From: Candidatus Stramentimicrobium fermentans
Lineage (GTDB): Bacteria > Atribacterota > Phoenicimicrobiia > Phoenicimicrobiales > Stramentimicrobiaceae
Direction of reading: 5' to 3'
NCBI GenBank assembly: GCA_012520575.1
Contig: JAAYOB010000002.1
Coordinates: 1-64,000, forward strand
DNA: 64,000 bases
The position numbers and the translations under genes were made by a program. The notes beneath the pieces were generated by a model. The model searched no databases, was not told the origin of the DNA, and was given only the letters and a program-made list of their open reading frames with translations. This document shows positions 1-64,000 of the stretch, in pieces (the stretch's first letter is position 1; each line of letters begins with the position of its first letter).

Positions 1-1042
1 CATAAAATTTCTTAAAGATTTCTACGCCTTTTTGGTCAACATCGATATCCTGAAATGCCTCCGGATACATCAATTTCCCTACATAATAGGCATCGACAAT
101 TGCATTTTCTTTGTTGTAGGTATACCAACAGAAGGGCAAGATATAATGTACTTTATTTTCCCGGATTGCCTTAAGCTCTTTAAAAGGACTGGTTTGTAAT
201 TCATTTTCTATAATACCTATGGATACAGGAGATATGAATATTACATCGGGATTCCAACCGACTAATACTTCTTTATCTATATTAACTCCGGAACTCATCT
301 CGGACAATTCTTGGGCAACATTCGGTACATTGGCCCAGTTAAAGGGTGGCCATTGGGGATCGGTTGCGGTCATTCCGTGGGAACCGTAAAAAGCCCGGCC
401 GGCAATATAAGCCGTTAATTTTTGTTCATCGGGAATATTTTTGGTACGCTCGTTCAAATCCCGGGTGTAATATTCCATGATATTGATTAACTGCTCCGCT
501 CGTTCTTTGTTACCTAGAGCTTCTCCGGTAGTCCTTAAAGATTGGTAAAACATCTCATCTTGTTTCGGTGTACCAACAGGATTGGTATATACTGTAATAA
601 CCGGAATCCTGGTCTTATTTTGTAAATCATCCGCCTTTTGCGGATCGCTTGCTCCCATAAAAATGATATCCGGATTTAACTGAATAATCACCTCATGGTT
701 AAATCCGCTTCCTCCTACACCGACATTAACTACCGGCAAATCGTACAATTCAGGGAAAGCCAACATATATGGTAAATCAGAACCCTGCGGGGCTCCCTTT
801 TCATCGGTTTCAGCTTTTTCGCGGTATTCAATACCTACAATCTTGTCGGCTACATCAAAAGAGAGCACTTCCCTAAGAGAACATCCTACTGCCAGAATTC
901 GGTTGACCTCCTGTGGTATCAGCACTTCTCTGCCCAAGGTATCGGCTATCAGAATATCAGATGCCAGGCAATAGGGAGCGAAAATACTGACAAACATTAG
1001 GCTTAAAAAAATAACAAGAATACTTCTTTTTTTACTTAACAT
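1..1042 (-). CDS. FecB/BtuF-type ABC transporter substrate-binding protein, 3' end outside window
   Basis: Reading leftward from ATG at 1042 (GGAGG at -9) gives at least 347 residues with no stop before the window edge, so the C-terminus is missing. The N-terminus is a signal peptide (MLSKKRS, then a hydrophobic run ending near CLAS). The body has the periplasmic-binding-protein pattern of the FecB/BtuF class: two lobes with phrases such as VNRILAVGCSLREVLSF, LNPDIIFMG and WNPDVIFISP. The family binds metal-chelates, haem or cobalamin outside the membrane for an ABC permease, presumably encoded just beyond the left edge. A perfect NikR-type operator in its promoter suggests nickel chelate uptake. 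Family membership is clear; the ligand is inference. Confidence 0.88.
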   Translation of the reverse strand, partial: MLSKKRSILVIFLSLMFVSIFAPYCLASDILIADTLGREVLIPQEVNRILAVGCSLREVLSFDVADKIVGIEYREKAETDEKGAPQGSDLPYMLAFPELYDLPVVNVGVGGSGFNHEVIIQLNPDIIFMGASDPQKADDLQNKTRIPVITVYTNPVGTPKQDEMFYQSLRTTGEALGNKERAEQLINIMEYYTRDLNERTKNIPDEQKLTAYIAGRAFYGSHGMTATDPQWPPFNWANVPNVAQELSEMSSGVNIDKEVLVGWNPDVIFISPVSIGIIENELQTSPFKELKAIRENKVHYILPFCWYTYNKENAIVDAYYVGKLMYPEAFQDIDVDQKGVEIFKKFY

Positions 1043-1068
1043 TACTAACCTCCATCATTTTAAATATT

Positions 1069-1095
1069 GTGTTACTTTTTTAATAATTGTAACAC
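1069..1095. promoter_or_regulatory. NikR-type operator upstream of the binding-protein gene
   Basis: GTGTTAC (1069-1075) and GTAACAC (1089-1095) form a perfect 7-bp inverted repeat separated by 13 bases. This matches the GTGTTAC-N13/14-GTAACAC recognition sequence I recall for nickel-responsive NikR of Geobacter and relatives. On the minus strand a TTGCTT-N16-TACAAT promoter can be drawn with its -10 inside the repeat, 27 bases or more before the ATG at 1042, so binding would block transcription. No nikR gene is visible in this window. Confidence 0.6.
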
Positions 1096-1514
1096 TATTC
1101 TAAAATAAAGCAAGGGGCCGTCTCCATTTTTATAATATAATTAAAAAATGCTTTTAAAATTAACCTCTTTAATGGCTAAGAAAATAATCCTTATTATAAA
1201 ACTGTAGGGCCGGTAAGAGGTAATTCCGGCTAACAGGAAGAAGAAAGATTTATAAAAAGGCTTCAAATAAACTTTTTCATGGGACTAGGTCTGATTTATA
1301 ATAGACAGATAGGAAAAGGAATTTTATTTATTAACCCATAGAGCAGAAAACTATGGGTTCACCCATAGATGAATGGGAAGGTGTCGATATGATAAAAAAT
1401 AACATACAAACAAGGATTTCGGATTATATAGATGAGTGGTGTATAGAAAAAATAGCTTTTTGTATAAATGACATTAATATTTTTAGATATTAATTAAAAA
1501 ATCACAATATTTTA
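1096..1514. other. Intergenic region between divergent genes, with small hairpins
   Basis: No supported gene. AACCCATAG (1333-1341) and CTATGGGTT (1351-1359) form a 9-bp hairpin, followed by a weaker CCCAT/ATGGG repeat (1362-1377). I do not recognise a known riboswitch. A 34-codon frame from ATG 1390 lacks any recognisable content. A half-site TTAGATAT at 1483-1490 matches half of the palindrome at 2053-2066. Confidence 0.4.
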
Positions 1515-1543
1515 TTGACACCTCCTGATATTATTTATATAAT
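1515..1543 (+). promoter_or_regulatory. Consensus sigma-70 promoter of the DtxR-family regulator
   Basis: TTGACA (1515-1520), a 17-base spacer and TATAAT (1538-1543) match the vegetative consensus exactly. It lies 37 bases before the TTG start at 1581, so it should drive the metal-dependent regulator. Confidence 0.8.
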
Positions 1544-1580
1544 CATAAAAAAGTTTTAATATTCTAAATAAGGATTTGTT

Positions 1581-2024
1581 TTGATAAAAGATAAATTATC
1601 CCCAAGAATGGAAGATTACCTGGAAACTATCTCTTTTATTGAAGAGAAAAAAGAAGTAGCCAGAGTCGGTGAGATAGCTGATGCTTTAGGTGTAAAAAGT
1701 TCCAGTGTTAATGTAATGTTAAAGATCTTGTCAGGGAAAGGCCTGCTTGTATATGAAAAATATGGCTATATTAAGCTAACCAAGGCTGGCCGGGAAATAG
1801 CTGAAAAAATAAAAGAAAGGCATCATTTTTTAAATAAGTTTTTGGTGAAATACTTAGGGATATCGCCTGATATAGCAGCCATCGATGCCTGTGGTTTGGA
1901 ACATTCACTGAGCAAAGAGACCTTTGTCCAATTTAAAAAATTTGTTTCTTTTTTAGAAGAAGATAAGGACCATCAAAATATAAATATTCATAAAGAAATT
2001 GAAGAATATAGTAATAAGAAATAG
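1581..2024 (+). CDS. DtxR/MntR-family metal-dependent transcriptional regulator
   Basis: A 147-residue protein of MntR length: an N-terminal winged helix-turn-helix (about 12-70, ARVGEIADALGVKSSSVNVML) and a dimerisation/metal domain. It starts with TTG after AAGGA at suitable spacing. Putative metal ligands by alignment from memory are D12 and E15 (as MntR D8/E11), H81, then C104-x-x-E107-H108. MntR has Glu at the C104 position, whereas DtxR/IdeR has Cys in the same C-x-x-E-H arrangement, so the site is a hybrid of manganese-type and iron-type. The family represses metal uptake genes when loaded. The neighbouring metal-binding proteins and Feo genes are the likely targets; the metal is not settled. 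Confidence 0.9.
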   Translation: MIKDKLSPRMEDYLETISFIEEKKEVARVGEIADALGVKSSSVNVMLKILSGKGLLVYEKYGYIKLTKAGREIAEKIKERHHFLNKFLVKYLGISPDIAAIDACGLEHSLSKETFVQFKKFVSFLEEDKDHQNINIHKEIEEYSNKK

Positions 2025-2506
2025 ATAGTAAATATTTTTTTTAACTTCAGTTTTAGATATATCTAACATAATAAGATGATTAAAACATATTACTGGTTAT
2101 AACCAAACATATGGTGTTAGCTACAGGCAAATGAAAAAAGTTTCTATAGAAACAATTTACTGATTGATATTCAAAAAATTCAGGGGATGAGGATAAAAAA
2201 TGTATTAATCAGAATAGAAGGCATACATTTTTGTAACCATATTGAGAAGGAGTTTCATTATCATAGATAGGTTAGTCGCTTTGTTAATAAAATAGCTTCT
2301 TGGATTAGGGGAAAGGCAACATAAGGACTTTTAAAATAATATTACTTAAAAAAGGAGGTGGATTGTTTTCAACTTTTCGTTTGGCTGGCAAAATTGAGTT
2401 TTAATGCAAGTAGTGTATTGATATTAGTTAATGGAGATATAGCGAGGATTTCTCCGTACAGGCAAGGATTTACTGTGAATTAGAAGAAAGTAGAGGTAAT
2501 TTTAAC
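2025..2506. other. Regulatory/non-coding stretch upstream of zinT with palindromes
   Basis: No gene I can support. TTAGATATATCTAA (2053-2066) is a perfect 14-bp palindrome of the TTAG-N6-CTAA form seen in DtxR-family operators. TGGTTATAACCA (2092-2103) is a second perfect palindrome. A very strong Shine-Dalgarno (AAGGAGGTG, near 2352) is followed only by a TTG-started 13-codon frame, so it may belong to a decayed gene or a leader peptide. The remaining short frames show no family resemblance. Confidence 0.4.
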
Positions 2507-3148
2507 ATGATAAGAAATAGATTAACAATAGTTATTGCTGGCATGTTAGTTCTTGTATTAATGGCTTACGGTATCGGAATGGCACAAGAAGAAAGTGAAG
2601 TGTCCGATTTATCCTTGTGGGAAGGAGAGAATGAAACCTATGTGAATATTTTTGATACAGCAAGTGCGGGCGAGTTATTTAACGAGATAGCTAAATATGT
2701 TGAAGGTTATGATGGCGAAATGGTCCGCAATTTCTATAACAAATTTTACGAGACTCCATTTTCTACAATAAGGATAATGGGGAAGAAGACCGTTATTTTT
2801 GATGAAGAGATTGAGGCGGATTACGAATATATTGGGGTGTTAAATACAAAATGGGGAGAATACAATATTGCATGGCATATCTTTAGAACGGATAACAGCC
2901 GGGCAATCGATGCTGGCTACAGACATCTAATCCTTATGCCTTATCACGGCCATGGTGAAGGAAGCATAAGGCATTGTCATATGCGTTATGGCAATGAAAA
3001 TTTTGATTTCTTAACCACGGATCCGTCAATTTCCAATTGGTGGCCCACTCTTTATAGACCCAATGAGGTGAATAAGGAAGAAGTGGTTAAGAATATGATG
3101 GGGCAGGCAAAAATGCTTGCTGATACGCTGAAAACGTCTGAAAAATAG
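2507..3148 (+). CDS. zinT: ZinT/YodA-family secreted metal-binding protein
   Basis: 213 residues with an N-terminal signal peptide (hydrophobic to about 26, GMAQ). The rest follows the ZinT domain: LWEGENETYVN near the start, a central YNKFYETPFSTIRIMGKKTVIF, then the His cluster H147-G-H149 and H156-C-H158, and NWWPTLYRP near the end. In known ZinT proteins three such His residues bind zinc or cadmium, and the protein delivers zinc to an ABC binding protein. Here the usual HFH motif is HCH, which adds a thiol. It heads a run of three secreted proteins leading to the split FeoB, so it may chaperone the imported metal at the cell surface. Confidence 0.88.
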   Translation: MIRNRLTIVIAGMLVLVLMAYGIGMAQEESEVSDLSLWEGENETYVNIFDTASAGELFNEIAKYVEGYDGEMVRNFYNKFYETPFSTIRIMGKKTVIFDEEIEADYEYIGVLNTKWGEYNIAWHIFRTDNSRAIDAGYRHLILMPYHGHGEGSIRHCHMRYGNENFDFLTTDPSISNWWPTLYRPNEVNKEEVVKNMMGQAKMLADTLKTSEK

Positions 3149-3180
3149 ATAGCCGGGAAAAGAAAACAGCGGAATTAGCT

Positions 3181-3256
3181 GACCTTAGCCTTTGAGATTT
3201 TAATTATCAATAATCAAACTTAGCTTGAGCTTGACCGGGCGAGCAAGGCTAAGGTC
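3181..3256. repeat. Long-range inverted repeat between zinT and the HTP-protein gene
   Basis: GACCTTAGCCTT (3181-3192) and AAGGCTAAGGTC (3245-3256) are a perfect 12-bp inverted repeat enclosing about 52 bases. No T-tract follows, so an RNA leader structure or processing site is more likely than a simple terminator. It does not match a riboswitch I know. Confidence 0.5.
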
Positions 3257-3341
3257 GTCATTCATAAGAATAATATAACAAAATTTATTTAAGTATTTTG
3301 TGCAGCGAAAAAAGGAAAAATAAAAAAAGGAGATTGAGAAA

Positions 3342-3914
3342 GTGTTTAAAAAAATAAACTTACTTTTAACAGTCGTTGTTTTGGGCATGCTAGCAATCAT
3401 GCCGGTCAATGCCCATACCCCGATGCTTTATGTAGATGATTACGGAGACGGCACTGTTTATTTGGAAGGTGGCTATTCTGATGGTTCTTCTGCCTCCGGG
3501 GTTGAGATATTGTTGGTAGAGGACAAGCCCTTCGCAAATGATACCAAAGCAAGAGACAGCTATCTTGAATTGATTTTCCGTAATGAAGATTTTATAGATT
3601 TACGGAATGCATATCTAAAGTATATTGCTGAAAAAGGAAATGAATCCGAGATTTTAAAACTTACCAAGATAGAAGGAGATAGGGTTACTTTTAATGAACA
3701 AAACGAAGAAGTAGATTTTAGTAAACTACAACCTGAAATGTATCAGGAAAAACAGCTCATTATTTTTAGAAGTGCTTTAGATGAATACAGCTCGTTGAAT
3801 CTTCCAAAACCGGATGGGGCATATCTGGTGGTATTAAATGGAGGACCGGGCCATATCGTTGAAAAGAAAGGTCCGGTACTGACAGACGAAGAGAGGGAAT
3901 TTCTTAGTGAATAA
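3342..3914 (+). CDS. Secreted HTP-type protein associated with Ni/Co transport loci
   Basis: 190 residues, GTG start preceded by AAGGAG. The signal peptide ends at VNA, so cleavage would leave His as the mature N-terminus (HTPMLYVDDYGDGT), a possible metal-binding amino-terminal His. The stretch DGTVYLEGGYSDGSSASG resembles short secreted proteins found beside cobalt/nickel transporters in sulfate reducers and other anaerobes (my recollection, not a search). The C-terminal half is unfamiliar and charged. It sits between zinT and a DUF4198 gene, all in one direction, and is likely co-expressed. The function as a metal-uptake accessory is inference. Confidence 0.65.
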   Translation: MFKKINLLLTVVVLGMLAIMPVNAHTPMLYVDDYGDGTVYLEGGYSDGSSASGVEILLVEDKPFANDTKARDSYLELIFRNEDFIDLRNAYLKYIAEKGNESEILKLTKIEGDRVTFNEQNEEVDFSKLQPEMYQEKQLIIFRSALDEYSSLNLPKPDGAYLVVLNGGPGHIVEKKGPVLTDEEREFLSE

Positions 3915-3971
3915 ATAAAGAGAAATATTATCAATTACGAATAATAAAAATAATAAAAAGGAGACAATTTA

Positions 3972-4751
3972 ATGAAAAAATGTATCATTTTGTTTGTAGC
4001 AATGTTACTGATAATGGGTACTGCATTTAGCGCCTCAGCGCATTTTCAAGTCATTCTACCTTCAGATGATCTTATCAATGATGGTGAAAGTACAGAATTA
4101 GAAATTCAGTTGATATTTACCCATCCCAGTGAAGCCTCTCATACCATGGATATGGAAAAACCGGAATTGTTTGGCGTACTGCATAAAGGGAAAAAAGTGG
4201 ATCTAACTAAGACTCTGGAGTCTTTCACTTTTCATGGCGGAGATGCCTGGAAAGCCTCTTTTAACGCGAAGGGATTTGGAGACTTCTTGTTTTATTTGGT
4301 ACCTGCCCCTTATTATGAATCAGCTGAAGATAAATATATCACCCAGATAACCAAAGTAGTGGTAAATAATCTGGGAATGCCTACAGACTGGGATGCAGAG
4401 CTTGATTTACAGGCAGAGATCGTACCGCTTAACAAACCTTATGGCCTTTGGACCGGAAATGTATTTCAGGGTGTTGTCAAAATGGATGGCGAACCGGTTC
4501 CTTATGCTGAAGTGGAAGTTGAAAGAATCAATTCTCAAGCCTTCAGTGGTTTAGCAGGGGAAGAGCCGAAGTTTCCTTCTGATGCCCATATAACACAGGT
4601 AATTCGGGCAGACGAAAATGGTGTTTTTACTTATGGTATACCTAAATCAGGATGGTGGGGATTTGCTGCCTTAATGGAAGGAGAGGAAATTAAAGGCAAA
4701 GACCATGAAATAGGAGCAGTTATGTGGGTTAAAGCTTACGATTTGAATTAA
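3972..4751 (+). CDS. DUF4198 secreted protein, NikK-like nickel transport accessory
   Basis: 259 residues with a signal peptide ending SASA, again leaving His at the mature N-terminus (HFQVILPSDDLI). The body fits DUF4198: an Ig-like front half (TELEIQLIFTHPSE, HTMDMEKP) and a carboxypeptidase-regulatory-like back half (VVKMDGEPVPYAEVEVE, DENGVFTYGIPKSGWW). Members labelled NikK accompany nickel energy-coupling transporters. No CbiMNQO genes are visible here; the next gene is a FeoB-type permease. AAAGGAG lies before the ATG. The family call is firm; nickel specificity is an inference supported by the NikR box at 1069-1095. Confidence 0.75.
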   Translation: MKKCIILFVAMLLIMGTAFSASAHFQVILPSDDLINDGESTELEIQLIFTHPSEASHTMDMEKPELFGVLHKGKKVDLTKTLESFTFHGGDAWKASFNAKGFGDFLFYLVPAPYYESAEDKYITQITKVVVNNLGMPTDWDAELDLQAEIVPLNKPYGLWTGNVFQGVVKMDGEPVPYAEVEVERINSQAFSGLAGEEPKFPSDAHITQVIRADENGVFTYGIPKSGWWGFAALMEGEEIKGKDHEIGAVMWVKAYDLN

Positions 4752-4788
4752 AACTTAAGATTTGTAGTATATAAATAAGAGAAACTGC

Positions 4789-4833
4789 AAGAATATCTTG
4801 CATAATAAGTTCTACTTTATGCAAGATATTCTT
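4789..4833 (+). repeat. Strong 17-bp hairpin between the DUF4198 gene and feoB
   Basis: Two arms (4789-4805 and 4817-4833) are perfectly complementary over 17 bp with an 11-base loop. Only a weak T-rich stretch follows, so it may be an attenuator, an mRNA stabiliser for the upstream genes or an imperfect terminator. The motif GCAAGAT recurs just downstream. Confidence 0.6.
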
Positions 4834-4889
4834 CTGATTCTACGCAAGATCTAAGATAGACAAGATGAACTTTAAAGGGGATTTGTTGT

Positions 4890-6716
4890 ATGGATAGGAA
4901 CATCATAGATTATGTTGAGAAAAAAAGAGAAGAAATCAAAGAGAAAGAAGGGAAAGATCCTGAAAGGATTATTTCACTGCAGTATAATAAAAGAGCGATG
5001 CAAATTGCTTCAAAATGCATAAAAGAAACTAAAAAAGGGCAGCAATCTTTAACCAGTAAAATTGACAAAATTGTTTTAAATAGATATTTTGGCCCGATTA
5101 TTCTGTTAGGTATTATCTATCTCTTATACCATTTTAGTATTGTTCAAGGTTACAAGATAACCAATTACACCTGGCCAATTTTAGCATCATTCAGGGATTT
5201 AATTATTTTGATTCTCCCCCCGGAAGGTTTGCTTTTCGATCCGTTATTGCGCTCCATGACCCTTAGCGTGGTTGATGGTGTTCTGGCTGTTTTAAATTAT
5301 ATTCCTATTTTTGCCATCCTGTATACCTTGGTGGCTGTCCTGGAAGATGTTGGCTATATACCTCGAATGACTTTTATTATGGATCGGGTTTTCCGTCATT
5401 TTGGACTACATGGGCAGTCATTGTTCCCTCTTGTTTTAGGTGGCGTGTTTGTTGGTGGTTGCGCTATCCCAGGCGTTATGGCTACCAGAGGAATAAAGGA
5501 CGAGAGAGCTCGTTTGGCAACTATTCTTATCGTTCCGCTTATGAATTGTGCGGCTAAGACCCCCTTGTATCTTCTTCTAATCGGTATATTTTTTGCCCAG
5601 TATCAAAGTTTTGTTATATTTTTTATGGCTACAATTACGTTGATTATTGCCCTTAGTGTCAGCAAGTTATTTTCGTTAACAATCCTAAAGAATAAAGAAC
5701 AAGCACCTTTTGTTTTAGAGATGCCCCCCTATCATTTACCTACCGTTGGCGGTGTTTTAAGAAGATGTATTGAGAGATTATGGATATTTATCAGAAAGAT
5801 GGTCACCGTAGTTGTGGCAGTCATGATTCTAGTGTTTGTTTTGACAAATTTTCCAGGCATTAATCAAGAATCGAGAAGTAATTATCAATCACAAATGAAT
5901 CGGATTGTTGACAAGTTTTACCGTAGTATAGGAGAAGAATCTCCTTATCGTGCTGTACTTTCAGGAGATAATCTGGAAAGCTATATCAACTATAGCAATG
6001 ATTATAGTTTGGCAAAACGGGGTGCAAATGGCGCAAAAAAGGAAGACATAATTGAGCAAAAGTTTAGGGAAAGAAACAAAGATTTTTACATCATTGCCAA
6101 TAGAGGAATATATAGAGAAGAGGGTGAGCTTACAAGAGATAAAGATGCCATACAGGTATCTAAGGCGCTTACTCAGTTTGAACGAAGCAGAAAAGAAATA
6201 AGAGCCGAGATACACGACAAGACTGTTATTGGCAGTGTGCTTGGTTTTGTTGGCCGTAAATTAGAGCCAATAACTAAATACGCCGGATTTAATTGGCGGG
6301 TCAATATTGCCCTGATCAGTTCTTTTGCTACAAAAGAAAGCAGTGTCGCAACTTTAGGCAGTATCTATAAATCAGACGAAGGGGCAAGTTTGGAACAAAA
6401 GGTTGCTGAACAGGAAACAGGATGGACCCCACTACATGCACTTGCCATTATGTTGTTTATGGCCATGTATCCGCCGTGTATTCCTACGCTGTTGGCTGTA
6501 CGATTGGAAACCGGTAGTACCAAATGGATGCTCTTTGCTACTTTTTATCCTATTATTTTGGGTTCCATTATTGCAGTGCTTATTTTTAGTGGAGGGAGTT
6601 CGTTAGGTCTTACCGGTATACAGGCGGTAATATGGTTTTATGTTTTAGCAATTATTGTAATGATCTTAATGGGTCTTATTAAAAATAGAACCGATGAAAT
6701 TAATGATAATTTGTAA
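4890..6716 (+). CDS. feoB: FeoB membrane half (GTPase domain encoded separately)
   Basis: 608 residues. The first 65 or so are a charged helical segment that corresponds to the end of the FeoB helical spacer (SLTSKIDKIVLNRYFG). Gate-type membrane repeats follow: DVGYIPRMTFIMDR, GLHGQSLFPL, GGCAIPGVMATRG (the conserved Cys-Pro motif), PLMNCAAKTPLY, and in the second repeat NIALISSFATKESSVATLGSIY and MYPPCIPTLLAV. No P-loop is present. The GTPase half is the gene at 7281-7964, after two feoA genes. About residues 323-455 are a hydrophilic, Lys/Glu-rich insertion between the two repeats, larger than I expect in ordinary FeoB. FeoB imports ferrous iron; the neighbours hint that nickel or another divalent metal could be carried. 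Confidence 0.88.
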   Translation: MDRNIIDYVEKKREEIKEKEGKDPERIISLQYNKRAMQIASKCIKETKKGQQSLTSKIDKIVLNRYFGPIILLGIIYLLYHFSIVQGYKITNYTWPILASFRDLIILILPPEGLLFDPLLRSMTLSVVDGVLAVLNYIPIFAILYTLVAVLEDVGYIPRMTFIMDRVFRHFGLHGQSLFPLVLGGVFVGGCAIPGVMATRGIKDERARLATILIVPLMNCAAKTPLYLLLIGIFFAQYQSFVIFFMATITLIIALSVSKLFSLTILKNKEQAPFVLEMPPYHLPTVGGVLRRCIERLWIFIRKMVTVVVAVMILVFVLTNFPGINQESRSNYQSQMNRIVDKFYRSIGEESPYRAVLSGDNLESYINYSNDYSLAKRGANGAKKEDIIEQKFRERNKDFYIIANRGIYREEGELTRDKDAIQVSKALTQFERSRKEIRAEIHDKTVIGSVLGFVGRKLEPITKYAGFNWRVNIALISSFATKESSVATLGSIYKSDEGASLEQKVAEQETGWTPLHALAIMLFMAMYPPCIPTLLAVRLETGSTKWMLFATFYPIILGSIIAVLIFSGGSSLGLTGIQAVIWFYVLAIIVMILMGLIKNRTDEINDNL

Positions 6717-6770
6717 TCCAATAAAAAATTTATTAACCAGATAAATAACCAGGAAATGGAGAATCAGAGA

Positions 6771-7025
6771 ATGGTGTTTAATCAATCTAAAATTATACCA
6801 CTGGCTCAACTTAAAGCAGGGCAAAAAGGCCGGGTAACTTTAGTCGGGCTTTGTGGAGGAAGAGATTTTTCTCAACATTTGCATGATATGGGTATTATTG
6901 AAGGATCAGAAATTGAAGTGATTACCCCCGGTAGGCCAGGTCCTTTTTTGGTCAACATAAATAATACATCTTTGGCTATCGGTCAGGGAGTGGCCGGCAA
7001 AATCATGATTGAAGAGAGAAGATAG
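6771..7025 (+). CDS. feoA: FeoA-domain protein, first copy
   Basis: 84 residues of SH3-like FeoA fold (LAQLKAGQKGRVTLVGLCGG, LHDMGIIEGSEIEVI, LAIGQGVAGKI). I chose ATG 6771 because GGAG lies 9 bases upstream; an ATG at 6756 has no site. FeoA proteins bind FeoB and modulate its activity in the cytoplasm. It lies between the two FeoB halves. Confidence 0.85.
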   Translation: MVFNQSKIIPLAQLKAGQKGRVTLVGLCGGRDFSQHLHDMGIIEGSEIEVITPGRPGPFLVNINNTSLAIGQGVAGKIMIEERR

Positions 7026-7041
7026 AGGAGGAAGTTTTTCT

Positions 7042-7284
7042 ATGTCAAAAAACAAAGCATTCTATTTGAACCAATTAAAACCCGGTCAAAAATGTAAGTT
7101 GGTTGATGTTAATATAGGTGGGGCTACAGGTCAGAGATTAACAGATATGGGCTTTATTCCGGGTGTTGAGATAGAAGTGTTACGCAATGCTCCCTTAGTT
7201 GATCCGGTTGAATTGAAAATAAGGGGTTACAATGTGAGCATTCGTCATTCTGACGCCAAATATATAGAGGTAAATATTTTATGA
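7042..7284 (+). CDS. feoA: FeoA-domain protein, second copy
   Basis: 80 residues, again FeoA-like (LNQLKPGQKCKLVDVN, QRLTDMGFIPGVEIEVL, LKIRGYNVSIRHSDAKYIEV). ATG 7042 follows GAGGAGG. Its stop overlaps the ATG of the G-domain gene by four bases (ATGA), which implies translational coupling. It is diverged from the first copy, so the two probably have different contacts on the split transporter. Confidence 0.87.
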   Translation: MSKNKAFYLNQLKPGQKCKLVDVNIGGATGQRLTDMGFIPGVEIEVLRNAPLVDPVELKIRGYNVSIRHSDAKYIEVNIL

Positions 7285-7964
7285 ATAAGAACAAACAAGA
7301 ATATATCGTTGCGGTAGCAGGGCAGCCAAATTCCGGTAAATCTACTGTCTTTAATATGTTAACCGGAGCCAGGCAATTTGTAGCTAATTATCCCGGCGTT
7401 ACGGTAGAGAAAAGGATTGGTATTTATTCTTATCAGGGGCAAAAGATCAAATTGGTTGATTTGCCCGGAACCTATAGCCTGACTTCATACAGTTTAGAAG
7501 AAAGAGTTGCCCGCAACTTTTTAATAAACGAAAACCCTGATCTGGTACTGAATATTGCCGATGCTTCCAATCTGGAACGCCATCTCGTCTTAACTGTCCA
7601 GCTTTTAGAGATGGGCATGCCCTTAGTCGTTGCTTTAAATATGATGGATATTTCCAAAGGTAGAGGATTTGAAATTGATGAAGAGAGCCTTGCTAAAGAA
7701 CTTGGAGTGCCCGTTGTTCCGACTATTGCCCAAAAAGGAAGAGGGAAAGAAGAATTGCGGCAGGCTATTTTAAAAGGTTGCCTTGGCAAAGATAAGTACA
7801 AGAATAGTCTTGTAGTAGATTATGGTCAAAAAATAGAACAAATTTTAGATGAGTTGACACAGAATATTGCTAATGATAATAGGTATTCTAATTATAATCC
7901 CCGCTGGCTGGCAATCAAACTATTAGCCGGTGATACGGAAGTAAGGAGTATGTTCCACCAATGA
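7281..7964 (+). CDS. feoB: FeoB GTPase half (stand-alone G domain)
   Basis: 227 residues covering only the FeoB G domain and the start of the helical spacer. Visible motifs: G1 GQPNSGKST, G2-region NYPGVTVEK, G3 DLPGTYSLTSYS, G4 NMMD, and a G5-like TIAQKGRG. It ends RWLAIKLLAGDTEVRSMFHQ, exactly where an ordinary FeoB would continue into the segment that begins the 4890-6716 protein. The two genes therefore tile one FeoB with the order of halves reversed. Translation is coupled to feoA by a four-base overlap. Confidence 0.92.
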   Translation: MNKNKQEYIVAVAGQPNSGKSTVFNMLTGARQFVANYPGVTVEKRIGIYSYQGQKIKLVDLPGTYSLTSYSLEERVARNFLINENPDLVLNIADASNLERHLVLTVQLLEMGMPLVVALNMMDISKGRGFEIDEESLAKELGVPVVPTIAQKGRGKEELRQAILKGCLGKDKYKNSLVVDYGQKIEQILDELTQNIANDNRYSNYNPRWLAIKLLAGDTEVRSMFHQ

Positions 7965-7989
7965 GGAATTAATGAAGGAGAAAATAGTT

Positions 7990-8136
7990 ATGGATAATAT
8001 CATATTAATCATTGTTGGTCTGATAAGCGGGTACTATATTTATCGAAAATTATTTAAATGTAGCACCGGTAAAAACTTTTGTAAATCATGCGGGACGTGT
8101 AATGTCTGTCAGATATCAAAAACCAAAAAAAGATAG
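7990..8136 (+). CDS. FeoB-associated Cys-rich membrane peptide
   Basis: 48 residues: one N-terminal membrane helix (IILIIVGLISGYYIY) and a short cytoplasmic tail with five Cys (C24, C31, C34, C37, C40) in C-x2-C spacing (CKSCGTCNVC), as in the FeoB-associated Cys-rich family. AAGGAG lies 9 bases before the ATG. It ends the feo cluster 25 bases after the G-domain gene. Its molecular job is unknown; metal handling at the transporter exit is the usual guess. Confidence 0.85.
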   Translation: MDNIILIIVGLISGYYIYRKLFKCSTGKNFCKSCGTCNVCQISKTKKR

Positions 8137-8367
8137 AGTTTGTTTTATTTTTACTGGATATATTCTTTAAAAGTGATGATAGAATTATAATCCGTTCTTT
8201 ATGGTCTTTTTGTATTATTTTTCCTATGGAATATTTTAATGAATAAAGAAATAAATAATATTGAAGAGAATTCGGCAATATCTTTTTCATTTATTTTTCA
8301 CCTTTAAAGACAAGCCGTTCATAAAGTGTAAAAATACTTCTATCCATTTTTTTAGAAAAGAGATCAA

Positions 8368-9543
8368 TTATCGGAATATTAATCGAGATAGTTTACTTCT
8401 CTTTATTTCAACTGCCTGTTCAGGGCATAATTCCTGACAGCAGAAACAGCGAATGCAACGCGTAAGGTCTGCCTGGGGTTTACTTGCAATCATCTCAATA
8501 CATTGGGGCGGACAGTTGCGGGCACATAGACCGCAGTTAATACATTTTTTGTGTATAAAAATAGGCTTAGGACGTAATAGTTTATAAAAGAAATCGTCCA
8601 ATTTAGCAGGTAGGGGAATGGGAAGATGTCTGCTTCTGGAGGTAGCAGGTACTTTGAAAGGTATCGGTTTGAATTCTTCATCGGCTATTCCTCGAATATC
8701 CAGTTCCCGGATATTCTTTGGTATCAGCCCTCTTGCTATAGCCTTCTGCAAGGTAGGTACCTGCTCAGGGTTAAGTCCAATGATATAACAGCAAGCCAGG
8801 TCGAGCCCATGCGGGTTTTCCGATGCGGCTAAAAGGCCTACTGATTTCGGTTCACCGGCAGAAGGGCCCGGACCCTCCATGGCAATAACGGCATCCATAA
8901 TGGATAGAGTTGGTTTTACAAATTGAGCGATATCGACCAACATATCAGAAAAATCTCTTACATCATCCAGCCTTAAATGGTAATCCGCTTTCAGGAGACC
9001 GGGTATAGTGCCGAAAAGATTCTTTACCGCACCGGTATAGATGGTAAAACCATGTGTTTTTAGTTTAGCCAGAGAAATAACAACATCTGCTTCTTTAACA
9101 ATTTTTGCCAGGGTAATATGTTTTAAGATTCTACCTTCCGGATAAGAAAATTCCTGCTGCTCAAAATTCCAATTTAGCTCAGCACCGGTCCGTTTAGCAA
9201 CTTTTACCATGCCGGTTTCCTGATAGATACCCTTTAACCAGGCTTTGGTAAATGGACCGCCCGGACTATCAGCTATAATGGTTTTTGCCCCCAGGGCTTG
9301 GATTTGATTAACAAGAGCTTCCACTAAAGCCGGATGTGTGGTGACTGCAGCCTCCGGGGGTTTTTTCATTAAAAGGTTGACCTTCAAGAGTACCTTTTGT
9401 CCGGGCTTTATATATTGGGCTAAACCCCCTAATTCAGCGAGTAATTGCTGAACAGCCTGGTTCACTTCATTTTGTTGATAGGTCTTACAAGGTATAAAGG
9501 CTACCTTTTTATTTAACATAATTACACTTCTCTCAACCTTCAT
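8368..9543 (-). CDS. DUF362 protein with C-terminal 2[4Fe-4S] ferredoxin domain
   Basis: 391 residues. The DUF362 domain (about 15-290) has typical phrases (KVLLKVNLLMKKPPE, ADSPGGPFT, SLAKLKTHGFTIYTGAVKNLFG, IMDAVIAMEGPGPSAG). The C-terminus has two CxxCxxCxxxC clusters, CINCGLCARNCPPQC and CIRCFCCQELCP. Such proteins are common in anaerobes; the reaction is not known. An alternative ATG lies nine codons in (MLNKK). It converges on the feo cluster, and the 230 bases between (8137-8367) hold no gene or clear terminator. Confidence 0.85.
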   Translation of the reverse strand: MKVERSVIMLNKKVAFIPCKTYQQNEVNQAVQQLLAELGGLAQYIKPGQKVLLKVNLLMKKPPEAAVTTHPALVEALVNQIQALGAKTIIADSPGGPFTKAWLKGIYQETGMVKVAKRTGAELNWNFEQQEFSYPEGRILKHITLAKIVKEADVVISLAKLKTHGFTIYTGAVKNLFGTIPGLLKADYHLRLDDVRDFSDMLVDIAQFVKPTLSIMDAVIAMEGPGPSAGEPKSVGLLAASENPHGLDLACCYIIGLNPEQVPTLQKAIARGLIPKNIRELDIRGIADEEFKPIPFKVPATSRSRHLPIPLPAKLDDFFYKLLRPKPIFIHKKCINCGLCARNCPPQCIEMIASKPQADLTRCIRCFCCQELCPEQAVEIKRSKLSRLIFR

Positions 9544-9620
9544 TTTTAATCATCCTATTATAACAAAACTTCGTTAGAATAGACAGAAGAATATAGAAGT
9601 TTACAAGTTGCCCTTTACAA

Positions 9621-9669
9621 AAAAATACACTCGTTCTGAGGAAATTTTAATATTCAGAACGAGTGTATT
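9621..9669 (-). terminator. Rho-independent terminator of the amino-acid ABC operon
   Basis: Arms 9624-9639 and 9654-9669 are perfectly complementary over 16 bp. On the minus strand the stem is followed by a T-run (A-run at 9621-9625 on plus). It lies 38 bases after the binding-protein stop. Confidence 0.85.
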
Positions 9670-9706
9670 CATTTTTAAAATAAACTGATTTTAATAATTA
9701 AATATC

Positions 9707-10579
9707 TTAGTTAGTCATCATGCATTGAGCCAGGTTTTTGGCAAATTCCTCTTCATCCGTTTTTAACAAGTCAATAACCTGGGGGTAACAATCTGAAATT
9801 TTATTTAAATCACCTACAAAATAGGCATTTACCAGATTATTCCAGATAGAGGTCATCTTAATTTTTGCTATTCCGTCATTAACTAAAGCCAAGATACCCT
9901 TCGGGTCGCCTTTTGGGGCGAAACAGACATACTCCTCTTCGGTATTGATGGTGCCTACTATTTTGATGGGGTTGACTTTGGTAAAGGCTTCCGCTGCGGG
10001 AGTATCAGCCACAAATACGTCAATTCGTTTATTTACCAGGTCTATAATCCCCAGATCATTCGTTTCGTAAAGTTCCAATGATTTAATATTGGCTCCCTCT
10101 TGCACCAAGTTATCTTCCAGCCAGTCTGCTTGGGTGGTGCCCCTTTGAGCGCCGACAGTATATCCACCGATTAAAGCTGTGGCTATGTTCAGGTCCGAGT
10201 CTTCTCGAACCATTACTCCCTGGTTACCGGACCAGTAAGAGCTTGACGCATCTGCTACTGCCAACCTCTCTTCCGTAAGAGACATACCGGCAACGAGTAG
10301 ATCGACTTTACCTGACTGCAGGGCCGGAATAAGAGAATCAAAACCGATATCGAGTATTTCCAGCTCAAATCCTTGAATTTTAGCAATAATTTTCATTAAA
10401 TCCATGTCAAATCCCACAAAATTGTTGTTGGCATCTACCCATTCAAAGGGCGGCCAGTCAGCCGAAGTGCCTACTACAACCTTAGCCGGTGCAGCCGAAG
10501 AAATAAGTGCCGCAGACACCATTACCATTGCAAAAATAAATAAGAGACTAACTGTTTTTTTAATTACTTTGGTAATCAT
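9707..10579 (-). CDS. Polar amino-acid ABC transporter substrate-binding protein
   Basis: 290 residues, signal peptide to about residue 30 (ISSAAPAK). Family 3 solute-binding fold: VVGTSADWPPFEWVDANNNFVGFDMDLMKIIA, DLLVAGMSLTEERL, VGAQRGTTQADWLE, DVFVADTPAAEAF. Last gene of a four-gene operon (permease, ATPase, permease, binding protein) under a T-box leader. A candidate Arg specifier codon in the T-box suggests arginine or a related basic amino acid; the ligand cannot be read from the protein by eye. Confidence 0.9.
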   Translation of the reverse strand: MITKVIKKTVSLLFIFAMVMVSAALISSAAPAKVVVGTSADWPPFEWVDANNNFVGFDMDLMKIIAKIQGFELEILDIGFDSLIPALQSGKVDLLVAGMSLTEERLAVADASSSYWSGNQGVMVREDSDLNIATALIGGYTVGAQRGTTQADWLEDNLVQEGANIKSLELYETNDLGIIDLVNKRIDVFVADTPAAEAFTKVNPIKIVGTINTEEEYVCFAPKGDPKGILALVNDGIAKIKMTSIWNNLVNAYFVGDLNKISDCYPQVIDLLKTDEEEFAKNLAQCMMTN

Positions 10580-10665
10580 ATATTTTATATCCTCCTTAAA
10601 ATTTATTATAAATTACCCAGTAAATTGTTTAGAAAACGGTAGTTATCTCACCCCCTTCTCGCCTG

Positions 10666-11322
10666 CTATAAGCCGGGTATGCGAAATTTACTCTCCATCA
10701 GGTCTAAAAATTTAGAAAGTATTAAGACTACAACAAGATAAATTACCGTAATAACAATAAAAACCTCAAAGGTTCTAAAGTTGCGAGAGGAAATTAATCT
10801 GCCCTGGGAAATAATTTCCGGAGCCTGAATCATATAAGCCATAGAGGTATATTTGAGCAGATAGATGAGCTCATTGGACCAGGAAGGGATTACCAGACGG
10901 AGCATTTGAGGCAGGACCACATATCTTATGGCTTGAACCTGTTTCATTCCAAGTGAATAAGCTGCTATCAACTGCTCTTCTTTAACCGACTGAATGGCTC
11001 CTCTAAAATACTCTGCCTGATATGCGGCACTGTTTAGACCCATACCAATCACAGCTGCGGTAAACGGTGAAAGCATCACGCCTACACTGGGCAAGCCGAA
11101 ATAAAGGATAAAGAGCTGGGTCAAAAGGGGGGTACCGCGGAAAATCTCCACAAAAAAAGTACAAAAAATATAAATTAGCTTAGAGCCATATACCCTGCCA
11201 AGGGCAATTGGGATACCCAGTAAAGCTCCCATAGTGATAGCAATAATGGTAAGCTCTAAAGTGACTACCATGCCTTCTAACAATTTTGGCAAAATACTCC
11301 AGGCTAATTCCGGAAAGCTCAC
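10666..11322 (-). CDS. Polar amino-acid ABC transporter permease
   Basis: 218 residues, HisM/GlnP-type permease with several membrane helices and the EAA-loop region ([24 protein letters not shown]). The GTG start overlaps the stop of the ATPase gene (GTGA), with GGAGG upstream. It pairs with the permease at 12079-12783 to form the membrane channel. Confidence 0.9.
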
Positions 11323-12077
11323 TCTTTCTTTCCTCCGTAAAGTTCAGTAATTTTATGTAAAAACTCTCTGGTCCTGGGGTTTTTGCAATAATTAAACATA
11401 GCCTCAGGTGTCCCTTCTTCCACAATTACCCCATTTTCCATAAAGATAATATCATTGGCAACCGCCCGCGCAAATCCCATTTCATGGGAAACAACTATCA
11501 TGGTCATGCCACTTTTGGCCAGTTCTATCATTACATTTAACACCTCTCCAATTAATTCCGGGTCAAGAGCAGAGGTGGGCTCATCAAAAAGAATGAGTTT
11601 GGGACTCATAGCCAGAGCCCGGGCAATAGATACCCGCTGCTGCTGTCCACCTGATAGTTCAGCAGGATAAGAATGCAGTTTATCCTCTAATCCTACTAAT
11701 TTAAGCTTTTCTATGCCGATTTCAGTTGCCCTTTCCGGCGATATTTTTTTTACCACGGTTAGTCCTAAGCGAACATTGTCCAGGGCATTCAAATGGGTAA
11801 AGAGATTAAAATGCTGAAAGACCATGCCGATAGAAGAACGTACCATATTGAGGTCTGTTTTCGGATCGGTAATCTCAATGTCTTCTAACCAGATACGGCC
11901 CTTATCCGGTGGGGTAATCTGATTGATACAGGTCAGCAGTGTACTCTTTCCGGTACCGGAAGAGCCGATTATAACCGTAGTCTCCCCTTGTCTTACCTGA
12001 AAAGAAATACCCTTCAATACTTCCAGATTACCGTAACTCTTATGTAAGTTTTCAACTTTTAAAACAGTCTTTGGCAT
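11319..12077 (-). CDS. Polar amino-acid ABC transporter ATP-binding protein
   Basis: 252 residues from ATG 12077, chosen because GGAAAGGA lies 6 bases upstream; an in-frame start 16 codons earlier lies inside the preceding gene. Walker [11 protein letters not shown]-loop MVFQHFNLF, signature [15 protein letters not shown], Walker [14 protein letters not shown]-loop VVSHEMGFA. GlnQ/HisP-type ATPase that powers amino-acid import. Confidence 0.95.
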
Positions 12078-12078
12078 T

Positions 12079-12783
12079 TTAGATCCTTTCCAAGACAGAT
12101 TGATCTCTTCTTTCTTGTATTTCAAATCCGGGAATCTTATATTTTTTTTCCAGGAATTTTAACAATTGATTGCCTGCGAAAACTAAAACAAAATAGATAA
12201 GGGCACAGGCCGAGTAAACCAGTAATGCATTACCGAAAGTACGGGCTACAATATAGCGGCCCTGCCTCAGCAGTTCGGTCACACCTATAGCATAGGCCAA
12301 TGAGCTGTCCTTAAGTACCACAGCATATTCATTAGCCCAGGAGGGGATAGAGAGCCTTAAAGCCTGCGGAAGAATCACATATCTAATTGACTGTAAGGTA
12401 CTCATACCCAAAGAGCGAGCTGCCCTCATCTGATCTTCTCCAATTGATTGTATGGCTCCCCGAAATATCTGCGATTGATAGGCGGCAGAGCGTAAACCCA
12501 TAGCCAATACTGCAGCCATAAAAGCACTGATATTGATACGAAAAAAGGAAGAACCGAAAAAAAACAGAAACAACAATACCAGTTCGGGAACAGCCCTGAA
12601 AAAACGTTCAAAAGGTACAATAAAAAAGATTTTTAAAGGAAAGGGGCCATAGACCTGCCCCAGGGCAAGTACTATTCCCAGTAAAAAACCGAGTATCAAA
12701 AAATAGAAGGTTAGATTTAAGGTAACCAAGGTTCCCGCCAACAGGGAAGGCAAGCCTTGCCAGATTATCTGTAATTGATTCAT
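12079..12783 (-). CDS. Polar amino-acid ABC transporter permease, first gene of operon
   Basis: 234 residues from ATG 12783 (GGGAG about 11 bases upstream; a TTG six codons earlier overlaps that site). HisM/GlnP-type permease with the conserved loop [24 protein letters not shown]. Its stop lies one base before the ATPase start. First gene after the T-box leader. Confidence 0.9.
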
Positions 12784-12834
12784 AATGTTAACAGCTCCCA
12801 ATTTTGGCTTTTAAATATTTGCTGACCAATAGGT

Positions 12835-13065
12835 AAAAAAAATCTCGCTCCTCTTCTTGTCTCTATAACCTGCCAAGAAAGAGGGGCGAGATAATATTCC
12901 CGTGGTACCACCCTGTTTGGAAAAATGAATTAATTATGCTCACTTTTCCCACTTATGGTCAGTTTTTAAAGGCGACTAGCCTATTCTTAACCTGTAAATA
13001 AGGGCTTCTATTCGGGTAAAAATCAACTAAGGCATTTTCACCTGTATACCTTTCTCTGTATTTGC
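12835..13065 (-). promoter_or_regulatory. T-box riboswitch leader, candidate Arg specifier
   Basis: On the minus strand the T-box AGGGTGGTACCACGGG (12914 to about 12899) is unmistakable. A G+C-rich terminator hairpin follows (arms 12891-12874 and 12859-12843, then at least eight T). Upstream, a short Stem I can be drawn from 13063: AAATA pairs with TATTT, AGAGA (13057-13053) marks the kink-turn side, and GGTGAAAA pairs with TTTTTACC. The 3' side of the specifier loop reads CGAATAGAAGC. By analogy with glyQS leaders the codon is AGA (13007-13009, Arg), followed by A; GAA (Glu) is the alternative. The acceptor-binding bulge is UGGU, which wants discriminator A and favours tRNA-Arg over tRNA-Glu. 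It controls the downstream amino-acid ABC operon. Confidence 0.9.
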
Positions 13066-13189
13066 AGTTTACCCTACTTTGCCGTTTACTTAATTTTTAC
13101 AATTGCCAAATTACTATCATTGTAGTTCTAAAACCATACTAAGGAATAAATACTTTTTTGTCAAGAAGTTAATGAATTGGTTTGGTATT

Positions 13190-14140
13190 TTAAAAGTTTT
13201 TAATAAGCTCTTTCAGTTCCTCAATCTTGCTTTGAGTTTCAATCTCACCTTGCCTAATAATGGCCACCCGGTCCTTCTTTTTTAGAAAATAGGAGACCTC
13301 GCCCTGATAATGGGGCTTAAGGACCAGATCGGCACCTAAAAGAGAAAGCTCGGTCAGGTCTTCTATCATTATGTCCACACTTCTCTCAATGATGGAGATA
13401 ACATTATTGGGGCTTTTTTGTTCACCGATAATTTCCTGTAAACTTACCGCAATTACGATATCAGCTCCCATTTCGCGAACCACATCAACCGGTACAGGGT
13501 CTTTTAAGGCACCATCAACTAAAACCCTGCCTCCGTATTCGAAGGGGTAGAATACTCCCGGAATGGAGATAGAGGCAGCAACGCCATTAGAAACCTTTCC
13601 GCTATCCATAATAACTCTCTCACCGGTTATTAAATCTGTAGCAACTGCTTTAAAAGGTATTTTTAAATCATATTCAAAATGCGACCAATCGGTAAGCTGG
13701 TCAAATTTATCCCTGATAGCGGTAGTAGACAAGAGTCCCCTGGGCCAGGTTGCCTCTGCTATCATTTTAGGAAGATTTACAAAGATACCCGTTACTTTCT
13801 TGTCCTGATACTCTTCAAATTCAAAGGTAATATTCTTAAAAGAGATATATTCGGTAAAGTTTTCTTTCAAAATGTAATCTTCTATCTTTTTAACATCAAA
13901 ACCGAGAGCATAGAAGGCTCCCACTAAACTGCCTATACTGGTTCCGGCAATGTAATCGATCTTAATTCCTTCCCTTTCCAGTACTTTCAATACTCCCAGA
14001 TGGGCATAGCCTTTGGGTCCCCCGGCACCTAAAGCTAAGCCTATTTTTGGCTCAGTCCGGGCAACTGAAAATATAGAGCAGAGCAAGAATATAGAAATAG
14101 TAACAATTAGAATTAAGGTTAAGGATTTACTTTTGTCCAT
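13190..14140 (-). CDS. Patatin-like phospholipase, RssA/YchK type
   Basis: 316 residues with an N-terminal membrane anchor or signal (about 7-27). The oxyanion motif ALGAGGPKGYAHLGVL, nucleophile elbow GTSIGS (Ser within GXSXG) and catalytic Asp in VDGALKDP are all present. It is a predicted Ser-Asp dyad lipase or acyl hydrolase acting outside or at the membrane. It stands alone between divergent proS and the T-box leader; the substrate is unknown. Confidence 0.9.
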   Translation of the reverse strand: MDKSKSLTLILIVTISIFLLCSIFSVARTEPKIGLALGAGGPKGYAHLGVLKVLEREGIKIDYIAGTSIGSLVGAFYALGFDVKKIEDYILKENFTEYISFKNITFEFEEYQDKKVTGIFVNLPKMIAEATWPRGLLSTTAIRDKFDQLTDWSHFEYDLKIPFKAVATDLITGERVIMDSGKVSNGVAASISIPGVFYPFEYGGRVLVDGALKDPVPVDVVREMGADIVIAVSLQEIIGEQKSPNNVISIIERSVDIMIEDLTELSLLGADLVLKPHYQGEVSYFLKKKDRVAIIRQGEIETQSKIEELKELIKNF

Positions 14141-14356
14141 AGTCGTTATTATAGTATATTACTATTCTCCCTGCAAGCCTAACTTGCTCAGCTCAAAGCC
14201 CTACTGGTTACTACTATTAAGAGCATAGATCAAAGAGTATAGTTTTGTGTATTAGATACTACTAATTTGAGAACAACCGATATATACCAAATTAGAGAGA
14301 GAAACAATTGTTTAATTTGTCGGACATTTAGATGAGTTGTTTTTAAGCCTATTCTT

Positions 14357-14385
14357 TAGACAATTAAGAGAAAATATGCTAAAAT
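14357..14385 (+). promoter_or_regulatory. Probable promoter of proS
   Basis: TAGACA (14357-14362), 17 bases, TAAAAT (14380-14385). It lies 49 bases before the proS ATG. No T-box or other leader is seen here. Confidence 0.55.
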
Positions 14386-14434
14386 TTGGGCAATCTATTT
14401 ATCTTTTTGCTTTTTAAGACAGAGGAGAACGAGT

Positions 14435-15877
14435 ATGAAGGAAACCGGATTTGTAAAAGAGATTGCCTCTCAAGAAGAGGCCTTTTCTCAATGGTATATC
14501 GATGTAGTAAAAAAAGCCGATTTAGCGGATTACACCTCAGTAAAAGGCTGTATGGTAATTAAACCGTACGGATATGGTCTGTGGGAAAATATGCAGCATT
14601 GCCTGGACCGGAGAATTAAAGCCACCGGTCATAAGAATGCCTATTTCCCTCTCTTTATCCCGGAAAGCCTCTTAAAAAAAGAGGCAGAACATGTAGAAGG
14701 ATTTGCACCTGAGGTAGCTTGGGTCACCCATGGCGGTAGTGAAAAATTGGAAGAGCGATTGGCAGTCAGGCCAACATCTGAAGCAATCATTGGCAGTCTT
14801 TATTCTAAATGGATTAAGTCCTGGCGTGATTTGCCTGTGCTAATCAATCAGTGGGCCAATATCGTACGTTGGGAAAAGGTAACTCGCCCTTTCCTAAGAA
14901 CAACGGAATTTTTATGGCAGGAAGGTCATACCGCCCATAAAAACCGGGAAGAGGCCGAGGAGGAAACTTTAAAAATATTGAACGTATATAAAGATTACAT
15001 AGAAACTGATCTTGCTATTCCCGTCATTATCGGGCGGAAGAGCGACAATGAGAAATTTGCCGGCGCCATGCACACCTATACCCTGGAGGCTTTAATGGGT
15101 GATGGCAAGATTCTGCAGGCAGGAACCTCTCACAATCTGGGTCAGAATTTTGCTCAAGCCTTTGATATTCGTTTTCTGGATGAAAATCAACAGGAACAGT
15201 ATGTCTGGACCACCTCCTGGGGAACCTCCACCAGACTGGTTGGTGCTATAATTATGGTACATGGAGATGAGAGAGGTTTAAAATTGCCCCCTCAAGTTGC
15301 CCCGACCCAAATAGTCCTGGTTCCTATTTTCTTCGATAAATCAAAAAAGGAAGTAATGGAAAAAACTCGAGAATACAAGAGATTGCTGGAAGAGAAATTT
15401 AGAGTGGAATTGGATGACCGCGACAGTTATACACCCGGCTGGAAGTTTAACGAATGGGAGATGAAGGGGGTTCCGGTGCGGTTAGAAATCGGGCCACGTG
15501 ACTTAGCTGAGAAACAGGTTACCGCAGTGAGAAGGGATAAGGGGAATAAGATAGCTATACCGGAAAACGAATTAGTTCCTGCTTTAGAAAAATGGCTGAA
15601 TGATATTCAAAATAATCTATATATACAAGCCCGGACTCGTTTAGAGGAGAATATTCGGTTTACGGAAAACTATGAAGAATTTAAGGAGATAATAAAAGAA
15701 AAACTTGGCTTTATAAAGGCATATTGGTGCGGAGATGAGCTATGCGAAAATCAGATTAAAGCAGAGACCAAAGCCACAATTCGCTGTATTTCCTTAGAAG
15801 AACAGCAAGGAAAGGGTAAGTGTATTTTTTGCGGTAAGGAATCTACTACTCAGGTTTATTTCGGCAGGGCTTATTAG
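14435..15877 (+). CDS. proS: Prolyl-tRNA synthetase, short archaeal/eukaryote-like type
   Basis: 480 residues, the length of the ProRS class without the bacterial editing insertion. Class II motifs are visible: motif 2 region WEKVTRPFLRTTEFLWQEGHTAH and motif 3 region TTSWGTSTRLVGAIIMVHGD. The anticodon-binding domain is about 285-390, and the C-terminal extension carries Cys residues (WCGDELCENQI, GKGKCIFCGKES) typical of this class and often zinc-binding. It attaches proline to tRNA-Pro in the cytoplasm. GAGGAG precedes the ATG. Confidence 0.97.
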   Translation: MKETGFVKEIASQEEAFSQWYIDVVKKADLADYTSVKGCMVIKPYGYGLWENMQHCLDRRIKATGHKNAYFPLFIPESLLKKEAEHVEGFAPEVAWVTHGGSEKLEERLAVRPTSEAIIGSLYSKWIKSWRDLPVLINQWANIVRWEKVTRPFLRTTEFLWQEGHTAHKNREEAEEETLKILNVYKDYIETDLAIPVIIGRKSDNEKFAGAMHTYTLEALMGDGKILQAGTSHNLGQNFAQAFDIRFLDENQQEQYVWTTSWGTSTRLVGAIIMVHGDERGLKLPPQVAPTQIVLVPIFFDKSKKEVMEKTREYKRLLEEKFRVELDDRDSYTPGWKFNEWEMKGVPVRLEIGPRDLAEKQVTAVRRDKGNKIAIPENELVPALEKWLNDIQNNLYIQARTRLEENIRFTENYEEFKEIIKEKLGFIKAYWCGDELCENQIKAETKATIRCISLEEQQGKGKCIFCGKESTTQVYFGRAY

Positions 15878-15968
15878 TAGAATAAGAAAAGAACTTAATT
15901 AACAGGGTAATTCTATTTGTTTTGATAATTTAAATTAAAAAAATCAGTTAGGAAAGGAGGACTCTGCA

Positions 15969-16226
15969 ATGGAAAAGTTTTTAATTGGTCATGTGGTAAG
16001 TTACTTTGCTAAGATTGGTGTAGCGGCAATTGAAATTGAATCAGGAGAAATCAAAGTAGGAGACACTCTCTATTTTAGCGGACATACTACTGATTTTGAA
16101 CAGCAGATTGAATCTATACAGATTGACCGTAATCCTGTGGAATCTGCTCAAGCCGGTGACTCTGTCGGTATAAAAGTAAAAGATAGAGTTAGAGATGGAG
16201 ACGAAGTATACAAAGTAACCGACTGA
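15969..16226 (+). CDS. EF-Tu domain-2-like mini-protein
   Basis: 85 residues that make up a single beta-barrel of the elongation-factor domain 2 type (GHVVSYFAKIGVAAIEIESGEIKVGDTL, FSGHTTDFEQQIESIQ, AGDSVGIKVKDRVRDGDEVYKV). There is no GTPase domain. Homologues annotated as translation-elongation-factor-like occur in archaea and deep-branching bacteria; the role is unknown. AAAGGAGG lies before the ATG, 91 bases after proS, and a terminator follows. Confidence 0.85.
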   Translation: MEKFLIGHVVSYFAKIGVAAIEIESGEIKVGDTLYFSGHTTDFEQQIESIQIDRNPVESAQAGDSVGIKVKDRVRDGDEVYKVTD

Positions 16227-16299
16227 GCAAGTGGTACTAAGTTAACATGCTCTTTTATAAAATAGCCTTGTTTGAATAAGAATAAAATATAGTGTGAAG

Positions 16300-16331
16300 A
16301 ATAATCAGGGGGAAAGTCCCTGATTATTTTA
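16300..16331 (+). terminator. Rho-independent terminator after the proS unit
   Basis: ATAATCAGGG (16301-16310) pairs with CCCTGATTAT (16318-16327) around a 7-base loop, followed by TTTT. It ends the proS/mini-protein unit. The remaining bases to 16547 hold no other feature I can see. Confidence 0.85.
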
Positions 16332-16547
16332 TGTAATAATCAGCTTAAATCAGTTATCTTTATACTTACCTCCCTCTCTGAGAGAGGATAGCAATGCCCC
16401 TCTACATCGATTTGTATTGCCCTGTCTGTCATTAATAAATGATATAATAAAAAGATCGGCAGGGGAACCGTAAATACAATTTAGCCACTCCTACCAGAAA
16501 AATTCAACCACAAAAAAGCAATTTATTAAAGCAGGCAAGGACCAAAA

Positions 16548-17660
16548 ATGATTAGTTTGGAGCTGAGCTACCATGATTTAATCATACCGGGTGATTGGAC
16601 GCCAATGTTCAGAAAAATCCAGAACCAAAATGGAGTAATAATGGTCTTGGGTAAATCTGATTCCGGAAAAACTAGCCTAATTAAATTACTTGCCGCATAT
16701 CTGGTGAGGAGAAATAGGAAAATAGCCCTGATAGATTTAGACATAGGGCAATCTATTTTAGGATTACCCGGTACTATGGGAATAGGTATTGTAAACCGGT
16801 CAAATTTAAAGAATGGCTTGGTTCAGGTAAATCACAGGTCCTTTTTCGGAGCCACTTCTCCGGCGAAAGGTATAGATAGATTTCTGGAGAAAGCCTATCG
16901 ATTATATACCGTTGCTCATAAAGAGAATGCAGATGTATTCTTAATTGATACTACCGGACTGGTAATGGGTAGTTTGGGAGCATATCTGAAGGGTAATCTA
17001 ATAAAGCGAATTAATCCGACGGCCTTAATAGCCCTCCAATTCGAGCAGGAATTAGAGCCAATTCTAACAGAATGTGAAATCCTTCCTGCTCTTAAGATTT
17101 ACCGTGTAAAACCATATCAAAGAATTATCAGGAAAAATTGGACGGAAAGGAAAACCAGAAGGAAAAAGCAATTTGAGCTTTATTTTCAAGATGCACAATT
17201 GCGGGATCTTGATTTTTCAGCGATACCTATAAGGGATTTTAATTTTGATTTTGATTTCGGCAGCAAGAGCAGCAGAGCAGCACAAATTTTCCGGCAATTT
17301 CAACGGGAGATTATTTCAACAAAGATAGTAGAAAAAAGGACTCTAATGGTTTTATCGCCTGAACCGCAGTATAATCCTGACAAGGAATTGCTAAGCAAAA
17401 TAAAAGATTATTTTAAAGTAGAGCATATAGTTATAATCTTTCCGGAGTGGTTCCAAAATCTGTTAATATCTCTTACTGACACCGAAGGGCTGAGTAATGG
17501 ATTAGGAATAATAGGAAATATTGATTTTAAGAAGAAGATAATGACTACTTATTTACCAATATCTGTTTCGTCAAAAGCCTTAGCTCAAATAGAGTTAGGC
17601 ATGTTCAGAATTAGACTTGACGGCACGGAGTTGCCCTATCTTGAGCCGGAACAATATTAG
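16548..17660 (+). CDS. Clp1/Grc3-type P-loop protein, putative polynucleotide 5'-kinase
   Basis: 370 residues. Walker A GKSDSGKT (35-42) and the Clp1-family stretch ALIDLDIGQSILGLPGTMGIG (60-80) are clear; a Walker-B-like FLIDTTG lies at 131-137. An Arg/Lys-rich segment (RIIRKNWTERKTRRKKQ, about 190) could be the lid. Relatives phosphorylate RNA or DNA 5' ends in archaea and eukaryotes; bacterial examples are few and mostly uncharacterised. The C-terminal third is not recognised. The next gene, an EamA transporter, follows within 40 bases, but a shared function is not obvious. Confidence 0.75.
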   Translation: MISLELSYHDLIIPGDWTPMFRKIQNQNGVIMVLGKSDSGKTSLIKLLAAYLVRRNRKIALIDLDIGQSILGLPGTMGIGIVNRSNLKNGLVQVNHRSFFGATSPAKGIDRFLEKAYRLYTVAHKENADVFLIDTTGLVMGSLGAYLKGNLIKRINPTALIALQFEQELEPILTECEILPALKIYRVKPYQRIIRKNWTERKTRRKKQFELYFQDAQLRDLDFSAIPIRDFNFDFDFGSKSSRAAQIFRQFQREIISTKIVEKRTLMVLSPEPQYNPDKELLSKIKDYFKVEHIVIIFPEWFQNLLISLTDTEGLSNGLGIIGNIDFKKKIMTTYLPISVSSKALAQIELGMFRIRLDGTELPYLEPEQY

Positions 17661-17700
17661 ATTACCGGGAAGGTTAAAAAGGAGAAGAAAAGATAGTGTA

Positions 17701-18600
17701 ATGAATAGAAAAGAGAAAGAAGGGGTGCTGCTGGTAATCCTTTGTGTATTGATGCATGGTGCTCACCCTATTTTGGGCAAGTATGGTGTCTCTTTAGTGC
17801 AACCTCTATTTTTTGCCAGTGTCACCAATCTTATTGCCGCAGTGAGTTTAATTTTGATTATCTTGTTTAAAAAAGAGTCACTTCTGCTCTTAATAGATAA
17901 GAGATACTTTCTTTCCCTTCTGTCTATCGGATTTTTTGGAACCACCCTCTCCAGTATTGTCTTTTTTTATGGTGTGAGATTAACCAGTGGAATAAATTCG
18001 GCAATTTTATTGCAGGCAGAACCGGTCTATTCTCTTGTTATCGGATATCTGCTATTGCAAGAAAAAGTAACCACCAGACAGATAATTTCTACTATAGTAA
18101 TTATTATAGGAACCGTACTGGTTATTTATCAGGGAACCTCTCGTCTGAATTGGGGCGATATTTTAGTTTTATTAACCCCTCTCTGCTACCAAGTGGGACA
18201 TTATTTTAGCAAAAGATTGCTAAATCAGACCGAAATAAGCCCTCTTTTTATAGCTGCCGGAAGAACCTTCTATGGCGGGGTGTTCTTATTTATATTAAAC
18301 CGGTTAGCCGGAACAGGTGACTTTAAGATACTTACTCAACCCAATATTTTTGCTATTTTTATCTTTTACGGAACTGTAGTATATGCCTTAACCTATTTAA
18401 CATTCTATGCCGCTATAAAACGCATCAATCTTTCTAAAGCCAGTGCCATTATCTCCATTTATCCCGCTATATCAATCGTGTTGGCTAATGTAATTTTAAA
18501 AGAAGTACCTGATGTTTATCAGTCAAGTGGATTTTTAATTGTATTGGCCGGTGTATTCTATCTCTCCAATCTCAAAAGCGAATTACGAAAAGATCGTTAA
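17701..18600 (+). CDS. EamA-family (DMT) transporter
   Basis: 299 residues from ATG 17701; the frame extends upstream but overlaps the preceding gene and carries no membrane segment there. About ten hydrophobic helices in two EamA repeats, with FYGVRLTSGINSAILLQAEPVYSLVIGYLLLQEKV in the first repeat and AAIKRINLSKASAIISIYPAISIVLANVILKE in the second. Likely a metabolite exporter; the substrate is unknown. The ribosome site (AAGGAG) is rather far upstream. Confidence 0.85.
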   Translation: MNRKEKEGVLLVILCVLMHGAHPILGKYGVSLVQPLFFASVTNLIAAVSLILIILFKKESLLLLIDKRYFLSLLSIGFFGTTLSSIVFFYGVRLTSGINSAILLQAEPVYSLVIGYLLLQEKVTTRQIISTIVIIIGTVLVIYQGTSRLNWGDILVLLTPLCYQVGHYFSKRLLNQTEISPLFIAAGRTFYGGVFLFILNRLAGTGDFKILTQPNIFAIFIFYGTVVYALTYLTFYAAIKRINLSKASAIISIYPAISIVLANVILKEVPDVYQSSGFLIVLAGVFYLSNLKSELRKDR

Positions 18601-18782
18601 CTAAAATTATTTTAATAACATATCTCCCATGTTATATATCTTAAGCAGTTACTAAGAAATTTAAAAAATCTTGAATGTTGTTCTTTACTTAAAAAGCTAT
18701 AATTACTTAATTCCGTCAGTGTAAAATTTTAGCAGCCATTTCTCGGATTAAGTTTGTCAGTTAGTCAACAAAAAAGACAGAC

Positions 18783-18840
18783 TTACCTCTAGCAGTAACC
18801 AAAGAAAAAGAAGAGACATTCTTTTTCTAAAGAGAGGTAA
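18783..18840. repeat. Nested inverted repeat in the 440-bp gap 18601-19039
   Basis: TTACCTCT (18783-18790) pairs with AGAGGTAA (18833-18840). Inside, AGAAAAAGAA (18803-18812) pairs with TTCTTTTTCT (18819-18828) around a 6-base loop. It may form a two-tier hairpin between convergent genes. The rest of the gap shows no gene. Confidence 0.5.
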
Positions 18841-19039
18841 ATCTACCGAATGAAAGAACTAAAACTAATTATTATACTGCCATCTTTTGAGCTTGCTATA
18901 TCGGAAGATAGGCTCAATACAAAGTATTTATAGTTTTCTTTTTGTATTATTATCTATGGTTACATTATGCTAAATTAAGTATAGCTAGGCAAAAAAGGAT
19001 GGGTTTTGCACAGTCTGCCGCTCCTATGACAGTTTATCT

Positions 19040-20215
19040 TTATTTGCGGTAGGCTTGCTGGGCGGCAATGATGCCATGCTGTGCTGCTTTATAACCCTGT
19101 TCCTGTAAGATATTCTCCAGTGCCGCAAGAAGCAGCATGACATTGTCACGGGAGCAGGAATAGCCCATCAGTCCGATACGCCAAGCTTTACCCTTGAACT
19201 TACCCAATCCTCCGCCGATTTCAATACCATAATCGCTGAGTAGTGCTTTTCTGACTTTCACATCATCAATACCCTCCGGGATATAGACTGAGTTTAACTC
19301 CGGTAGCCGATACTCAGGAGCTACCACCATCTCTAACCCCATTGCCTCCAGACCTGCCACCAGTGCTTTGGAATGGAGCTTGTGTCTTTTGAAACGTTCT
19401 TCCAATCCTTCCTCTAAGACTAAGCGCAGGGCTTCATGCAGGGCATAGGACATGCTGATTGGTGCGGTATGGTGGTAGAATCGCTCTTGACCCCAGTAAC
19501 TGCCCAGCATCTTCATATCTAAATACCAGCTTTGAATAGGGGTGGTACGCTGAGTCATAACCTCCCGGGCGGCTTCACTAAAGGAGACCGGTGAAAGTCC
19601 AGGTGGGCAACTGATACATTTTTGAGTACCGCTATAGATGGCATCGATCTGCCATTTGTCGGTCTCTACTGGTATACCGGCGAGTGAGGTTACCGCATCC
19701 ACTACGAAGAGTGCTCCGGCTTCTTTTACCAGCCGGGATATCTCTTCTAAAGGTTGTCTTACTCCTGTTGAGGTCTCGGCATGGACTATAGCAAGCAGTT
19801 TTACCTTGCCGATATCAGCAAGGACTTTTTTGACTTCATCCGGCTCTACGATGGTGCCCCATTCGGCATTCAGGATTATCGGTTCTGCCCCACAACGCCT
19901 GACAATATCTGCCATACGCTCACCAAAGTAACCGTTGATACAGACAACCGCTTTATCACCCGGCTCAAGCAGATTAACCAATACTGCCTCCATACCGGCA
20001 CTACCGGTACCGGAGATGGCGATAGTCAGTTCATTTTTGGTCTGATAGACCTCTCTTAGCATCTCTCTGGTCTCATTCATTATCTCTAAGAAGTCGGGGT
20101 CTAAGTGGCCTACTAAGGGGGTTGCCATGGTCTTTAAGACACGGGGATGGACATCACTGGGACCCGGGCCCATTAAAATTCTTTTTCCGGGGTTTAAATC
20201 GGTATAATTTTTCAT
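19040..20215 (-). CDS. Class V aminotransferase, alanine-glyoxylate/serine-pyruvate type
   Basis: 391 residues from ATG 20215, selected because GGAGGT lies 7 bases upstream; the longer frame starts inside that site. Typical features: RILMGPGPSDVHPRVL, GTGSAGMEAVLVNLLEPGD, HAETSTGVRQPL, DAVTSLAG, and the PLP lysine in YSGTQKCIS. It transfers an amino group between alanine, serine or glycine and glyoxylate, pyruvate or another oxoacid. It is the last gene in the minus-strand run of cupin-HAD pairs, which may act on related small acids. Exact substrates are not determined. Confidence 0.9.
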   Translation of the reverse strand: MKNYTDLNPGKRILMGPGPSDVHPRVLKTMATPLVGHLDPDFLEIMNETREMLREVYQTKNELTIAISGTGSAGMEAVLVNLLEPGDKAVVCINGYFGERMADIVRRCGAEPIILNAEWGTIVEPDEVKKVLADIGKVKLLAIVHAETSTGVRQPLEEISRLVKEAGALFVVDAVTSLAGIPVETDKWQIDAIYSGTQKCISCPPGLSPVSFSEAAREVMTQRTTPIQSWYLDMKMLGSYWGQERFYHHTAPISMSYALHEALRLVLEEGLEERFKRHKLHSKALVAGLEAMGLEMVVAPEYRLPELNSVYIPEGIDDVKVRKALLSDYGIEIGGGLGKFKGKAWRIGLMGYSCSRDNVMLLLAALENILQEQGYKAAQHGIIAAQQAYRK

Positions 20216-20277
20216 TATAATTACCTCCAATATCTTTCTTTGAATTTATTACTATCTAATATTTACTATAAATAACT

Positions 20278-21081
20278 TTAAATTAATATCTTACTAAAAG
20301 TTGAATAAAATTCTGTTTCTTTCTCTATTACGGTGATATCCTGTTTACGGGCAATTCCCTTCTGTTCCTCTGTACAATACCCCCAGCCGGCTAAAAAGAC
20401 CTGCACTCCTAACTCCTTTGATTCCTCCAGATAATTAAGCTGATCATCGATAAAACAGATATTATTAAAATCGGTCCGGTACTGTGCTGCTATGGCTCTC
20501 ATATGGTCGGATTTACTCCGGCCGTAGTTTTTATCGAATATATCCTCTATTGGCAGTACAAATCCTAAATAATCCTGATGGAAGGCCGGATGAATAGCAG
20601 TACCCAAATTAGAAGTAGCAATGACTACTTTCACTCCCTCTTGTAATAGCCGTTTTATTCCGGTTGTGACCCCTTTATAGGCAGGGGATAGGGCAAACCA
20701 TTTCGTAAAATCTTTCTTTTGCCAGATCTCTTTCTCCTGAAAAAATAGTTCGTGAAAGATTTCGTAGTCTAAATCCAGTTCACTGCGGATTTTTCTAAAC
20801 TCTTGTTGGTCACGTACCGGTATTTCTTCTTCTATAATCTTAATCATGACCAGAAAATCACAGGAATACTCCACATAGGCACGCAACCGTTGGTATTTCT
20901 CCATCTCCCGGTGGTATTCCTTCTTCTTACGCTCCCAATTGTCAAAGGTGAAAATCTCCCCACCAAAATTCTTTTTCACCTCAGAGCCAAAATAACGGCA
21001 ATAGGCATTGTGGGCGGTGAATAATGATTTTAAAGCACTATCACTGATTACCCCATCATAATCAACAGCTAATATCTTCAT
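20278..21081 (-). CDS. HAD-superfamily hydrolase, copy 1
   Basis: 267 residues. Motif I DYDGVISD (Asp7, Asp9), a long helical cap (about 40-145), motif II VVIATSN, motif III Lys in KSDH, and motif IV CFIDDQ. The catalytic Asp nucleophile and acidic motif IV predict phosphatase activity. It is a clear paralogue of 21560-22381 (shared start, FGGE-FTF-NW, FALSPAY/LALEPAY). Each copy follows a cupin gene. Substrate unknown. Confidence 0.85.
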   Translation of the reverse strand: MKILAVDYDGVISDSALKSLFTAHNAYCRYFGSEVKKNFGGEIFTFDNWERKKKEYHREMEKYQRLRAYVEYSCDFLVMIKIIEEEIPVRDQQEFRKIRSELDLDYEIFHELFFQEKEIWQKKDFTKWFALSPAYKGVTTGIKRLLQEGVKVVIATSNLGTAIHPAFHQDYLGFVLPIEDIFDKNYGRSKSDHMRAIAAQYRTDFNNICFIDDQLNYLEESKELGVQVFLAGWGYCTEEQKGIARKQDITVIEKETEFYSTFSKILI

Positions 21082-21172
21082 TGAGACCCTCTGCTATCAT
21101 AAAATTTATTCTGCTATCTTACCTATAATTTTAATTGATTTGTGAACCATAGTCTAGTTGGCAGACGAACGA

Positions 21173-21511
21173 TTATTTATAAGGTATCAGGCATAGAAAC
21201 CTTAACAATTCCTCTCCCGTGTTTTTAAACCCGTGCTCCAGCCCCGGCTCCACAAAGACCACACTGTCTTTTTTAATAGGATAGCTTTTGCCCTCTATCT
21301 TGACTTCTCCCTCGCCTTCCAGTACGAATACTTCATGTTCCCAATCATGGGCATGGTAGGGAATGTGACCCTCGGCGTCAATTTCAAACATCCTCATAGC
21401 AAAATTTTCGGCATCATCCTTATCGGAAATAAGCCATCTCACTTTCGCACCTTTGGTATCTTCCATTGCCATATCTTCTAAAGGCACTTCCTGATAAGCA
21501 GCTACTTTCAT
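21173..21511 (-). CDS. Small cupin protein, copy 1
   Basis: 112 residues, a single double-stranded beta-helix. Metal-ligand pattern HIPYHAHDWEHEVFVLEGEGEV and a second motif VEPGLEHGFKN. Single-domain cupins bind a metal and a small acid or sugar; no function can be assigned. It sits directly upstream of HAD copy 1 in the same transcript, spaced about 90 bases. Confidence 0.85.
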   Translation of the reverse strand: MKVAAYQEVPLEDMAMEDTKGAKVRWLISDKDDAENFAMRMFEIDAEGHIPYHAHDWEHEVFVLEGEGEVKIEGKSYPIKKDSVVFVEPGLEHGFKNTGEELLRFLCLIPYK

Positions 21512-21559
21512 CCGCTGATTCCTCCTTTTTCACTTCAAATAATTATTCTTTCACACTTA

Positions 21560-22381
21560 TCACGCATGATTTTCAGCTTTATTCATATATCTCTTGATAG
21601 TTGGATAGAAATCCGCTGTTTTTTCTATAACCGGGATGTTCTGCTTATTTGCCTTTCTCTTTTGCTGGGAAGTTGCATAGCTCCAACCGGCGAGCAAGAC
21701 ATTGATTCCTAAAGGACGAGTCTGCACCAGATGCGCCAGCTGGTCATCAACAAAGTAAATCTCTGCAAATTTAGCCCCATAAAAACTGTTCATATACTTA
21801 ATCTGATTGGATTTATCTTCTCCAAAACTGATATCGAGTATATCCTCTTCTTTGATGGGAATATTATAGTATTGCGGAAGAAAAGCCCGGGCAATGGTGT
21901 CACGGAGATTAGAGGTAGCTACCGCCACTTTTACCCCTTCTTGCACAAATTTTTTAATCCCCCCTACTATTTCCGGATAAGCGGGCTCCAGAGCCAACCA
22001 TTTTTGAAAACTAATCTCCTGTAATCTCTTTCTCTCTCTATAAAATAGTTCGTAAAACTTATCAAATTCAAATTTAACCGTATTGCGGTATTGGTCAAAT
22101 TCTACCTGAGTAGAGATATAATTTTTTTCTTCGAGCAGTTTTTGTATCAAGCCATAGTCGGTAGCCGCTCTGATATAAGGCCTTAGAGAGCGATAATGGG
22201 CAATATCTCGGGCATATTTCTTTTGAATATCAGCCCAGTTTTGAAAAGTAAACTTTTCTCCGCCAAATACTTTGCTATTGTTGTTACCTATCAACTGCAA
22301 ATAGGCATTATGGCTGACAAAGAGGGCATCCATTTCACTATCTACAATTACCCCGTCATAATCAAGTGCCAATACTTTCAT
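21560..22381 (-). CDS. HAD-superfamily hydrolase, copy 2
   Basis: 273 residues with motif I DYDGVIVDS, a helical cap, motif II VAVATSNLRD, motif III in EDKSNQ and motif IV YFVDDQ. Same architecture and many identical positions as 20278-21081, so the two arose by duplication. A cupin gene lies just upstream (22416-22754), repeating the cupin-HAD order. Confidence 0.85.
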   Translation of the reverse strand: MKVLALDYDGVIVDSEMDALFVSHNAYLQLIGNNNSKVFGGEKFTFQNWADIQKKYARDIAHYRSLRPYIRAATDYGLIQKLLEEKNYISTQVEFDQYRNTVKFEFDKFYELFYRERKRLQEISFQKWLALEPAYPEIVGGIKKFVQEGVKVAVATSNLRDTIARAFLPQYYNIPIKEEDILDISFGEDKSNQIKYMNSFYGAKFAEIYFVDDQLAHLVQTRPLGINVLLAGWSYATSQQKRKANKQNIPVIEKTADFYPTIKRYMNKAENHA

Positions 22382-22415
22382 CTAATTTCCCTTTTTACTA
22401 CTATTGTGCCGCTAA

Positions 22416-22754
22416 TCAGGACAAAAAATCTTCTCTGACGGGATAGAAAATGTCAATTATCTGAGCACCTTCTACCAGAGCATGTACCTCATGGGTCATA
22501 TTAGAAGGAATAATAGCCCCTTCGCCTGCTTTTAAGACTTGTTCTTTACAGCCGACAATCATTTTTACAGAACCTTTGAGGACATAACAGATCTGCTCAT
22601 GCGGATGTTCATGTTCCGGCATAATAGTATCTTCGGAACCAAAATCAAACAAGCTCATCATGACATGGTTATGGGCTACTGCCCTAATCTGGGAGTTTTT
22701 TAATACCGGTTTTACCTTTAATTCATCTTTTTTAAAAAATTTTACTTCTTCCAT
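22416..22754 (-). CDS. Small cupin protein, copy 2
   Basis: 112 residues, same length as copy 1. Cupin motif 1 MPEHEHPHEQICYVLKGSV with three His, and motif 2 IIPSNMTHEVHAL. The sequence is well diverged from copy 1, more than the HAD copies are from each other. Likely a metal-dependent small-molecule binding or isomerase protein; unassigned. Confidence 0.85.
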   Translation of the reverse strand: MEEVKFFKKDELKVKPVLKNSQIRAVAHNHVMMSLFDFGSEDTIMPEHEHPHEQICYVLKGSVKMIVGCKEQVLKAGEGAIIPSNMTHEVHALVEGAQIIDIFYPVREDFLS

Positions 22755-22831
22755 ATTGGTGTTCTTTACTCCTGATTACCTCTGAAAATAATTTAGTTAT
22801 GATAAATATTGTATTAATTAGAAAAATATTT

Positions 22832-23335
22832 TTAAGAACAGCCGAAAACTTGCTCTACTGCCTCCTGCTGAAAGGGGAAGGCCAGGGGAGGCATATCTGC
22901 AATATTAAAATATTCAGCCCTTTCTGCATCATCACCGGCACGCAACTCCCCACCAATAATGCCCGCCTCATAGGTGATAATAATTACATGGCCATATAAA
23001 TCACTCTCATGGTTAAAAATTTTAATAAAATTGTTTACAATGCCCTTTAAACCGGTCTCCTCCTCCAATTCTCTCAATGCCGCCTGAATAGCTGATTCTC
23101 CATTATTAATAAATCCACCCGGTAAAGACCATTTTCCTTTCCCCGGCTCTGATTTTCTCTTTACCAATACTATGCGGTCATTCCCATCACTAACCACCAC
23201 TGCTACACTGGGGAGGGGATTATCATAATAGGTAGTCTGACAATTTTCGCAATACTTCCGAACCTTGCCCTCTTCTTCCATTTGGGTCAACAGGCTGCCG
23301 CATTTGGTGCAATACTTTATATTAATCTGTTTCAT
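22832..23335 (-). CDS. Nudix hydrolase with N-terminal zinc ribbon
   Basis: 167 residues from ATG 23335 (GAGGAG 6 bases upstream; a TTG six codons earlier overlaps it). Zinc ribbon C-x2-C...C-x2-C (YCTKCGS, YCENCQT), then the Nudix box starting GGFINNGE and ending RELEEETG. Resembles the NudC/YfcD-like group acting on nucleotide diphosphate derivatives. It lies 53 bases after radC in the repair-gene run. Confidence 0.9.
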   Translation of the reverse strand: MKQINIKYCTKCGSLLTQMEEEGKVRKYCENCQTTYYDNPLPSVAVVVSDGNDRIVLVKRKSEPGKGKWSLPGGFINNGESAIQAALRELEEETGLKGIVNNFIKIFNHESDLYGHVIIITYEAGIIGGELRAGDDAERAEYFNIADMPPLAFPFQQEAVEQVFGCS

Positions 23336-23388
23336 CCGATTCTCCTCTATCAATATTTTTACTTTGTGGGCTACTTATTTTTACAATT

Positions 23389-24096
23389 TCAAATCTGCCC
23401 CATCTGGGCGAAGCTATAAAAGCATTTTTCTCCTATTATAATATGGTCCAGCACCTTTACCCCTAACATGGCACAGGACTGACACAATCTTTTAGTCAAT
23501 TCCAGGTCTTGCGGACTGGGGTTGGGGTCACCACTGGGATGGTTGTGTAAAAAGACAATGGCTGCGGCTGATTCTTTAATAACCTCTTTCATCACCTCGC
23601 GGGGATGGACGGTGGTCTCATTCAGGCTACCCATAGAAATAAGTACATCACGGATAATCTGGTATCTAATATCAAGCAGTAAAATATGAAATACCTCTTT
23701 TTTCTTGTCTTTCATTTTGCTATAGTAGTAATCAACTATATCCTGGGCTTTTTGTATTCTCGTTCCCGGTAAGACCTTCTCCCTTGATAATCTGACTGCC
23801 ACCTCTAAAGCCGCCCTTATCTGGGCATATTTGGCTTGTCCTATACCTTTTATTTCTTTTATTTCGGCAAAAGAAGCCGTTGCTAAATTCCTGAGGCTGC
23901 CGAATTGGGCCAGCAAATCCCGAGCCACTTCCAATGCAGTCTTACCGGAATGGCCCTTGTTAATTATAAGAGCTAATAACTCGGCATCAGTCAAAAATTG
24001 AGGACCATGCTGCAATAATCTCTCACGAGGACGTTCGTATTCCGGCCAATCCTTGATGGTATAATTCTTTTTTCCTTTTCTATATTCTATGGTCAC
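23389..24096 (-). CDS. radC: RadC-family JAB1/MPN-domain protein
   Basis: 235 residues: N-terminal helix-hairpin-helix region (KEIKGIGQAKYAQIRAALEVAVR) and C-terminal JAB domain with the metal motif HNHPSGDPNPSPQDLELT. Long named a DNA repair protein, but its function is unproven in most bacteria. Here it follows mrfB by 15 bases, which supports a DNA-linked role. Confidence 0.95.
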   Translation of the reverse strand: MTIEYRKGKKNYTIKDWPEYERPRERLLQHGPQFLTDAELLALIINKGHSGKTALEVARDLLAQFGSLRNLATASFAEIKEIKGIGQAKYAQIRAALEVAVRLSREKVLPGTRIQKAQDIVDYYYSKMKDKKKEVFHILLLDIRYQIIRDVLISMGSLNETTVHPREVMKEVIKESAAAIVFLHNHPSGDPNPSPQDLELTKRLCQSCAMLGVKVLDHIIIGEKCFYSFAQMGQI

Positions 24097-24111
24097 TTCT
24101 TACTCACTTCA

Positions 24112-25404
24112 CTACCCTTCAGAACAAGAAAATCCTTCCCTTTGTTTTTTCCTTTTTATACGGGCTAAGCGATGATCTAAATCCTTTCGCCACTCTGTTT
24201 TCACGCTCCCGGAAATGTTTTCCCGGTTTAACCTATGTAAAGCCTCTTCAACAATACTTTCAGCCTGACCATAGTCCTTCTTTTGGTGTTCATAATATTT
24301 TGCCAATTCTTCATAGGGATAGGGCGAAAAATCTCTACTTAAAGAGATAATATCACGCCAGGCGGCCTCTGCTTTGTCCCATTTTAATTGCTTCTTATAG
24401 GCAAAGGCACACAATCTTAAGGTTTCCACTGCCTCTTCATCAGAGAGGTCGCATTTTAAGGCTTCCTCATAACATTTGCTGCTATATTGAAAATCCCTAT
24501 GTCCTTCAAATATTTTACCGATGCTGCATAAGTCTAATGCTGACTTTACCATCTCTAAGGGATCTTCTAATACCTGACCAATCCTGGTAGCGAGAAGCAC
24601 CAGGGAAATAATGTCCTGCTGATTGTGGGCAAATACCGGTTTAAGGGGCCGGGCATCTTTATCCAGCAGATAGCGAAAATAGACTTGGGGAATAAGATAA
24701 CCGGGTATATCTCCGTTTCTCCTAATTTTCAAAACTTCCTTCTCAATATTTTGCAGGGTGCAGTCCTGTAGCCTCCTCTTCCATAGTCTGCGAGTGGGGA
24801 AGAGTAAATCAAGATGGTGAGAGGTATTCAAGTGAAAGGGCTGCCGCGTCATAATGTAGCGGGTCTGCAATAGAGGGAAATCATAACTTTTCCCATTATA
24901 AGTAACCAATATCTTAAAGCCCTGACCAAAAAGCTGGTTAACCCCCCATAAGAGGGCTTCCTCTTCATGGTAGTCCGACATAAAATATTGTCTGATATGG
25001 AACTCTTCGCCTCTAAAAAAGCCGAGGCCCAATAAAAAAATATACGTGCCGGAACCTCCCGCCAATCCGGTCGTTTCGGTATCAAAAAAGAGCATCTCTT
25101 CTAATTTGAACTCTTCGCCTCTCCTATTAAATTGCGGCAACCAAAGATGCAATCCGGGGGTAAAATAGCGTTGTATGTCGGATAAGGAGTTTTCACCAAA
25201 AGAGGTATCCGGGGTAATGATTCTTTCCGCATAGAAACAATTGCCATGCGGTGTCTCAATGGTATTTCCGGGTACAATTTCCGAGACAGATGACTTATTG
25301 TTACTTTTTTTAGAAAAAGTATTTTTCTGATTACGGTTATTGCTGATTTGCTGTACTTTTTTCTTCAGACTCTCAATCTGCTCCAGTCGGTCACGTAAGT
25401 TCAT
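24112..25404 (-). CDS. mrfB: MrfB/YprB-like DEDD exonuclease with TPR region
   Basis: 430 residues. RNase-H-like exonuclease domain (about 95-270) with the DxE motif FFDTETTGLAGG and later acidic residues (VTYNGKSYDFPLL, HNQQDIISL). The C-terminal third is TPR-like helices (YSSKCYEEALK, KAEAAWRDIIS). In Bacillus the MrfA helicase and MrfB exonuclease repair mitomycin C damage independently of UvrABC. The two genes are adjacent here, two bases apart, in the same order. Confidence 0.88.
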   Translation of the reverse strand: MNLRDRLEQIESLKKKVQQISNNRNQKNTFSKKSNNKSSVSEIVPGNTIETPHGNCFYAERIITPDTSFGENSLSDIQRYFTPGLHLWLPQFNRRGEEFKLEEMLFFDTETTGLAGGSGTYIFLLGLGFFRGEEFHIRQYFMSDYHEEEALLWGVNQLFGQGFKILVTYNGKSYDFPLLQTRYIMTRQPFHLNTSHHLDLLFPTRRLWKRRLQDCTLQNIEKEVLKIRRNGDIPGYLIPQVYFRYLLDKDARPLKPVFAHNQQDIISLVLLATRIGQVLEDPLEMVKSALDLCSIGKIFEGHRDFQYSSKCYEEALKCDLSDEEAVETLRLCAFAYKKQLKWDKAEAAWRDIISLSRDFSPYPYEELAKYYEHQKKDYGQAESIVEEALHRLNRENISGSVKTEWRKDLDHRLARIKRKKQREGFSCSEG

Positions 25405-25406
25405 AA

Positions 25407-27695
25407 TTAACGAATGGCCTCCTTCAGAATGAAGAGTGCACTCTGCTTCCCCTGTTTCCCAACCTGATTAATGGGTCCCACACAGGAAGGACATCCTTCA
25501 TCGCAGCCGCAATTTTCGATCAAATTACGAGCTGCCGCTAAGATTTTAGAGCGTAACTCAAAAATTTTCTCACTAAAACCAACCCCTCCCGGGTAATTAT
25601 CATAGATAAAGAGTGTGGGTAAATCGGTAAAAGGAGAGCGAACTTGGGCCACTGCTTTAATATCATTGGGATCACACATTACAAATAAGGGGGCTACATT
25701 GACCAGAACATTGGAGAGAGCTAATAAGCCCCCTGCCAGGTCAAAGGCAGCACCGGGGGCAATTTTTCCACCCACTAGCTGGGGAAAGGTTTCCGCTAAA
25801 ATAAGCCAATAGGCAGTAGTATGCATATCCTCTGCCGGTAAATTAATCTTGCCATAACCCAAATTTTCATGGGTATAGAATTTTACCTTTTTATACATAG
25901 TGGAGAGGGTAGTAATAGCTATCTCACCATGCTGATGGTAAACATTTTCTTCCTCATGCAGATTAAAGACATCCATAACTTTAATATCACTCTCTACCTG
26001 GGCATCGGTATAATAATTGACCTCCACCTTCTTGGCATAAGCCTTATAATCATCATAATCAAGTTTGGTAATGGTGTATTGTTCACCCTCATGTATATAG
26101 ATAGCCCCTTCAAATATGGTAGTGTGGACGCTTTCTCGGTCAACCTCTCCGATAACCTTGTCCATTCCCTCCTCTACATCGATAATGGTAAAGTTATCCG
26201 GGGAAGCACTGCGCAGACTGATTTCATCAGCCGGATAGGCATCGCTCATCCAGTGCCATTTATTTCGTGAGAAATGAAGAATTCCTTTATCCTCTAGGAA
26301 TTGCAGTATCTCTTCCAGCTCTTCTGTACCAAATTTTTCCTCCGGGATAAAGGGGAGTTCAAAGGCGGCACATTTGATATGACTGATTAAAATACTCAAA
26401 TTGTCAGGGTCAATAACGGCACTCTCCGGGGTCTCCTTAAAAAAGTAATCAGGGGAATTGATAATATACTGGTCTAAGGGGATACTGGAGGCAACCAATA
26501 TAGCCACTGAGGAGTGGGAACGCCGACCGGCGCGACCTGCCTGCTGCCAGGTACTGGTAATGGTACCCGGATAGCCGGCAATGAAGCAGGCATCCAATTG
26601 TCCTATATCTACCCCTAATTCTAAGGCATTGGTGCTGACCACACCCTTGATATGGCCCTCTTTAAGCCCTTTTTCAATCTCACGCCTCAGATTGGGCAGA
26701 TAACCGCCCCGATACCCTCTTACTAAGTCGCGGTCTTGTCCCAATTTTTCAAAATAATCTTTCAGATAACTGGTCAAAAGCTCGGTGGCCAGACGGCTGC
26801 GGGCAAAAACGATAGTCTGTATATCGTGATTTAGAAATTTACTGACCAGGCGCGATGTTTCTTTAATCAAGCTTTTCCTTATACCGAGTTCTCTGTTGAT
26901 TACCGGTGGATTATAAAAGAGAAAATATTTTTCTCCGCTGGGCGCCCCATTGTTATTAATCAGGGTAAATTTTTCTCCGGTAATTCTTTCCGCCAACTCC
27001 TGAGGATTGGCGATAGTGGCTGAACAGCAGATAAACTGCGGCTTAGAACCATAAAATTCACAGATTCGTTTTAAACGGCGCAATACATTAGCCATGTGGC
27101 TGCCGAACACACCACGATAGATATGTATCTCATCTATGACAATATATTTCAAATTTTGAAACAATCTATGCCACTTAGTATGGTGGGGCAATATACCGGT
27201 ATGCAGCATATCAGGATTAGTGACAATGATGTTCCCCTGATTACGGATAGCCGAACGAGCTGATACCGGGGTATCTCCGTCATAGGTGTGGGTACCGATA
27301 GATTTATCCAGGGCTTCTACCAACCGATATAGTTCTCTCAGTTGGTCCTGAGCCAGAGCTTTAGTGGGAAAAAGATAGATTGCCCGGCTCTCCGGCTCTC
27401 TGATAACCCTATTCAATACCGGCAAATTATAGCAAAGTGTTTTACCGGAAGCAGTAGGGGTAACCACCACCGCATTTTGCCCCTCTTGGATAGCATTTAA
27501 GGCACTCACTTGATGTGAATAGAGCCTGGTTATGCCATCCTCTTTTAAACGGTTAATCAGTTCCGGCTTCAGCCAGCCCGGGTAATCGGCTAACTTGGCT
27601 TCCTGTGCCGGCAGATACTCCAGCGCAGTCAGGTATGGACGGATAGTATAATCCTGTTCCAGTTCCTGAATGATGGATTTAACATCACATTTCAT
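25407..27695 (-). CDS. mrfA: MrfA/YprA DEAD/DEAH helicase with DUF1998 Cys cluster
   Basis: 762 residues. Walker A TPTASGKT, DEIH in VIDEIHIYRG, motif III CSATI, helicase C with QQAGRAGRR, then DUF1998 ending in a four-Cys cluster CGCDEGCPSC. ATG follows GGGAG. It probably begins the minus-strand run mrfA-mrfB-radC-Nudix. Expected role: strand separation at lesions for MrfB. Confidence 0.92.
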   Translation of the reverse strand: MKCDVKSIIQELEQDYTIRPYLTALEYLPAQEAKLADYPGWLKPELINRLKEDGITRLYSHQVSALNAIQEGQNAVVVTPTASGKTLCYNLPVLNRVIREPESRAIYLFPTKALAQDQLRELYRLVEALDKSIGTHTYDGDTPVSARSAIRNQGNIIVTNPDMLHTGILPHHTKWHRLFQNLKYIVIDEIHIYRGVFGSHMANVLRRLKRICEFYGSKPQFICCSATIANPQELAERITGEKFTLINNNGAPSGEKYFLFYNPPVINRELGIRKSLIKETSRLVSKFLNHDIQTIVFARSRLATELLTSYLKDYFEKLGQDRDLVRGYRGGYLPNLRREIEKGLKEGHIKGVVSTNALELGVDIGQLDACFIAGYPGTITSTWQQAGRAGRRSHSSVAILVASSIPLDQYIINSPDYFFKETPESAVIDPDNLSILISHIKCAAFELPFIPEEKFGTEELEEILQFLEDKGILHFSRNKWHWMSDAYPADEISLRSASPDNFTIIDVEEGMDKVIGEVDRESVHTTIFEGAIYIHEGEQYTITKLDYDDYKAYAKKVEVNYYTDAQVESDIKVMDVFNLHEEENVYHQHGEIAITTLSTMYKKVKFYTHENLGYGKINLPAEDMHTTAYWLILAETFPQLVGGKIAPGAAFDLAGGLLALSNVLVNVAPLFVMCDPNDIKAVAQVRSPFTDLPTLFIYDNYPGGVGFSEKIFELRSKILAAARNLIENCGCDEGCPSCVGPINQVGKQGKQSALFILKEAIR

Positions 27696-27952
27696 TTTGC
27701 TGCTCCCTTATTTCAAGTAAATCATAAATTCTACTATAAATTAATATCGCTACCAGTATACCATACCTGATGAAAAAACATGTATGAGCGAAATGCCAAG
27801 AGCTGCAAGCTTTTCATCGTTGACTTTAAGTTTTTTATTTATTATTAGGAATAAAGGAATAGGGTATGTTTGAAGTAGAGAAGACTTTCAATGTAACCCC
27901 GGACCGAATGCGAGGAAACAAGTATTCGAATAATTCTATTTTAAAAACAATC

Positions 27953-30685
27953 CTAATAAGTTAATTTTAATTTTTTTAAGAGTTCTACAAAAGGAATGGG
28001 TGTTAAGGAGATAAAAATAACTACCAGCCATTGGACAGCAGTAAGTGCTGTTACTTGAAAAACAGATTGTAAAAAAGGTATCAACATAACACCCAACTGT
28101 AAAAAAGCAGAGGCAATGATAGCCAGCACTAAATAACGGTTACTAAAAATACCTAAACTGAAGATAGAAAATTTATTGGAGCGAGAGTTGAGGGAGTGAG
28201 CCAGTTGACTCAAACTCAAAGCACCAAAAGCCATAGTTTCACCAACCGCTAAAGAATACCGGCTATAGCCATAATAAAAAGCAATCAGGGTTATTGATCC
28301 AATAAAAACCCCTTGAGAGAAAATATTAAAGCCCATCTTGCCTGAAAAGAAACCTTCCTTGGGATTACGGGGGTGTTGACTCATCACATCCCGTTCTGCC
28401 GGGTCTAGCCCTAAAGCCAAAGCAGCTAAACCATCGGTCACCAGATTGACCCAGAGAATTTGAATAGGCAAGAGCGGACGTGGCCAGCCGATCAGGATAG
28501 CCACAAATATGGTTAAAATTTCTCCTAAATTGCAAGATAGTAAATAATTAATAAATTTTCTGATATTCTGATAAATCTTTCGGCCTTCTTCTATGGCTCG
28601 CACGATAGAGTAAAAATTATCATCAGTTAAAACCATATCCGCTGCCTCTTTAGCTACATCGGTCCCGGTGATGCCCATAGCCACCCCGATATCCGCCTCT
28701 TTCAGTGCCGGTGCGTCATTGGCACCATCCCCGGTCATGGCTACCACCTGTCCGTTCTTTTGCAGAGCTTGAACAATCCTCATCTTGTGACGTGGCGATA
28801 CCCGGGCAAAAATTGCAGTCTGTCCTACCACCTGTTCCAATTCCTCTTGAGACATCTGTTCTAATTCTATGCCGGTAATTATTTTATCCTGGGGATAATA
28901 TATGCCTATCTTCTCAGCAATCGCCTGGGCGGTTAGGGCAAAATCACCGGTTATGATAACGGGGCGAATTCCTGCCTGACGGCAAGTCTGCACCGCCTCA
29001 ACCGCCTCTTTGCGGGGCGGGTCAATCATAGCAGCCAGCCCTAAAAAGGTTAACCCATTTTCCAACCGGTCAGGATCCAATTTTTTATTCTTATCTATTC
29101 CTTCCAACTCTTGAGGGCTTATACGCCGGTAAGCAACCGCCAAAACACGCAATGCCATGGCTGCTAATTCATTATTCCGTGCTATAATCTTTTCCCTAAA
29201 GCCATCAGATACAGTTAGTTCTTGTCCATCATTTCTAAAGGTAACACTGCGCTCTATAATACTTTCCGAGGCTCCTTTGGTAAACAGCATATAATCCCCT
29301 GCCGGTGTGCGGTGAATGGTGGACATTCTCTTCCGTTCAGCATCAAAAAGTACCTCCCTGACGCGGGGGTATTCTTTTTCCAATCCTTCCTTCTGATAAC
29401 CTGCTTTGGCAGCAGCTACCACCAATGCTCCTTCAGTGGGATCACCGATAATCTCCCATTGCCGGTCATCTTCGTTCTTTCTTAAATAGGAATTGTTACA
29501 AAGTGCGGCGGCTTTTAATAAGAGAGATAGGGTTTCATAATCACGAGGACTAATAATGTGCACACCTTCCAGAAAATGTCCGGCAGGTTGATATCCTACA
29601 CCTTCCACCTCAATCTCTCGTTCCGGCAAAACCAGTCTTTGTACTGTCATCTGGTTTTGAGTCAATGTTCCGGTCTTATCAGAGCAGATTACAGTCGTGG
29701 CACCTAAGGTTTCTACTGCCGGCAGACGTCTGATAATGGCATTTTTCTTAATCATCTGTTGTACGCCTAAAGCAAGCACTATAGTGACAACCGCCGGTAA
29801 CCCTTCCGGAACTGCGGCAACCGCCAGGGAAATACCGGTAAGGAACATATCAAAAAAGGGAATTCCCCGCCAGTAGCCTAATAAAACAACAACTATTACT
29901 ATTGCCAGGATAATTATTCCTAAGTTTTTTCCAACCTGGTTCAGCTTTTTTTGCAGAGGCGTTAACTCTCTTTGTTGTTCCTGCAACATCCCGGCAATTT
30001 GGCCGATTTCAGTATTCATACCGGTGCCAACTACTATTCCCTTGCCACGACCGGTTACTATCGTAGTGCCCGTATAAGCCATATTGAAACGGTCGCCCAA
30101 CGACACCTCTCCCTGACTGGTCAGCTCCCGATCATTCTTTTCTACCGGTTCTGATTCTCCGGTCAATACCGCTTCTTGAATACCTAATTCAGTAACTTCA
30201 AATAGGCGTAGGTCAGCAGGAATCCGCTCACCTGCCTCTAAAAATACTATATCTCCGGGCACTAATTGAGTAGATTTTATTTTTTTCTGTCTTCCTCCCC
30301 TTAATACCAGGGCTTCCGGAACGGTCATCTTTTTTAAGGCATCGAGGGATTTCTCTGCTTTAAACTCCTGTACTACGCTCAAGGTAGCATTTAAAATTAC
30401 AATGATACCGATAATAATCGCATCAGTCACCTCTCCCAATAACACAGAAATAGCGGCAGAGACTAATAAGATTATAATCAAAACATCGCTAAACTGGTCT
30501 AAGAACATCTGCCAGATAGTCCTTTTTCTACCCTCTTGCAATTGGTTCGGCCCGATTTTCTCCAACCGCAGCTCAGCCTCAGCAGGCGTTAGCCCCACCT
30601 GTAAAGAGGTTTTTAAATCCTGCTCGACCTCTGGCACTGTCTTTAAATAATATTTAACTGGTACTTGCTCTATTTTTTCATTCAT
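27953..30685 (-). CDS. P-type Ca2+-transporting ATPase (SERCA/PMCA-like)
   Basis: 910 residues, full length for the family. Cation ATPase N-terminus, A domain LTGESEPVEK, M4 motif VAAVPEGLPAVV (Glu ligand), phosphorylation site CSDKTGTLT, hinge MTGDGANDAPALKEADIG, and M6 NLVTDGLAALALGLDPAE. These ligands point to calcium, possibly manganese. It is located in the membrane and is probably monocistronic. The 257-bp gap to mrfA (27696-27952) has no visible gene. Confidence 0.93.
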   Translation of the reverse strand: MNEKIEQVPVKYYLKTVPEVEQDLKTSLQVGLTPAEAELRLEKIGPNQLQEGRKRTIWQMFLDQFSDVLIIILLVSAAISVLLGEVTDAIIIGIIVILNATLSVVQEFKAEKSLDALKKMTVPEALVLRGGRQKKIKSTQLVPGDIVFLEAGERIPADLRLFEVTELGIQEAVLTGESEPVEKNDRELTSQGEVSLGDRFNMAYTGTTIVTGRGKGIVVGTGMNTEIGQIAGMLQEQQRELTPLQKKLNQVGKNLGIIILAIVIVVVLLGYWRGIPFFDMFLTGISLAVAAVPEGLPAVVTIVLALGVQQMIKKNAIIRRLPAVETLGATTVICSDKTGTLTQNQMTVQRLVLPEREIEVEGVGYQPAGHFLEGVHIISPRDYETLSLLLKAAALCNNSYLRKNEDDRQWEIIGDPTEGALVVAAAKAGYQKEGLEKEYPRVREVLFDAERKRMSTIHRTPAGDYMLFTKGASESIIERSVTFRNDGQELTVSDGFREKIIARNNELAAMALRVLAVAYRRISPQELEGIDKNKKLDPDRLENGLTFLGLAAMIDPPRKEAVEAVQTCRQAGIRPVIITGDFALTAQAIAEKIGIYYPQDKIITGIELEQMSQEELEQVVGQTAIFARVSPRHKMRIVQALQKNGQVVAMTGDGANDAPALKEADIGVAMGITGTDVAKEAADMVLTDDNFYSIVRAIEEGRKIYQNIRKFINYLLSCNLGEILTIFVAILIGWPRPLLPIQILWVNLVTDGLAALALGLDPAERDVMSQHPRNPKEGFFSGKMGFNIFSQGVFIGSITLIAFYYGYSRYSLAVGETMAFGALSLSQLAHSLNSRSNKFSIFSLGIFSNRYLVLAIIASAFLQLGVMLIPFLQSVFQVTALTAVQWLVVIFISLTPIPFVELLKKLKLTY

Positions 30686-30724
30686 CGGTTAAATTTAACA
30701 CCTCGCCGAACTAACATTATAATT

Positions 30725-31124
30725 TTACTCAAAATACTTTTTAAGTAGGGGTATATTTTTCAGTTCCTGTATGCATCCACCAAAGCTCTTGCCCTTATCG
30801 GATAAGCTTGTTAAAAGGCTGCTGTGTATTTTTAGAGTTTGGCGGCAGTGCTCTCGGTAAAATTGTTTACCTTCCCCAGAAAGGGCAACCAGCACCTCCG
30901 CCTATCCTGTTGGGCACGGCACCTTTGCAGCAATCCCCGTTTAATCAGGCAGTCTACCATACTGGTCATAGTATTGGGGACAACTCGAATTAATTGAGAG
31001 GGCTTGCCCATAGATACAAATGTTTCTTGCCTAAATATTCGATAATAAAGTGTTTACAAATGCTTAAAGTTGGACCTTCCTTGCTACAAGAACACCGGGC
31101 AACATGTAGCCGGAGCATTTCCAT
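30725..31124 (-). pseudogene. Frameshifted MarR-family regulator relic
   Basis: No single frame is open, but three successive frames join into a MarR protein. From ATG 31124: MEMLRLHVARCS...IIEYLGKK. A shift then gives ETFVSMGKPSQLIRVVPNT and MTSMVDCLIKRGLLQR...QQDRR, the classic MarR wing. A second shift gives EVLVALSGEGKQFYREHC...IPLLKKYFE and stop at 30725. At least two frameshifts have destroyed it. Sequencing error is possible but two events make decay likely. Confidence 0.7.
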
Positions 31125-31648
31125 TAATTTAAGAAGGGGCTCTCCATGTTACTGGCGGCCTTTCCCCCCGGCTTTACTTCCCTGCCCATTCTCATAAGCA
31201 AGAAATAGCCCTATCGTACGAATATCGTATATTGTAATTTTTGTTCTATCAATATGGTAGGAACCTGCACTCGGAAAGTCAAGATAATGCCAACGAAAAA
31301 AGATAATACACCTTAAAAATTTGTTCCTGCCAATTTTTCTTAGTTGTTTTAGTTCTCTTCTTAAAAATCTAAAATAATCTCAGCTAGCTTCAAAGCTGGA
31401 TCCTATCGGAAAATGCCAGAGATTGATAAACAGGTTGGCCAGAAGGCCTATGCCTGAACCATCTGTTCTTTTATGCCGCTTTATTTTCGCTATTTACTTT
31501 TCAAAGGATTTATCAAGTTAAATTTACTGCTTAGGTTGAATATTTTTTATTGAATTGGCAGAGTATTTTGGGTGATAAAGAGATTATTGATTTAAAAAAA
31601 TAGTTGATTTAAATTGTTTTATTTACATTCCTATTTTTGCTTATTAAT
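31125..31648. other. Non-coding region with a MarR-operator-like repeat
   Basis: TATCGTA occurs at 31212-31218 and 31223-31229, eleven bases apart. TACGAATATCGTA (31217-31229) is itself an inverted repeat. It lies about 90 bases before the MarR relic and could be its former operator. The rest of the region to 31648 shows nothing I can name. Confidence 0.35.
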
Positions 31649-32425
31649 TTAATTAGCCAGCCCATTCGCAATATCATCAAACAAATATGAAAACTCTTGG
31701 ACCATGATCTGAAAGAGCTCTTTTCCTGTGCTTTTTAAAGCTGCCCTAGGCTCTCCAATAACTCCAATATCGCTATAATGAGAAAAAGGCCTATACTGGT
31801 GTATTCTTTTGTTTGTGAACATGCCGGGCTGAAAATATTTTTTAGCTTCTATTATTCCCCCCATTAAATTTTCAGTATCAACAAGGTCGGGAGACAGGTA
31901 AAGTTGCAATGAAGTTTCTAGCTCCCCGGCATGCCCCATTCCTCCTTTTTGTGACCTTTGAGCTTTTTGGATAATTTCTGAAAAATAATTATAGTATGTT
32001 ACGAGTATAGGGTAAATATTATGACTTGCTCCTAATTCATCAACCACTGTTCTTAAAATTCCGACATTCCCCCCATGGCTATTTATAATTAGAATATTCT
32101 TTATTTTATGAGCATCTAGACTCACACAAATATCCAAAACGAAGTTGCTAAAAGTTGCCTGTCTTAAGGTTATGCTGCCGCAAAAATCCATGTGATGAGG
32201 CGAATAACCAACCCAAATAGGTGGTAAAATTAACACTTTTTCCTTTGCTAGCAAAGCTGCTTCCTCTATTAAACGATATCCGATTGTTGTATCTGTTTCC
32301 AAGGGCAGATGAAAACCGTGCTGTTCACAAGAGCCTACGGCAATAACAACTACTGTTTTATCGTCAATATAAGACTTCAGTTCATTAGATTTAAATTTAA
32401 CCCAATAAATATTTTTGTTTTTCAT
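31649..32425 (-). CDS. Creatininase-family amidohydrolase
   Basis: 258 residues with the metal-binding motifs of the family: GSCEQHGFHLPLETDT, NSHGGNVG and HAGELETSL. The family includes creatininase, mycofactocin MftE and FAPy deformylase-type enzymes, all cyclic-amide or formamide hydrolases. No mycofactocin genes are seen here. The 258 bases to the next gene hold nothing clear. Confidence 0.88.
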   Translation of the reverse strand: MKNKNIYWVKFKSNELKSYIDDKTVVVIAVGSCEQHGFHLPLETDTTIGYRLIEEAALLAKEKVLILPPIWVGYSPHHMDFCGSITLRQATFSNFVLDICVSLDAHKIKNILIINSHGGNVGILRTVVDELGASHNIYPILVTYYNYFSEIIQKAQRSQKGGMGHAGELETSLQLYLSPDLVDTENLMGGIIEAKKYFQPGMFTNKRIHQYRPFSHYSDIGVIGEPRAALKSTGKELFQIMVQEFSYLFDDIANGLAN

Positions 32426-32683
32426 GATACGATAATTACTCCTTCTTACAGTTTTATTTGTACTAATTTTAAATAGTGTCTACGCTTTAGTCTAAACTAA
32501 TCTAAAAAAATTGGCCATGCATGTTCACTTTCCTATAGAATATTTATAACCGAAAGGATTAGCATAGGAGGAGCAGAAGCACACTTGACCAAAATCTAAC
32601 CGTATTATCATTTTAATTACAGCGTACTTGGACACGGATATAAAAGAATGTAAGCTGCTTAGCCTATACAGGTCGCCTACTTG

Positions 32684-33007
32684 CTATGGTTTATCAATAA
32701 ATTTACTTGAATTTATTTTTATAATGATGTTTTCTATTAAATTTTGTCCAATTTCCTGGTTTAATATATTGATAATTTCACCTTTTCTAATAACTATTTC
32801 GCTTGCCCAGATATGGTTTTTAACCATTAAAAAAAGATTATTATTCTGAATTTTCAGTGGTTTGGTATTTAGGGCAATTTCAGGAGGAAGAATATCTTCC
32901 CAAGAATCAAAAAAATTGTAACCATCGACTCTCTGTGTCCAATTGCGCGATTTAAAAAATGATTGGACAATCTCATTGATATGTCTTGGTTCCTTACTCT
33001 CCATCAT
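32684..33007 (-). CDS. DUF721 (DciA-like) protein
   Basis: 107 residues with the DUF721 core (FDSWEDILPPEIALNTKPLKIQNNNLFLMVKNHIWASEI). DciA loads or recruits the replicative helicase DnaB in bacteria lacking DnaC. It overlaps the end of recF by 14 bases and is the last gene of dnaA-dnaN-recF-dciA, supporting a role in replication start. Confidence 0.85.
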   Translation of the reverse strand: MMESKEPRHINEIVQSFFKSRNWTQRVDGYNFFDSWEDILPPEIALNTKPLKIQNNNLFLMVKNHIWASEIVIRKGEIINILNQEIGQNLIENIIIKINSSKFIDKP

Positions 33008-34145
33008 TCTGCATTGTCCCGTCCTTTATTCGGAATATTTTTGAGGAGGAATTAATATTATATTGTGTCAAGTCTTCTATATCTATACTGGTAATAAAAG
33101 TTTGCAGAGGCCTTTCTTTGATTATTTTCATTAAAAATAATCTTCTTTCTGAATCAAGCTCTGATAAGACATCATCTAGCAGCAAGGGGGGGTACTCACG
33201 GTCTTTCTCCTTCAATAGTTCCAATTCGGCCATTTTCAGAGCTAACACTGCGGTGCGCTGCTGCCCCTGGGAACCATAAATACCTAAATCCACTAAATTG
33301 TTCATAATAAAGTAATCATCTCGATGGGGACCGACAGTGGTTACTTTAAGTCTTAAATCTTGTTCTTTGGCCTGGCTGAGTTTCTGTTCAAAAATATTTC
33401 CTATCTCCTCATTATCTTCTGAAAAAGATGTTAAAATATTACTGTTATATTTTAGTTTTAAAACTTCCTGGTTTTTAGTCATCAATTGATGTATGATTTT
33501 AACTTTTTGATTCATTATTTGTAAGGTTTTCACCCTATACCGGATAATCATGCTTCCTATTTCTACTATTTTCTGGTCCCAGACAGTTAAGTGTTGCTCT
33601 AAATTGCTTTTACTTTCTATGCTCTTTAACAACATATTTCTCTGGAATAGTACGCGGCTATAGTCCCTTAGGTAGCGTTCATAGATAGGATTAAGATTAA
33701 TAATCACCTCATCCAAAAATTTTCTTCTAACAGAGGGAGAGCTTTTAATGATTTGCAGGTCTTCTGGTGTAAATATTACCGGGGTGAATCTTTTGGTGAG
33801 CCAGGATTTTTGCCGGTATTTTTTATTTACTTTGATAATTTTTTTGGCTTTTTTAGGCAGGGAATTTATCCGGTCAATGTCTTGGAGTAGAATATTAATT
33901 TGAAATTTTTCTTTATTTTTACTTACTTCCCCTAAAATATAACTTTCTTTTTCAGACCAGTTTATTAAATTGGAATCCTCTTTGGCTCGGTAACTATTTC
34001 CTCTTAGTAAGGTATAAATCGATTCAATAACATTTGTTTTACCTTGGGCATTATCGCCTATGAAAATGTTTAAGGAGCTATGAAAATTAAAAGAAGCATC
34101 TTTAAAATTTCTAAAATTAATTAATCTAATCTTATCAACATTCAA
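32994..34145 (-). CDS. recF: DNA replication and repair protein RecF
   Basis: 383 residues, TTG start after AAGGAA. SMC-like ATPase: Walker A FIGDNAQGKTNVIES, signature LGIYGSQGQQRTAVLALKMAE, Walker B PLLLDDVLSELD. It loads RecA at gaps with RecO/RecR. Lies 62 bases after dnaN. Confidence 0.97.
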   Translation of the reverse strand: MNVDKIRLINFRNFKDASFNFHSSLNIFIGDNAQGKTNVIESIYTLLRGNSYRAKEDSNLINWSEKESYILGEVSKNKEKFQINILLQDIDRINSLPKKAKKIIKVNKKYRQKSWLTKRFTPVIFTPEDLQIIKSSPSVRRKFLDEVIINLNPIYERYLRDYSRVLFQRNMLLKSIESKSNLEQHLTVWDQKIVEIGSMIIRYRVKTLQIMNQKVKIIHQLMTKNQEVLKLKYNSNILTSFSEDNEEIGNIFEQKLSQAKEQDLRLKVTTVGPHRDDYFIMNNLVDLGIYGSQGQQRTAVLALKMAELELLKEKDREYPPLLLDDVLSELDSERRLFLMKIIKERPLQTFITSIDIEDLTQYNINSSSKIFRIKDGTMQNDGE

Positions 34146-34207
34146 ATAATTTTTCCTTCCTGTATTATCCTCACCTACGCCCTTATAGGAGTGTTGTCCT
34201 CACTGGA

Positions 34208-35380
34208 TTAACTCATTCTTACCGGCATCAAAACATAGCTATATTGTTCTTCTTTAGCAACTGGATTAATCATAGCAGGATTTAGATTTTCATTTAATTT
34301 TATCTCAGTCTGATCTGTTTTAATAATTCTTAAAACATCATTTATATAACGGGAATTGAAGGATATCTCAATATATTCCCCATCTATTAAGCAGGGAATC
34401 TGTTCACTGGCATCCCCTATATCCGGTGTGTTTACCTTTAAAATTAATTCTCCCCTATTTTCTCCTACCTGCTGAGAATAAATATGTGTTTCTAATCTGA
34501 TAGTATTAATATCTTCTGTAACAAATAAACTGATTCTTTCCATTCTTTGTCTAAATTCTTCGGTATCTATTTTAATAGTAGTTTTAAATTGTTGAGGTAT
34601 TATTTGGTGGTAATCAGGATATTGGCCATCGATAATGCGGGAAAATAACCTAATTCTATTCTTTTCCCCTTCCGAATTTAAAGTAAAAATAACCTGTTTT
34701 TCACCTAAATCTATTTCCACTATATTGTCATCCTCAAAGCTGAGTAATTTAAATAATTCAGATAGTGCTCTCTGGGGAATAATAACTTCAAATTGGCTGT
34801 CTGTATCAATCCTATTCTTACCGGTTAATTTAATTTTTTTTAAGGCCAGACGGTGGCTGTCGGTTGCTACAATCTCTATTCCTTTTTCTACATTTTTAAA
34901 TAAAATACCATTTAGAAAAGATCTGCTCTCATCCCTAGAAGAAGCAAATACCACCTCTTGTATGGTCTCTTTTAATATTTTCTGTGTTAGTTTAATCTTT
35001 ACTCTGCTTTGAACATCAGGAAATGGTGAAAAATCTTCAGCAGAAAACCCTAATATTTTATAGTTAGACATATCTTCTTCTTTAATATGAATTATATTAT
35101 TTTTATCTACCTCAATCTCTATATTACCTTCCGGAAATTTTCTGATTAAATCGCTGAAAATTTTATTGGGAATAACTACCGCACCATGTTCTATAATCTG
35201 TGCGGAAATATAACAATCAATTCCTATTTCTAAATCGGTTGAAAATAAGTGAATTTTATTATCTTTAGTCACTTCAAAAAGAATACCGTTATATATAGGT
35301 AAACCAAGTTTGGTAGAAATGGCCTTCTGTACTATTTGAGTTCCGTTTTCTAAACTTTTTTGAGAACAGATAACTTTCAT
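34208..35380 (-). CDS. dnaN: DNA polymerase III beta clamp
   Basis: 390 residues, three clamp repeats. N-terminal pattern MKVICSQKSLENGTQIVQKAIS...LPIYNGILFEV, and the C-terminal YVLMPVRMS typical of the clamp end. GGGAG before ATG. Encodes the sliding clamp of replication. Confidence 0.97.
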   Translation of the reverse strand: MKVICSQKSLENGTQIVQKAISTKLGLPIYNGILFEVTKDNKIHLFSTDLEIGIDCYISAQIIEHGAVVIPNKIFSDLIRKFPEGNIEIEVDKNNIIHIKEEDMSNYKILGFSAEDFSPFPDVQSRVKIKLTQKILKETIQEVVFASSRDESRSFLNGILFKNVEKGIEIVATDSHRLALKKIKLTGKNRIDTDSQFEVIIPQRALSELFKLLSFEDDNIVEIDLGEKQVIFTLNSEGEKNRIRLFSRIIDGQYPDYHQIIPQQFKTTIKIDTEEFRQRMERISLFVTEDINTIRLETHIYSQQVGENRGELILKVNTPDIGDASEQIPCLIDGEYIEISFNSRYINDVLRIIKTDQTEIKLNENLNPAMINPVAKEEQYSYVLMPVRMS

Positions 35381-35726
35381 TTTTTTTCTCCCATTCTTTA
35401 TAGTTTGCTTAATATTTTTGAAATATATTAAATATAAGAATAAGTAGTATTAGTAGTAATAATGTTAATAAAGTGAATAAATATTTTAATCTCATCTAAT
35501 TTAACAGTTAAATATGTGGATATTATTCTTAATAATTATATCTTTTATTAACAATATTCACATAACCATATTTATTATTATATTAATTTATTTACTTAAA
35601 AAACGAAGAAATTATTAATAAGTGTTATATTATAATATTGAAGGTATATTTCAAATTACAAATTATTTTCTTACCCATTAAAAAGATATTAATAATTATT
35701 CATTATGAGCAAAATATATTTATTGT
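35381..35726. other. AT-rich dnaN-dnaA spacer with two DnaA-box-like sites
   Basis: No gene. TGTGGATAT (35515-35523) and ATATTCACA (35554-35562) each differ by one base from the DnaA-box consensus TGTGGATAA/TTATNCACA. The surroundings are nearly pure A/T. Could be an origin part, as in bipartite Bacillus-type origins, or simply a dnaN promoter region. Confidence 0.4.
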
Positions 35727-37106
35727 TTAAGAACTATTTTTAATCTTATTTATTATTCTATCTATATCCAATTTTAGTTTGTTATCTTTTAACAGCTGTT
35801 CTCTAATCTTATTGCAGGAGTGAAGAACAGTGGTATGGTCTTTCCCTCCAAAAGAGGCACCAATCACAGGGAGGGAGTTATCGGTTAATTCCCGGGACAG
35901 ATACATGGCAATATGACGGGCAGTTACTATATTTCTAGTTCTTTTTTTGGATAATAATAAACCCATTTTGATATTAAAAAATTCTGCAGTGTGTCTTTGA
36001 ATTAAAGGGATGGATATCTCTTTTCTCTCAATAGGAATAAGGTCTTTTAAGATTTGCTGGGCTTGGGTAAAGTCAACCTCTTTTTGACCTGTTAAATCTA
36101 AATATGCCTTCAATTTAATTAAAGCACTTTCCAATTGACGAATATTAGATGGCTTTTCGGCGATATGATTTATAATATCATCAGAAACCTCTAATTGATA
36201 AAATTCTGACTTCTTTTGTAATATAGCAATCCTGGTTTCAAATTCAGGCATCTGAATATCAGTGATAAGACCCCATTCAAATCGGGAAACCAAACGGCTC
36301 TCTAAATTGGCGATATCTTTAGGTGGTTTATCCGAAGTAATAACAATCTGTTTTCCGGCATTGTATAGCGTATTAAAGGTATGAAAAAACTCTTCCTGAG
36401 TTCTTTCCTTCCCTACTAGGAACTGTATATCATCAATCAATAGGACATCATAATTACGATATTTTTCTCTAAAGGATACTGTGGCATCTTCTTTAATAGC
36501 GTTAATTAATTCATTGGTAAACTTTTCAGAAGAAATAAAAGCAATATTTATAGAATGAAGAGAATTTTTGTTAACAATATAGTTTCCAATGGCATGCATA
36601 AGGTGTGTTTTACCTAATCCTACCCCACCATAGATAAAGAGGGGATTATAAGATTTTCCGGGAGATTGAGCTACTGCCAAGCTGGCAGCCTGGGCTAATC
36701 GGTTAGAGTCCCCTACCACAAAATCATCAAAAGTATATTTGCTATTTAAACCGGTTTCTCGATATTGTTTCTCCAGGATATCTTTATCCGCCGCCTTGTT
36801 CTTCTTCCCCCCGGCAATTAAATTTGTGGACGACTTCGGGCTTTTGATTGTATCTATACTAAATTTAATGTTAATATCCCCCTCTAGCCCCAGTTGTTCC
36901 ATAAAAATATTATTGATGAAATGGATGTGGTTTTTTTCCAGCCATTCTTTACAAAACTTATCGGGTACCGCAAGATGTAATTCATTATTTTTAAAGTCGA
37001 TGAGTTGAATTCTGGAAAACCAGGTATTAAATATCTGCAGGCCCACTCTGTCCCGAATAATATTTAGAGCTTCCTCCCATTTTTCATCTAATCGGTGATA
37101 GTTCAT
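35727..37106 (-). CDS. dnaA: Chromosomal replication initiator DnaA
   Basis: 459 residues with all four domains: domain I (1-80, WEEALNIIRDRVGLQIFNTWF), AAA+ domain with GGVGLGKTHLMHAIG and LLIDDIQFLVGK, sensor region, and domain IV with GGKDHTTVLHSCNKI for DnaA-box contact. AAGGG before ATG. First gene of the replication cluster. Confidence 0.98.
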   Translation of the reverse strand: MNYHRLDEKWEEALNIIRDRVGLQIFNTWFSRIQLIDFKNNELHLAVPDKFCKEWLEKNHIHFINNIFMEQLGLEGDINIKFSIDTIKSPKSSTNLIAGGKKNKAADKDILEKQYRETGLNSKYTFDDFVVGDSNRLAQAASLAVAQSPGKSYNPLFIYGGVGLGKTHLMHAIGNYIVNKNSLHSINIAFISSEKFTNELINAIKEDATVSFREKYRNYDVLLIDDIQFLVGKERTQEEFFHTFNTLYNAGKQIVITSDKPPKDIANLESRLVSRFEWGLITDIQMPEFETRIAILQKKSEFYQLEVSDDIINHIAEKPSNIRQLESALIKLKAYLDLTGQKEVDFTQAQQILKDLIPIERKEISIPLIQRHTAEFFNIKMGLLLSKKRTRNIVTARHIAMYLSRELTDNSLPVIGASFGGKDHTTVLHSCNKIREQLLKDNKLKLDIDRIINKIKNSS

Positions 37107-37578
37107 AATAACCCTTAAATAGCATATAGTTTAATGGTAATTTAAGCAGCTGTTGAAAAGTTCAGCCCCAACTATTAAATAATTAAGAATTTAAAAAAGT
37201 ATTAACAGTATTAACAATAGACTGTGGAAAACAATCTATGGGCTTCTTGATTAGATCAAAAAAGCCTTTGCCGTAATAAAAGTATTTTTCAAAAAAAATG
37301 GCTTTCAAAGGTTTCGGTAATAATAAAAGGTTTTTATCTAATTCACAGTTTATTAACAGTTGTGGATAAATAAGAAAAACAAAACCCAATTAAAATAAGA
37401 GCAAATTTAAAGTTTGTGTTTAAATTATACTCCTAATATCATAGCAAAAATATGGAAACATGCCAAGAAATTTTTTGAACACTTTCTCCAGCCAGAAGCA
37501 ATGACAAATTTTAAAACGCTTTTCAGATTTTATAATATCTTGTTATTATAATTGAAATGAGGTAGACTATTTCAGTAT
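37107..37578. other. dnaA upstream region with DnaA boxes
   Basis: Contains a perfect DnaA box TGTGGATAA (37361-37369) and near matches TGTGGAAAA (37223-37231) and TTATTAACA (37350-37358). Divergent dnaA and rpmH are the classical place of oriC, or these may be dnaA autoregulatory sites. No coding frame is convincing. Confidence 0.55.
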
Positions 37579-37608
37579 TTGACATATTTATGGAATTATA
37601 GTTATAAT
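37579..37608 (+). promoter_or_regulatory. Promoter of the rpmH operon
   Basis: TTGACA (37579-37584), 18-base spacer, TATAAT (37603-37608). Perfect hexamers upstream of rpmH, 108 bases before its ATG. Confidence 0.75.
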
Positions 37609-37715
37609 TTGGAATCATAACTCGCTGGCTCAATATCAGCATGATTGGTTAAGTCTAACCAAGACAGGAAAGATATAAAACAATTTCTAAATAGCTAACA
37701 GGAGAATAAAAACAA

Positions 37716-37856
37716 ATGAAGCGTACTTATCAGCCCAGTACCAGAAAGAGACTGAAGACACACGGATTTCGTAAACGTATGAGTACTAAAAGCGGAAGAC
37801 TTATCTTGAAAAGAAGAAGACAAAAAGGAAGGAAGAGATTAACCGTTTCCGGTTAG
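37716..37856 (+). CDS. rpmH: Ribosomal protein L34
   Basis: 46 residues, [20 protein letters not shown] and a Lys/Arg-rich end, diagnostic of bL34. GGAG precedes the ATG. First gene of rpmH-rnpA-yidD-yidC-jag-mnmE. Confidence 0.97.
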
Positions 37857-37882
37857 ATGGCAACCTAGTTAAGGAGAGTTCC

Positions 37883-38212
37883 ATAAAAACTAGTGAGTTT
37901 AGAAGAGTTTTTTCCGGTGGAAATAAGATATTAGGAAAGAATATTGTACTCCATGTCCTATCAACTCAGCAGGAGAATAATAAGGTAGGTATTATCGTTA
38001 AAAAGAGCATTGGCAATGCTGTACAGCGCAACAAAATTAGGCGAAGATTAAGGGAGATCTGGCGTCAACAGAATAAGGTGCTAAGTCCGGGCTATGATAT
38101 GGTTATCGTCGCTCGAAAGGAGATTATCTCAGCTACGTTTGCCGAGATAGAACAAGAAATTATAGAATTATTGCAAAGGAATAATATCAAATTGGTAAAG
38201 AGAGAAACATAA
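37883..38212 (+). CDS. rnpA: Ribonuclease P protein component, non-canonical start
   Basis: Clear RnpA by content: SEFRRVFSGGNKI, VGIIVKKSIGNAVQRNKIRRRLREIWR (the RNR signature), GYDMVIVARKE. There is no in-frame ATG, GTG or TTG before residue 60. The best start is ATA at 37883, with AAGGAG (37871-37876) ideally spaced six bases before it, giving 109 residues. An ATT at 37838 overlapping rpmH is an alternative. The frame is open from 37790 upstream. Function: protein part of the tRNA 5'-processing ribozyme. Confidence 0.85.
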   Translation: MKTSEFRRVFSGGNKILGKNIVLHVLSTQQENNKVGIIVKKSIGNAVQRNKIRRRLREIWRQQNKVLSPGYDMVIVARKEIISATFAEIEQEIIELLQRNNIKLVKRET

Positions 38213-38236
38213 GAGAATTCTTATGTTAATACTATA

Positions 38237-38461
38237 ATGATGAAAAAAATACTAATTACAGTGATTGTCTTTTATCAAAAGCATATTTCCCCTTTAAAAC
38301 CGGCAACTTGTAGGTTTTACCCTACTTGTTCCGAATACGCTCTACAGGCCATTCGCAAATATGGCTATTTAAAAGGAACCTGGCTATCTTTAAAGAGGGT
38401 GTTGAGATGCCACCCTTATCATCCCGGCGGTTTTGACCCGGTACCGGTACTTGATAAGTAA
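38237..38461 (+). CDS. yidD: YidD membrane-insertion efficiency factor
   Basis: 74 residues: [32 protein letters not shown] and [17 protein letters not shown] are the family hallmarks. An amphipathic membrane-associated protein helping YidC. Conserved place between rnpA and yidC. Confidence 0.95.
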
Positions 38462-38537
38462 TGTTAATTAGATAGAAAGCTTAATAGAAATAGATAAATA
38501 CAGGCGGTATTTTTAAAGAGAAAAGGAGAATAGTGAT

Positions 38538-39431
38538 TTGGGAATTTGGAATACATTGGCAGGTTGGGTAGAACAATTACTCAGTATATTATATGGAATT
38601 ACTCATAATTATGGCTTAGCTATAATTATTTTAACCCTCATTATTAGAGCCATCATGTACCCTCTGATGCAAAAACAGATAGTGGCTATGCGTGACACAC
38701 AAAAAATTCAGCCCCTTATACAGGAAATACAAAAAAAGTATAGCCATGATAAAGAGCGCATGAATCAGGAAGTAATGGCTTTATACAAACAGCATAAGAT
38801 TAACCCCATGGGAGGGTGCCTCCCCTTACTCATTCAGATGCCTATCCTGATTCTATTTTTTAGGGTTTTAAGGGAATTCAAGTATTTTATTCCTAACACC
38901 GAGATTATAGACAGCGGATTTTTATGGATTAAAAATCTAGCCGCACCTGATGAGTTATTTGGTGTCATGGGAAATTATAGTATTGGCATTTTGCCATTCT
39001 TAGTAGCAGCCTCTATGTATTTTCAACAAAAACTGACCATGTCCGCTATGCCGGCAGCCGGTCAGAGCAGTGCCTCATCTTCTTCCAACCCGGCTGCTGA
39101 TACCCAAAAAATTATGGGAACAGTAATGCCGCTGATGATAGGCTTTATCAGCTTTAATCTGCCCTCGGGATTAAGCCTATACTGGCTTACCTCCACTCTT
39201 TTTGATATCGGACAAAGGCTGATAATTAACAAAAAAGACAAAAATACTGAGGCAGAAAAGAAACCGGTTGCCGATATCTCTCCGGAGCAAACAGTTCCGG
39301 AGCAAACAGCTCTAGAACAGAAACCGGAACAGAAACCTAAAAAGAAAACCCAACCAAAACCTAAAAAGCCGGATACTTCCTGGATACCGGGATATGAAAC
39401 ACCTTCTGCTAAAAAAACTAAAAAACAATAA
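38538..39431 (+). CDS. yidC: YidC/Oxa1 membrane insertase
   Basis: 297 residues, TTG start after AAAGGAG. Short Gram-positive-type YidC without the large periplasmic domain: NYGLAIIILTLIIRAIMYPL, GGCLPLLIQMPILILFFRVL, LPSGLSLYWLTSTLF. The C-terminal tail (about 240-297) is Pro/Lys/Glu-rich with PEQT and KPKK repeats and is probably ribosome-contacting. Confidence 0.93.
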   Translation: MGIWNTLAGWVEQLLSILYGITHNYGLAIIILTLIIRAIMYPLMQKQIVAMRDTQKIQPLIQEIQKKYSHDKERMNQEVMALYKQHKINPMGGCLPLLIQMPILILFFRVLREFKYFIPNTEIIDSGFLWIKNLAAPDELFGVMGNYSIGILPFLVAASMYFQQKLTMSAMPAAGQSSASSSSNPAADTQKIMGTVMPLMIGFISFNLPSGLSLYWLTSTLFDIGQRLIINKKDKNTEAEKKPVADISPEQTVPEQTALEQKPEQKPKKKTQPKPKKPDTSWIPGYETPSAKKTKKQ

Positions 39432-39499
39432 ACCAAATGATAGTCCTATTAGCTGGAGTTCTTGGTAGAAATTAGCAAATCGCTGAAAAGAGGTATCTT

Positions 39500-40015
39500 T
39501 TGCTACATTTTGAAAATGATGGAATAAGATATAGTGAGCAGGACCAAAAAGCATGGCAGATTGTTTCTCGAATTGTAGAAAGCATAAGTGCAGGTGCAGA
39601 AGTAAAGATTGTCACTGCTGATCAGGGCCATACTCTTTTTGAGATAGTGAAAACAGACCCCGGAATTATTATTGGGAAACATGGCCATACCCTTGATGCT
39701 ATTCAATATATAGTGAATTTGATTATGAATAGGAGGAGAGGTTCGGAAAACTATAAGAATTACATAGTCGATATTGATGGATATCGCAAAAGAAGAGAAG
39801 AATCCCTAAAACGTTATGCCCGAGAACAGGCAGAATTAGCCAAAAGAAAGGGCTATAACATTTCACTTTATTATATGAATAGTATGGAAAGAAGATTGGT
39901 GCATATGGCTTTGCAGGAAGATTCTGATATTATTACTTTTAGTGAGGGAAGGGAGCCTTATCGTAGAATTATCATCAAGCCGAGCTCGATTAAAAATGAA
40001 GAAGACAGGCTTTAA
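39500..40015 (+). CDS. jag: Jag/KhpB RNA-binding protein (KH + R3H)
   Basis: 171 residues, TTG start with GAGGT upstream. KH domain with the GxxG loop IIGKHGHTLDAIQYIV and R3H domain ERRLVHMALQED...TFSEGREPYRRIIIKP. It lacks the long N-terminal Jag-N extension found in some firmicutes. Binds RNA; usual neighbour of yidC. Confidence 0.92.
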   Translation: MLHFENDGIRYSEQDQKAWQIVSRIVESISAGAEVKIVTADQGHTLFEIVKTDPGIIIGKHGHTLDAIQYIVNLIMNRRRGSENYKNYIVDIDGYRKRREESLKRYAREQAELAKRKGYNISLYYMNSMERRLVHMALQEDSDIITFSEGREPYRRIIIKPSSIKNEEDRL

Positions 40016-40170
40016 AAAGCACTTATTAGAGACCGCCAAGGAGTATGCCTTAAAAAGGGCTTAATAAAGATTACCGTTAAATAACAGTTAAAGCAAGACT
40101 ATCTACAATAATAAAAACAAGTTTATAAAAATACATAATTATTTTGTTAATAATTTAAATAAGAAATTGC

Positions 40171-40200
40171 AGATACCCACGGGCAAACTCGTGGGTATCT
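40171..40200. repeat. 11-bp hairpin between jag and mnmE
   Basis: AGATACCCACG (40171-40181) pairs with CGTGGGTATCT (40190-40200), 8-base loop. No T-run follows on plus. It lies 50 bases before the chosen mnmE start and could modulate read-through or translation. Confidence 0.55.
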
Positions 40201-40250
40201 GCGCAAAAGAAGATGCCGGTAAGAGACTAATAGATAAAACGCGATGTAAG

Positions 40251-41684
40251 ATGAAAACCAAGCCATTCTGTAATAAGAATAAAGAAAATGATACCATCGT
40301 TGCCATATCTACACCACAAGGTATTGGCGGTATTGGAATTGTTCGTATCAGCGGTCCCCGTGCCATTGAGATTGCCGGTAAAATATTTCGCTCTAAAGGG
40401 AAAATAGAGATGAAACCCGGAGCATTTTACAGTCACCGCATCTATTATGGAACAATTGTTTGCCCGGTCTCAGATTCTGTAGTAGATGAGGTTTTACTGA
40501 CCGTGATGCGCAAGCCGAAGACTTATACCAGAGAGGATGTGGTGGAAATCAATTGTCATGGCGGCTATTTTGCGGTGAATAAAGTGCTGGAAATGGTCCA
40601 TAAACTGGGAGCTAGGATCGCGGAACCGGGAGAATTTACCAAATTAGCTTTTTTAAGTGGACGAATAGACTTAAGTCAAGCGGAAGCAGTTATCGATGTC
40701 ATTAATGCCGGTAATGAAAAAAGTTTGTGTTCTTCCTTAAAACATCTTTCCGGGGGCTTAAAGAACAAAATAGCCGAGTTAAAGAACCGTATAATCAGTT
40801 TAAATGCCGGGATTGAAGCAATGCTCGATTTTCCGGACCAGGGTCTTGGCGATATTGACAAGGAGAAAATAAAAAAAATACTAAAAATATGTCTCCGAGA
40901 AGTAGATAAATTGTTGAATACCGTAAAATACGGAATGCTTATCAAAGAAGGAATCGGCACCATTATTTTAGGAAAGACCAATGTGGGAAAATCCAGCCTT
41001 TTTAACCTATTATTAAAGAAAAATAAATCAATAGTCACTCCATTACCGGGAACAACAAGAGACATCATTGAGGGAACTATAGACATTAAAGGACTTACTT
41101 TTAATTTAATTGATACTGCCGGAATCAAAACTCCCGAAAATATTGTAGAAAAGATAAGCTTACAGAAGGTAAACGAGCAAATGGAATTTGCCAGTCTGTT
41201 CTTAATAATGTTTGATATTAGTCAACCGCTTGATTCTCACGATCTTAACCTCATTAAAAGAATAAAATCTTTCCATAATAGTAATATCATCAAAATATTT
41301 ATTTTAAATAAGACTGACCTTCCGCCAAAGTTGGACCAATCCAAATTAGTGCATCTGCTTGGAGGAGATAAATTTGTTAAAATATCCATTAAAAAAGGGA
41401 TAGGCATCAATGCTTTATTAGAAAATATAGCTCAGCATATTTTATCCGACCTCTATATACCTGAGGAAGGACTTGTAATAAGCAATAAAAGGCACCAAGA
41501 ATATTTACTTAAAATACAAAACTCTCTATCCAGTCTTATTCAAAGCTTAAGGGAAGGGATGCCCATTGATTTGGTAACCCTGGACCTTAGATACATTATC
41601 AATCAACTGGCTAATATTACCGGCGAATCTTATGACGATGAAATAATCAAAACTATATTTTCCCGGTTCTGTATCGGTAAATAA
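40251..41684 (+). CDS. mnmE: tRNA modification GTPase MnmE
   Basis: 477 residues from ATG 40251. The frame is open from TTG 40167, but that segment overlaps a hairpin and has no homology. N-terminal folate-binding domain (DTIVAISTPQGIGGIGIVRISG), G domain GKTNVGKSSLFN, DTAGI, NKTD, and the C-terminal FCIGK. It acts with MnmG on wobble uridines, but mnmG is not next door. The ribosome site is weak. Confidence 0.95.
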   Translation: MKTKPFCNKNKENDTIVAISTPQGIGGIGIVRISGPRAIEIAGKIFRSKGKIEMKPGAFYSHRIYYGTIVCPVSDSVVDEVLLTVMRKPKTYTREDVVEINCHGGYFAVNKVLEMVHKLGARIAEPGEFTKLAFLSGRIDLSQAEAVIDVINAGNEKSLCSSLKHLSGGLKNKIAELKNRIISLNAGIEAMLDFPDQGLGDIDKEKIKKILKICLREVDKLLNTVKYGMLIKEGIGTIILGKTNVGKSSLFNLLLKKNKSIVTPLPGTTRDIIEGTIDIKGLTFNLIDTAGIKTPENIVEKISLQKVNEQMEFASLFLIMFDISQPLDSHDLNLIKRIKSFHNSNIIKIFILNKTDLPPKLDQSKLVHLLGGDKFVKISIKKGIGINALLENIAQHILSDLYIPEEGLVISNKRHQEYLLKIQNSLSSLIQSLREGMPIDLVTLDLRYIINQLANITGESYDDEIIKTIFSRFCIGK

Positions 41685-41867
41685 GAATGCTTTAAAAAAT
41701 CTAAGTCTATCTTAAAATACCCGTCCCCATATTAGGCTGTCTCAGAACATCATTAAAACCGAAACTGCATATCCGGCCTTGCCTCGGCTAAGTTAAGAAA
41801 GTTCCCATAATTTTGCAAAATTAGGGATGCATCATATCAGTTAACATAGGTTAAAACTAACAAAAAT

Positions 41868-41898
41868 AGATAATATTGAACCAATATTATCTTTATAG
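41868..41898 (+). terminator. Possible terminator after mnmE
   Basis: AGATAATATTG (41868-41878) and CAATATTATCT (41882-41892) form a perfect 11-bp stem with a 3-base loop, followed by TTATAG. AT-only stem, so strength is doubtful. Confidence 0.4.
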
Positions 41899-41930
41899 AA
41901 ATCTTTCTATGACTTTAAAGAAGTAGAAAT

Positions 41931-41960
41931 AGTTTAATGTTCCACGTGGAACATTAAACT
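41931..41960. repeat. parS: parS site 1 inside a perfect 30-bp palindrome
   Basis: The core TGTTCCACGTGGAACA (41938-41953) is a symmetrical variant of the parS consensus. The palindrome extends perfectly to 30 bp. ParB nucleates here to segregate the origin region. parA-parB start 0.9 kb away. Confidence 0.88.
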
Positions 41961-42259
41961 CAAACATAATTCATTATCATATTAAAAACGGAAATTGCTG
42001 TTTCGGTCTGCTGTTTGATAAATTATTAATTAGATATAAAGAAAAGCTAATATCTAATTGTTGCCATATTCTTTATATATTAAGGCAGAATAACAGAATC
42101 AGTTTAAGGTAAGATTTACGCTTAAAGGAAACAAAGAAGACTTATTTTTTATATACTGTCCGTAATTAATGAGAAGCTTTACCGGCAGAAAAGTCCCTTC
42201 CTCCAGAATAATAAGAGATAAGGAGAAGTAAAAAACTATAGATTCTAATAAGATTTTAT

Positions 42260-42640
42260 ATTTGTGAATAAGCTGTGGAAAAATACAAAAACACACTTTT
42301 GGTTGCACCTAGAGAAAATTAACAAAAAGATAGTTCGAAAATTATTTAGGAGAAATAGAGGAGAATTTTACGTTGAAAGGCATACTTCTACAGGCCTTTT
42401 TATGAAAATAACTAAAAAATAACCCGGAATTCTATTAGCCTAATATACATATATAAATATAATAATAAATTGTGGAAAACCTGTGGAAAATGAAAATTGT
42501 TAATGTGGAAGACAGAAATTAGAATGTTATGGAAGATGGCGCCCCCCAATCCGGGTAAGGAATGTTTGAAAAGACCTTTGTATTTTGGATATTTTTTTGA
42601 TAATATAAAATTGCTTTGTTTTGTTAAAGTATAAAAAGCA
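42260..42640 (+). other. Candidate oriC: phased DnaA-box-like repeats in an AT-rich block
   Basis: TGTGGAAAA occurs at 42274-42282, 42471-42479 and 42482-42490, and TGTGGAAGA at 42504-42512, all in the same orientation. The last three start 11 and 22 bases apart, that is one and two helical turns. An A/T-only stretch (42441-42470) precedes them. A short GC-rich patch (about 42538-42560) and another AT-rich segment follow. Together with flanking parS sites this looks like a replication origin. No coding frame in the whole 41685-42836 interval is convincing. Confidence 0.6.
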
Positions 42641-42792
42641 TTGACTATTTTACCGGTTTCCAAAGTATGGAGTAACTTTATGCAATAACTTATTGTTAGA
42701 TTAGTATTTAATATTTTTATTTTCTACTGTATAATTGGAGAGAAGTTCGAAATTAACCCTTAATCTGCCGAGATGTTTTTATGAATTTAATA

Positions 42793-42808
42793 TGTTCCAC
42801 GTGGAACA
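42793..42808. repeat. parS: parS site 2
   Basis: Identical 16-bp core TGTTCCACGTGGAACA, 28 bases before the parA ATG. ParB binding here could also autoregulate parAB. Confidence 0.88.
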
Positions 42809-42836
42809 ATTTTTTAAATAAGAGGACTGGTCGATA

Positions 42837-43598
42837 ATGGGTAAAATAATAGTAATCGGCAATCAAAAGGGCGGAGTGGGGAAGACCACTACCGCCATTA
42901 ATTTGAGTGCTTTCTTAGCCCTGGAGGGAAAGAAGGTATTATTGGTTGATATTGATCCACAGGGCAATGCCAGCAGTGGTATAGGAGTGGAACGTTCTAA
43001 AATTAAGAAGACTATCTACGATAGTTTGATTAATCAAGTTCCTATACAGGAAGTTCTGATTCCCAGCCAGATTAAAAATCTTGATGTTTTGCCATCCACA
43101 CTGCAGTTAGCTGGTGCTGAAATTGAATTAGTAAATTATATTTCTCGAGAAAACCGTTTAAAACAACTTCTTCGAACCATTAGAGAGGATTACAATTATA
43201 TTATTATTGACACCCCTCCTTCTCTAGGGCTTCTTACCTTAAACGCCCTGAATGCCGCCGATTCCGTTATTATTCCGGTGCAATGTGAGTACTACGCTCT
43301 GGAAGGTATCGGGCAATTGCTCAATACCATAACGCTGGTAAAAGAAAATTTAAATCCTAATTTAGCCATAGAGGGGATTTTGTTGACCATGTATGATGTT
43401 CGAAATAATCTCTCGAAAGAGGTAGCAGAAGAGATCGAAAAACATTTCCACGGCAGTGTTTTCCAGTCGGTTATTCCTCGTAATGTGCGTTTAAGTGAGG
43501 CGCCCAGCTATGGCCAGCCCATTGTTCTCTATGAGGCAAAGTCCCGGGGTGCGCAAGCCTATCACAAGTTAGCCGGGGAGGTAATAGCTAATGGCTAA
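42837..43598 (+). CDS. parA: Chromosome-partitioning ATPase ParA/Soj
   Basis: 253 residues. Deviant Walker A KGGVGKTTT, DIDPQGNASSG, and IIIDTPPSLGLLTLNAL. Soj-length, without an N-terminal DNA-binding extension. Works with ParB on the parS sites just upstream. It overlaps parB by eight bases. Confidence 0.97.
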   Translation: MGKIIVIGNQKGGVGKTTTAINLSAFLALEGKKVLLVDIDPQGNASSGIGVERSKIKKTIYDSLINQVPIQEVLIPSQIKNLDVLPSTLQLAGAEIELVNYISRENRLKQLLRTIREDYNYIIIDTPPSLGLLTLNALNAADSVIIPVQCEYYALEGIGQLLNTITLVKENLNPNLAIEGILLTMYDVRNNLSKEVAEEIEKHFHGSVFQSVIPRNVRLSEAPSYGQPIVLYEAKSRGAQAYHKLAGEVIANG

Positions 43599-44433
43599 AA
43601 AGGGTTTAGGAAAAGGATTGGAATCGATAATACCAATCTCTAGTATACAGGATAGGTCCTACGTGATGGAGGTGGAGATTGAACAGCTAACCCCCAATTT
43701 ATATCAACCACGACAGGCTTTTGATCAGGAAAAAATGAATGAACTAAAGGAGTCCATAAGAGCACATGGTATTATTCAGCCCATTATTGTTCGAGAATCA
43801 GCTCAAGGGTACGAAATAGTAGCCGGTGAAAGGAGATTGAGAGCTGCCCAAGAACTGGGCATGAAAACCATACCGGTTATTATTCGCCAATTCAATAATC
43901 TCAAGACTTTAGAAGTAGCCTTAGTGGAGAACATACAAAGAGAAGACTTGAATCCAATTGAACAGGCGTTTGCCTTTAAAAGATTAGTAGAAGAATTTAA
44001 ACTTACTCATCAAGAATTGGCTGCCATAACCGGGAAGAGCAGATCTTTTATTACCAATACTCTGCGCTTACTTAATTTAGATGAATGGGTCAGGGAAAAG
44101 ATAGCTTCTGGTAAGATTACCTCCGGACATGGCAAGGTGCTGTTAGGCATAGAAGAAAAGCAGATTCAAAAGGAATTCGGACAAAAAATAATGGAACAGG
44201 AGTTATCCGTACGAGATTCGGAAAGATTAGTGGAGCGTTGGCTAAAAATAAAAGATAAAAAATTCTCTTACAATAAAAGCAAGATCCAATATTATCCTGA
44301 AATAGAGAAAAAGTTGAGAACCAAATTAGGAACCAGAGTAAATGTTAAATTTAGCGGGAAAAAAGGAAAGATTACTATTGAATTTTATAGCAGTGATGAT
44401 TTGAACAGAATTTCCGGCTTTATTCTAAATTAA
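43591..44433 (+). CDS. parB: Chromosome-partitioning protein ParB/Spo0J
   Basis: 280 residues: N-terminal MAKKGLGKGLESII, CTP-binding ParB box with GERRLRAAQELG and ENIQREDLNPIEQA, HTH (LTHQELAAITGKSRSFITNTLRLL) and C-terminal dimer domain. Binds parS. Confidence 0.97.
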   Translation: MAKKGLGKGLESIIPISSIQDRSYVMEVEIEQLTPNLYQPRQAFDQEKMNELKESIRAHGIIQPIIVRESAQGYEIVAGERRLRAAQELGMKTIPVIIRQFNNLKTLEVALVENIQREDLNPIEQAFAFKRLVEEFKLTHQELAAITGKSRSFITNTLRLLNLDEWVREKIASGKITSGHGKVLLGIEEKQIQKEFGQKIMEQELSVRDSERLVERWLKIKDKKFSYNKSKIQYYPEIEKKLRTKLGTRVNVKFSGKKGKITIEFYSSDDLNRISGFILN

Positions 44434-44465
44434 TTTTAAGAGGTTATAGAGGCATTGTTTTTTAT

Positions 44466-45014
44466 ATGAAAGAAAAAGTCTTTAACAGTATAGTGTTTGT
44501 TTTTTTTATTGTTATATTGTTGACAGTATCTTTGAAATGTTTTTTAATATCTTTCCATATTATTGAGAGAGAGCATTTAATTAATCTCATTGTAGAGAAT
44601 CTAAATCTGATTTACAGCGATGTGATTTATAAGACAATGCTGGCTTTAGTCGGATTAGTCTTTTTCTTACTGGCCCTTGGTCTTATATTGGTCAAACAGA
44701 GGATGGTGCAGCGGCAGCTCCATGTTAAAGTTATTACTGATTTTGGTGAGATAAAGGTTTCTCTTTTCTCTTTAGAGCAGGTTATTCTAAATATACTTAA
44801 AGAAGTGGGCGGGGTAAAGAGAATAAAACCGGAGATTCAAATACAGAAAGGCGGAGATATTAAAACAGTTTTAGAACTGGTTGTTGCTAAAGATAGTAAT
44901 ATACCGGATGTTGCAACCACCATTCAGCGTAAATTAAAAGAAGAACTGCCTAAAATCAGCGGAGCTGTTTTAAGGGAAGTAAAAATTAACGTTAACAAGA
45001 TTGACTTTGAGTAA
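44466..45014 (+). CDS. amaP: AmaP-like membrane anchor of the Asp23 system
   Basis: 182 residues with two membrane helices (about 10-32 and 55-77) and a soluble domain resembling Asp23 (EQVILNILKEVGGVKRIKPEI...). In Gram-positives AmaP anchors Asp23 at the membrane. The next gene encodes Asp23. Weak ribosome site. Confidence 0.75.
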   Translation: MKEKVFNSIVFVFFIVILLTVSLKCFLISFHIIEREHLINLIVENLNLIYSDVIYKTMLALVGLVFFLLALGLILVKQRMVQRQLHVKVITDFGEIKVSLFSLEQVILNILKEVGGVKRIKPEIQIQKGGDIKTVLELVVAKDSNIPDVATTIQRKLKEELPKISGAVLREVKINVNKIDFE

Positions 45015-45050
45015 TATAAAATAAATCCAAAATTAAGGGGGTATTAATTT

Positions 45051-45539
45051 ATGGATATTCTGGAAAATAAGAATATAGAAAAAAAATCGGCAGAAGAAGA
45101 GAAGAATTTAGAATTGGGGAAAATCTCTGTTTCTAAAGATGTTGTTGCTATTATCGTAGCAATGGAGGCAATTAAAGTAAAAGGTGTAGTGGGCTTAACA
45201 GGCGGCAGAAAAGGTCTTGCCGCACCGATTTTAGATAAGAACAATTTGAACAAAGGTATTGATGTGGTGATGGCCCAGAATCAGAAAGAAGTTGCCTTAA
45301 CTGTATCATTGGTAGCAGACTATAGTGTTGGTATCTATCAGACTGCCCGGGAAGTACAGAAAAATATTAAAAAAGCTGTAGAGACCATGGCCGGCTTAAT
45401 AGTCTCTAAGGTAGATATAAATGTTCTCGATGTTAAATTTAAAGAAGACTTAGAAAAGGAGAAAAAAGAGGAAGATACTAAAAAAGAGAAGCCTGTTGAG
45501 GTAAAAGAAAAAACTCCTGCTAAAAAGGATGATAAATAA
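45051..45539 (+). CDS. Asp23/Gls24-family envelope protein
   Basis: 162 residues: Asp23 domain (about 20-130, ISVSKDVVAIIVAMEAIKVKGVVGL, YSVGIYQTAREVQKNIKKAVETM, SKVDINVLDV) and a Lys/Glu-rich tail. Alkaline-shock/envelope-stress family. Unit ends at the terminator at 45570. Confidence 0.85.
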   Translation: MDILENKNIEKKSAEEEKNLELGKISVSKDVVAIIVAMEAIKVKGVVGLTGGRKGLAAPILDKNNLNKGIDVVMAQNQKEVALTVSLVADYSVGIYQTAREVQKNIKKAVETMAGLIVSKVDINVLDVKFKEDLEKEKKEEDTKKEKPVEVKEKTPAKKDDK

Positions 45540-45569
45540 GTATAAAATTAAACCCGGAATATAAATTTT

Positions 45570-45621
45570 GAAAAATATTTCTCTAAAATTTTCAAATTCT
45601 AGGGAAATATTTTTCATTTTT
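45570..45621 (+). terminator. Terminator after the parAB-amaP-asp23 unit
   Basis: Arms 45570-45584 and 45601-45615 pair over 15 bp with one G-T wobble, followed by ATTTTTAA. It ends the unit just before the DUF401 gene. Confidence 0.65.
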
Positions 45622-45644
45622 AATACCGGCAGAAGGAGAGCGTC

Positions 45645-46865
45645 TTGACTGAAAGTATCAAATTATTTTCTGTAACAATACTTATAGTCTTTTTGTTGAG
45701 AATGAGGTGTGATTTAGGTCTAACCATGTTTCTGGCTTCACTCTCCTTAAGTATTCTATTTAAGATTGGCTTTAAATCACTATTTTACAATGCTTATCTC
45801 ACCATCATTGACCCCATCACCCTGCTCTTGGTTGGGGCAGTAGTATTTGTCTATATCTTGAGCGGGATTTTAAAAAGAACAAAGAACATGGAAGGTATTG
45901 TGGGGTCCTTGCAATATCTAATTGCCGACCATCGGCTGATACTATTTTTAATTGCCTCTTTTTTAGGTTTAATTCCTATGGTATCAGGTGCCATGTTTTC
46001 CGCACCTTTAGTAAAGGAGATTGGAGAGAAGAGCCGGGTAAAGTCTGAAGATATGATGCTGTCCAATTATTGGTTTCGACACGTCTGGGAATTTATCTGG
46101 CCCCTGATTCCCGGGGTGGCATTATATGCTTCTATGCTCGGGATTAGCTTATCAGAAATGATGGTCAGACAATTCCCCTTAACTATTATAGCCTTAGGCA
46201 TTGGATTTTTCTGGATGTTTCTTAGTATAGAAAAAAGAAATAATCATAATAAGAATCTAAATGATTATAAATCACATCTATTAACATTTTTACAGGGTGT
46301 TTGGCCTATACTATTGGTGCTCTCTTTAGTGCTTTTTTTAAGAGTTCACCTTCTTACCGCTTTAAGTGTAAGTGCCATCCTTTTGATTATAGTGCATAAA
46401 CTATCTCTGAAAACGCTGCTGGAGATTATTAAATACGATATTCCCCTTAAGGTCGTTACCATGATTTTCGGAATTATGCTCTTCAAACAAATCTTAAATG
46501 CCACTAATTCCTTAGGCTCCGTTTCTCAATTTCTTTCTGATATGGGCATTAATATATGGGCTATCTTGTTTGTGATTCCTTTTTTATTAGGGCTATTAAC
46601 AGGTATTACCGCTGGTTTCGTGGGGGTGAGTTTTCCCATTGTGCTGCCATTGATAACGAAGAATGGTTCCCCGAATATATCTATGGCTATGTTTGCTTAC
46701 TTGGCCGGCCTTTCGGGTATGATGCTATCGCCAATGCATCTCTGTCTTGCTTTAACCGCAGAGTATTTTAAGGTTGATCTGTCAAAATTATATAAAAAAT
46801 TATTTTTAAATGTATTTGCCTTAATAATTTTCGGTTCTATCTATATCATCCTATTTGTCCGATGA
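45645..46865 (+). CDS. DUF401 integral membrane protein
   Basis: 406 residues, TTG start 7 bases after AAGGAG, about ten membrane helices. Family hallmarks PMVSGAMFSAPLVKEIGE and NYWFRHVWEFIWPLIPG. Resembles gluconate/anion permeases of the ion-transporter superfamily; substrate unknown. It is followed by a dehydrogenase, but a link is not shown. Confidence 0.85.
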   Translation: MTESIKLFSVTILIVFLLRMRCDLGLTMFLASLSLSILFKIGFKSLFYNAYLTIIDPITLLLVGAVVFVYILSGILKRTKNMEGIVGSLQYLIADHRLILFLIASFLGLIPMVSGAMFSAPLVKEIGEKSRVKSEDMMLSNYWFRHVWEFIWPLIPGVALYASMLGISLSEMMVRQFPLTIIALGIGFFWMFLSIEKRNNHNKNLNDYKSHLLTFLQGVWPILLVLSLVLFLRVHLLTALSVSAILLIIVHKLSLKTLLEIIKYDIPLKVVTMIFGIMLFKQILNATNSLGSVSQFLSDMGINIWAILFVIPFLLGLLTGITAGFVGVSFPIVLPLITKNGSPNISMAMFAYLAGLSGMMLSPMHLCLALTAEYFKVDLSKLYKKLFLNVFALIIFGSIYIILFVR

Positions 46866-47025
46866 CTGTTAATATTGAATATTTCTGTTCAGTCGGCAAT
46901 TATCAATTAGGAAAGAATGTTAAATACTGTAAATAATCAAAAATAATAAAATTAAGAGCGATTTATAGATAATAAATGTTTTTATGAAAATTCTCAGATT
47001 TTTATATTGATAAGGAGTAGAAGTA

Positions 47026-48078
47026 ATGTCTGATATGATTTTTAAATGTGATAATTTAATAAGTTTTTCTCAAGAAATCCTTAAAAAACTAGGCTTGAAT
47101 GAAAATGATGCAAAAACCGTAAGTAAAATATTAATAGAAGCAGATTTGAGAGGTATTTCTTCACATGGAATTGCCAGATTACCGATATATGCGAAAAGGA
47201 TTGAATACGGCCTAATTAATCCAAAGCCCGCAATTAAAGTATTAGAAGAAAACCAAACCTCGGCATTGTTAGATGCCGATAATGGTATGGGACATATTGC
47301 CTCATACCAGGCAATGGAATTATGCATAAAAAAAGCTAAAATATCCGGTACGGCATCGGTTGCAGTAAAAAATTCGAATCATTTTGGGATTAATGCTTAT
47401 TATACAATGATGGCAACAAAGGCAAATCTAATCGGGATGGCATTTACGAATACCTCTCCTTTAATGGCACCTTTTGGCGGAAGAGAAAGACTTTTGGGTT
47501 CAAATCCTTTAAGTATAGCTATTCCCGCAGGTAATGAGCCGGACGTTGTTATCGATATGGCAACAAGCGTGGCGGCAAGGGGAAAGCTTGAGGTAGCGGA
47601 AAGGAAGGGGGAAAGCATTCCTAAGGACTGGGCAATAGATGAAAAAGGCGAAGCAACAATTGATCCCAGAAAGGGATTAGCCGGAGCATTATTGCCTTTT
47701 GGGGGGCCAAAAGGATATGGTCTGGCAATTTTTGTTGATATTGTTTCTGGCATTATTACGGGATCGAATTTTGGCCCAAATTGTGGTTCTTTGTTCGAAG
47801 ACCTTGATCGTCCTCAAAACATTGGACACTTTTTTTTAGCAATAAATATAGAAAATTTTATTGAAATAAAAGAATTTAAGAAAAAAATGGACATTATGAT
47901 ACAAAATATTAAGACTTCTAAAAAGGCAGTAGGTTTTCAAAGAATTTACATGCCAGGGGAGATTGAATACGATAAACATATTGAACTTTTAAAAAATGGC
48001 ATCAAATTGAGCGAAAATACAATAGAGCAACTCAATAAATTAGCTCAAAATCTTGGAGTACCAAATCGTTTATCTTGA
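47026..48078 (+). CDS. Ldh-family NAD(P)-dependent malate/lactate/ureidoglycolate dehydrogenase
   Basis: 350 residues of the type-2 malate/L-lactate dehydrogenase fold: ADLRGISSHGIARLPIYAKRIEYGLINP, NHFGINAYYTMMA, LGSNPLSIAIPAG, FGGPKGYGLAIFVDI. Oxidises a 2-hydroxyacid. Specificity (malate, sulfolactate, ureidoglycolate) is open. Confidence 0.9.
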   Translation: MSDMIFKCDNLISFSQEILKKLGLNENDAKTVSKILIEADLRGISSHGIARLPIYAKRIEYGLINPKPAIKVLEENQTSALLDADNGMGHIASYQAMELCIKKAKISGTASVAVKNSNHFGINAYYTMMATKANLIGMAFTNTSPLMAPFGGRERLLGSNPLSIAIPAGNEPDVVIDMATSVAARGKLEVAERKGESIPKDWAIDEKGEATIDPRKGLAGALLPFGGPKGYGLAIFVDIVSGIITGSNFGPNCGSLFEDLDRPQNIGHFFLAINIENFIEIKEFKKKMDIMIQNIKTSKKAVGFQRIYMPGEIEYDKHIELLKNGIKLSENTIEQLNKLAQNLGVPNRLS

Positions 48079-48492
48079 TATATAGTTCTTTTATATTAAT
48101 TAATGAGCAAGATCTCATTAGTGTCGCTCAGACTGTGTTATGATAACATCTGTTTATCCATGATCGGGAGTTAAGTCAAAAAAATAAATGATAATAGGGA
48201 TTAAATAATTACAGACTAACCTCCGCCCATTAATAATGTATTCTTGATTAACACCGGTAAATTATAAGGGCTAGATTGAAACAGGTGCCAAAATAAAGTA
48301 GATTTTTACTATAAATTAAGTAAAATAAGGATATCTCGTGCGTGCGTATTTTAAACTATTTCTTTTCTAACCGGCAAGGCAGGGGTTACCTGAAATCATT
48401 ATAATCTGGTAAGAGAAAAAAGTACCTACAAAAATTTGGTACATACACATACTTATATATTCTATAAATATATTTTGGAAAGGAGAGGAATT
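48079..48492. other. Intergenic gap without recognised features
   Basis: About 410 bases, AT-rich. I see no gene, RNA or strong hairpin. The final 20 bases hold the ribosome site of the next gene. Confidence 0.5.
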
Positions 48493-49383
48493 ATGTCTAA
48501 ACCGAAGATTGGTTTTATTGGAATTGGCATCATGGGTTTTCCTATGGCTTGCAATCTGCTCAAGGCAGATTATCCCCTTATTGCTTATAATACCAGTGAA
48601 CCATCCTTAAACAAGGTAGTTAAAGAGGGTGCTGAAAGAGGAAAGTCCTGTGCCCAGGTGGCAAATAGCTGTGATATTATCATTACCATGCTGCCCAATT
48701 CTCCTGATGTTCAGAGAGCTGTACTGGGTGAGGGGGGAATTTTAGAGGGAGCCAGTAAGGGCCAAATCTATATAGATATGAGCTCCATTGCCCCTTTAGT
48801 TTCCCGATCCGTCGCCCGGGAATTGGCTAAGAAGAGCATAGATATGCTGGATGCCCCGGTTAGCGGTGGACAGGAAAAAGCCCAATCAGGAACTTTGGCT
48901 ATCATGGTGGGAGGGAAAGAAGAGATTTTCAATTATTGTAAACCCGTGTTAGAGGTCTTAGGGAAACCGGTTTTAGTAGGAGATATAGGTGCCGGGCAGA
49001 CGGCGAAATTAGTTAATCAGGCCATCGTAGCTGTTAATATTGCCATAGTTGCCGAAGCCTTTCTGTTGGGCAAAAAAGCGGGAGTTGACCCGGAAAAAAT
49101 CTTTAATGCCATCAAGGGCGGGTTAGCCGGTAGTCAATGCCTTACCGACAAACTACCCCGCATGTTTAACGGAAATTTTGACCCCGGTTTCCGCTTGAGA
49201 CTACATGCCAAAGACCTGAATAATGTTTTACAGACCAGTCAGGAGCTGCATAATGCCATGCCCTTAACTGCCCAGGTTATGGAGATGGTGCAGTCCTTGC
49301 TTGCTGAAGGTTACGACGAGTTAGACCATGCCGGACTGGCATTATTCTATGAGAATATGAATAAAATTTCCCTAAAAAAATAA
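48493..49383 (+). CDS. Beta-hydroxyacid dehydrogenase, GarR/tartronate-semialdehyde reductase type
   Basis: 296 residues from ATG 48493 (AAGGAGAGG upstream decides it). Rossmann motif GFIGIGIMGFPMACNLLKA, substrate motif DAPVSGGQEKAQSGTLAIMVGG, catalytic Lys in GAGQTAKLVNQ. Likely reduces tartronate semialdehyde or a similar 3-hydroxyacid partner using NAD(P)H. It is followed 25 bases later by a flavin reductase gene. Confidence 0.9.
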   Translation: MSKPKIGFIGIGIMGFPMACNLLKADYPLIAYNTSEPSLNKVVKEGAERGKSCAQVANSCDIIITMLPNSPDVQRAVLGEGGILEGASKGQIYIDMSSIAPLVSRSVARELAKKSIDMLDAPVSGGQEKAQSGTLAIMVGGKEEIFNYCKPVLEVLGKPVLVGDIGAGQTAKLVNQAIVAVNIAIVAEAFLLGKKAGVDPEKIFNAIKGGLAGSQCLTDKLPRMFNGNFDPGFRLRLHAKDLNNVLQTSQELHNAMPLTAQVMEMVQSLLAEGYDELDHAGLALFYENMNKISLKK

Positions 49384-49408
49384 TTTAGGGAAATAGAAGG
49401 AGTTAGAC

Positions 49409-50095
49409 ATGAAGGTAGTTCTGGAAGAAAAACGAAAAGAAAATGAAGGCGTATATAGTCTTGTTTTTCAGACTGAAGAACCGGTCTCCTGGCAAGCCGG
49501 CCAGTATATGGTTTTAAATATTCCTCATGCTAATCCTGATGATAGAGGAGAAACTCGCCATTTTACCATCTCATCAGCACCTTTTCAAAAAAAACCCATG
49601 ATTACCACCCATTATCTAGCGGAAGAAGGCAGCTCTTTTAAAAGGGCCCTCTTTGCCAAAAAGCAGGGAGATACGGTGGAAGTCCTGAGAATTGATGGAG
49701 AATTTACTTTAAATAAGGAATATAAAAAGTTAGCTTTTATTGCAGGCGGCATCGGAATAACTCCTTACCACGCCATGCTCTTAGAATTAGCAAAAGAAAA
49801 AGATGATAGGGATGTAATATTGATTTATAGCAACAAAGATAAAAATCATATTGCTTTTAAAGACACCTTAGAACGCTTAGAAAAAGAGTATAACAGCTTA
49901 AAATTAGTAAATATTTTTTCACCCCGGAGAGCCGATACTAACTTAATCAAAGAAGTAGTTCCGGACATGGTTGAGCGGGCTTTCTATCTCTCCGGTCCCA
50001 TAAGATTGGTTAAAGCGGTAGAGGAAGTATTACAGCAGCTCAATATCAGCAGAGACCATATAAGGAAAGATTATTTTCCACGTGTTGATGAGTAA
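49409..50095 (+). CDS. Ferredoxin-NAD(P)+-reductase-like FAD protein
   Basis: 228 residues: FAD domain with RHFTISSAP and NAD domain with AGGIGITPYHAMLLEL, ending LSGPIRLVKAVEEVL...KDYFPR. No iron-sulfur domain of its own. Electron donor and acceptor unknown; GAAGGAG before the ATG. Confidence 0.88.
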   Translation: MKVVLEEKRKENEGVYSLVFQTEEPVSWQAGQYMVLNIPHANPDDRGETRHFTISSAPFQKKPMITTHYLAEEGSSFKRALFAKKQGDTVEVLRIDGEFTLNKEYKKLAFIAGGIGITPYHAMLLELAKEKDDRDVILIYSNKDKNHIAFKDTLERLEKEYNSLKLVNIFSPRRADTNLIKEVVPDMVERAFYLSGPIRLVKAVEEVLQQLNISRDHIRKDYFPRVDE

Positions 50096-50194
50096 TTTTT
50101 AAACAGTTATAGAATAAATTTTTAAAATTAAAACATTTGTCCATATATAGCATGCGGGCGTAATGATTATTATGTTGATAAGGAAAGTAAGCAG

Positions 50195-51166
50195 TTGGCT
50201 ATAGAATATTCTGAAAAAGAGAGAGAAGGCATAATTGTTATCGGTGGTGCCAATATAGATGTAAAGGGTAAACCAAAAAATTTCCTGCAATGGATGACCT
50301 CCAACCCAGGCAGTATTCAAGTCAGCCATGGCGGAGTGGGAAGAAACATTGCCCATTATTTAGGACTGCTTAATATCCCTGTTACCTTTTTAAGTGCTGT
50401 TGGTGATGATGAAGCGGGCAGAGAGATATTGGAGAAGCTGAGACATGCGCAGGTACAGACCGGTGAGATTATTCAGTCTAAAAAGGACCCGACCGGAAAA
50501 TATATAGCTGTTCTCAATGAAAAAGGAGATATGGAGGTCGGGATAAGTGATACGGAAATTATGAAAAGGGTTACCCCTCGCTATCTTATTGCCAAAGCAG
50601 GGATTATCAGGAAAAACCGCATGGTGATTATCGATGCCAATCTCACTACCCGTGCCCTAAACCATATTGCCTCTTTCTGCAGTAGTGAAAATATTCCCAT
50701 ACTTGTTGATCCGGTATCTGTAGAAAAAAGCAGAAAACTATTAGGAATCCTGCCTAAAATTGATTTTTTAACTCCCAATATGGGAGAACTTAGTTCTCTT
50801 TCCGGTACTATAATTAAAGAGATAGGTGATAGCAAAAGAGCAATAGAGCGACTTATGAAAAAAGGAGTTAATCATATTATCTTAACCGGAGGCACACAGG
50901 GGGCTTACCTCTATTCTAAGGAAGTCCCGGAGGGAAAGTTTATCAGAACCAGGAGAAGAAAAATGGTAGATAGTACCGGAGCGGGGGATGCCCTGTTGGC
51001 CGGTTTTGCTTATGGCTTGTATCATAATTATGAACTTAGTCAAGCGGTTCAGGCGGGTCTTATTATGTCGGCTTTAACGGTTACTTCTTCCCAGACGGTA
51101 TACTCGAAATTAAATGAGATGATGCTAAAGAAAGAGTTTTCCAGAACATTTAGCAGGAGCTTATAA
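50195..51166 (+). CDS. psuK: Pseudouridine kinase (PfkB family)
   Basis: 323 residues, TTG start. PfkB signatures VIGGANIDVKGKP at the start and DSTGAGDALLAGFAYGL near the end. The call as PsuK rests on the N-terminal motif and on psuG following two bases after the stop. It phosphorylates pseudouridine for ring cleavage by PsuG. Confidence 0.88.
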   Translation: MAIEYSEKEREGIIVIGGANIDVKGKPKNFLQWMTSNPGSIQVSHGGVGRNIAHYLGLLNIPVTFLSAVGDDEAGREILEKLRHAQVQTGEIIQSKKDPTGKYIAVLNEKGDMEVGISDTEIMKRVTPRYLIAKAGIIRKNRMVIIDANLTTRALNHIASFCSSENIPILVDPVSVEKSRKLLGILPKIDFLTPNMGELSSLSGTIIKEIGDSKRAIERLMKKGVNHIILTGGTQGAYLYSKEVPEGKFIRTRRRKMVDSTGAGDALLAGFAYGLYHNYELSQAVQAGLIMSALTVTSSQTVYSKLNEMMLKKEFSRTFSRSL

Positions 51167-51167
51167 T

Positions 51168-52112
51168 ATGGATTACTTTGAAATTTCAAAAGAAATTAAA
51201 GAAGCAATTGGCAAGGGCAGAGAAGGTAAGCCCGTAGTGGCACTGGAATCCAATCTTATTACTCATGGCCTTCCTTTTCCGGAAAATATTAATACTGCTT
51301 TTCAGATGGAAAAGAACATTCGCGATGAGGGGGCAATCCCCGCTACTATAGCCATTTTAAATGGTAAGATAAAAGTTGGCTTGAGTCATGACGAAATTGA
51401 AAAACTGGCACAATTCCCAAATACCATTAAAGCCAGTAAGAGAGATTTATCCGCACTGTTAACCAAAGAAATGAATGGCGGCACCACGGTTGCCTTAACC
51501 ATGTGGATTGCCCATCGCTGTCAGATAGTGTTCTTTGCCACAGGAGGTATTGGCGGAGTACATAGCGACTTTGGGGGAGAAGATAATATGGATATCTCGG
51601 CTGATTTGACCGAACTTTCCCGAACCCCGGTTGCGGTTCTCTGTTCCGGTCCCAAGGCCATTTTGGATATCCCTCGCACCATGGAATATTTAGAAACCAT
51701 GGGTGTTCCGGTATTGGGCTATAAGACCAAAGAACTGCCGGATTTTTACAGTCAATCCAGCCATGTAAAGGTAGATTTTCCGGTGAAAGATGCGCAGGAA
51801 GCAGCGCAAATTGTCTGGACCCATCTGCACTTAAAGATGGGCACCGGTTTGGTAATCGCTAATCCGATACCGACAGAATTTGCTCTCAGCAAAAAGAAGG
51901 TGGACCATTGGATAGAACAAGCCCAACAGTCCGCCCAAAAGGAGAATATAAAGGGCAAACAACTTACCCCGTATCTCTTAAATAAGATTAAGGAATTTAG
52001 TGAGGGAAGAAGTTTAAAAGCAAATATAGAACTGTTAAAACATAATGCTACCGTAACAGCCCAAATTGCACTGGCTTATCAGGAGATTCTTCTTTCCGGC
52101 CCCCATAAATGA
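51168..52112 (+). CDS. psuG: Pseudouridine-5'-phosphate glycosidase
   Basis: 314 residues: ALESNLITHGLPFPENI, IKASKRDLSALL (with the catalytic Lys), GGTTVALTMWIAH, ATGGIGGVHSDFGG. Splits pseudouridine 5'-phosphate to uracil and ribose 5-phosphate. Coupled with psuK, so the cell salvages modified nucleosides from RNA. Confidence 0.95.
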   Translation: MDYFEISKEIKEAIGKGREGKPVVALESNLITHGLPFPENINTAFQMEKNIRDEGAIPATIAILNGKIKVGLSHDEIEKLAQFPNTIKASKRDLSALLTKEMNGGTTVALTMWIAHRCQIVFFATGGIGGVHSDFGGEDNMDISADLTELSRTPVAVLCSGPKAILDIPRTMEYLETMGVPVLGYKTKELPDFYSQSSHVKVDFPVKDAQEAAQIVWTHLHLKMGTGLVIANPIPTEFALSKKKVDHWIEQAQQSAQKENIKGKQLTPYLLNKIKEFSEGRSLKANIELLKHNATVTAQIALAYQEILLSGPHK

Positions 52113-52177
52113 TTATATTTTATACCAAAGCTGCCCTATTATCGGAAAGCACTCTCAGTTGGCCGGAAGAAAAGGAA

Positions 52178-52399
52178 CTAAGTTCTTTTCAGTAAGCTGT
52201 TTTTAATCTGTTTTAACGCTCTATGCCTTCTATAATTAATGGTTTGTTGGGATTCATTTAACAATTCCCCAATCTCGGCATCACGATAACCCCACCAATA
52301 ATAGAGCAATATAATTTCGCGGTCCTGCCGGCTAAGTTCATCCAAACACCCTTTTAAAGTATTGCTTTTAAATTTACATTCTATACCATAGTAATCCAT
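52178..52399 (-). CDS. Sigma-factor region-4 half of a split sigma factor
   Basis: 73 residues: sigma-70 region 4 with HTH (LSRQDREIILLYYWWGYRDAEIGELLNES...INYRRHRALKQI). It begins with ATG directly after the TAA of 52400-52738, in the same frame, so one stop codon separates the halves. GGGAG lies six bases before this ATG, so independent or coupled start is plausible. Full length without the stop would be about 186 residues, normal for a small alternative sigma. Confidence 0.8.
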   Translation of the reverse strand: MDYYGIECKFKSNTLKGCLDELSRQDREIILLYYWWGYRDAEIGELLNESQQTINYRRHRALKQIKNSLLKRT

Positions 52400-52738
52400 T
52401 TATTTCTCCCGCCCCTTTTCATACATTTTTCTAAAATATGTCCATAATCCCCATTTGAGTCTTTTCTTTATATAGCCGGCAAAGGTAACAGGGGGCATAG
52501 GCGTATATTGGTAGACTCCGGTAATGAAGTACAAAACAGACTGTTGATAAATATCTTCGTATTCTGATCCCATTTGATAATAAAAACAGGCCTTCCTCTT
52601 AAAAAGTGGACTGAATTGTTCTATTAGTTGCAGCATGGCTTCTTTATCCCCTGTCTTAGCTTTCTGAATTAATTGGTCAGTCATATCTTTATTTTGATTA
52701 AAATTGCTGGGCTCTCTTCTGCCCTCTGAATCAGCCAT
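52400..52738 (-). CDS. Sigma-factor region-2-like half of a split sigma factor
   Basis: 112 residues: LIQKAKTGDKEAMLQLIEQFSPLFKRKAC, YEDIYQQSVLYFI and FAGYIKKRLKWGLWTYFRK resemble the HTH_16/region-2 part of small alternative sigma factors such as the UviA/BotR or SigO-RsoA types. GGAG precedes the ATG. Whether the TAA is a real gene border, a nonsense mutation or a read-through point cannot be told from this sequence. Confidence 0.75.
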   Translation of the reverse strand: MADSEGRREPSNFNQNKDMTDQLIQKAKTGDKEAMLQLIEQFSPLFKRKACFYYQMGSEYEDIYQQSVLYFITGVYQYTPMPPVTFAGYIKKRLKWGLWTYFRKMYEKGREK

Positions 52739-53164
52739 CCTTAATCAGCTCCTTCTGTTAATATATTATTTCTTTCATTCTTCTTGTCTAATAGTAAGCT
52801 GTAGAGGGTGTTGTTGTAGTCTGAAACCGGTAAATATAGAGGATATTTTTGATACATTTTTACCTGAATATTACTTTAATCTGAAATAACAGTCTAATAG
52901 CGATCTGAAAATACTCAGGACTATAGCAGAAAAGAGTGAAAAGCATCTTAACCAGGGAATTAGAAAGCTAAACGGGATAAGAAGAGGGTGCAAAATCTAA
53001 TTTTATTAAATATTGCAAGATAATATCTCCTGGCATAGACCAAGAAAAAACACACTTTTTCTACTTGTTTTTATCTTAAAAATATGAGGAAAAAATGAGA
53101 ATATTTAGAAGAATAGCATTACTTGAGATATTAATGACCTTTCCCGTTACCTCATTATTAAGCA
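52739..53164. other. Gap without recognised features
   Basis: About 425 bases between the sigma gene and the alcohol dehydrogenase stop. I see no gene or clear hairpin; it must hold the sigma-gene promoter if that gene is separately transcribed. Confidence 0.4.
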
Positions 53165-54337
53165 CTATTGTTTATTTGTAGAATGGTCGGAATCGTAGGC
53201 ACGGTTGAAGAGCAGCAAATAATCTTCTTTGGTCATCGGTCTGGGGTTACTGCTATTGGAACCGTTTTGAAAGGACATTTCTGCCAACATTTCAAAATCA
53301 CCCGGATTTACCCCTAAAGACCTAATCCCCGGTAAACCAATCTCCTTAACCAATTTTTTAATAAGTTCAATGCCTCTTGCCGCTGCTCTCCGGTCATTAT
53401 GCTCCGTAATTCCCATGGCTCTTGCTACCCTGGCATATTTATATTCGGCATAAGGTAAATTATATTCCATAACGTAGGGCAGTAATATGGCATTACACAT
53501 ACCATGAGGTGCGTCGTATACCCCACCCATTGATTCTGCCATACAGTGCACCGAGCCCACATCAGCATGGCTGAAGGATAGCCCCGCTAAAAGACTGCCC
53601 ATCATCATCTTATCTCGTGCCTCAAGGTTTTCTCCGTTTTTTACCGCTTCAACTACATTTGAGGCAATGAATTCTACAGCGTACAATCCCGCGGCCTCCG
53701 CTATCGGTTCAGTACAGTTGGCGGTGTAGCCCTCTATGGCATGGGTGAGGGCATCGATTCCGGTAGCGGCAGTAATCAGAGGAGGAACGGTTACGGTCAG
53801 CTCCGGGTCTACAAGAGCGGTTTTCGCCGCTATAGAAGCACTTTTGATGGTAAATTTAAATTTTTCTTGAGTATCGGTAATAACAGAGGAGAAAGTTATC
53901 TCACTTCCGGTACCGGCGGTAGTCGGTATAGTGATAAGGGGCAGACAATCACCCTGCACTTTATTTATACCGCGGTAATCTTTTGCCTTACCTTCCTGAA
54001 TTGCCAAAACGGCAACGGCTTTGGCCGCATCTATTGGACTTCCGCCGCCGAAAGCGATCAGCGTATCGACTGCCTCTTCTTTTGCTCTCTGGGTACAGGC
54101 TTCTACTTCATAGTCTTTTGGGTTTGCTCCAATCTCATCATAGACAGTAAATTCAATTTTTTCAGCACCTAATAGTCCGGATAATTTGTTAACCATTCCG
54201 GTTTTAACCAGACCTTTGTCGGTTATGACCATCACTTTTTTGGCCTTTAATATTTGCAGCTCTTCTCCCAATACTGTTAACATTCCTGCACCATACCTTA
54301 TCTTGGTAGGTAAAACAAATTCAAACGGACTGATCAT
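53165..54337 (-). CDS. Iron-containing alcohol dehydrogenase
   Basis: 390 residues, group III Fe-ADH. NAD motif FGGGSPIDAAKA, TIPTTAGTGSE, metal ligands in ATGIDALTHAIEGY and HADVGSVHCMAESMGG...APHGMCNAILLP. Oxidises alcohols or reduces aldehydes with NAD(P)H. GGAGGGAG before ATG. Possible partner of the AOR at 55779 in aldehyde/alcohol metabolism. Confidence 0.93.
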   Translation of the reverse strand: MISPFEFVLPTKIRYGAGMLTVLGEELQILKAKKVMVITDKGLVKTGMVNKLSGLLGAEKIEFTVYDEIGANPKDYEVEACTQRAKEEAVDTLIAFGGGSPIDAAKAVAVLAIQEGKAKDYRGINKVQGDCLPLITIPTTAGTGSEITFSSVITDTQEKFKFTIKSASIAAKTALVDPELTVTVPPLITAATGIDALTHAIEGYTANCTEPIAEAAGLYAVEFIASNVVEAVKNGENLEARDKMMMGSLLAGLSFSHADVGSVHCMAESMGGVYDAPHGMCNAILLPYVMEYNLPYAEYKYARVARAMGITEHNDRRAAARGIELIKKLVKEIGLPGIRSLGVNPGDFEMLAEMSFQNGSNSSNPRPMTKEDYLLLFNRAYDSDHSTNKQ

Positions 54338-54709
54338 GATTTCCTAACTCCCTCCCCATAACAAATTGTTAAAGCACGGATAATTATTACCTACTTGTTT
54401 TTCATTACAGGTAAACCGTTTTTCAGTTTCCATTTCCCGGTTTTCAGAAAGAAAGACAAAAAATAATACACTTCTATAATATACAAGATTTATCTTTGTA
54501 TAAAAAGAATTTTTCAAATGTTTTTCTTTAATTATAATCTTTCTCTAAAATACTAATACCTATCTCGCCAATTTTCCATTATAATGAAATATCATACTTT
54601 ACATTTTTTACAGATTTGCTTTCAACAAAAACTGATAAGATCTTGAACCGGAATATTTATTTCAGAAAGTTGAGCTACAGATTAACTTTAATTGGGAGGA
54701 GAAAGTAAC
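54338..54709. other. Divergent promoter region between the Fe-ADH gene and nagB
   Basis: AT-rich, no coding content. Promoters of both genes should lie here, but I cannot fix one with confidence. GGGAGGAG just before 54710 is the nagB ribosome site. Confidence 0.45.
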
Positions 54710-55435
54710 ATGAATCTGATTATCGTAAAAGACTATCAAGAACTCAGTCAAGCAGCTGCTGATTTGGTTGCCCGGGAAATAATTGCCAAGCCCGATACAG
54801 TTCTCTGTTTACCGACAGGTGAGACTCCTATCGGTATGTATCGGGAATTGATTCAGAAATATCAAAGGGGAGAAATAGATTTTTCTGAAGCAGTTGCTTT
54901 TAGTTTAGATGAATATTGTAGCTTATCTCCTGAGCATCCTCAAAGCTACTATTATTACATGCAGCATACCTTCTTCCGGCATATTAATATCAAAGCAGAG
55001 AATATCTATCTCTTAAATGGAATTACGCAGGATATTGTAGCTGAATGTGAAAACTATGACAAACAAATTCTGGAAAATGGGGGTATAGATCTGCAGATAC
55101 TGGGCATAGGCAATAACGGTCATCTCGGTTTTAATGAACCGGCTATCAGTTTGAATAGCAAGACCCATCTGGTAAACCTGTCAGATGATACTATTCATGC
55201 CAATTCCCGATTTTTTAAAAACATCGAGGAAGTTCCTACCAAAGCTCTAACCGTAGGTATGGGGGCCATTATGAAAGCTACGAAGATTATGCTTTTAGCG
55301 AGCGGAGAGAAAAAAACGGCTGCTATAAATAAGACTATCAACGGCTTAATCAGTACCCGGTCACCTTCCACTTTCTTGCAGCTGCACCCCGATGTAACCA
55401 TAATTATTGACAAAGATGCCGCCTCCAAGCTCTGA
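54710..55435 (+). CDS. nagB: Glucosamine-6-phosphate deaminase
   Basis: 241 residues from ATG 54710 (GGGAGGAG eight bases upstream; the earlier in-frame TTG overlaps it). Motifs LCLPTGETPIGMYREL, FSLDEYCSLSPEHPQSY, LGIGNNGHLGFNEP and ALTVGMGAIMKA. Converts glucosamine 6-phosphate to fructose 6-phosphate and ammonia. No nagA neighbour. Confidence 0.95.
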   Translation: MNLIIVKDYQELSQAAADLVAREIIAKPDTVLCLPTGETPIGMYRELIQKYQRGEIDFSEAVAFSLDEYCSLSPEHPQSYYYYMQHTFFRHINIKAENIYLLNGITQDIVAECENYDKQILENGGIDLQILGIGNNGHLGFNEPAISLNSKTHLVNLSDDTIHANSRFFKNIEEVPTKALTVGMGAIMKATKIMLLASGEKKTAAINKTINGLISTRSPSTFLQLHPDVTIIIDKDAASKL

Positions 55436-55778
55436 TTTACGCTACAGTATAATTGTAAGAACACAAGGTTTTGGTTTTTTAGTTCCCCGTTTTCAGTAAA
55501 ATGCGAAATAGTTTGCGTCATAAGTAATGTATAGTGTATAATAAAAATATCTAAAGTTCTCTCTTTATTCCTTGCGGGCATTCCTCTCTTTGTCTTTGTA
55601 TTTCTTTGCTGCTTTAGCAGCAGACGGTAATCTCATCCTCTATAGCTTGCAATCTTTCTTTTTTATTTTCCCTGACAACTATTTTGTTCCATTTGAACAA
55701 AACCTCATTTTAATATAAAATAAAAATTAAAACTAATCTATAACTAAGCAATAACTAACGAGAGGAGCACATTACATA
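55436..55778. other. Gap with one small hairpin
   Basis: TGCTGC-TTTA-GCAGCA (55607-55622) is a 6-bp hairpin without a T-run. Otherwise no feature is seen. The last bases carry AGAGGAG of the AOR gene. Confidence 0.4.
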
Positions 55779-57602
55779 ATGAAAGGTAATTTTGGAAAAT
55801 ATCTTTATGTTGACTTAAGTGAGAATGAAGTAAAAGATTATCCTATTCCTGAGGAATGGTACCGTAAGTATTTGGGCGGCAGGGGTATCGCCGCTCGCAT
55901 ATTATTACAAGAACTCGGCCCCAATACAGAACCCCTATCTGCTGACAATATCATGATCATGGCTGGTGGCCCCTTACAAGGTTTAGGTATTGCCGGTGCA
56001 GCTCGTTTTCTGGTCATGGGTAAATCCCCTAAAACCAAAACCATCAATGATTCCTTCTGCGGCGGCAGCTTTGGTGATATCTTAGGCAAATCCGGTTATG
56101 ATGGCATCATCATCAAGGGTAAAGCCCAAGCACCGGTTTATCTCTTAGTGGATAATGGTACTGCCCGGATATTATCGGCAGAAGACCTTTGGGGTTTAGA
56201 CCCTAAACAGGTAGAGGAGAAGCTTAATCCACTCTATAAAGGCTGCTCTATCGCCTGTATCGGAAAAGCAGGAGAAAACTTGGGCATGCAATCCTGTATT
56301 ATTATAGACCGCAACCGTTCCGCTGGCCGCCCTGCCTATGGCGCCCTGATGGGTTCTAAAAACTTAAAAGCAATAGTAATTCGTGGCAACCGGAAGAAGG
56401 AGATCGCTGACGCCGAAAGATTTAAAAAATTAAGGAAAGAATTTACCCAAAGAATAATAAAAACAGGTACATATAATGGACGTCAGAAGTATGGAACCCC
56501 CGGAGGAGTGGAAGCCCTAAGTATAAACGGAGTACTTCCCACCAAAAACTTCACAGATGGTCGGTATGCTGATGCCGGTAAAATCAGTGGGCAGGCTCTG
56601 GTCAAGAGCAAGGTTTGGATAGGCAATGATACCTGTCCCGGGTGTCCTATCAGATGTAAAAGAGTAGTGGAAGGTGTCTATAATGGTGAACCATTTGAAA
56701 GAGCATGGGGAGGGCCCGAATATGAGACCATCGCCTCCTTCGGCTCACTTCTCCTAATCAATGACTTAGAGGCTATAAGTCTCTTCAATAAGAAGTGCAA
56801 TCAGTATGGTCTGGATACCATCTCAGTGGGAGTACAGATTGCCTATCTAATGGAGGCAACCGAGCGGGGGCTCCTCTCTGAAGAAGACCGGATTAGCTGG
56901 GGTGACGCCAAAGCAGTTTCATCTCTAATTGATAAGATTGCCCACAGGGAAGGCATAGGTGATTGGGTAGCAGGAGGGTGTGATAAAATCTCAGAGAAAG
57001 TAGGAGACGGCTCCTTCTTAGTGCAATGTAAAGGACAAGAGATTCCCATGCATGACCCCCGAGGTAAATATTCCTTGGCAGTCTACTATGCCACCACTCC
57101 CAGGGGAGGTAACCATATGGAGGGTACCCATGACCCGACACCGGCCCATCCGGAATTGAATTTACCCGACAATCCAGCTCAAACATGGGAAAACAGGGCT
57201 CTCATTGTTGGTGAGTATCTGCACTTGCGTTCCTTTGCCAACTCAGCCATTCTCTGTGCCTTTACCTCCGGCTTGAATTATCCGGAAAGTGAATACCTCT
57301 TCCCTCTAATCCGCGACATAATAGAGGCGGCTACTGGTCAGAAACTCTCTGTTAAGGAAATGCTTACCATTGGTGAAAGAAATTATGGATTGCTCCGAGT
57401 CTTTGCCGAGAAAGCCGGCTATACCCGGGAAGATGATAAGCTCCATCCCAGATTCTTTGAATCCCAAACTTCAACCGGCTTTGCCATAGATGAGGAGAAA
57501 CTGAACGCGACTATCGATGAATACTATAAGCTCTATAGTTATGATAAATACGGTCCTGACCGAAAGAAAGCTGAACAACTTGGTATATCTGCATTGCTTT
57601 AA
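55779..57602 (+). CDS. Aldehyde ferredoxin oxidoreductase (tungstopterin)
   Basis: 607 residues, full length. N-terminal fold MKGNFGKYLYVDLSENEVKDYPI, GGRGIAARIL, GKSGYDGIIIKG, RPAYGALMGSKNLKAIVI, and the 4Fe-4S Cys motif CPGCPIRC with a late Cys (AILCAFTSGL). Oxidises aldehydes to acids and reduces ferredoxin in anaerobes, using a tungsten bis-pterin. The IclR regulator and symporter downstream may form its regulon. Confidence 0.95.
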   Translation: MKGNFGKYLYVDLSENEVKDYPIPEEWYRKYLGGRGIAARILLQELGPNTEPLSADNIMIMAGGPLQGLGIAGAARFLVMGKSPKTKTINDSFCGGSFGDILGKSGYDGIIIKGKAQAPVYLLVDNGTARILSAEDLWGLDPKQVEEKLNPLYKGCSIACIGKAGENLGMQSCIIIDRNRSAGRPAYGALMGSKNLKAIVIRGNRKKEIADAERFKKLRKEFTQRIIKTGTYNGRQKYGTPGGVEALSINGVLPTKNFTDGRYADAGKISGQALVKSKVWIGNDTCPGCPIRCKRVVEGVYNGEPFERAWGGPEYETIASFGSLLLINDLEAISLFNKKCNQYGLDTISVGVQIAYLMEATERGLLSEEDRISWGDAKAVSSLIDKIAHREGIGDWVAGGCDKISEKVGDGSFLVQCKGQEIPMHDPRGKYSLAVYYATTPRGGNHMEGTHDPTPAHPELNLPDNPAQTWENRALIVGEYLHLRSFANSAILCAFTSGLNYPESEYLFPLIRDIIEAATGQKLSVKEMLTIGERNYGLLRVFAEKAGYTREDDKLHPRFFESQTSTGFAIDEEKLNATIDEYYKLYSYDKYGPDRKKAEQLGISALL

Positions 57603-57760
57603 TCTATACTAATTTTTGTATAATACAAAGAGAACCTTTAGTCTCCAACTTAAGGATGTATTCCTACTTTTACTTCACCTTTTTAGACTTTATTGAAATG
57701 TTGTTACAACTTTATCTCCTACTACCACAATAATTTCTTCTAAATTATTTATGAATAATG

Positions 57761-57820
57761 TTGACTTTTATTTTAAAATATATATACTATGTTCAATAAT
57801 ATAAAACAGTGTTTCATAGT
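57761..57820 (+). promoter_or_regulatory. Promoter with overlapping inverted repeat before the IclR gene
   Basis: TTGACT (57761-57766), 16 bases, TATACT (57783-57788). An inverted repeat ACTATG (57786-57791)...CATAGT (57815-57820) overlaps the -10 and lies before the start at 57854, fitting autorepression by an IclR protein. IclR-type GTTTCA is visible at 57811. Confidence 0.5.
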
Positions 57821-57853
57821 ACAAGACATAGAATATAGAATGTAAATATACTA

Positions 57854-58639
57854 ATGACTTCTACAAATAACAAAAAACGGTCAAATTATTATGTTCGTTC
57901 AATTAATAGGGCAATCAATATAATTAATCTGTTAGCCAATAAAAAAGAAGAACAAGGAATAACAGAATTAAGCTTACAATTAAACCTGCATAAAAGTACT
58001 GTCCATCGCCTTTTAGTTACTTTAGAAGATGAAGGATTTATAGTACAGAATACCATTACTCAAAAATATAGTCTCGGATTAAAATTTCTTGAATTAGGAA
58101 ATATTGTTCAAGAACGGATAGAAATCAAAAGATTAGCATTTCCAGTAATGCAATCCCTTGCCCAAAAAACCCAAGAGAGCATAGACCTTAATATTTTAAT
58201 AGATGATAAAAGAGTTAGTATAGAAAAGATTGATAGTCCTCATGATTTGAGAAGAATAATACAGTTAGGCAAGAGTCTGCCATTATATTGCGGGGGTTCT
58301 GGGAAAGCAATCCTGGCTTTCCAATCAGACACAGAAATCGACAGGATACTTGATAAAGAAGATTTAATTTCTTACGGGGTAAATACTATAACAGATAAGG
58401 TTAAATTAAAAAAACACTTAGCAGAAGTACGAAAGAATGGCTATGCTATAAGTTTTGAAGAGAGAACTATTGGTTCAGCCTCTATCGCGGCTCCTATTTT
58501 TAACTTTCAGGGGAAAGTTATATATTCCTTGAGTATTTCTGGGCCCATAACTCGCTTTACCAAGCAAAAAATATACTTGTATATTTCCTTAATAAAGAAT
58601 GCAGCGAGCGAAATTTCGAAGACTTTAGGCTATCGTTAA
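57854..58639 (+). CDS. IclR-family transcriptional regulator
   Basis: 261 residues: N-terminal winged HTH (SINRAINIINLLANKKEEQGITELSLQLNLHKSTVHRLLVTLEDEGF) and C-terminal effector domain (LPLYCGGSGKAILAF, GYAISFEERTIGSASIAAPIF). Usually controls catabolism of aromatic acids, sugars or glyoxylate. Likely regulates the downstream symporter unit and perhaps the AOR upstream. Confidence 0.93.
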   Translation: MTSTNNKKRSNYYVRSINRAINIINLLANKKEEQGITELSLQLNLHKSTVHRLLVTLEDEGFIVQNTITQKYSLGLKFLELGNIVQERIEIKRLAFPVMQSLAQKTQESIDLNILIDDKRVSIEKIDSPHDLRRIIQLGKSLPLYCGGSGKAILAFQSDTEIDRILDKEDLISYGVNTITDKVKLKKHLAEVRKNGYAISFEERTIGSASIAAPIFNFQGKVIYSLSISGPITRFTKQKIYLYISLIKNAASEISKTLGYR

Positions 58640-58730
58640 ATTAACAAAAATATTTTTCTATATTTTAGACAGGCAACTACTATTAAAAACCTATCTTGAA
58701 AAATAAAAATGTAGAAGAGGTGGTAATCGT

Positions 58731-58892
58731 ATGAAAAACAAGGCTATAGACAAAGAAGTAGGCATAGAATTACTTGAGAGTGAATCAAAAACAGAAGACT
58801 TGATACTGTTTGACAATACCGACAAGCCTTTTTTGGTCTTGTATTTATTCATATTTATCTTTGGCATTATTTTGACTGTAATAAGTATTTAG
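58731..58892 (+). CDS. Small single-helix membrane protein before the symporter
   Basis: 53 residues: charged N-terminal half (KTEDLILFDNTDKP) and one hydrophobic helix (FLVLYLFIFIFGIILTVISI). AGAGGTGG before ATG, 16 bases before the symporter gene. Small accessory proteins next to SSS symporters are known, but I see no clear similarity to a described one. Probably a symporter subunit; unproven. Confidence 0.65.
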   Translation: MKNKAIDKEVGIELLESESKTEDLILFDNTDKPFLVLYLFIFIFGIILTVISI

Positions 58893-58908
58893 GTTAGATA
58901 ATCACACA

Positions 58909-60378
58909 ATGACAATGCCGATACAAATCATTATTTTAATACTATATTTTATCTTAATAATATTCCTGGGAATATTAGCTATGAAAAAGGTGAAAGGCTC
59001 TGATGACCTTTTAGTAGCTGGTAGGAATTTAGGAATGATGTATGTTTCTGTTTCTATTGCTGCCGAATACATGGGAGGATTGGGTACAGTGGGAACGGCA
59101 GAGGTAGCCTTTAGCCAGGGAATGGGAGTAATCTGGTATCATATAGCCTCAGCCTTTGGATTAATACTGTTTGGAGTAGGGTTTGCCCACTATTACCGCA
59201 AATACAATGTCATAACAGTACCGGAGTATCTCTACTTTCTCTATGATATAAAGACCTGGAAGGCATCTTCCTTTTTAAATGTTTTTGCTTATTGGATTTT
59301 TACCGTTATTCAGATGACTGCTATGGGCTCGCTAGTTGCTAGCGTAACCGGATTTGATTTAAAATGGAGTGCTTTCATCTGCGGAATTGGTATGACTGTC
59401 TATCTCCTAGCAGCCGGTATGTGGTCGGTTGCTTTTACCAGTGTAGCTTTTATGATTACCATAGGTACAGGCATCCCACTCGCTTTTTGGTGGGTCATGA
59501 AACATGAGATGCCCCTTCTGGCAACCTCAGGCGGTATTTCCGGTTTTGCCGGTTTGGCCAATGCACTTTCCGCCGCAGGTCTTGATGCAGCACATCTAAT
59601 GAATCCTTATAGTTTAGGAGGAATGGCAATACTGGGATATTTCTTAGGCGGAGTGTTAGGGATACCCGCAGCACAAGCAACTATTAATTATTCATTTGGT
59701 GCCCGCAACTGGAAAATAGCGAGATTGGCACCGGTGTTAGCAGCTATTCTGATACTGCCGCTAAGTATCTGGACCGGTTCTATGGGACTTTTTGCCAGAG
59801 CAGCAGACTTGACTACCAATCCGAAGTTGGCACTCGGAGCTACCTTGATGCATATCAATCCTATAATTGGAGGCATTGGTATTGCCGGCATATTTGCCGC
59901 ACTGGTTTCTACCGTGGCTGGCATATTATTTGGCTGTGCCTCTATTATGGCAAAAGATATCTGGCAAAGATGGCTGCACCCTAATACCGATGACAAATAC
60001 TTAGCCAAGTGGACCAGATTATGGATACTCATTATTGGGGTTACCTCTGCTTTCGGAGCAATGAGTCTGCCCAAAATACTACACCAAGCCTATTTTGTCT
60101 ATTCCATCAGAAGTGCTCTCATGATAGTAGTAGCCTTCGGCTTATGGTGGAAGGCAGCCCATCCTAATGCTGCTTATTGGAGTATGATAGTGGCATTGGT
60201 AGGGGGAACCATGTATCAATTCAATATTCCTATTAACTTTCAGTCATATTTTCATTTACATATTGCGATCTGGTGTGGACTCCTAAGCTTTATTACTTTC
60301 ATAATTGTCAGTTTTTTTTCTAAATGGACTTCCCAAACAGCCGGAGAGTTGCCGCCAGCCTATGTAAAACAGAGATAA
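58909..60378 (+). CDS. Sodium:solute symporter (SSS family)
   Basis: 489 residues, about 13 membrane helices, sodium-site region in the SSS core (DDLLVAGRNLGMMYVSVSIAAEYMGGLGTVGTAEVAF; later FAALVSTVAGILFGCASIMAKDI). Solute class not identified. The short leader proteins at 58731 and 60388 bracket it in one transcript. Confidence 0.9.
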   Translation: MTMPIQIIILILYFILIIFLGILAMKKVKGSDDLLVAGRNLGMMYVSVSIAAEYMGGLGTVGTAEVAFSQGMGVIWYHIASAFGLILFGVGFAHYYRKYNVITVPEYLYFLYDIKTWKASSFLNVFAYWIFTVIQMTAMGSLVASVTGFDLKWSAFICGIGMTVYLLAAGMWSVAFTSVAFMITIGTGIPLAFWWVMKHEMPLLATSGGISGFAGLANALSAAGLDAAHLMNPYSLGGMAILGYFLGGVLGIPAAQATINYSFGARNWKIARLAPVLAAILILPLSIWTGSMGLFARAADLTTNPKLALGATLMHINPIIGGIGIAGIFAALVSTVAGILFGCASIMAKDIWQRWLHPNTDDKYLAKWTRLWILIIGVTSAFGAMSLPKILHQAYFVYSIRSALMIVVAFGLWWKAAHPNAAYWSMIVALVGGTMYQFNIPINFQSYFHLHIAIWCGLLSFITFIIVSFFSKWTSQTAGELPPAYVKQR

Positions 60379-60387
60379 GGAGAAAAA

Positions 60388-60570
60388 ATGAAAACTTTTC
60401 TTTTCCCCGAATTTCTTAAATTAGACTTGATAATCTGGGCAATATTAGTAATTATTTTTGTCCTATTTACCTGGCATATCCATAGTTTACCCTATGATGC
60501 CATCGATAAGGTCAAAGCACAGGCCATTGAAAATAAAAAACGATTAGGAATTAAAATCTATAAAATATAA
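60388..60570 (+). CDS. Small membrane protein after the symporter
   Basis: 60 residues with one helix (LDLIIWAILVIIFVLFTW) and a basic, charged tail (DAIDKVKAQAIENKKRLGIKIYKI). AAGGAG and ATG follow the symporter stop by nine bases, so it is co-translated. No recognised family. Confidence 0.65.
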   Translation: MKTFLFPEFLKLDLIIWAILVIIFVLFTWHIHSLPYDAIDKVKAQAIENKKRLGIKIYKI

Positions 60571-60633
60571 TATATTTTTAACATTATTTCTTAAAACCTT
60601 ACTTTTCCCAAATAGATACAGAAACTGAAATAA

Positions 60634-60783
60634 TTGTCTAGAAGTAAATGGATATTGGAAAGGGGAACAAAAATTATTGCCGGACTTGCCTTTGGAATAA
60701 TTCATACGGCTACCATTAGGGAATATATACTAGTGACATTGCTATCAGCTCTGATAGGAAAGGCATTTTTAATTTCAAATTAG
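60634..60783 (+). pseudogene. Fragment resembling a CPBP (CAAX) membrane protease
   Basis: A 49-codon frame from TTG 60634 contains the phrase IIAGLAFGIIHTATIREYILVT, like the second half of a CPBP protease (FG-x2-H motif). The rest of the protein is missing and no good ribosome site exists. Otherwise the gap 60571-60970 shows nothing. Call is tentative. Confidence 0.35.
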
Positions 60784-60970
60784 AAAAGAAAAAATAAAAA
60801 CTTTGCAAAAGCTGATTGAACAAAGTAAACAATAATTGGCTTAGTACATACTTTATATCTACAAAAGGAGATGAGTCTATTTGGCAAAAACGGAGAAATA
60901 TTTTAGTATTTAGCTACTTTGTATGATACTTTTAGCTTTTCCCACCTATAATTAAGGAGGAAAGGAAGCT

Positions 60971-61303
60971 ATGAAAAAAAGTTGTAAAAAGCAATACATT
61001 TTAGTAACCCATATTATCAAAAAAGAAAACGAACAATATGTAGCTACTTGCCCAGAATTTGATGTATCTTCTTTTGGCGATACTGTGGAAGAAGCTAATA
61101 ATAGTTTGAGAGAGGCAATTTTGTTATATTTAGAAGGTATAGAAAGCTTAAATATTCTAGATCAAATTTTCAAAGAAAAAGCCATTGTAACTTATGAAAG
61201 AAAACCTAAATCTGTAACCAGTGATTATAGATTTGCAGATGATCTGGATGGCCAGCCTTTTGTTACTAAAAAGTCTCTAAATGTTGCTTTATGCAATTCT
61301 TAA
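60971..61303 (+). CDS. hicB: HicB-type antitoxin
   Basis: 110 residues; HicB RNase-H-like fold: ILVTHIIKKENEQYVATCPEFDVSSFGDTVEEANNSLREAILLYLEGI. AAGGAGGAAAGG before the ATG. The toxin gene downstream is broken, so the antitoxin may be an orphan or protective relic. Confidence 0.85.
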   Translation: MKKSCKKQYILVTHIIKKENEQYVATCPEFDVSSFGDTVEEANNSLREAILLYLEGIESLNILDQIFKEKAIVTYERKPKSVTSDYRFADDLDGQPFVTKKSLNVALCNS

Positions 61304-61307
61304 TAAA

Positions 61308-61537
61308 ATGTAAAATTTCCCCATAATAACTGGTGAAGATTTAATAAGTAGACTATGCAAAGCTGGTTACATAGTATTAAGAACGAAAAGTTCTCACACT
61401 TTCTTGACTTTGCAGGCCACCCTGAAGTGTCTACTGTAGTAAAAAATACCTCTAAAGATATTCCCCAAGGAACATTGGCTTCTATTAGAAAACAATTAAG
61501 ATTAACTCGAGAAAAATTTATCGAGATTATTTCTTAA
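61308..61537 (+). pseudogene. hicA: Frameshifted HicA toxin
   Basis: The N-terminal part of HicA (ITGEDLISRLCKAGYIVLRTKSSHTFL, with the catalytic His) reads in one frame. The C-terminal part (KDIPQGTLASIRKQLRLTREKFIEII) reads in another; the shift lies near 61400. An ATG at 61308 is followed at once by TAA, so the start is damaged too. Non-functional unless these are sequence errors. Confidence 0.75.
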
Positions 61538-61761
61538 TAATGGGTATTGTTAAAAACTAAGATGAATATAGAGTAATATACTACTAACTATATAATACAT
61601 TTTTATTTGATGATTAACTTTATAATCTATGAAAATGATTTCTAAGTATACCTAAATCCGTACATGATGAAACATTAATATCAAAAATTGTTAATACAAT
61701 AAGAATTCTTCATTCAACGAAATTATTCAAATAAAGGTCTTTATAAATTCAGGAGGGGGAA

Positions 61762-64000
61762 ATGCAGGCAATAAATAAAAATTTTTTGCAATTTCTAGAG
61801 GGAGTGGACAAAAGGTTTTCAATTCCGGTCTTTCAAAGAAATTATGATTGGCAAAGAGAGCATTGCGAACAATTGTTTAATGATTTACTGGACATAATAA
61901 AATTTAATTTCCGCAGCCACTTTTTAGGGTCACTTGTGTATGTATTTGATGAATCAAAACCAGGTTTTGAATTGTTAATTATTGATGGGCAACAGAGAAT
62001 CGCAACCTTATCTATTTTACTTTTAGCGCTGCATAATCTATTAGAAAACAATGAGATTCAATCTCGCTCTGAATCATTAAGCGAACAGATTAGAGATACT
62101 TACTTGATTGACAAATATGCTCAAGAAGGTAAGAAAATAAAGTTCGAACCGGTCAAAGAGGATAATGAAGCCTATCTGAAATTGTTTAAAAATAATAGCG
62201 AAGAGTTCATTAAAAATTCTAATATTACTATCAATTATCAATATTTTGTTGATAGGATTAAAAGAAGCAATTTGTTAGCTGATGATTTATTTGAGGCAAT
62301 TAAGAAACTAACTATAGTAGATATTAGGTTAGATAGTAATCATGATGATCCACAGTTAATATTCGAAAGTCTGAATTCTACTGGTTTAAATTTAACCCAG
62401 TCCGATTTAGTTAGGAATTTTATCCTAATGGGGAAGAATAAGAGCGAACAGAAAAGATTGCATGAAGATTATTGGCTCATTATAGAAAAAAATACAGGAG
62501 ATCAGGTCGATTCCTTCGTAAGGGATTACCTTACTCTCAAAGAAAGAATTATTCCTAACAAAAATAAAATCTACATTAGCTTTAAGAAGCATGTAAAAAA
62601 AGAATATTCCAATGATGATATCGAAAGTTTACTAAAAGAGTTAAAAAGATATTCCCAATACTACCAAAGAATTATTTTCCCATTAGATGATAAATCCAAG
62701 ATAAATGTTGTCTTAAAAAGAATTAATAAATTAGATATTACTGTATCTTATCCCTTTTTATTGGAAGTTTTTAGCTATCACGATGACAAGGTTATAGATG
62801 ATGAAACACTTGTTAATATTTTAGATACCATAGTATCTTTTGCTTTTAGAAGACTAATATGTAATGTACCAACCAATGCCCTAAATAAGATGTTTGCTAC
62901 TATCGGAAGAGATATCCAAAAATATCCTGACTTCAAAGTAAATTATTTTGAAATATTCAAGCATATTTTGATTAATAAGAAATACAGTCAAAGATTTCCA
63001 ACAGATGAAGAGTTTTCAGAAATACTGGTCACTCGGGATATCTATAATCTGCAAAGTAAAAATAAATTACATCTATTAGAGAGGTTAGAGAATTATGACA
63101 ATAAGGAAAGAGTCAAAGTAGAAGAACTGCTGAATGAAGGGGATTTAAATATTGAACACATTATGCCCCAAACACTGACTCCGAGTTGGAAGGCTGCCTT
63201 GGGAGACAACTGGGATGAAATATATAATAAATATTTGAACACTCTTGGCAATTTGACACTTACCGGATACAACACCAAGATGAGCAATAAGCCTTTTTTA
63301 GAGAAAAGAGATATGGAAAAAGGGTATGAAGATAGCAGCCTTGCTCTCAATAAATATCTCCGCACCCTAGAAAATTGGAATGAGGAGACAATTATTGAAA
63401 GGGCAAATCAACTAACAAGCACTGCTTTAAAAATCTGGACATACCCCAAAACGGAATATAAGGGACAGATAGAAGAATCAAATAAATTTATCTTATCCGA
63501 TGACCACGATTTTACCGGAGACAAAATAGCGTCCTTTACCCTTTTAGGACAAGACTTTTCAGTAAACAGTTGGAGGGATTTTTATATCAAACTAGCGCAA
63601 AATTTAATCGAAATTAACCCTAATATTTTTGCTGATTTTTTAAAGGATAAGAGGTTTATTGAAGAGAGAAAAATAATTTCTGCTCAAGCCGAATCTTTGA
63701 GCAATCCTTTTGAAATTGCAGAAGGTATTTTTTTAGAAACACATTTGAGTGCCCAGTCTATTGTTAATAATGCTTTGTTGATTTTAAGTAAATATGAAAT
63801 TGATGAAGATGGAGTAGCAGTAATCTTGAGTAATAAGAATAGCCAAGAACTAGCAGATTTCCAAAAGAAAAGAATAAAATTTTGGGGAGGATTATTAGAA
63901 ATAAATAAAGATAGAATAAAATATTTCAAGAAAAATACAAGTTTTATACATTATGACCTCTATAGCGGAACCGGGATAACAAGGTGTTCTTACTTTTATC
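61762..64000 (+). CDS. GmrSD-type DUF262/DUF1524 defence protein, C-terminus outside window
   Basis: Starts at ATG 61762 behind AGGAGGGGG and stays open to the window end (over 745 residues). DUF262 signature FSIPVFQRNYDW and DGQQRIATLSIL (about residues 21-85), then DUF1524 with the HNH-like NIEHIMPQTL...W and LGNLTLTGYNTKMSNKPF (about 460-520). A further domain follows from about 585 (SFTLLGQDFSVNSWRDFYIKLAQNL, then KRIKFWGGLLEINKDRIKYF), possibly DUF4268-like. The family includes modification-dependent type IV restriction enzymes acting on glucosylated DNA. It is located beside a degraded toxin-antitoxin, i.e. a defence-type locus. Confidence 0.88.
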   Translation, partial: MQAINKNFLQFLEGVDKRFSIPVFQRNYDWQREHCEQLFNDLLDIIKFNFRSHFLGSLVYVFDESKPGFELLIIDGQQRIATLSILLLALHNLLENNEIQSRSESLSEQIRDTYLIDKYAQEGKKIKFEPVKEDNEAYLKLFKNNSEEFIKNSNITINYQYFVDRIKRSNLLADDLFEAIKKLTIVDIRLDSNHDDPQLIFESLNSTGLNLTQSDLVRNFILMGKNKSEQKRLHEDYWLIIEKNTGDQVDSFVRDYLTLKERIIPNKNKIYISFKKHVKKEYSNDDIESLLKELKRYSQYYQRIIFPLDDKSKINVVLKRINKLDITVSYPFLLEVFSYHDDKVIDDETLVNILDTIVSFAFRRLICNVPTNALNKMFATIGRDIQKYPDFKVNYFEIFKHILINKKYSQRFPTDEEFSEILVTRDIYNLQSKNKLHLLERLENYDNKERVKVEELLNEGDLNIEHIMPQTLTPSWKAALGDNWDEIYNKYLNTLGNLTLTGYNTKMSNKPFLEKRDMEKGYEDSSLALNKYLRTLENWNEETIIERANQLTSTALKIWTYPKTEYKGQIEESNKFILSDDHDFTGDKIASFTLLGQDFSVNSWRDFYIKLAQNLIEINPNIFADFLKDKRFIEERKIISAQAESLSNPFEIAEGIFLETHLSAQSIVNNALLILSKYEIDEDGVAVILSNKNSQELADFQKKRIKFWGGLLEINKDRIKYFKKNTSFIHYDLYSGTGITRCSYFY

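Follow-up and report, generated by a model that had tools for sequence, protein, structure and literature searches.

Accounts of FeoB do not usually include a delivery protein in the periplasm. A common Feo system comprises FeoA, a G domain, a Gate-type permease with conserved gate cysteines, and FeoC or a Cys-rich peptide; the island described here shares these features, including a Cys-rich peptide, but it adds two putatively exported proteins with a mature N-terminal histidine (His1) and a permease domain of ~110 residues, its G domain is sometimes split off, and in the window its gene order is rearranged. Homologs of the two added proteins are the periplasmic K (DUF4198) and L components of the nickel/cobalt ECF importer NikKMLQO, both of which also have a mature N-terminal His. 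However, the island lacks M, Q and O, its permease is FeoB, its regulator is not NikR, and its NikL-like protein falls short of the NikL cut-off and has no C-terminal membrane anchor. NikK/NikL-type proteins lacking a nickel transporter had been reported by 2009, but their neighborhoods were uninformative (PMC2667541). For Anglerase-HupE/UreJ and the Ni-binding IsDUF4198, the proposal is likewise that periplasmic proteins with an N-terminal His fish for metal, which they deliver to a permease (PMC12537917), but the island has FeoB instead of HupE, separate proteins and iron-type regulation; that paper mentions neither FeoB nor iron. FeoABI of Stenotrophomonas maltophilia also joins FeoB to an extra partner that changes the usable substrate (PMC9047314), but FeoI is a single-span inner-membrane protein, whereas the partners in the island come from other families and are His1 proteins predicted to be exported. 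PgMntR-FeoB2 of Porphyromonas gingivalis combines a DtxR-family regulator having a D-C-E-H site with a FeoB-type transporter; there, FeoA domains are fused to the regulator, and the text consulted describes no NikK/NikL-like helpers (PMC4805248).

The window, i.e., the whole stretch of 64,000 nt that was analyzed, begins with the features below. Every gene named in the original prediction was recovered where it had been placed.

2-1042, minus strand: FecB-type substrate-binding protein (Peripla_BP_2, 64 bits), its 3' end truncated by the contig start
1069-1095, unstranded: NikR operator GTGTTAC-N13-GTAACAC, an exact consensus match
1272-8350, unstranded: inserted island of ~7.08 kb, without counterpart at the orthologous site in same-genus relatives
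1581-2024, plus strand: DtxR/MntR-family metalloregulator with a TTG start (Pfam Fe_dep_repress 57.6 and Fe_dep_repr_C 64.5 bits)
2086-2113, unstranded: near-perfect palindrome, core TGGTTATAACCA, the sole exact copy genome-wide
2507-3148, plus strand: ZinT-like secreted protein (Pfam ZinT 39.1 bits, cut-off 27)
3342-3914, plus strand: HTP protein, NikL paralog linked to FeoB; predicted mature chain from 3414 (HTPML...)
3972-4751, plus strand: DUF4198 protein, NikK paralog linked to FeoB (183 bits); predicted mature chain from 4041 (HFQ...)
4789-4833, unstranded: perfect 17-bp inverted repeat between the DUF4198 and permease genes; predicted RNA hairpin of about -22 kcal/mol, without a T run
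4890-6716, plus strand: stand-alone FeoB membrane permease (Pfam Gate 103, FeoB_C 53 bits)
5856-6224, plus strand: clade-specific permease insert, about residues 323-445 (clade alignment and model)
6756-7025, plus strand: first FeoA (Pfam FeoA 63 bits)
7042-7284, plus strand: second FeoA (Pfam FeoA 72 bits), its frame open from TTG 7009
7281-7964, plus strand: FeoB G domain and partial helical domain as a separate gene (FeoB_N 221, FeoB_Cyto 39.5 bits)
7990-8136, plus strand: FeoB-associated Cys-rich membrane peptide of 48 aa (weak Pfam FeoB_associated match, 16.9 bits)
8368-9543, minus strand: DUF362/ferredoxin protein bordering the insertion site on the side away from FecB, adjoining FecB in relatives

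These genes had been taken as one composite island. They do lie together, but they are of two kinds, an ancestral NikR-boxed FecB operon and an inserted FeoB island. Homology to the same-genus genome G001 ends at window position 8351 and restarts at 1271, so that 7079 bp here stand against a gap of 86 bp there; G003 and G004 also lack the island at the orthologous site. The DtxR/MntR, ZinT, HTP, DUF4198, split FeoB, two FeoA and Cys-rich peptide genes are one insertion of ~7.1 kb, and a FeoB G domain, a Gate-domain FeoB permease and FeoA, the components that define a Feo system, are all found within it.

The predicted NikR box is real. It matches the delta-proteobacterial NikR consensus (PMC545781) exactly and is the sole exact match in the 1.58-Mb genome, where a reversed-pattern control gave none; the enterobacterial consensus yielded 14 weak matches genome-wide, against 28 expected by chance, and none in the region. 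Its assignment to the FeoB system did not survive comparison with relatives. The box directly precedes the FecB start (ATG at 1042) rather than that of the FeoB operon, and it is 485 bp away from the DtxR start. FecB orthologs, 64-81% identical, were found in six relatives, followed by a FecCD permease and an ABC ATPase and, on contigs that extend far enough, a TonB-dependent receptor and TonB. An exact box precedes FecB in three of five relatives (G001, G004 and G006) and a relaxed one in G007, and none was detected before FecB in G003 by the patterns used. The box is part of a FecB-TonB operon of its own, which relatives possess without the FeoB island. Across relatives, no exact box was found near FeoB at the loci of the FeoB clade described below, and the window box itself is outside the island; it was therefore rejected as the FeoB operon operator. 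The FecB operon is a separate, ancestral, NikR-boxed metal ABC system outside the FeoB module. With a NikR protein encoded in the same genome (G000:C33) and an operator upstream, the FecB gene qualifies as a member of the NikR regulon. CbiM/NikM is absent anywhere in this genome (G000), and the combination that defines NikKMLQO, NikM/CbiM with K and L, is not found in it; identity as a nickel ECF importer was ruled out because there is no NikM. In this genome, nickel has a system of its own apart from the FeoB module, namely NikR and the FecB operon.

The association of NikK/NikL-like secreted proteins with a FeoB permease, for which neighborhood comparison had been proposed as a check, passes that check decisively and is conserved across the loci of one FeoB clade. 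Flanks of 1.7 kb or more are available for 24 clade loci; a NikL-like (HTP) gene adjoins FeoB in 23 of them and a FeoB-type DUF4198 occurs in 22, the two exceptions having a divergent DUF4198. Of the 34 clade FeoBs, 28 have a DUF4198 gene no more than 5 kb away, compared with none of the 37 other FeoBs that these genomes encode, and the reverse search, seeded with the NikL-like protein, found the clade permease in 27 and DUF4198 in 29 of 30 cases. In the window and in L023, a contig provisionally assigned to Cloacimonadota, the helper genes precede the permease, an order that differs from the others although the gene set is kept together. In one class of sulfate reducers, ~54 genomes out of 241 carry the module; as no description of a FeoB-helper system was found in the open-access literature on FeoB with DUF4198 or COG5266, this widespread module is apparently undescribed there.

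Judged by sequence, HTP and DUF4198 are FeoB-specific paralogs of NikL and NikK, respectively. The HTP protein has no Pfam match and only a weak NikL match (14.7 bits), far from the curated cut-off of 100 bits for NikL family NF058648, which spans the full length including the C-terminal anchor; NikL-like proteins of sulfate reducers reach 54-56 bits in a match confined to the first half, and NikM-linked NikL reaches 172-180 bits. FeoB-linked NikL-like and NikM-linked NikL sequences split cleanly in a tree (one change, 100/100), and FeoB-linked DUF4198 is separated from the others with two changes. Export and cleavage were judged by signal-peptide motif: the contexts AxA|HTP and AxA|HFQ predict His as the first mature residue of both proteins, as had been claimed, and all homologs whose N-terminus is intact retain this His. 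In the HTP protein, His1 and His147 (GPGH) are invariant, and His1 and the GxGH His are common to the FeoB-linked and NikM-linked types. In DUF4198 (PF10670, 183 bits vs a threshold of 34), His1, His28 and His34 are invariant; the first two, which form a candidate metal site, are found in both types, and His34 is fixed in the FeoB type only. The AlphaFold model of DUF4198 matched metal-bound crystal structures of Zcp (9mhn, E 1.6e-12) and Ni-bound IsDUF4198 (9gcb, E 6.2e-9), the latter holding Ni2+ by mature His1 and His18 (PMC12537917). The NikL-like sequence returned only marginal adhesin matches from the PDB.

Within the clade alignment, the permease gate cysteines C191, C220 and C530 are invariant. 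The clade insert of ~110 residues is visible as 124-134 residues in the clade vs 7-51 in most other FeoBs over the same window of columns. It is modeled as helical with a beta hairpin (pLDDT ~76-87) and, from its flanking charges, is probably periplasmic. The permease model had no PDB match at E<=0.001, and the sequence search found no solved relative.

We lean, with moderate confidence, towards the island being a variant Feo importer with metal-capturing periplasmic helpers, its probable substrate being ferrous iron. Iron is favored as the substrate because of the DtxR (D-C-E-H) or Fur regulators, the LbtU neighbors and the lack of a NikR box at FeoB loci; manganese ranks second, and nickel or cobalt is unlikely. 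The window regulator contains both Pfam domains and all six metal ligands (D12, E15, H81, C104, E107 and H108), and a DtxR protein with D-E-H-C-E-H ligands lies near FeoB in the window and at 14 other loci. Fur genes adjoin the FeoB operon in L030, L034 and L038, and in L034 a classic Fur box (site at 2372) precedes it; over all FeoB loci the delta-proteobacterial Fur consensus was not enriched (four sites vs six expected), only the L034 site being at an operon start. At the FeoB loci of sulfate reducers, 13 of the 16 neighboring porins scanned match the LbtU siderophore porins (NF033652; E<=0.001, best 3.5e-91), that of L031 at 107.6 bits vs a cut-off of 90; the window has no LbtU. In Caulobacter, the genes that iron represses most strongly include other DUF4198 genes (PMC3751524). 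A point against the favored reading is that it does not account for a second FeoB, although the clade FeoB is accompanied by another FeoB in most genomes. The original prediction of an undescribed nickel or mixed-metal import system using a FeoB permease thus holds for FeoB with secreted helpers, whereas nickel or mixed metal is disfavored by the iron- or manganese-type regulators and partners.

A reading in which the NikK/NikL paralogs retain the substrate of their ancestors, nickel or cobalt, and supply it to a re-purposed FeoB would fit their homology, the distance of the NikR box from DtxR, and IsDUF4198, which binds Ni2+ with a Kd of 18 nM and prefers it among the tested metals, iron not being reported (PMC12537917). 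We nevertheless regard this as quite improbable: the box stays with FecB where the island is missing, exact boxes are wanting at the other FeoB loci, regulators and porins are of the kinds just described, and 23/33 genomes also have CbiM/NikM at another place, usually with its own K and L. Counting against the iron reading, IsDUF4198, with its Ni2+ preference, is the only DUF4198 found to have a published metal ranking, and one FeoB-type DUF4198 (L105), which also speaks for nickel or cobalt, is inside a CbiM/NikM-L-Q-O operon beside CbiK. Manganese import, as by FeoB2 of P. gingivalis, is also unlikely. The D-C-E-H site of the window regulator is the same as in PgMntR, the manganese regulator of a FeoB (PMC4805248), and the regulator scores best against MntR models, albeit below cut-off, but at some loci Fur genes and a Fur box take the place of DtxR, and the neighboring porins are of a siderophore type. 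Furthermore, sulfate reducers live in Fe2+-scarce sulfidic sediment.

It is doubtful that HTP and DUF4198 are independent iron-starvation proteins, for periplasmic binding or storage or serving an iron reductase, which share only a regulon with FeoB. Other DUF4198 genes do adjoin PepSY/ApbE/DUF2271 redox systems or TonB receptors, but against this stand the tight linkage to a single FeoB clade, the insert specific to that clade, the agreement of the NikL-like tree with the partner, and neighborhood clusters with no recurring reductase gene.

For the variant Feo importer that we favor, HTP and DUF4198 would be exported to the periplasm, grip the metal by an N-terminal histidine brace and pass it to their FeoB by docking on the extra, putatively periplasmic domain; the permease would be gated by FeoA together with the G domain, here the product of a separate gene, and DtxR/MntR or Fur would shut the operon off when metal is plentiful. 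An LbtU-type outer-membrane porin may complete the route in many sulfate reducers. The helpers may have been recruited from nickel ECF importers or share ancestry with them. A broader proposal, which we hold only tentatively, is a binding-protein-dependent FeoB in which two exported His1 metalloproteins pass metal directly to the clade-specific periplasmic domain, so that a GTP-gated pore would become an importer supplied by delivery proteins, with chelated iron, manganese, or nickel/cobalt as possible substrates other than free Fe2+.

Orphan NikK/NikL-type proteins now have a partner, a FeoB clade found in about one-fifth of genomes in one sulfate-reducer class, and DUF4198 and NikL-like genes should not by default be annotated as nickel/cobalt transport. 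A FeoB with dedicated helpers and an extra domain opens to experiment the way in which FeoB encounters its metal, and would account for the capture of iron in sulfidic sediments, which are poor in free Fe2+.

The split FeoB is an occasional variant, not a novelty, most relatives being fused (~835 aa). ZinT (25.7 bits vs 300 for the NCBIfam equivalog) has no relative at any other FeoB locus examined and was rejected as part of the core. The palindrome at 2086-2113 is a possible operator of the DtxR protein, which would then act as a repressor; it is a single unique site in the genome, without a second for comparison. The Cys-rich peptide is by itself below the Pfam FeoB_associated cut-off of 27 bits, but an above-cut-off member of this family adjoins DUF4198 in L043.

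The window begins at base 1 of a 79-kb contig of a 1.58-Mb genome, and Pfam and NCBIfam searches bore out every gene named in the original prediction of a metal-uptake island, including a split FeoB whose permease and G domain are encoded apart; a 48-residue Cys-rich peptide (7990-8136) is additional to these. The Feo genes are arranged as follows:

4890-6716, FeoB permease
6756-7025, first FeoA
7042-7284, second FeoA
7281-7964, FeoB G domain

A perfect 17-bp hairpin with no T run lies between the DUF4198 and permease genes (4789-4833) and may adjust the expression of one half of the module relative to the other. At loci L035 and L039 of two related genomes, the FeoB break is inside the permease (419 + 406 aa) and not at the G domain/permease junction.

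The predicted NikR box is real (GTGTTAC-N13-GTAACAC, 1069-1095) and fits the delta-proteobacterial NikR consensus (PMC545781). It is the sole exact copy in a genome that also contains a NikR gene, a reversed control pattern giving 0 matches in the whole-genome scan. Immediately downstream is the FecB-type gene, which has orthologs in six relatives (64-81% identity); in all five regions compared, genes for an FecCD permease and an ABC ATPase come next after the ortholog, with those for a TonB-dependent receptor and TonB beyond them on sufficiently long contigs. In relatives, the box precedes FecB exactly in G001, G004, and G006 and in relaxed form in G007, and was not found by the exact and relaxed patterns used in the G003 FecB region. 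FecB neighbors a DUF362-ferredoxin gene in G001, G003, and G004; in the window the same gene lies past the FeoB module. Homology to G001 ends at window position 8351 and picks up at 1271, with 86 bp in G001 against 7079 bp in the window. Because of this alignment gap and the gene adjacency in relatives, the FeoB module is best read as a ~7.1-kb insertion between two neighbors. It could alternatively have been lost several times in relatives, but insertion is simpler because, among 60 relatives, this permease occurs in G019 only. The single composite island originally proposed, NikR box included, gives way to two systems: a NikR-boxed FecB operon and a FeoB module inserted beside FecB. The nearest match of the module (L023; 77% in the permease) is on a 3.9-kb contig (3906 bp) binned as Cloacimonas sp. 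SDB, reflecting either horizontal transfer or a binning error.

Scanning a genome collection with the two split permeases yielded 33 loci, mostly from sulfate-reducing Desulfobacterota, with others from Smithella, one Thermodesulfovibrionales genome, Cloacimonas, and Atribacterota. Most are metagenome assemblies with short contigs, and linkage was counted only at the 24 loci extending at least 1.7 kb past the permease. The secreted genes are indeed conserved beside FeoB: an HTP/NikL-like gene is present at 23 of 24 loci and a FeoB-type DUF4198 at 22, the exceptions (L036, L051) having a divergent DUF4198 instead. In whole-genome counts, where FeoBs were assigned to the clade partly by locus and FeoB_C match rather than from a full FeoB tree (G073:C143 and G089:C180 on FeoB_C match alone), DUF4198 lay within 5 kb of 28/34 clade FeoBs and of 0/37 other FeoBs of the same genomes (Fisher p about 3e-14, related genomes not being independent). 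Five of the six clade FeoBs with no nearby DUF4198 are on fragments or contigs ending near FeoB, and G067 (L030) is possibly a true exception. Because the first scan was FeoB-seeded, an HTP-protein alignment was run against 241 genomes from a single class, about 54 of which gave a strong match; among the best 30 HTP loci, 27 had a clade permease no more than 1.5 kb away and 29 had DUF4198. Gene order is rearranged in the window and L023, with the helpers ahead of the permease, yet the set is intact. L121 (G081:C97, 1309-5719) shows no FeoB within the stretch examined; its FeoB-type HTP and DUF4198 genes lie on either side of another DUF4198, a divergent one, and of a gene resembling TonB-dependent receptors, possibly representing an outer-membrane form of this module.

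Prior work covers Feo, NikKMLQO, metal binding by DUF4198, and the N-terminal-His "anglers", and NikK/NikL orphans have been on record, with no partner, since 2009 (PMC2667541). We found no paper in the open-access literature, to which the search was confined, tying DUF4198 or NikL-like proteins to FeoB. In the nearest precedent, FeoABI (PMC9047314), an inner-membrane partner broadens the substrate of FeoB.

Both helpers are predicted from their sequences to be exported. As anticipated for a mature N-terminal His, an AxA-like motif followed by His occurs in 29/29 intact HTP and 26/26 DUF4198 proteins at FeoB loci. HTP is homologous to NikL, with His1 and the GxGH histidine invariant in both, but lacks NikL's C-terminal membrane anchor and scores under the NikL cut-off; most members have three extra cysteines, absent from the window protein. 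FeoB-type DUF4198 shares His1 and His28 with its homolog NikK, whereas His34 is fixed in the FeoB type alone. Separating FeoB-linked from NikM-linked forms on the trees takes one change among NikL-like proteins and two in DUF4198. The exception, L105 (G068:C40:15000-24000, 4068-8859), has a FeoB-type DUF4198 within a CbiM/NikM-L-Q-O operon followed by CbiK; FeoB and ECF importers may therefore exchange K proteins. Structural matches to the AlphaFold model of the window's DUF4198 protein (pLDDT 82) are Zcp in Zn-, Co-, or Cu-bound form and IsDUF4198 in complex with Ni. IsDUF4198 binds Ni2+ via its N-terminal His and His18 (Kd 18 nM); related N-terminal-His domains are proposed feeders of HupE permeases (PMC12537917). 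In PDB 9mhi-9mho, the molecule is called phosphoribosylglycinamide formyltransferase in the sequence file, although by entry title (Zcp) and fold it is a DUF4198-like metal-binding protein. At L128 and L129, a divergent DUF4198 lies close to large genes resembling outer-membrane receptors and, on visual inspection, to CbiK- and methyltransferase-like genes, and is likely a cobalt-linked branch of the family.

We infer that the metal carried by the module is probably iron, because DtxR-family regulators encoded close to the operon, in the window and at 14 other loci, all have Cys at the iron-type position; Fur genes replace DtxR at L030, L034, and L038, and at L034 the operon's fur gene has a classic Fur box (TGATAATCATTATCA) 29 bp upstream; 13 of the 16 downstream porins scanned are relatives of LbtU siderophore porins; and Caulobacter DUF4198 genes are among the strongest iron-responsive, Fur-regulated genes there (PMC3751524). 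Manganese is rather unlikely, even though the regulator's ligand set is identical to that of PgMntR (PMC4805248). The helpers' ancestry and L105 would fit nickel or cobalt, but transport of these is unlikely: the window's genome has a separate NikR-boxed FecB operon and no NikM, and clade FeoB loci have no exact NikR box, so that the nickel or mixed-metal reading of the module is disfavored.

Clade FeoBs have an insert of about 110 residues between two membrane segments; the stretch used for comparison measures 124-134 residues in them, against 7-51 in most other FeoBs. The insert is modelled as helices and a beta hairpin (pLDDT about 76-87) and, by the positive-inside rule, would be periplasmic because basic residues precede the upstream membrane helix; it is a putative docking site for the helper proteins. 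In L040, an unrelated second FeoB (6104-8488, minus strand; 31% identity to the window permease) adjoins the clade FeoB and has its own insert of different sequence, spanning 127 residues in the compared stretch.
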